From the IMG/VR virus record IMGVR_UViG_3300028007_000011, positions 1 to 20,096 of that record: a DNA stretch of 20,096 bases; one strand, written 5' to 3'. This DNA comes from a virus. The notes beneath the pieces are model-generated. The model saw only the letters and a list, made by a program, of their open reading frames with translations, was not told where the DNA came from and did not search any database. Numbering within the stretch: the first letter of the stretch is position 1; every line of letters starts with the position of its first letter. This document shows, piece by piece, positions 1 to 20,096 of the stretch. Made by a program: the position numbers and the translations under genes.

Positions 1-1
1 G

Positions 2-355
2 AATTTACTCCATGCTTCAAAGGTTGAGCACTATGTATTTCCCTTATCTGTAACCGATGAAGAGATAAAAGAGATAGTAGAATCCATAAACGGTTGCACC
101 CTAAAAAAGATTAAACACGGTGAACAGATGACCTATGCGTACTACTGGACACCGGATAACAGATCTAAGAAAGATGCACTTGATATGATTCTTAAAGTAC
201 GTGGACACTATGCACCTCAGAAGATATCACTACAGGATGATTACGACACATGGAGTAGTGACGACCTCGACAAGAAAATTGCAGAACTGCAAAACAAGGT
301 ACAAGCAAAAAGAGTAGACACTGATCCGCAAACAACAGACACCCAGACGCAATGA
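2..355 (+). CDS. terS: Terminase small subunit, C-terminal part (5' end outside window)
   Basis: The frame is open from base 2 to the stop at 353-355 (117 codons visible), so the gene enters from the left and the ATG at 128 is probably internal. Around residues 8-60 it reads KVEHYVFPLSVTDEEI, then GCTLKKIKHGE, then YYWTPDNRSKKDALDM. From memory this resembles small terminase subunits of phages, which bind the packaging site on phage DNA and regulate the large subunit. The C-terminus is polar and rich in Gln and Thr. The gene overlaps the next ORF by four bases (ATGA), the usual terS-terL arrangement and likely translational coupling. The family call rests on motif memory and on position; an unrelated DNA-binding protein is the alternative. 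Confidence 0.72.
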   Translation, partial: NLLHASKVEHYVFPLSVTDEEIKEIVESINGCTLKKIKHGEQMTYAYYWTPDNRSKKDALDMILKVRGHYAPQKISLQDDYDTWSSDDLDKKIAELQNKVQAKRVDTDPQTTDTQTQ

Positions 356-999
356 TTGATCTATCATTACTACCCGAAGAGGAGCAGTTAAAACAGCTCC
401 AACTTGTAAAGCTTAAAAGGTTACAAGAACAGCAGTACCGGTACTATACTCCAAACGGTAAGGCGGAATCATTTATTAAAATGGTTGGTGAGGATAAACA
501 CTTCATTAACTTATTCATTGCTGCTAACGGTGTCGGTAAAACTGCATGTCTAAGCAACATCATTGCTAACATTTTGTATACACCGAATAAGCCGTGGTTT
601 GATTATCCTCTTTATAATGACTTCCCTTATGTAAAGGCCGGTCGTATCATTTCAGACACGACAACAGTAACTAAGACCATAGTACCGGAGTTGCATAAAT
701 GGTTGCCTACAGGGCGTTACAAGACCTCAAAAGAGGCCAAGCAGTATGAATCCTTATGGACTACTGATACCGGTTTTAAATTCGATATCATGACGTATGA
801 GCAAGATCTAAAGCAGTTCGAATCCGCAACACTTGGCTTTATTATCTTTGATGAGCCACCACCTGAAGAGATCTTCAAGGCCTCTATTTCCCGTATGAGA
901 CGTGGAGGTATTATCATTTGTGGATTTACACCGTTGCAGGGTTCAGCATTCTTCTATGATAACTACGTAACAAGTGAATCAACGAGAATATATAATTAA
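352..999 (+). CDS. terL: Large terminase, N-terminal ATPase half (split gene)
   Basis: This 215-residue protein is the ATP-driven motor half of the large terminase, which pumps DNA through the portal. A Walker A motif, AANGVGKT, lies at residues 57-64. A Walker B motif, IIFDEP, lies at 164-169 with the catalytic Glu directly after the Asp. A coupling-type motif, GFTPLQGSAFFYDNY, follows at about 191-205. The protein then stops after TSESTRIYN, just where an intact enzyme would continue into its nuclease domain. The missing nuclease is encoded from 1531 onward, after four inserted small elements. The start overlaps the small subunit stop. The TAA stop is itself part of the very long ribosome binding site of the next ORF. 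No catalytic residue appears lost, so a working two-chain enzyme or RNA splicing are both possible. Confidence 0.9.
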   Translation: MIDLSLLPEEEQLKQLQLVKLKRLQEQQYRYYTPNGKAESFIKMVGEDKHFINLFIAANGVGKTACLSNIIANILYTPNKPWFDYPLYNDFPYVKAGRIISDTTTVTKTIVPELHKWLPTGRYKTSKEAKQYESLWTTDTGFKFDIMTYEQDLKQFESATLGFIIFDEPPPEEIFKASISRMRRGGIIICGFTPLQGSAFFYDNYVTSESTRIYN

Positions 1000-1009
1000 G
1001 GAGGTGATC
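997..1009 (+). promoter_or_regulatory. Extended Shine-Dalgarno site, 13 nt
   Basis: TAAGGAGGTGATC is complementary over its full 13 bases to the 3' tail of typical bacterial 16S rRNA (GATCACCTCCTTA). Its first three bases are the stop codon of the terminase ATPase ORF. The GGAGG core is 7 nt from the ATG at 1012. This is far longer than the usual 4-6 nt match and decides the start of the 18-codon ORF. Confidence 0.85.
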
Positions 1010-1011
1010 AT

Positions 1012-1068
1012 ATGGCCGGCAAGAAATGTAAAAAATGTGGTAAAACAGGATGCAGTAAGCACTATTAG
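1012..1068 (+). CDS. 18-residue Cys/Lys-rich micropeptide
   Basis: A tiny ORF encodes MAGKKCKKCGKTGCSKHY. Three Cys and one His (CKKCGKTGCSKH) are spaced like a small zinc knuckle, and seven of the 18 residues are Lys, His or similar basic residues, which would suit nucleic-acid or RNA contact. That reading is inference; the family is not recognised. Translation is strongly supported by the 13-nt Shine-Dalgarno match immediately upstream. It is the first element inside the split terminase and is followed after a few bases by a long hairpin. The alternative is that the ORF is a leader peptide whose translation controls the hairpin or the downstream genes. Confidence 0.6.
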   Translation: MAGKKCKKCGKTGCSKHY

Positions 1069-1075
1069 CTCATTG

Positions 1076-1156
1076 CCTGAAGGTTGGTAGCTCTAGCAGT
1101 TACATGATGGGCTGTCATAGTTAACAAACAGATGCTATGAGTTACCAGCCTTTAGG
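1076..1156 (+). other. Long RNA hairpin with inner stem-loop
   Basis: Bases 1076-1093 pair with 1139-1156 in an uninterrupted 18-bp stem with three G-U pairs. After a one-base bulge (1138), 1094-1098 pair with 1133-1137. Inside, 1099-1102 pair with 1122-1125 and 1104-1107 with 1115-1118, closing a seven-base loop. CTGT at 1112-1115 could alternatively pair with ACAG at 1128-1131. The structure ends about one base before the Shine-Dalgarno site of the gene at 1169. There is no T-run, so it is not an intrinsic terminator. It also lacks tRNA features such as a T-loop. Possible roles are a translation or stability element, or part of a self-splicing or mobile element in the split terminase. Confidence 0.7.
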
Positions 1157-1168
1157 AAAGGAGGAACG

Positions 1169-1426
1169 ATGCCAAAGTATAGAAAATTACCGGTTGAAGT
1201 AGATGCTGAGCAATTCTTACCAGAGCTAGGAGTATTCCCTAAAGGAGTACTGTACGGCAAGGGCGGATTTGTTATTGAGACATTAGAGGGCAAGATGCGT
1301 TGTAAGTCCGGTGATTGGATTATTACCGGTGTGAAGGGTGAGAAGTACCCTTGCAAAGATGAAGTATTCAAGCTGACCTATGAAAAAGTTGGAGAAGAAA
1401 GGAAAGCTAGTGAATCATTGGTATAG
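1169..1426 (+). CDS. Small phage protein, PGDYG-type (GDWIITGVKGEKYPCK motif)
   Basis: This 85-residue protein begins MPKYRKLPVEVDAEQF. It has the block ETLEGKMRCKSGDWIITGVKG and YPCKDEVFKLTYEKV toward its end. From memory this pattern marks a widespread small phage family often annotated as a PGDYG-domain protein. Its function is not established. A strong Shine-Dalgarno site (AAGGAGG, 4-nt spacing) lies just after the hairpin. Its position between the two halves of the large terminase is unusual, since such genes normally lie elsewhere as free cargo. Its last 17 bases overlap the next small ORF, so the two are likely co-translated. Confidence 0.78.
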   Translation: MPKYRKLPVEVDAEQFLPELGVFPKGVLYGKGGFVIETLEGKMRCKSGDWIITGVKGEKYPCKDEVFKLTYEKVGEERKASESLV

Positions 1427-1541
1427 GATATTACTTATTGTACTTGGTATTACCCTTGTCTATTCCTCACAGTGGTATTTAGTAACGCTTGGAGGCATAC
1501 TACTAGGGCTACTTGTTATCTTAATTGCGTATGGATTCTAA
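1410..1541 (+). CDS. 43-residue small membrane protein
   Basis: A GTG-initiated ORF preceded by AGGAAAG encodes 43 residues. Two hydrophobic stretches (about residues 7-18, ILLIVLGITLVY, and 24-41, LVTLGGILLGLLVILIAY) are separated by a short polar turn, SSQWY. This predicts a two-pass membrane hairpin or a single long membrane segment. It overlaps the end of the preceding gene by 17 bases and the start of the terminase nuclease ORF by 11, so ribosomes finishing it could re-initiate on the nuclease. Holins and related membrane peptides share this architecture, but nothing specific identifies it as one. Overlap with coding DNA on both sides weakens the case a little. Confidence 0.5.
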   Translation: MNHWYRILLIVLGITLVYSSQWYLVTLGGILLGLLVILIAYGF

Positions 1542-2400
1542 TAACTATCAACGATCAATAGGCCTTGTTGAAGCAGATGTAGAGGCAAACTGTAAAAAAC
1601 ATGGGGTACGTGGCATACTTGAACATGCGGATATCATGAAGATTATATCTGAGTATTCAGATGAGGATAAGCAAGCTCGTATCTTCGGTAAATTCCAGCA
1701 CTTAACAGGCTTAGTATTTAAAGAGTTTAAACGCAACATTCATGTCATCAAGCCATTTGATATTAACCCCCGTGATTACGTGGTAGTTGAAGCACTCGAC
1801 ACCCATACCAGAAATGAAGATGCGGTAGTATGGATGGCAATAGATAGATATGGAAGAAAGATAGTTATTGATGAAATCTACGAACACTACACCACATCAG
1901 AGCTAGCAGCCAAGATCAAACATAAGAGCCAAAACTATAGAGTAGTAAAGCGTGTTATAGATCCTTCAGCCGATATTGTAGATCAACACTCCGGTAGGTC
2001 TTTAAAGTCAGATCTTTACAACATGGGGTTAGATTATGACTTAGGATCTAAGCAGAGGCATAGAGCAACACAATTGATTAAGGATGAACTGCACTACACT
2101 ATATCCGGCAATCAGATACTTAAAGCACCAACGCTATATTTCTTTAGTAGTTGCACTCGTTCTATTTGGGAAATGGAACATTGGCAGTATGGCGAGTGGA
2201 CAGGTAAAACAGCTCAAACAAGAAGCCCTAATGAAAAGCCGGTCGATAAAGATGATCACTGCATAGAAGATATAGGCCGGTGCCTCTTGACTGATACGCA
2301 TTTTTCACCCATGATAGAAGAGGTACAAAACTACGGTACACAATTTGTTGATGATACGGCACCTGCTATATCACCAGCAACGGTAGACCCGTATGCGTAA
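1531..2400 (+). CDS. terL: Large terminase, C-terminal nuclease half (split gene)
   Basis: This 289-residue protein supplies the RNase H-fold nuclease that cuts phage DNA at the start and end of packaging. The linker EADVEANCKKHGVRG is followed by QARIFGKFQHLTGLVF, typical of the end of the ATPase and start of the nuclease domain. Acidic candidates for metal binding are D90 (in ALDTHTR), D144 (in VIDPSAD) and D241/D242-H243 (KDDHCIED). An in-frame TAA at 1522-1524 prevents extension upstream, so translation starts at TTG 1525 or ATG 1531. I prefer ATG, although neither has a clear Shine-Dalgarno site. Re-initiation from the overlapping 43-residue ORF is likely. With the ATPase half it sums to about 504 residues, a normal full terminase length. 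Confidence 0.88.
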   Translation: MDSNNYQRSIGLVEADVEANCKKHGVRGILEHADIMKIISEYSDEDKQARIFGKFQHLTGLVFKEFKRNIHVIKPFDINPRDYVVVEALDTHTRNEDAVVWMAIDRYGRKIVIDEIYEHYTTSELAAKIKHKSQNYRVVKRVIDPSADIVDQHSGRSLKSDLYNMGLDYDLGSKQRHRATQLIKDELHYTISGNQILKAPTLYFFSSCTRSIWEMEHWQYGEWTGKTAQTRSPNEKPVDKDDHCIEDIGRCLLTDTHFSPMIEEVQNYGTQFVDDTAPAISPATVDPYA

Positions 2401-2401
2401 T

Positions 2402-2752
2402 ATGGACAGCTATAGAGTTTTAGGATTGCCCACTACTGCTACTCAAGAGGAGATCAAGCAAGCTTACCGAAAGCTTGTTAAGCTGTATCATCCTGATATT
2501 AATAAATCCCCAGAAGCACCACAACGATTTAAGGAGATCCAGAAGGCCTACGAATATCTAAAGAACATGGATGAAGAGCACAGTACTATATATAAGTATC
2601 CTCCACGACCGTACCAGCAACCAATAATAGTGAAATACAATATATATGGTAGTGGTATTAATAACTTCGGATTCACTGATTACGGCAACTACTATACTAT
2701 GCATATCAAATACAATAAGTACGAGGAGGCAGCAAAGAAGCATGGCAAATGA
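2402..2752 (+). CDS. J-domain (DnaJ-like) co-chaperone
   Basis: Residues 1-56 are a canonical J domain. MDSYRVLGLP opens helix I, EEIKQAYRKLVKLYHPD carries helix II and the diagnostic HPD tripeptide at 30-32, and FKEIQKAYEYL forms helix III. J domains stimulate the ATPase of Hsp70 (DnaK). The remaining 60 residues are rich in Tyr, Asn and Gly and resemble no known substrate-binding or zinc domain, so the client region is unknown. It lies between the terminase and the portal, suggesting recruitment of host DnaK to head assembly or packaging; that is inference. The ATG at 2393 is an alternative start that overlaps the terminase stop. No Shine-Dalgarno site is seen, so coupling is probable. Confidence 0.88.
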   Translation: MDSYRVLGLPTTATQEEIKQAYRKLVKLYHPDINKSPEAPQRFKEIQKAYEYLKNMDEEHSTIYKYPPRPYQQPIIVKYNIYGSGINNFGFTDYGNYYTMHIKYNKYEEAAKKHGK

Positions 2753-2993
2753 TGTGGACAATATAAGGGTACGGCTTGATGTGTCGGTTAAGGAATCTGC
2801 ACTACTTAAAAAGTTGCGTGCCCATCCCTTTTCTAAAATCACTGTAGTAATGAATGAAGGCCAACCTATCAGAGTAACTATTGAGGCAAGTGAGATGTTA
2901 ACCGTACAAGATGGCATGGATTATGCAGCCAAGGCAGGAGAAAAGATCTACAGCACGCCTAACAACCTAGTAGACGAAGCGGTAAAAACCTGA
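2742..2993 (+). CDS. Small unknown protein, 83 residues
   Basis: The ATG at 2742 is chosen because GAGGAGG lies 12 bases upstream inside the end of the J-domain gene. It also starts a clean sequence, MANDVDNIRVRLDVSVKES. The frame is open further left, but that extension overlaps the J-domain coding sequence. The protein is acidic to neutral and soluble, with a predicted strand-rich N-terminal half (IRVRLDV, KITVVMNEG, IRVTIEA) and a helical C-terminal half. The family is not recognised. Its place just before the portal promoter makes a head-assembly accessory role possible, without direct support. Confidence 0.65.
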   Translation: MANDVDNIRVRLDVSVKESALLKKLRAHPFSKITVVMNEGQPIRVTIEASEMLTVQDGMDYAAKAGEKIYSTPNNLVDEAVKT

Positions 2994-2999
2994 TACGCT
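2971..2999 (+). promoter_or_regulatory. Sigma70-like promoter for the portal gene
   Basis: TAGACG (2971-2976), a 17-bp spacer and TACGCT (2994-2999) are preceded by TG at 2991-2992, an extended -10. The same ten bases, CTGATACGCT, recur at the 7383 promoter. The predicted start near 3006 leaves a leader of about nine bases (AGAGTTT before the ATG) with no Shine-Dalgarno site. The weak -35 lowers confidence. Confidence 0.5.
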
Positions 3000-3014
3000 G
3001 ATCAATAAGAGTTT

Positions 3015-4988
3015 ATGGATATTAAACCAATCAAACATACACAACAAGGTATCGAAGCCTTTATGCCTCACAATGACATGCTAGACGGGCAGTATGGCGA
3101 CCTCATCAGACAAATAGAAGCAGAGTATACAGCAGCTAAGACAGTTCTTGAACCGAAGGTATCCAAGTGGCAGCAACGCCTCAAGATCTACAACAATCAA
3201 CGAAGGGATGAAGGAGCAGTCGGTGATACCCTAATGTTTACCGTTATGCAAACTATCATTGCCTCACTCTATGATGATCAACTCATGGTTGACTTTACCG
3301 GCAAGAATGAAGGTGACGAGCCAACGGCACGAAACCTTAAACACTTAGCAATGCATGACTATACTGTTATGAAGAAGGATGAACTTGATTACCTATGGAT
3401 GTGGGATACGTGCTTCTTCGGTCGATCAATCCTCTACTTTACTAACTTTTCACGTGAAAGAGACAATACGCCGTTACCGGATCTGCAAAACCCTATGCTT
3501 TTCTATCGTGATCCTAAGGCTGTATCAATCAATGGAGACATAAACGGGCGGAATGCGTGCCGGTTCTTCGGGCGTGATATTGAAATGACGAAACGAGACA
3601 TGGAAGCCAATCCGGAATTTTTTGATGTTCAGTATGTTAGACCATCACAAAATACGATATCCCCCGTTGCACAGGTGAGACAAGCATACCAAGACGCACA
3701 AGGCCTAAACCAGCAGAGCAATTTTACTGAAATGGATTACAAAGAGAACACTATGTACGAGTTGCTTGAGTGGTGTACTTACTTTAGAGGTAAGAAGGTA
3801 TTAGTCACCCTAGCCAATGATAGAAAGAAAGTAGTGAGGTTTAAAGAGTTTAAGAATCAAGCATATTGGCCGGTCATTGATAGGCCTATGTATCCAACGG
3901 CTCACGATTGGGACGGTACGAGTATCCCAGACCTTACAGAAGATAAGCAAAGAATGAGAGCTATCCTAGCTAACTTAGGTATTAAGCATCTACAGGCTGA
4001 CTTACTCCCTATGTATATCTACAACAAAAAGAGGTTTAAGAATCAAGGTGACTTTAACTTTGACTTTAATAAGTTCATACCGGCAACAGGTGAAGGCTCA
4101 GTCCATGATGCTATTACACCTCTTCAGAAGGCACCACTCAATGCAGCAGTGCATCAATACATCATGCAGTCATTAAGTGATTCAGCAGAAAAAGCTACAG
4201 CATCACCTCAAATGCAGCAAGGTAATTTGAATGATACAAGAAGGACAGCTACCGAGTTAAATATGGTAGATCGTTCAGTTGGTACAAGATATTCATTGTC
4301 AGCTAAGGTATTTGGATGGAGTGAAAAGCGATTCTGGCAACAATGGTATGCACTCTATAAAGAGAACTTCAAAGGACAAATTGATGAGAAGGTATTGAGG
4401 CTTGAAGGTGCTTTCGGTGCTAAGTTCAAGAAGCTTACCCGTGAAAATATTGTTACTGAGGTAGATCCGGATATCACAATACAATCAAAGTATATTAGTG
4501 AGGCAAAGCAGGAAAAGAAGCGAATGGAATTTGCTCAGTACTTATCCCTTGCTGCACAGGTTGAAGGTGCCAATATCCGCTATGGTGTTAAGAAGCTTGG
4601 AGGCTATACCCTTGATGATGATGAACTCGATAGGCTTTTCCCTAAGACAATTGATGAAATGGTAGCAGAGGAAGAGAACGAACTACTTAATAATAATAAG
4701 ACTGTATTTGTTAAAGCAGAGCAAGATCACCTTGCCCATTTAGAAGTACATGCCCGTGCATCTGATACACCGGCTACATTTGCCCACGTTGAGAGCCATA
4801 AGAAAGCACTTGAACTTATGCAGGATAACCCTAACCTATTCCCAGAAACGCAAGCACGGGAGCGAAGGAAGCAACAAGAAGAAGCAGAAACCGGAGCCGG
4901 TAGAAGTGCTAAAGATACTGTAAGTAAAATGCTAGGAGGACAAACAGCATCCGCACCTCCGGCCGGTCAAGTGGCACCTAGTCAATAA
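3015..4988 (+). CDS. Portal protein (head-tail connector)
   Basis: At 657 residues this is the largest head gene and follows the terminase, the standard portal position. Portals form the dodecameric ring through which DNA enters and leaves the capsid. The N-terminal third has helical segments, an early DTLMFTVMQTIIASLYDD stretch and WMWDTCFFGRSILYF around residues 130-145, the kind of sequence found in the portal core. The long C-terminal part is helical, with SAEKATASPQMQQGN around 394-410, and ends in a Gly/Ala/Pro/Gln-rich tail. The family call relies mainly on size, order and these segments rather than a single signature. The start has no Shine-Dalgarno site and sits behind a promoter. 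Its stop overlaps the next start (TAATG). Confidence 0.75.
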   Translation: MDIKPIKHTQQGIEAFMPHNDMLDGQYGDLIRQIEAEYTAAKTVLEPKVSKWQQRLKIYNNQRRDEGAVGDTLMFTVMQTIIASLYDDQLMVDFTGKNEGDEPTARNLKHLAMHDYTVMKKDELDYLWMWDTCFFGRSILYFTNFSRERDNTPLPDLQNPMLFYRDPKAVSINGDINGRNACRFFGRDIEMTKRDMEANPEFFDVQYVRPSQNTISPVAQVRQAYQDAQGLNQQSNFTEMDYKENTMYELLEWCTYFRGKKVLVTLANDRKKVVRFKEFKNQAYWPVIDRPMYPTAHDWDGTSIPDLTEDKQRMRAILANLGIKHLQADLLPMYIYNKKRFKNQGDFNFDFNKFIPATGEGSVHDAITPLQKAPLNAAVHQYIMQSLSDSAEKATASPQMQQGNLNDTRRTATELNMVDRSVGTRYSLSAKVFGWSEKRFWQQWYALYKENFKGQIDEKVLRLEGAFGAKFKKLTRENIVTEVDPDITIQSKYISEAKQEKKRMEFAQYLSLAAQVEGANIRYGVKKLGGYTLDDDELDRLFPKTIDEMVAEEENELLNNNKTVFVKAEQDHLAHLEVHARASDTPATFAHVESHKKALELMQDNPNLFPETQARERRKQQEEAETGAGRSAKDTVSKMLGGQTASAPPAGQVAPSQ

Positions 4989-5311
4989 TGGATAACGCTC
5001 AACCTACCTATACACAATTCATTCAGACAAAAGAGGATAAGCACCGAGCTTTAAATGATTTTCAATCGTTGCGTGCTCATCCGGCTTGGATCCTCCTCAC
5101 CCGAATACTTGATGTAGATATAGGGCAGATTGAGAAGCAGATACTTGATAATGAGAACCTATCACCGGAAGAGACACGGGAGCTAAAACTACATAGGCAA
5201 GATTATATTATGTTTCGTGATTTACCCATGATTATTGTTACTGACATTATGAATGATGGGAAATCAGAAGAGGCCTTGAAAGCTGATCCGTATGGAGATC
5301 CGATTGCTTGA
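4988..5311 (+). CDS. Unknown 107-residue protein after the portal
   Basis: The start shares bases with the portal stop, so it is almost certainly coupled to portal translation. The sequence is mostly helical and charged (KEDKHRALNDFQSLRAHPAW, then QIEKQILDNENLSPEETREL), with no signal peptide and no membrane span. It ends ADPYGDPIA. The family is not recognised. Position between portal and scaffold suggests a head-assembly accessory or an internal head protein. The following promoter's -35 box overlaps its stop codon. Confidence 0.7.
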   Translation: MDNAQPTYTQFIQTKEDKHRALNDFQSLRAHPAWILLTRILDVDIGQIEKQILDNENLSPEETRELKLHRQDYIMFRDLPMIIVTDIMNDGKSEEALKADPYGDPIA

Positions 5312-5337
5312 CAAGAGCCGGCAATTATGTATATAGT
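5308..5337 (+). promoter_or_regulatory. Sigma70-like promoter for the scaffold gene
   Basis: A perfect TTGACA (5308-5313) is followed by TATATAGT; either TATATA (16-bp spacer) or TATAGT at 5332-5337 (18-bp spacer) can serve as -10. The predicted start at about 5343 leaves roughly six bases before the ATG at 5349. The interval AATAAGATAT contains no Shine-Dalgarno site. Confidence 0.65.
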
Positions 5338-5348
5338 GAATAAGATAT

Positions 5349-5957
5349 ATGGATCAAAATAACCCTAATCCAGCACCAGCAGCACCAGAAAGTAACCAGC
5401 CAGCACAGCCAGTCGTAACTCCTACCCCACAGCAAAACCAGCAAGATGATGTAGTACTTGATGATCTTTTTGCAGATCCAAACCCATCACCACAGCCAAC
5501 ACCTCAAGCAGCACCGGCAGCTCCGGCTCAACCAGTACAGCCAGCAAATGCACAACCAGCTACACCAGCAGCACCGGCAGTAGACCCAACCGTTATAGCT
5601 AACCAAGTTAGACAGGATGTAAGTAAATCACTGAGTAGACAGCAGGAGTTAAACTCCTTCTTTAGTAGTGAGAAAGGCAGGGCATTTACACCATATATGG
5701 AGCAGATATCTAAAGTAGCAGTTGATCCACGCTTTGTTGATTTAAAGCTTGATCGAGTTGTAGGCCTTGCTCTAACACCTGATACTCTTCTTAAGATGGG
5801 TGCTAAGATGGAAAAGGAAGCATCGACACAAGCAGCAACAACTCATACCGGCGGTAATGGTGCAGCACCACAAGACAATAATCAAGCAGTCGATTATGCC
5901 AGTATGCCAGAGGATAAATTTATGGAAACGTATCAGAGAGTAAAATCGGGTAGTTAA
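5349..5957 (+). CDS. Probable scaffolding / capsid assembly protein
   Basis: This 202-residue protein has a long low-complexity N-terminal half of Pro, Gln, Ala and Asn (about residues 1-80), then a helical C-terminal half with basic and acidic clusters (VRQDVSKSLSRQQELNSFF, DKFMETYQRVKSG). It lies directly before the major capsid gene. Disordered front, helical C-terminus and this position fit scaffolding proteins, which drive shell assembly and leave before packaging. The usual charged C-terminal capsid-binding helix is not obvious, so a minor head protein is the alternative. A promoter immediately upstream suggests its level is set separately from the portal. Confidence 0.62.
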   Translation: MDQNNPNPAPAAPESNQPAQPVVTPTPQQNQQDDVVLDDLFADPNPSPQPTPQAAPAAPAQPVQPANAQPATPAAPAVDPTVIANQVRQDVSKSLSRQQELNSFFSSEKGRAFTPYMEQISKVAVDPRFVDLKLDRVVGLALTPDTLLKMGAKMEKEASTQAATTHTGGNGAAPQDNNQAVDYASMPEDKFMETYQRVKSGS

Positions 5958-5974
5958 CTAATTTTCTTACAATT

Positions 5975-5991
5975 CAGGCACAAATTGCCTG
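5975..5991 (+). repeat. Inverted repeat abutting the capsid promoter
   Basis: CAGGCA (5975-5980) and TGCCTG (5986-5991) form a perfect 6-bp inverted repeat with a 5-base loop, ending one base before the -35 box. It has no T-run on either side, so a terminator is unlikely. An operator or activator site is possible. The right half, TGCCT, recurs before the -35 box of the 8689 promoter. Confidence 0.45.
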
Positions 5992-6020
5992 TTGACAACC
6001 GATTAATAGCTCTGTAATAA
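5992..6020 (+). promoter_or_regulatory. Strong sigma70-like promoter for the major capsid gene
   Basis: Perfect TTGACA (5992-5997), a 17-bp spacer and TAATAA (6015-6020, followed by T) form the best promoter in the window. Start is predicted near 6027, giving a leader of about 70 nt. It shares the flanks TGCCTNTTGACAA and TAGAGTT with the promoter at 8689. Confidence 0.8.
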
Positions 6021-6031
6021 TGAATGTAGAG

Positions 6032-6082
6032 TTAACGGAACAACACCGACCTCGCACTAGAGAAGCGAGGTTTTTTCGTTAA
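6032..6082 (+). terminator. Leader hairpin with T-tract (intrinsic terminator or attenuator)
   Basis: ACCTCGC (6049-6055) pairs with GCGAGGT (6065-6071) over a nine-base loop, followed by a T-tract to 6076: a textbook Rho-independent terminator. TTAACG (6032-6037) and CGTTAA (6077-6082) can form an outer stem enclosing it. It lies only about 20 bases after the predicted start site and before the capsid Shine-Dalgarno site. Transcripts from 5992 must pass it, so it may act as an attenuator, as a 5' stabilising hairpin, or simply end upstream transcripts. Confidence 0.75.
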
Positions 6083-6098
6083 TAAGGGGATATAGATT

Positions 6099-7064
6099 AT
6101 GAACAACGGAGTATCAAATATTGCACACGCCCAGAATAACTTTTACGATAGAGTTATGTTAATGAGAGCTGTACCAGCTTTCATCCACACACGATACGCA
6201 CAAGTCCGAGACATCCCAACAGGTAACACCAATATAGTTAAATTCCGCAGATACACTAATTTAGTAGCAGCAACTACACCACTCGTTTCAGGTATCACAC
6301 CACTTGGTTCACAGTTAGCAGTAACAGACATCACAGCAACAGTCGCACAATATGGTGACTATGTAACCGTTGATGACTTCTTCCAGCTTACTACCCTTGA
6401 TCCAGTCTTAACAGAAACAGCAGAACTTCTTGGAGATCAAGCAGGAGATACATTAGATCAAATCACAAGAGATATCCTAGTAGCAGGTACAAATGTACTC
6501 TATGCTTCAACAGCTACCCAAAGAACAGATATTACAGCATCCATGAAGCTTACAGCAGCAGAAGTTAAGAATGCTGTTCGTATCCTTAAGAATAATAAAG
6601 CTCGAAGAATAACAAGTATGATCAATCCTACAACCGGTATTAATACCACTCCTATTAACGCTTCCTATATCGGATTCGTACATCCTGATACAACACGTGA
6701 TCTTAAAGATGTTTCAGACTTCGTACCAGTTAATAAGTATCCTAATCAAACAAGTGTAATGCCTGATGAGGTTGGAGCAATTGATGAAGTTAGATTCATT
6801 GAAACTCCTAATGCTAAAGAATATGTTGATGGTGGATCCTCAAATGCAGATGTATACGCTACTGTTATAGTAGGTCAGAATGCATACGGTATCTCACGAA
6901 TAGCCGGTAATGCTATGAGAAATATAATCAAACCTTTAGGTAGTGCAGGCTCAGCAGATCCACTTGATCAAAGAGCAACGTCCGGATGGAAAGCTACCTT
7001 TACAGCAGTTAGACTTAACGAATCATTCATGATCCGAGTTGAGCACGGAACAAGTAGCTCATAA
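6099..7064 (+). CDS. Major capsid protein, N4-gp56 family
   Basis: This 321-residue protein builds the icosahedral shell. Recognisable family blocks in order are VKFRRYTNL (about 46-54), TPLVSGITPLGSQL then VTDITATVAQYGDYVTVDD (about 75-91), LTETAELLGDQAGDTLDQ, YIGFVHPDTTRDL, YATVIVGQNAYG, and near the end DPLDQRATSGWKATFTAVRL with a final MIRVEHG. These match the N4-gp56-like capsid family, which adopts the HK97 fold. AAGGGG at 6084-6089, nine bases before the ATG, is a normal Shine-Dalgarno site, unlike most neighbours. High expression is implied by its dedicated promoter and leader. There is no visible N-terminal delta domain, so scaffolding is probably supplied by the gene upstream. Confidence 0.92.
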   Translation: MNNGVSNIAHAQNNFYDRVMLMRAVPAFIHTRYAQVRDIPTGNTNIVKFRRYTNLVAATTPLVSGITPLGSQLAVTDITATVAQYGDYVTVDDFFQLTTLDPVLTETAELLGDQAGDTLDQITRDILVAGTNVLYASTATQRTDITASMKLTAAEVKNAVRILKNNKARRITSMINPTTGINTTPINASYIGFVHPDTTRDLKDVSDFVPVNKYPNQTSVMPDEVGAIDEVRFIETPNAKEYVDGGSSNADVYATVIVGQNAYGISRIAGNAMRNIIKPLGSAGSADPLDQRATSGWKATFTAVRLNESFMIRVEHGTSSS

Positions 7065-7079
7065 TAAGAGGTAAATAAT

Positions 7080-7382
7080 ATGGCTGTAGTACAAAAAGCA
7101 TTCGCACATTTAAGAGGAGCAAACCTAGAGTTCGGTACACTGACTCTTAATCCAGCTTCACTAGGTGATAACGCACAAGGTGAATATACGGTAACTGTTA
7201 CCGGAGCTAAAGCAGGCGATCTAATCTTCGTTAATGCAGAGGATCTTGATGTTGGCTTAGCAGTAGTTGGAGCTAAAGTTACTGCTACTGACACAATCAC
7301 TATCTACATCAATAATGAATCCGGTGGAGCAGTAGATGGTGCTAACCTTACATACAGTTACATGCTCGTACACCTGAGCTAG
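7080..7382 (+). CDS. Small beta-rich protein, probable capsid decoration protein
   Basis: This 100-residue protein follows the capsid gene by 15 bases and has the Shine-Dalgarno site AAGAGGT. The sequence alternates hydrophobic and polar residues typical of strands (EYTVTVTGAKAGDLIFVNA, KVTATDTITIYINNESGG, LTYSYMLV), with conserved-looking Gly turns. From memory, similar one-domain proteins sit beside capsid genes in many phages and are often described as decoration or head-fibre-like. Binding to the outside of the shell is inferred from position and fold. No Cys and no signal peptide are present. Confidence 0.6.
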   Translation: MAVVQKAFAHLRGANLEFGTLTLNPASLGDNAQGEYTVTVTGAKAGDLIFVNAEDLDVGLAVVGAKVTATDTITIYINNESGGAVDGANLTYSYMLVHLS

Positions 7383-7411
7383 TTGACATTCCTCTACTGA
7401 TCTGATACGCT
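7383..7411 (+). promoter_or_regulatory. Extended -10 promoter, apparently leaderless
   Basis: TTGACA (7383-7388) starts directly after the preceding stop codon. A 17-bp spacer and TACGCT (7406-7411) follow, with TG at 7403-7404. A start seven bases after the -10 falls at about 7418, which is the A of the next ATG. No room exists for a ribosome binding site. Confidence 0.7.
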
Positions 7412-7417
7412 CACTTT

Positions 7418-7939
7418 ATGGACGATAGAATCACTCAAGATAATGTTGCAACTAACAGCCAACCAACGCAACCTATCCAGAATAACGTCCAGTCTAACCA
7501 GACTGTACCAGCTCAACCTCAAGTTACTCAAGATCAAGATCAATCAATTACTCAACAAGCTACCCAAGCACAACCAGAAGTAATCGTTAACCCTTCTCAA
7601 CCTTCAGCAGAGCCACAACCTTTTAATGCACAAGTACAGCCTTCAGCTAATGAGCAGGTATATAAAGAAGAGGGCGAGAAAAAGTACCACAAGATGAAGG
7701 AAATACTCGATAAGCAGCCAAAAGTAACTATTATGGTACCTCTTAAACCCGGCGAAAACCCTGAATCATGGGAATATGTCGCTATTAATGGCTACCCTAT
7801 CCATATTAAGAAGAATGTTATGGTTGAAGTACCTCAGCAAGTAGCCCAGATTATCAGTGAATCGTACAATATCACCTCAGTAGTCGGGAAAGAACACCTT
7901 ATAGACGCTCGAAGTGATCGCCAAACAGCGTTAAAATAA
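7418..7939 (+). CDS. Gln/Pro-rich head-region protein with conserved C-terminal domain
   Basis: This 173-residue protein has a disordered N-terminal half rich in Gln, Pro, Asn and Thr (about 1-80). A folded C-terminal domain follows: KVTIMVPLKPGENP, WEYVAINGYPIHIKKNVMVE and VPQQVAQIISESY. That domain resembles small proteins encoded after capsid genes in many phages, where a short strand-rich segment binds something in the head. The function is unknown. Translation must begin at a leaderless or nearly leaderless ATG behind its own promoter. The stop codon overlaps the palindromic ribosome binding site of the adaptor gene. Confidence 0.65.
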   Translation: MDDRITQDNVATNSQPTQPIQNNVQSNQTVPAQPQVTQDQDQSITQQATQAQPEVIVNPSQPSAEPQPFNAQVQPSANEQVYKEEGEKKYHKMKEILDKQPKVTIMVPLKPGENPESWEYVAINGYPIHIKKNVMVEVPQQVAQIISESYNITSVVGKEHLIDARSDRQTALK

Positions 7940-7950
7940 GGTGATCACCT
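7939..7950 (+). promoter_or_regulatory. Palindromic ribosome binding site, AGGTGATCACCT
   Basis: This is a perfect 12-bp palindrome, directly against the ATG at 7951 and overlapping the previous stop. AAGGTGATC (7938-7946) also matches the 16S tail. It resembles the arrangement at 997-1012 with the central bases shifted. Whether it is a protein-binding site or only a ribosome site cannot be told by reading. Confidence 0.55.
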
Positions 7951-8676
7951 ATGACACCAGCAGAATTCGCTCAATACGTCCGCTTTAAGACCCGTACCAA
8001 CTCCTCTACCTTCACCGATGCCGATATGTTGATGTTAATGAACATCCATAAAGACGATTTAGCTACAGAAATCATAAAAGCCAATGAAGATTACTTCGGA
8101 ACGCCTGAAACGGCTGATTTAGTGGCAGGACAACGACAATACCCCTTTCCAGATGACATGCTTAACCAAGTAAAGCACGTTGAAGCAAAACTAGACGGTA
8201 CAAACCAGATACCACTAGCTGAATTTGACCTTACCGGCTATCAACGGTCAACAGATGAGACAACTATTACTAATCTCTTCTCCAATACCGAAGGAAACGC
8301 ATACTTTGATATCTTTTCTAACTCCATATGGATCTATTCAGGCACTATTACAAGCGTATCAGCAGGTCTTAAGATATGGTCGTACCAATGGCCGGCTAAG
8401 TTCACCAATCTAGCGAGTACTACTGATATGGCAGTCGATCCAAGCAATACAACAGTAGGCTTTCCTAGGGCATTCCATGAGCTATTAGCACGTAGAGTAA
8501 TCATTGAGTATAAGACGAGTGGTGATAAGGCAATGCAGTTAACAGATAGTGAGTTAAAGTATGATGTCGATTTACAGCGAAAACTGGATTCTATTAGTGA
8601 AATGAATATGAGCCGGTCTAATACGGCAGCGTTACCAAGTGGTAAGAAATTATGGAATGATGGGCATGATTTGTAG
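7951..8676 (+). CDS. Head-tail adaptor / gatekeeper protein
   Basis: This 241-residue protein opens with a helical segment (TPAEFAQYVRFKTRTNSSTF, then DADMLMLMNIHKDDLATEI). A strand-rich middle contains PETADLVAGQRQYPFPDDM and IWSYQWPAKFTNL. A helical C-terminus has FHELLARRVIIEYK. The order helix bundle, beta insertion, helix, together with the LVAGQRQYPFPDDM block, matches phage adaptor or tail-tubular-A-type proteins that seat under the portal. Size is also typical. The start has the palindromic Shine-Dalgarno site described separately. If the phage is podovirus-like, this is the portal-to-nozzle ring. Confidence 0.72.
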   Translation: MTPAEFAQYVRFKTRTNSSTFTDADMLMLMNIHKDDLATEIIKANEDYFGTPETADLVAGQRQYPFPDDMLNQVKHVEAKLDGTNQIPLAEFDLTGYQRSTDETTITNLFSNTEGNAYFDIFSNSIWIYSGTITSVSAGLKIWSYQWPAKFTNLASTTDMAVDPSNTTVGFPRAFHELLARRVIIEYKTSGDKAMQLTDSELKYDVDLQRKLDSISEMNMSRSNTAALPSGKKLWNDGHDL

Positions 8677-8688
8677 CTAAAATGCCTA

Positions 8689-8718
8689 TTGACAAGTCAG
8701 CAATAAGACGTACATAAT
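8689..8718 (+). promoter_or_regulatory. Sigma70-like promoter with short leader
   Basis: TTGACA (8689-8694) with CATAAT (8713-8718, 18-bp spacer) or the overlapping TACATA (16 bp). The flanks TGCCTATTGACAA and TAGATATAGAGTT match those of the capsid promoter. Start near 8725 leaves about nine bases before the ATG at 8734, without a Shine-Dalgarno site. Confidence 0.65.
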
Positions 8719-8733
8719 GGTAGATATAGAGTT

Positions 8734-9033
8734 ATGGGAAACTTCGCAGCACCTAAATTTTCACTAGGACAGACAGTAAAATTTGTTGGAGATAACGATG
8801 GAGAAGCAGGTAAAGTACTTGGCTTCTCTTTTTCTGTTGATAGTGGGTGGGCATATCAAATCTCAGCACGTGAATTGGATATCCCTAACAAGCAAGTACT
8901 CCAAGGCATTAAGCATTGTAAAGAAGATGAGTTAGTAGCTGTTAAAGAAGGAGCAGCAGCACAGCCTACCCCATCAGAAGGTAATAATCCAGCAGATGAT
9001 GAAGGCGAAACAGAAGGAGTAGTTGAGAACTAA
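8734..9033 (+). CDS. Small SH3-like protein
   Basis: This 99-residue protein begins MGNFAAPKFSLGQTVKF. It contains GEAGKVLGFSFSVD, WAYQISARELD and CKEDELVAV, an arrangement of short strands like an SH3 or KOW-type barrel over residues 8-70. The last 30 residues are acidic and low in complexity. Similar one-domain proteins are common in phage structural modules; their role is not known to me. It sits behind its own promoter with a short leader. Its stop is coupled to the next start (TAATGA), tying its expression to the following surface protein. Confidence 0.62.
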   Translation: MGNFAAPKFSLGQTVKFVGDNDGEAGKVLGFSFSVDSGWAYQISARELDIPNKQVLQGIKHCKEDELVAVKEGAAAQPTPSEGNNPADDEGETEGVVEN

Positions 9034-9734
9034 TGACTAAAACACCGTTAAAAGCAGATACAACGTCACTTAAAGGTATTGTTACCAGAAGGTTATACTC
9101 ACGTGAGAAATTCTACAACTCACTCGTTGATCTTAAAGCTACCTTTTCCGATTCATGGGAAAATATGACACTTTCCCAGATCTACCTTGAAGCCTCAAAA
9201 CAGCTTAATAAAGAGACAATTGACCGTCTTTTAGATAAGGCAGCAAAAAAGCAGTTTAAAGATAATGCTCTATGGAAATTCCTTAAAAAGAACTTCGGAG
9301 TTGATCTTGCTATCCCATTTGTAACCGGTCGCTACACAACAAAAGCTATCAGAGGTAACTTAGTACCAACCAGAGGTAAAAGAATCGTTGCTGATCAAGT
9401 TGGAGGCACGACAACGGCACCAGTTACAGCTATCGCTATCGGAGTTGGTGCAGTTGCAGCAGCAGCCGGTGATACAGCTCTCGGATCTGAGTCAACAACC
9501 AATGGAGGCTCAAGAGGTGCAGCTACCGTTACCAATACAACGACAACGACAACCGGCGATACTGAACAGTGGGTTAAAACCTTCACATTCTCAGGATCCC
9601 TTGCTATTACTGAGGAAGGCCTTTTCGATAACAACACTTCAGGCGGTAACATGCTTGCACGTCAGGTATTCTCAGCCGTCAACGTTGTAAACGGTGACAC
9701 TCTTCAAGTAACTCATAAAGTACAGGTATCGTAA
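9033..9734 (+). CDS. Virion surface protein with fibre-type C-terminal domain
   Basis: Of 233 residues, the first 85 are helical and charged (SREKFYNSLVDLKATF, then FLKKNFGVDL). The rest is a beta-rich domain: TTAPVTAIAIGVGAVAAAAG, DTALGSES, ATVTNTTTTTTGDTEQW, FSGSLAITEEGLFDN, MLARQVFSAVNVVNGDTLQV. From memory the pattern AAGDTALGxE ... ITEEGLFD ... MLAR.VF matches a small domain found in phage tail and head fibres. The N-terminal helices may attach it to the particle. It could be a minor fibre or a neck appendage; the sequence does not decide between them. Expression is coupled to the gene before. Confidence 0.65.
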   Translation: MTKTPLKADTTSLKGIVTRRLYSREKFYNSLVDLKATFSDSWENMTLSQIYLEASKQLNKETIDRLLDKAAKKQFKDNALWKFLKKNFGVDLAIPFVTGRYTTKAIRGNLVPTRGKRIVADQVGGTTTAPVTAIAIGVGAVAAAAGDTALGSESTTNGGSRGAATVTNTTTTTTGDTEQWVKTFTFSGSLAITEEGLFDNNTSGGNMLARQVFSAVNVVNGDTLQVTHKVQVS

Positions 9735-9746
9735 CTTCCCTATGGT

Positions 9747-10112
9747 ATGGATCTCTCACAATGGGTAACAAACCCTTACGTTGGACTACAGAAATGCTAC
9801 TGCTTTGATCGAGTACTGACCCCAGATGATCTAGATTCCTACATTAATAGACTAGAAGAAATCACACAACTTAAGTTTAGACCCAAGCTACCCGTTGAGA
9901 TACTTAACGGATTCGTCACCATGTCCTACCAGATGGGTTTTTGTCCGTGGGGAAACCATGTAGCCACTGATACCCATACCTCGGTTATAGTGTCATTGTA
10001 CGGCCTAGAAAAGCCATTCGGTGTTGATGCCATAGAACACTCCTACCAAAAGACCGAAATTACACAAGAACTAGCAGAGCAATTAGACAAAGCATACCAT
10101 CAAACCGTATGA
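9747..10112 (+). CDS. Unknown 121-residue protein
   Basis: The ORF starts 13 bases after the preceding stop with no Shine-Dalgarno site. It has several Cys (KCYCFDRVL near residue 17, GFCPWGNH near 72), a mixed sequence with LDSYINRLEEITQLKF, and a helical end (ELAEQLDKAYHQ). No signal peptide or membrane span is visible and the family is not recognised. It lies between structural genes and the LamG adhesin, so it may be a small structural or fibre-assembly protein, but this is only context. Confidence 0.6.
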   Translation: MDLSQWVTNPYVGLQKCYCFDRVLTPDDLDSYINRLEEITQLKFRPKLPVEILNGFVTMSYQMGFCPWGNHVATDTHTSVIVSLYGLEKPFGVDAIEHSYQKTEITQELAEQLDKAYHQTV

Positions 10113-10119
10113 TATTCCT

Positions 10120-11814
10120 ATGGATCCAAACTCACATGCACTATCATTAGTAGCAGCCTCAAGTCAGGCAGTCTCCATTGCCGATAATGCAGCATTAAAA
10201 CCTACAGGTGACTTTACCATGGAAGCATGGATAAAAAACAACGGGCAAACCTCACGCATGATCTTTCAATCATACTCCCAGAATGCAAACCACGCCGGTA
10301 TCTATATGTTCATCTCAGCTTCCGGCAAGCTGTTTGTGTTATCAGGTAAGAATACGGGTACATCAGCAGGGGTAGACTTTCAATCGTTTCAAGGCACAAC
10401 AACTATTAATGATAATCAGTGGCACCATGTAGTCTTTAAATGGGATGCCGGAACGCTTTATAGCTATGTTGATGGTGTATTAGAAGGAAGTGCAGGATGG
10501 GTAAACGCACCCGGATATGCAGCAGCAAACTACATACGAATTGGTTGTGGAAATATAGCCGGTACAAATTATGATTTTTGGGACGGTCAAATAGATGAAG
10601 TGCGTTTTTGGAGTGATGCCCGTACTACTGAGGAAATTAATCAATGGATGCATGAGGACGTTACCGGCCAATCTAACCTCGTTGCCTACTGGAAGTTTAA
10701 TAATGACCTAACTAGTGCAACAGGTAGCCATAACGGTAGTGCTATTGGAACTCCTACCTATACTACATCTACCCCATTTGCTAACTATCTATCACTCGAT
10801 CTAACCGATAAAACAGCAAATGGGAATAATCTAGTTAATAGTGGTGCCTCGGTATTTACTAATACCCTTCCATTTGCCAATAGCGATATAGCAGCTCAAC
10901 TTAACGCTAATCATTTGCGTGCACCGGATAGTGCCTCACTTTCTATTACAGGCAATATGACGCTTGAGTTATGGGTAAACTTTAAAGCACTTCCTACGGG
11001 TTCATCCGCCGGATTTATTACTAAATTCAACTCATCAGGCAATCAGCGTTCTTTTCTTTTCCGCATGATTGATGATTCCGGAACACTTAAGGTTGATGCA
11101 CTCTTTGATCAACTAGGTACAGCAGCAACATATGATAATTTCCGCTGGAACTGGACACCCTCAGTTAATACGTGGTATCACTTAGCCCTAACCTTTACAC
11201 CGGCAAATCCAGCAGCTAGTACGTTTGAATTATTTATTAATGGTGTTTCACAGGGGAACGGTACTAATGCAGGATCTACTAATGTTACAGGCATTTTTGA
11301 CAGTACAGCCGGTGTATCAATTGGCTCCTCAGATGGTGGAGGTGCTAACTTACTTAACGGACGTGTTGATGATATCCGTATATGGAATGTTGTCAGAACT
11401 CCAACTGAAATTGCGAATAACCGATCAGTAAACCTTATTGGTAATGAATCAGGTTTAGTAGCTTACTGGCCTCTTGAGGAATTAGGAATACAGTATACGA
11501 AGGAACTTACAGAAACGCTTACCCTTACATCGACAATTCTTAGGAATACCGGTAAACGGCCTACAGACACGCTTACTATGACTGATACGTTAACCCGTGT
11601 CTTTACCTTACTTCGGTCATTTACCGATACTGTATCACTCACTATTCTATTTACCATAGGGTACTACATGGCGAAGTCATTTTTAGAATCCCTTACCCTA
11701 ATTGAGAAGTTTTATATGCACCTAAACGGTTCACGCTTGAGGTGGTCTAGGATAGTAAAACCACTAGCGGTAACATGGACAAAAATAGTCAAGCCGGATG
11801 TAGAATCAAGCTAG
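10120..11814 (+). CDS. Adhesin with two LamG/concanavalin-like lectin domains
   Basis: This 564-residue protein has two LamG-type domains. The first spans about residues 5-195: HALSLVAASSQAVSI, FTMEAWIKN, WHHVVFKWDAGTLYSYVDG, GQIDEVRFWSDARTTEEI, LVAYWKFNND. The second spans about 243-455: MTLELWVNFKALPTG, WYHLALTFTP, VDDIRIWNVVRTPTEIANN, GLVAYWPLEE. Such domains bind carbohydrate, and on a phage they likely recognise the host surface. Residues 464-541 are four 18- or 20-residue repeats (TETLTLTS type) shared with the large adhesin downstream, followed by a Trp/Lys cap with W542 and W553. The repeats and cap probably form a stalk and anchor. No Shine-Dalgarno site precedes the ATG, which lies seven bases after the previous stop. 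Confidence 0.85.
   Translation: MDPNSHALSLVAASSQAVSIADNAALKPTGDFTMEAWIKNNGQTSRMIFQSYSQNANHAGIYMFISASGKLFVLSGKNTGTSAGVDFQSFQGTTTINDNQWHHVVFKWDAGTLYSYVDGVLEGSAGWVNAPGYAAANYIRIGCGNIAGTNYDFWDGQIDEVRFWSDARTTEEINQWMHEDVTGQSNLVAYWKFNNDLTSATGSHNGSAIGTPTYTTSTPFANYLSLDLTDKTANGNNLVNSGASVFTNTLPFANSDIAAQLNANHLRAPDSASLSITGNMTLELWVNFKALPTGSSAGFITKFNSSGNQRSFLFRMIDDSGTLKVDALFDQLGTAATYDNFRWNWTPSVNTWYHLALTFTPANPAASTFELFINGVSQGNGTNAGSTNVTGIFDSTAGVSIGSSDGGGANLLNGRVDDIRIWNVVRTPTEIANNRSVNLIGNESGLVAYWPLEELGIQYTKELTETLTLTSTILRNTGKRPTDTLTMTDTLTRVFTLLRSFTDTVSLTILFTIGYYMAKSFLESLTLIEKFYMHLNGSRLRWSRIVKPLAVTWTKIVKPDVESS
11509..11742 (+). repeat. Four 54/60-bp protein-coding repeats (TDS type), copy set A
   Basis: Residues 464-541 divide into units of 18, 20, 20 and 20 residues beginning TET, TDT, TDT and LES, each with the plan T-[DE]-x-x-x-[LMV]-T. 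They are diverged at DNA level. The W542 cap starts directly after the last unit. The same repeat is found 32 times in the gene at 12894. Confidence 0.8.
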
Positions 11815-11827
11815 ATTGACTATTTTT
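11781..11827 (+). terminator. 12-bp inverted repeat with T-tract overlapping a promoter
   Basis: AAAAATAGTCAA (11781-11792) and TTGACTATTTTT (11816-11827) are perfect inverted copies over 12 bp with a 23-base loop. The right arm ends in a T-run, so it can act as an intrinsic terminator for the LamG gene. It could also work on the opposite strand. The left arm lies inside the coding end. The -35 box of the next promoter, TTGACT, is the start of the right arm. Confidence 0.65.
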
Positions 11828-11845
11828 ATTGTTTAGCTATATACT
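11816..11845 (+). promoter_or_regulatory. Sigma70-like promoter for the tail-fibre gene
   Basis: TTGACT (11816-11821), an 18-bp spacer and TATACT (11840-11845). Start near 11852 leaves about four bases before the ATG at 11856, with no Shine-Dalgarno site. Confidence 0.65.
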
Positions 11846-11855
11846 GAATTAAACC

Positions 11856-12371
11856 ATGGCTGACCAGAAGATTACACAATTAACAGCAGAGACAGCACCA
11901 ATAGGAACTGATTTATTGGTGATGGTTGATGATCCGGCAGGAACCCCTGCAACCGAAAAAGTCACAATGCAAGACGTTGTCCAAGGCCTTGCTGCAACAC
12001 AGGCAGAACAGGAGACAGGTACAGCTGTAAACCGAATTGTCACACCCGGAAGACAACATTTTCACTTGAGTGCTATCAAGTGTTTTGGATTTACAACAGG
12101 AGCAGGAACGCCTACGTTACATGCTAATTCGTACAATACAACAAGCATCACTGATACTGCTCTTGGGAGGTTAACTGTCACAATCGGCAATGATTTTTCA
12201 TCCGCCAATTGGTGCGGAACATGCACGCCAACCAATACGACAAATGCAAATAGGATGTGTTCATTGGTTACGAAAGCAGTAGGATCAGTAATTCTTGAGA
12301 CATCATCCGCTGCAACAACGCTTGCGGATCCTGGTGTTGGTTGGGACTGGCAATTTACAGGAGACTTATAG
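11856..12371 (+). CDS. Tail-fibre protein, anchor plus GRQHFH domain
   Basis: This 171-residue protein starts MADQKITQLTAETAPIGTDL, followed by VMVDDPAGTPATEKVTMQDV, a familiar phage fibre attachment motif. After a short linker, TPGRQHFHLSAIKCFGF begins a beta-rich C-terminal domain with LTVTIGNDFSSANWCGTC and a final DWQFTGDL. That domain is common at the ends of phage fibres and collar structures. Four Cys are visible. It is short for a fibre and lacks a stalk, suggesting a compact trimeric spike or one part of a multi-protein fibre; this is inference. It has its own promoter with a near-leaderless start. Confidence 0.78.
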   Translation: MADQKITQLTAETAPIGTDLLVMVDDPAGTPATEKVTMQDVVQGLAATQAEQETGTAVNRIVTPGRQHFHLSAIKCFGFTTGAGTPTLHANSYNTTSITDTALGRLTVTIGNDFSSANWCGTCTPTNTTNANRMCSLVTKAVGSVILETSSAATTLADPGVGWDWQFTGDL

Positions 12372-12373
12372 AT

Positions 12374-12892
12374 ATGGAGCATCAAATTCAATTCATCGCA
12401 ATTACATTCAATGACGGATCAATCGGCATTATGCAATTTATTCTTGATCCAAATTTGCCAGAGAATACAACGCTCATAGGGTATGAGGAAGGGAAAGGCA
12501 GGGAGGCAACAGATGAGGCAATTCAATCAGAGATAGACAAATCTTCGTGGGGAGAGTTGTCACCTGTTGCTTGGAGGAGAATAGAAAAAGATGAAATTCC
12601 TCAAGATAGATATTTCAGGAATGCTTGGAAGGATACGGGGCAGGTCGAAATTGATATGCAGAAGGCGAGAGAAATACAAAGAGATGAATTACGTATTGAA
12701 AGAAAACCACACCTTGAACAGTTGGATGTTGAATATATGAAAGCAACGGAAATAGGAGATAAACAGCAAATTACTGAGATTGCTGAAATAAAACAATTAC
12801 TGCGAGATGTGACTAAAGATCCACGTATTGAGGAAGCAGAAACCCCAGAAGAGCTAAAAGCTCTCACTCTTGAAGAGTTATTGACAGTATGA
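12374..12892 (+). CDS. Tail-fibre-associated protein
   Basis: The ATG at 12374 is chosen because AGGAG lies about 11 bases upstream and the longer frame would overlap the fibre gene. The 172-residue product has a strand-rich N-terminal part (IQFIAITFNDGSIGIMQFIL) and the block RYFRNAWKDTGQVEIDMQKA at about 80-99. A long helix follows with RIERKPHLEQLDVEYMKA and IKQLLRDVTKDPRIEEAETP. From memory the FRNAWKD ... DM.KAREI ... LRDVT.DP pattern is a recurrent phage family found next to fibre genes, perhaps a fibre chaperone or assembly protein. The function is not established. Confidence 0.7.
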   Translation: MEHQIQFIAITFNDGSIGIMQFILDPNLPENTTLIGYEEGKGREATDEAIQSEIDKSSWGELSPVAWRRIEKDEIPQDRYFRNAWKDTGQVEIDMQKAREIQRDELRIERKPHLEQLDVEYMKATEIGDKQQITEIAEIKQLLRDVTKDPRIEEAETPEELKALTLEELLTV

Positions 12893-12893
12893 T

Positions 12894-15800
12894 ATGGCAC
12901 AGCTTTTACTCAAAGAAGATGCAGATAAACTACTCCTAGAGACGGGTGATGATCTTGTTCTTGAAGCTTACGTAGATCTTGATTCTCCTACTGATGGTGC
13001 TTCAGTAACTACAACTCCTACACTTGAATTTACCGGTGATGATCCACAGGGCGATTCGATAGCGTATCACCTGCAAGTCCACACAAGTAGTACGTTTCCT
13101 CAAATTCAAGTCGATAACAGATGGCAACAAGCGGCTCCCACCCTCTCATCTTCTATCACGCAAAGTATCACTGTTGCGTCAAATACTGATCGCTTACTTG
13201 TTGTCAAAATTGTTAACTGGGGAGGAACTGCAAATAGGACTGTTTCAAGTATTACAGCCAATGGTGATGCATTGACTCGGGCAACTGGTATTGAAAATAC
13301 AAATGGACTGACTAAACAAAATGTTGAGATATGGTATTTAGTCAATCCCGATGTTGGTACCTATGACGTTGTTGCAACGATGAATGGCCAAGCTGAAGGC
13401 TTGAATATTCATGTCACTTCTTTATATGGAGCAAAGCAGACGGGTCAACCACTAACAACTAGGACTCTTGCTGGAAGCTATACATCTCAATCACTCTCCT
13501 TTTTTGTCCAAAAATTCGGAGCATGGGGTTTTGATGCTATTGCTGATAACACTAATTCAATGACTCCTAATGCGGGTCAAACAACTGACTTAAATCAAGA
13601 TGGCGGTACATCAATGGGAAGTTATGAAGAATTTACGAATATCGGTAATCAGTCAATGGGCTGGACTTGGTCGGGCACTGAAGAAATGTCTTATTGTCTA
13701 GCTGTATTTGCACCCTCAGAACCTACTATTGATGCGTATTCAGGCATAGGACAACAAACAGATACGTTTGATAATTCTAGTACATGGACGGTACCGGCCG
13801 GTGTAACGTCAATACTTGTTAAGGCGTGGGGTGCCGGTGGAGGCTCAGGCGGTAACTCAGGTACAATTCGAGGCTCCGGAGGTGGAGGCGGTGCCTATTC
13901 TGAAAAGACAATAGCGGTAACTCCGGGAACGTCTTATACCGTTAGTCCGGGAACGGCCGGTACCGGTGGTGCAACGAACAATAACGGTACAGCCGGTGGT
14001 GATTCCTATTTTGATAATACTTCAGTTCTACTTGCTAAGGGAGGCGGTGCCGGTAACGTAGGAGGCGGTACGGTTGGTGCAGGAGGACTAGCGTCCGGTG
14101 GTGTTGGTGATACCAAAACGTCAGGCGGTAACGGTGGTATTGGTGCAGCAGGCGGTGTTGGAGGTGCAGGAGGAGGCTCCGGAGGCTCAACCGGATCAGG
14201 AGGCAATGCGTCAGGTGGTACAGCCGGTATTGCAGGCACGGGAGGCGGTGCAGCAGGAGGAGACAACGGCGTTGGAAACGCACCCGGAGGTGGAGGCGGT
14301 GCCCTTGATGCAGGAGCCGGTTCTAATGGTGGAACAGGTCGTGTTAGTATTACCTATACCCCTTCATCAACAGGTTTTGTTAACCCAGACAACGGATCCG
14401 ATACAGCACCATTTGATGATGCTAACAATATCCAATACACCGTACAGTCAGCGTTACCGGCAGGAACCTATTATTGGAGAGTGCGAGGCATTGATCCATC
14501 GGGATCTAACACATGGTCGTTATGGAGTGAAATTAGATCATTTGTTGTAGTAGCCGGTGGAGCATATACAAAAGACCTTACTGAGACATTAATACTTAGT
14601 GAAAGCTTTTTACGAAGTATTACACGAACAAGAACAGATACAGCTACCCTATCTGAATCAATCGTGAAAAGTGCTACACGGCTTCTTACTGAATCAACAA
14701 CACTCACTGAGACAATGACGAAGCGACCGGCTAAAACATTCTCAGAATCAGTAAGTCTTACTGAAGTGTTCGCTCGCCTTTTTACGCTTGTACGGTCATA
14801 TACAGAAGGCATAACGGCCTCTGATTCGATAACCAAACAAAGCGCAAGAACGTTAACCGATGCTGCAACGGCAGCAGATACTATTACTAAGCAAACCGGT
14901 AAGAGTATATTAGATAGTGCAACTGCTACTGATACGATATCAAAACAAGCCGGTAAACGACCGACTGAAACTATTACCTTAACTGAGACAATGACCCGTA
15001 TCTTTACTCTTGTTCGTAGTTATACAGAATCAGTAACCATGAGTGAGGTGTTTACGAAGGTTATTACCCGTATTCAAACAGAAGCCGTTACCATAGCTGA
15101 GATCTTTACTAAAGTTGCAACCCTTGCCCGTAGCTTAACAGACAGCGTAACAGCAACCGATACCATATCTAAACAGGAAGGTAAAAACGTTAGCGAAAGC
15201 GTTACCCTTACTGAAACGTATACACCGGTTAAGGGTAAGACATTTGCAGATACCCTTAATTTAACCGATACACTATCCAAGCTTTATACTCTTATCCGAT
15301 CTGAGGTAGTGAGTCTTACTGAAGCCTTTACCCGTACTTTTACCCTTGTTAGAAGTTACTTAGAATCAATTGCGATGAGTGAAGTGCTAACAAGAAGCAG
15401 TACCCGTACCGTAACAGATAGTACTACTCCATCTGATTCTATCCAAAAGAGTACATCAAAAACCCGAACTGATAGTATTACCCTATCTGAAGTACTAGAG
15501 CGACTAATTACATATGGCAGGACGTTTGCAGAATCCTTAACCCTTACTGAGACATTTACCAAGCTTCAAGCGCATGTTAGGTCGCTTACCGATTCTATTA
15601 CTTCATCTGAGGTGATAACCAAGGCAATAACCAGAACTCGTACCGATACGACCACAATGGTTGAGATATTTACCAAAGTAGCTACTCTTGCACGTACTGT
15701 TACTGATTCCATATCAGTTACAGAAGTATTTACGAAACTGACAGGAAAAAATACTACTGATACAGTAAGTACTAGTGAGACGATAACACGACAAACCAGT

Positions 15801-16454
15801 AAGAGGGTAAGCGATACAACAACACTTAGCGAGGTGTTAACAAAGGTTGGTACATTTGCACGTACCTTAACCGATTCTATTACCCTTACTGATTCGTTTA
15901 CACGTCTTTTTAACCGGTCATTGAGTGATGCCCTTACCTTAACTGATACGATTAGACGATCAGTTACACGATCTATGAGTGATGGAGTAACTACCGTTGA
16001 TATCTTCTTCAAGCAGGCTAATAAGTTCTTTACTGATAGCATGTCACTTACTGAGATCTTTGAGGCAACGGGTGATAAGATTAAACTCTTTACTGAATCA
16101 ATCACTATGACTGATTCATTACTTCGTTCGTACACCAAAACCCTTACTGAATCAATTACGATGAGCGAGATTTATACTAGAATTGCCAACTTCACTAAGG
16201 CACTAACAGACAGCGTAACCATGAGTGAAGCCTTTACGTCACTGCTCACATATGGAAGGATCTTAACCGATTCTATTACCCTTACTGAAACCTTTCTGCG
16301 ATCAATGACACGATCATTTGTTGATGTAACACACCTAACCGAGATATTTAGAAAAGCTAATAGAGGGTGGACAAAGATATCTAAGGCTGTTGCCGAGTGG
16401 GGCAAGATCTCCAAAGCAACAAGCCTATGGACAAAGCAAGGCAAACCTGAGTAA
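12894..16454 (+). CDS. Large modular adhesin / receptor-binding fibre (1186 residues)
   Basis: After a short KEDADKLLLETGDDLVLE leader, residues 29-70 look like the front of an Fn3-like domain (SPTDGASVTTTPTLEFTG). Its back half appears only at 490-552 (NPDNGSDTAPF, QYTVQSALPAGTYYWRVRG). Two domains sit between. One at about 75-275 contains DRLLVVKIVNWGG, SSITANGDALT and VEIWYLVNPDVGTYDV. A Gly-rich one at 293-490 runs from WTVPAGVTSILVKAWGAGG to GRVSITY. Residues 563-1158 are 32 tandem 18- or 20-residue repeats, and 1159-1186 form a Trp/Lys cap with Trp every ten residues. It likely recognises the host. No signal peptide or Shine-Dalgarno site is seen. Confidence 0.8.
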   Translation: MAQLLLKEDADKLLLETGDDLVLEAYVDLDSPTDGASVTTTPTLEFTGDDPQGDSIAYHLQVHTSSTFPQIQVDNRWQQAAPTLSSSITQSITVASNTDRLLVVKIVNWGGTANRTVSSITANGDALTRATGIENTNGLTKQNVEIWYLVNPDVGTYDVVATMNGQAEGLNIHVTSLYGAKQTGQPLTTRTLAGSYTSQSLSFFVQKFGAWGFDAIADNTNSMTPNAGQTTDLNQDGGTSMGSYEEFTNIGNQSMGWTWSGTEEMSYCLAVFAPSEPTIDAYSGIGQQTDTFDNSSTWTVPAGVTSILVKAWGAGGGSGGNSGTIRGSGGGGGAYSEKTIAVTPGTSYTVSPGTAGTGGATNNNGTAGGDSYFDNTSVLLAKGGGAGNVGGGTVGAGGLASGGVGDTKTSGGNGGIGAAGGVGGAGGGSGGSTGSGGNASGGTAGIAGTGGGAAGGDNGVGNAPGGGGGALDAGAGSNGGTGRVSITYTPSSTGFVNPDNGSDTAPFDDANNIQYTVQSALPAGTYYWRVRGIDPSGSNTWSLWSEIRSFVVVAGGAYTKDLTETLILSESFLRSITRTRTDTATLSESIVKSATRLLTESTTLTETMTKRPAKTFSESVSLTEVFARLFTLVRSYTEGITASDSITKQSARTLTDAATAADTITKQTGKSILDSATATDTISKQAGKRPTETITLTETMTRIFTLVRSYTESVTMSEVFTKVITRIQTEAVTIAEIFTKVATLARSLTDSVTATDTISKQEGKNVSESVTLTETYTPVKGKTFADTLNLTDTLSKLYTLIRSEVVSLTEAFTRTFTLVRSYLESIAMSEVLTRSSTRTVTDSTTPSDSIQKSTSKTRTDSITLSEVLERLITYGRTFAESLTLTETFTKLQAHVRSLTDSITSSEVITKAITRTRTDTTTMVEIFTKVATLARTVTDSISVTEVFTKLTGKNTTDTVSTSETITRQTSKRVSDTTTLSEVLTKVGTFARTLTDSITLTDSFTRLFNRSLSDALTLTDTIRRSVTRSMSDGVTTVDIFFKQANKFFTDSMSLTEIFEATGDKIKLFTESITMTDSLLRSYTKTLTESITMSEIYTRIANFTKALTDSVTMSEAFTSLLTYGRILTDSITLTETFLRSMTRSFVDVTHLTEIFRKANRGWTKISKAVAEWGKISKATSLWTKQGKPE
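14580..16367 (+). repeat. 32 tandem 54/60-bp protein-coding repeats (TDS type), copy set B
   Basis: Residues 563-1158 divide into 20 units of 18 residues, 11 of 20 and a last one of 16. Walking these lengths from residue 563 lands exactly on residue 1143 for the last unit, which supports the register. A typical unit reads TDSITLTETFTK then a variable part ending before the next T-[DE]. The 20-residue form adds two residues near the end (as in FTLVRSY). Units are diverged in DNA, so this is not a recent array. Confidence 0.88.
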
Positions 16455-16468
16455 TATAGTATATACAC

Positions 16469-18418
16469 ATGAGTCAACAGCGTAACCAACCGGCAATTGT
16501 GATAGATTCCTTCAATCTTGGAGGCATTGCTGATTCCCCATATATCGGTGCCCGTAATTCACTTGCTTCAATTGTCGGATTTGATCTTCATTCTGTACCC
16601 GGATTAATGCTAGTGCAGCAAAAGCTAGTTAAAGATTCAGCAACCACGATTGATGATTTAGTTAAGATTGTACCTTGCTCTGATGGCTCAACGTATTTTT
16701 TCGGTAAAACAACCGGTAAGATCTGGAAACGTGCAGCAAACGGTACGTATTCACTTGAGCAGACAATACCACTCTCAACGCATACTGCTTTTGCAACGCC
16801 TCAGACAGCGGTAGATGATAACTCTATTGGTACCGAAGCGTGGCTTAACCCTTCTAATGTAACGGCGAGTGATGATACTTACGCTAGTGTGGATATTGGA
16901 TCTAACCTCACGTCTCATTATTTGAAAGCTACTAATTTTGGATTTAACTTACCTTCAACAGCTACCATTATAGGTGTAGAAGTGGAAGTAGATCAGTTTG
17001 GTGATCAACCGGTGCGTGATAGTACGGTAAAGCTTATTAAGGGAGGAACGATTACCGGTACCAATAAGGCTACATCTACCAATTGGCCGGATCCTGAAGA
17101 AGCAGCAACGTATGGTGGTGCTGAAGATATGTGGGGTACAACATTAGCGTACTCAGATGTTAATGCTTCAAACTTTGGTGTTGCTATTAATGTTACCGGT
17201 ACAACAGGTGTTGCTAACATTGATCAGATTAGGATGAAGATTTGGTATACGGATTCTGCTCAGACTGCAAGCATTCTTGATGCGTATGAGTATTACGGTT
17301 ACATATATTATGCACAGGCCGGCTTCTTCTTAGGCAGGTGGCAGGTTGGTACTGCATGGTCTACCCGTGATGACAAGTTTGGTGTCTTTACTGGTGGTAA
17401 TAGTACGTATCATCCCATGATTGAAGCTAACCGTGTCCTCTATATTGGTGACAGTCAATATGTTGCACAGGTTGATGCGTCAGATGGTGATTCAGGCGGT
17501 ATTTTTAGTGCTGAAGCTCTTGATATTCCTCCTGAGTATGTCGTTTCAGCACTAGGTAAGAATAAAACCCGTATCTTAGTCGGTGGTACATCAACGAGTA
17601 ATTTAGCTCAAACCGGTATTTTCTCATGGGATACGTGGTCAGTCTCATTTACCAATACAGCTTATATTGATGAATCAGGTATCAATGCTATTCAGCAAGC
17701 AGCAGATGGTACAATTATCATCCAAGCCGGTAATGCAGGAAACCTCTATATTTATGATGGTGAGAATGCCCACTTATTTAAACAGATTCCGCCTAGCTTC
17801 CCTTCACTTTATACGCCAACTGCTACAGCAAAAGTTCACTATCCGGCAACAGCTACCTTAAAGGGCATTCCTCTTATCGCACTATCTAATATTACCGGTA
17901 ATCCGGCTTTGCAAGGTGTTTATGCGTTTGGATCTCGTAATATTAACTATCCCCGTATATTAACCTTAGATTTCCCGATATCAACAGGTAATGTAACAAA
18001 TGTTGAGATATGGAGTATTGCCGTTGTTGGCCTTGATCTGTACGTATCATGGAAGGATACAACAAGCGGTACTGTTTATGGAGTAGATAAACTAAGTTAC
18101 ACAACTAGGTTAAATGGTGCTTACTTTGAAACACGGGTGATGAAGTACAGCAAAGTAATGCTTGATAACTTCAAGAAATTCATTGTTGATTACAACTCAG
18201 TACCGTCAAATACAAGTATTGCCTTGCACTATAAAGTGAATCATGGTAATTACGTACAGTTTGATTCTAGCACTGAGTTTATTAATGATACTGATAGAGT
18301 TGAGTATCGGGCAGAGCGTGACATAAAAGCAAAGACACTACAACTTAAGGTAGTGGTGACAACTAGCGGAAATACAGCACCAACTATTGAAGATCTAGTC
18401 TTATTACTACAAGAATAG
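16469..18418 (+). CDS. Large structural protein, possibly nozzle-like
   Basis: This 649-residue protein begins with SFNLGGIADSPYIGARNSLA and GFDLHSVPG. Nozzle-type (tail-tubular-B-like) proteins often open with such GGI.D ... G.D....PG patterns, and length and place would suit. Residues about 122-265 hold an inserted beta domain: EAWLNPSNVTASDDTYASV, SHYLKATNFGF, TIIGVEVEVDQFGD and GVANIDQIRMKIWYTD, a module known in many phage surface proteins. The rest is repeated short strands (GKIWKRA, GIFSWDTWSV, GNLYIYDGE) suggesting a propeller-like body. Function is inferred from order and pattern. The start is 14 bases after the adhesin stop, with a TATAGT box but no convincing -35 or Shine-Dalgarno site. 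Confidence 0.62.
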   Translation: MSQQRNQPAIVIDSFNLGGIADSPYIGARNSLASIVGFDLHSVPGLMLVQQKLVKDSATTIDDLVKIVPCSDGSTYFFGKTTGKIWKRAANGTYSLEQTIPLSTHTAFATPQTAVDDNSIGTEAWLNPSNVTASDDTYASVDIGSNLTSHYLKATNFGFNLPSTATIIGVEVEVDQFGDQPVRDSTVKLIKGGTITGTNKATSTNWPDPEEAATYGGAEDMWGTTLAYSDVNASNFGVAINVTGTTGVANIDQIRMKIWYTDSAQTASILDAYEYYGYIYYAQAGFFLGRWQVGTAWSTRDDKFGVFTGGNSTYHPMIEANRVLYIGDSQYVAQVDASDGDSGGIFSAEALDIPPEYVVSALGKNKTRILVGGTSTSNLAQTGIFSWDTWSVSFTNTAYIDESGINAIQQAADGTIIIQAGNAGNLYIYDGENAHLFKQIPPSFPSLYTPTATAKVHYPATATLKGIPLIALSNITGNPALQGVYAFGSRNINYPRILTLDFPISTGNVTNVEIWSIAVVGLDLYVSWKDTTSGTVYGVDKLSYTTRLNGAYFETRVMKYSKVMLDNFKKFIVDYNSVPSNTSIALHYKVNHGNYVQFDSSTEFINDTDRVEYRAERDIKAKTLQLKVVVTTSGNTAPTIEDLVLLLQE

Positions 18419-18420
18419 TT

Positions 18421-19098
18421 ATGGGTTACAGAATTATTAATCCATTTGAGGATTATCAACCACAATTACAGCAAAACAGCCAGCTTATTTTACCTACAAA
18501 GTCAGGAAACCTTACTGATGTTAACACTATTTCCGTTGGCTCAGGTAGTAAAACGATGAAAGTAGATAGGCAAGGCATGTGGCTAGGTGGTAATACCTTT
18601 ACTGAGGCTCCATTTCGGGTAGATATGGAAGGCAACGTTGTTGCTAACGCTATTCAGCTTGCCAGTACCATAGCTATTGGAAGTGCAAATGGCCTTTCAA
18701 CTGAGGTGCTAGGTGCAAATCCGGGTACAGAATCCCTATTAACAGGAACGAGTTTTTCACTAACCTTAGATTTTCCTACCTTAGTACATATTGTCTTTAC
18801 GGCTCACGGATGGATTGATCGTATTGCAGCCGGTGATTTTGGAGGTAACGGCTTGGTACGGCTTCATATTAACGGCACTGAGAGGAGAAGAGCTATTTTA
18901 TCAGGTCAGAAAGTAGGTACAGATAGTGCCGGTGCAATAGGTATAACAACATGCTCTAACAGTATTGTGTTGAGCTTAGCAGCCGGCGTACATACAGTGT
19001 GGTTAACTGCTGCATGTGATTCTTTAAATAGCAACACCAAGTTTAGGGTATACAACTACACATTATCGCTTGTTACATTAGGAGCATTATTCTCATGA
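18421..19098 (+). CDS. Fibre-like structural protein, 225 residues
   Basis: The N-terminal part (about 1-45) is polar. It is followed by TISVGSGSKTMKVDRQGMWL and PFRVDMEGNVVANAIQLAST, a pattern of short repeating strands seen in trimeric phage fibres. The C-terminal part is a beta-rich domain with LVHIVFTAHGWIDRI, RLHINGTERRRAIL, LSLAAGVHTVWLTAACDS and YNYTLSLVTLGALF. It may be a receptor-binding tip or side fibre. It starts two bases after the previous stop and overlaps the next start (ATGA), so it is part of a coupled cluster. Confidence 0.65.
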   Translation: MGYRIINPFEDYQPQLQQNSQLILPTKSGNLTDVNTISVGSGSKTMKVDRQGMWLGGNTFTEAPFRVDMEGNVVANAIQLASTIAIGSANGLSTEVLGANPGTESLLTGTSFSLTLDFPTLVHIVFTAHGWIDRIAAGDFGGNGLVRLHINGTERRRAILSGQKVGTDSAGAIGITTCSNSIVLSLAAGVHTVWLTAACDSLNSNTKFRVYNYTLSLVTLGALFS

Positions 19099-19346
19099 GA
19101 AAACAATTACTTATATTAGGCGATGATAATAGAGGCCTTGCAACAGTTCAGGTTAGTAACCTGAAGGTGAAGCTTGATGTACCACAGGGCAAGGTGATTG
19201 ACCTTTCTGTGTTCGATCGCAAGACACGGGAGGAGGCATTCATTCAACCGAGTGATTTCAAGCGTGACAAAGGAAAGCTTCTTAAGGAACCGAAGGATAA
19301 AGAGAAGGAGCCTAAGAAAGAAAAAGATGAGGTAGATGAAACTTAA
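19095..19346 (+). CDS. Small charged protein, 83 residues
   Basis: The ATG overlaps the stop of the fibre-like gene by four bases, indicating coupling. The N-terminal half has short strands (KQLLILGDDNRGLATVQVSN, KVKLDVPQGKVIDLSVFD), and the C-terminal 25 residues are almost all Lys, Glu and Asp (a KDKEKEPKKEKDE stretch). This suggests a small folded domain with a charged tail. The family is not recognised and no function is proposed. Confidence 0.62.
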   Translation: MRKQLLILGDDNRGLATVQVSNLKVKLDVPQGKVIDLSVFDRKTREEAFIQPSDFKRDKGKLLKEPKDKEKEPKKEKDEVDET

Positions 19347-19364
19347 GCACACTTGTGCTATGCT
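19346..19364 (+). promoter_or_regulatory. Inverted repeat with -10-like box upstream of the last gene
   Basis: AGCACA (19346-19351) and TGTGCT (19354-19359) form a perfect 6-bp inverted repeat with a 2-base gap. TATGCT (19359-19364) overlaps the right arm and could be a -10 box, but no -35 of good quality is at the right distance. It may be an operator. There is no T-run, so it is not a terminator. Confidence 0.35.
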
Positions 19365-19392
19365 GATTCTTAGAGGCTAGAAGGATATACCT

Positions 19393-20096
19393 ATGGCGTG
19401 GGGAGAACAAGGAACAAAGATTACATGGAAACCAAACGTTGTACCAGAAGCACAACGTAAAGATGGTGGATGGTACGACAATCCAGACACCGGCTATAAC
19501 ATGCGTTGGTATAGCGGTGGTGGTGGTGGAGGAGGCGGAGGTGGTCAATCGCTTCCTCAAATTCAACAACCTCAGAATTCAGGACAAGTACAACAGTACT
19601 TAAATGAATTCCACGATGTCATGCTCAAGGCAAAAGAAACCTTGAATGCTCCTCAGAAAACAAATGAACAGCTACTAGCAGAAGTAAAGAATCAACTTAA
19701 GCCTACACAAGCTTTACCGACAGCTCCTAACCTCACACAACAATACAATCAGTTACGCTCAGATCAGGGTATTACTTCACTTGAAGAATCACTAGGTAAG
19801 ATCAAAGAACAGGAAGATATCATAGCCTCACAGCTTGAAACACAACTACTTAATGAAGAAGGTAAACCGGTAGCACTTAACGTTATTGCCGGCAGACAAT
19901 CAGAAGAACAACGACAAGCTCAGATTCAAATGGACTTCCTCGGTAGGAGAAAATCACGTATCGTTGATGAACTGCAGATGCGGTATGCAGCAATTGATAC
20001 CATCATGAAGTTTACCCAGATGGATTATGATAATGCTTTAAAGTCATATGAAGCAGAACTTGATTTGAATATGAAAATCTATGAAGCATTCTCAAG
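19393..20096 (+). CDS. Coiled-coil structural protein, N-terminal part (3' end outside window)
   Basis: The frame is open from the ATG at 19393 to the right edge (234 full codons). AGAAGGA lies upstream as a Shine-Dalgarno site. The sequence starts MAWGEQGTKITWKPN, then WYDNPDTGYNMRWY, a run of ten Gly and a Gln-rich stretch. From about residue 62 to the edge it is helical and rich in Gln, Glu, Leu and Lys (QVQQYLNEFHDVMLKAKETL, SLEESLGKIKEQEDIIASQL, GRRKSRIVDELQMRYAAIDT), a probable long coiled coil. It could be an internal virion or tail-shaft protein. Its ending and full length are unknown. Confidence 0.7.
   Translation, partial: MAWGEQGTKITWKPNVVPEAQRKDGGWYDNPDTGYNMRWYSGGGGGGGGGGQSLPQIQQPQNSGQVQQYLNEFHDVMLKAKETLNAPQKTNEQLLAEVKNQLKPTQALPTAPNLTQQYNQLRSDQGITSLEESLGKIKEQEDIIASQLETQLLNEEGKPVALNVIAGRQSEEQRQAQIQMDFLGRRKSRIVDELQMRYAAIDTIMKFTQMDYDNALKSYEAELDLNMKIYEAFS

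Follow-up and report, generated by a model that had tools for sequence, protein, structure and literature searches.

A phage large terminase gene split in two, probably encoding a two-chain motor, with a cargo slot at the break

Several phage genes are known in pieces: nrdA-a and nrdA-b of Aeromonas phage Aeh1 (split by mobE), gene 60 of the T4 topoisomerase (with mobA) and genes 43A and 43B of phages 25 and 44RR; the split NrdA and gp43 proteins are reported to work (PMC2988022). The large terminase gene (terL) can also be interrupted. Spliced terL introns have been documented in Bastillevirinae (PMC11878797), in Jug phages (PMC12363816) and in ICP1, in which apparent start and stop codons are spliced out (PMC10448857), and the herpesvirus terminase gene UL15 has an intron that contains UL16 and UL17 or different genes (PMC3079670). 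Here we analyse an interrupted terL in a 20,096-nucleotide stretch of viral DNA from IMG/VR (the window). The gene is divided in two, and we consider it very probable that the parts are separate cistrons, that their products work as a two-chain large terminase (TerL) and that the break later became a slot for cargo genes.

The first terminase ORF of the window, chain A, lies on the plus strand at 352–999 (215 amino acids). Its ATG overlaps the stop codon of the upstream gene (ATGA), and its C terminus, TSESTRIYN, is followed by TAA. Chain A carries the ASCE ATPase core, with a Walker A P-loop (AANGVGKT), a Walker B motif complete with its acid and glutamate (IIFDE) and motif III (TP, within FTPL); residues N59, G60, G62, K63, T64, D167, E168, T193 and P194 are conserved. 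Chain B (1531–2400, plus strand; 289 amino acids) joins the ATPase lid subdomain (about residues 10–60) to an RNase H-fold nuclease (about residues 60–255), the acidic residues of which, D90, E115 and D242, are invariant. An in-frame TAA at 1522–1524 stands ahead of chain B, and TTG 1525 and ATG 1531 are candidate starts; the latter seems the better choice, because it is aligned with the start codons of relatives, and counted from there the chains total 504 amino acids. Both halves were matched as terminase in PHROGs, the packaging ATPase with phrog_2 terminase (E = 3.5 × 10−5), and the best PDB matches of chain B are the terminases 5OE9, 4DKW and 5M1F. The two TerL activities are thus found not on one polypeptide but on two ORFs with intervening stops, here as in all 15 split lineages described below. 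The catalytic positions listed are kept in both chains in each of these lineages, apart from nuclease position 144, which is Asp in 14 and Glu in one; Glu also occurs there in some fused relatives. Such retention of motifs in both chains across large divergence argues for function. An earlier note on this DNA had given the same coordinates, stops and starts for both halves, and had remarked that the key motifs are retained over a total of about 504 residues, all of which we reproduced.

Where the break falls in the fold was read from the terminase of Geobacillus phage D6E, which a profile of the fused relatives matched with E = 5 × 10−16; N169, Y213, M216 and R224 of the published structure (PMC5727402) were placed on the alignment, where the numbering is offset by 3. 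The break corresponds to about residues 187–192 of D6E, past motif III and ahead of the lid; Y213 of the lid follows some 20–25 residues later, and the inter-domain linker (230–241) about 40 residues later. The Pfam terminase N-terminal model PF03237 spans the break in the fused relative L017 (residues 49–264; a sub-threshold match, below the curated cut-off), and an AlphaFold model of L017 puts it between a helix (193–200) and a strand (208–213), with the lid helices next. The earlier note had the gene split exactly between ATPase and nuclease; the split stands, but by the D6E alignment it is the ATPase domain itself that is broken, with the ASCE core on one side and the lid plus nuclease on the other. 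When chain B was modelled alone, the nuclease was confident and residues 1–60 were poor, as expected if the lid requires its partner chain. The lid of D6E touches the P-loop through Y213 and R44 (PMC5727402). Coupling of ATP hydrolysis with the lid is ascribed to R44. Because this P-loop-contacting element travels on chain B, chain A would not make a complete ATPase on its own.

IMG/VR was searched with both terminase halves, giving well over a hundred terminase loci, the ORFs of which were sorted by profiles. TerL is one continuous ORF in about 77 distinct relatives. It is split at the same loop in 17 contigs from many metagenomes, or 15 lineages with the window included, a hand count from contigs that are mostly fragments and that may include one frame error (L174, in which the ORFs overlap). 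As in other genes in pieces, a gene that is fused in relatives stands here as two ORFs with both halves conserved; the homing endonuclease expected at the break of such genes is absent from the window, and an HNH gene occurs there only in L155. Five lineages are split with no insert, their junctions being a TAATG overlap in L009 and TAATATG in L081 (with L082), L026, L152 and L197. Elsewhere the halves are separated by 20 nt (L011), 36 nt (L013 and L014) or 84 nt (L004), and in L013 and L004 both ORFs share one frame. Longer junctions hold two small Cys-containing ORFs (318 bp; L153), a membrane peptide and a 96-amino-acid phage protein, phrog_11049 (450 bp; L028), an MT-A70 adenine methyltransferase (566 bp; L159:1542–2105), an HNH endonuclease with a weak NUMOD3 motif (about 440 bp; L155:900–1346) or several small ORFs (794 bp; L024). 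Because the sisters of the window are split with or without an insert, its own insert is cargo acquired after the split.

Outside IMG/VR, the matches inspected among annotated phages were all distant (<40% identity) single-ORF terminases, none of them split. A four-sequence nuclease profile matched one contig in prokaryote genomes, L079, in which TerL is fused, and a plasmid search gave one distant match. L079 lies within a Candidatus Kerfeldbacteria MAG contig, which hints that some members of the family have hosts in candidate phyla. In another relative, L066 (1627–4146), a fused TerL carries an in-frame, intein-like insert of about 340 amino acids with a LAGLIDADG domain. It sits at the lid cysteine (between ESV and C at one end and between GN and C at the other), 12–15 residues downstream of the split point.

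A 54-taxon tree built from the core and nuclease together, with the long-branch L072 and L008 excluded, contains a wholly split clade of six, namely the window, L024, L028, L081, L004 and L009 (support 98/99). The split or fused state has to change seven times, and well-supported branches force five of these changes; a single clade of all splits is rejected (AU test, p = 0.0001; p = 0.005 for an earlier set of nine). Repeated gain and gain with re-fusion both fit the change counts and cannot be told apart by them. TerL is also mosaic in these phages: rapid trees built for each half on its own disagree. The split L152 is 76–78% identical to the fused L165, and over 16 residues the C terminus of its core resembles that of the window's clade; judging from those residues, recombination could have carried in the split end. 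That the content of the slot differs by lineage (small peptides, MT-A70, HNH) suggests a genes-in-pieces origin like that of Aeh1 nrdA. A homing endonuclease may first have opened the slot, as in that gene: the HNH gene of L155 and the intein near the break in L066 support such an origin, and the case is weakened because an endonuclease occupies the slot in only one of the 15 lineages.

In the window, the stop of chain A and the start of chain B are 531 bp apart, and the gap bears genes. Its inventory is as the earlier note had listed it, all on the plus strand: a Cys micropeptide, a hairpin, a PGDYG-type gene and a membrane peptide, with no endonuclease anywhere in the window. The micropeptide (18 amino acids, MAGKKCKKCGKTGCSKHY; 1012–1068) has a complete 12-base Shine–Dalgarno match at 998–1009, and a DNA-pattern search of viral contigs found no exact relative of it. 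The long RNA hairpin (1076–1156), which had no Rfam match, was called from its folding energy (−43.6 kcal/mol for 1064–1168, z = −6.2); its outer pairs reach the ribosome-binding site of the gene that follows, and it may be a regulatory element. That gene (1169–1426) encodes a PGDYG-type small phage protein of 85 amino acids, carried as cargo (phrog_419, E = 3 × 10−28; Pfam PGDYG, only 0.0042). The ORF of the membrane micropeptide (1380–1541) encodes 53 amino acids, or 43 if GTG 1410 is the start, and at its 3′ end it shares 11 nt with the start of chain B. Both the window (998–1156) and L024 (4849–4972) encode a very small basic peptide behind a strong Shine–Dalgarno sequence, and a stable hairpin comes next; the pair resembles a leader peptide or a regulatory element.

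A self-splicing RNA was among the options in the earlier note. Were the insert a group I, group II or other intron, the mature mRNA would encode one terminase, for which the spliced terL genes of ICP1, Bastillevirinae and Jug phages are precedents; start and stop codons alone are insufficient to exclude splicing, because ICP1 removes such codons in this way (PMC10448857). A U...G join that preserves the reading frame does exist at terL, as the note had pointed out, where we count 72 allowed joins. The test nevertheless carries no weight, because all 15 other adjacent gene pairs tested also pass it, with 17–57 joins in each. The covariance-model search that the note had proposed was run against Rfam: the intron models had no match in the window or in the loci of ten relatives, nothing matched at the gathering threshold, and a relaxed threshold gave only chance snoRNA matches. 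Relatives without an insert, which an intron should leave continuous, remain split (L009, L081, L026, L152 and L197), so splicing is unnecessary for the split; the fused relatives are not the window's nearest kin. Moreover, the inserts of sister lineages are unrelated gene sets, and that of the window is packed with plausible small genes that have ribosome-binding sites. The Rfam result, the insert-less split relatives and the join-test control together lead us to reject a group I or group II intron, and we regard an intron of any kind as very improbable. Still less credit goes to the idea that the split is an inactivating lesion, an error of sequencing or a chimeric assembly. Metagenome contigs can carry frame errors, L174 perhaps among them, but the break is found again in independent contigs, including the L013/L014 pair (with an identical junction) and the L081/L082 pair, each drawn from different samples; both halves retain catalytic residues over large divergence, and the gap in the window is 531 bp of gene-bearing sequence rather than an indel. 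Recurrence of the break rules out sequencing error, and the split is real. Of the two grounds on which the earlier note would have given up a functional split, an artefact thus fails, and a full-length TerL elsewhere in the genome was not seen in the records of eight relatives that were searched, although most relatives, like the 20-kb window record, are fragments.

Least probable of all is a rejoining of the halves during or after translation, by a split intein, frameshift or readthrough. The TerL intein of L066 lies just downstream of the break, and the shared frame of L013 and L004 makes readthrough conceivable in these two. However, chain A ends 22 residues past the start of the motif III TP and chain B opens about 13 residues ahead of the lid strand, leaving no space for an intein half on either; neither chain matched a Hint or intein domain, and a split intein was rejected on both counts. 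Recoding in the window is ruled out by the 531-bp stop-to-start gap. An unlikely arrangement, though one to be taken more seriously, is that the chains stay apart, with chain A forming a packaging ring like that of phi29 gp16 and chain B acting only as a separate maturation nuclease. The phi29 motor has merely a vestigial nuclease domain (PMC7672431), and separate cistrons would permit unequal amounts of the two chains. Against this, the lid carried by chain B contacts the P-loop in D6E (Y213–R44; PMC5727402), and chain A alone would lack part of the ATPase.

We favour a two-chain terminase with cargo added by recombination, also an option in the earlier note and one borne out by relatives that are split without an insert or with different inserts. 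Chain A would supply the ASCE core and chain B the lid and nuclease, each translated separately from one operon by stop–start coupling or from its own ribosome-binding site. At bare junctions, the overlap suggests coupling between the preceding stop and translation of chain B; in the window, chain B has no clear Shine–Dalgarno sequence and its translation is seemingly coupled to that of the membrane peptide, which could shift the chain ratio. Each subunit of the packaging ring would arise when the two chains re-associate through the core–lid interface, and the product is likely to be an obligate two-chain motor of ASCE core plus lid–nuclease. The split is older than the window's insert, and the break then became a slot into which small cargo genes were inserted. 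The packaging function of the two-chain TerL is our inference, as is, more weakly, an endonuclease origin of the slot. More tentatively, and with slightly less than even confidence, we picture a stably heteromeric motor in which the lid acts in trans with the nuclease, ATP hydrolysis and DNA cutting are joined only by assembly, the slot trades cargo and phages may swap halves with one another, L152 being a possible case.

In viral DNA packaging, the way in which the ATPase core drives lid and nuclease is debated, and models assume one chain. Natural motors cut between core and lid would test the need for a covalent link between them, and a two-chain TerL would be a ready-made split system for reconstitution. 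Annotation and TerL-based phage trees can miss or halve such genes, and the terL junction could serve as a marker for cargo genes. A single essential gene in fused, bare-split, cargo-split, HNH-at-break and intein-nearby states is also a rare series in which to watch gene splitting. Among the neighbouring genes of the window, a J-domain (DnaJ-like) protein is encoded at 2402–2752, between chain B and the portal gene; L003 and L004 have apparent methyltransferase and glycosyltransferase genes in its place. At 12894–16454 lies the gene for a 1,186-amino-acid tail protein with a long run of LTDSITLTETF-like repeats.

In the literature covered, a partial set that makes absence weak evidence, we came across no account of a two-chain terL that is unspliced and split throughout a clade. 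Close likenesses are Aeh1 nrdA, T4 gene 60 and genes 43A/43B, in which the product of an essential gene is likewise made as two chains, each translated separately, and a mobile gene or spacer parts their cistrons; the present case differs in that the gene is a terminase, the window has no endonuclease, the split spans a clade and is recurrent, and the cargo changes. Extra sequence likewise interrupts terL in ICP1, SIOphi and phiAGATE, the Jug phages, Campylobacter phage IBB_35 and Mic1. There, terL is spliced, or predicted to be, at the RNA or protein level, whereas the split terL described here has no detectable intron or intein and insert-less relatives are split. Herpesvirus UL15 shares a gene-bearing stretch of lineage-dependent content within terminase coding sequence, but its parts are joined by spliceosomal splicing in the nucleus and its cargo is mostly on the opposite strand. 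For chain B and for a fused relative, the nearest solved fold is that of the D6E terminase (PDB 5OE8–5OEE), a single chain with arginine R44 in its P-loop, where the whole family described here has glycine (within residues 57–64 of the window's chain A).
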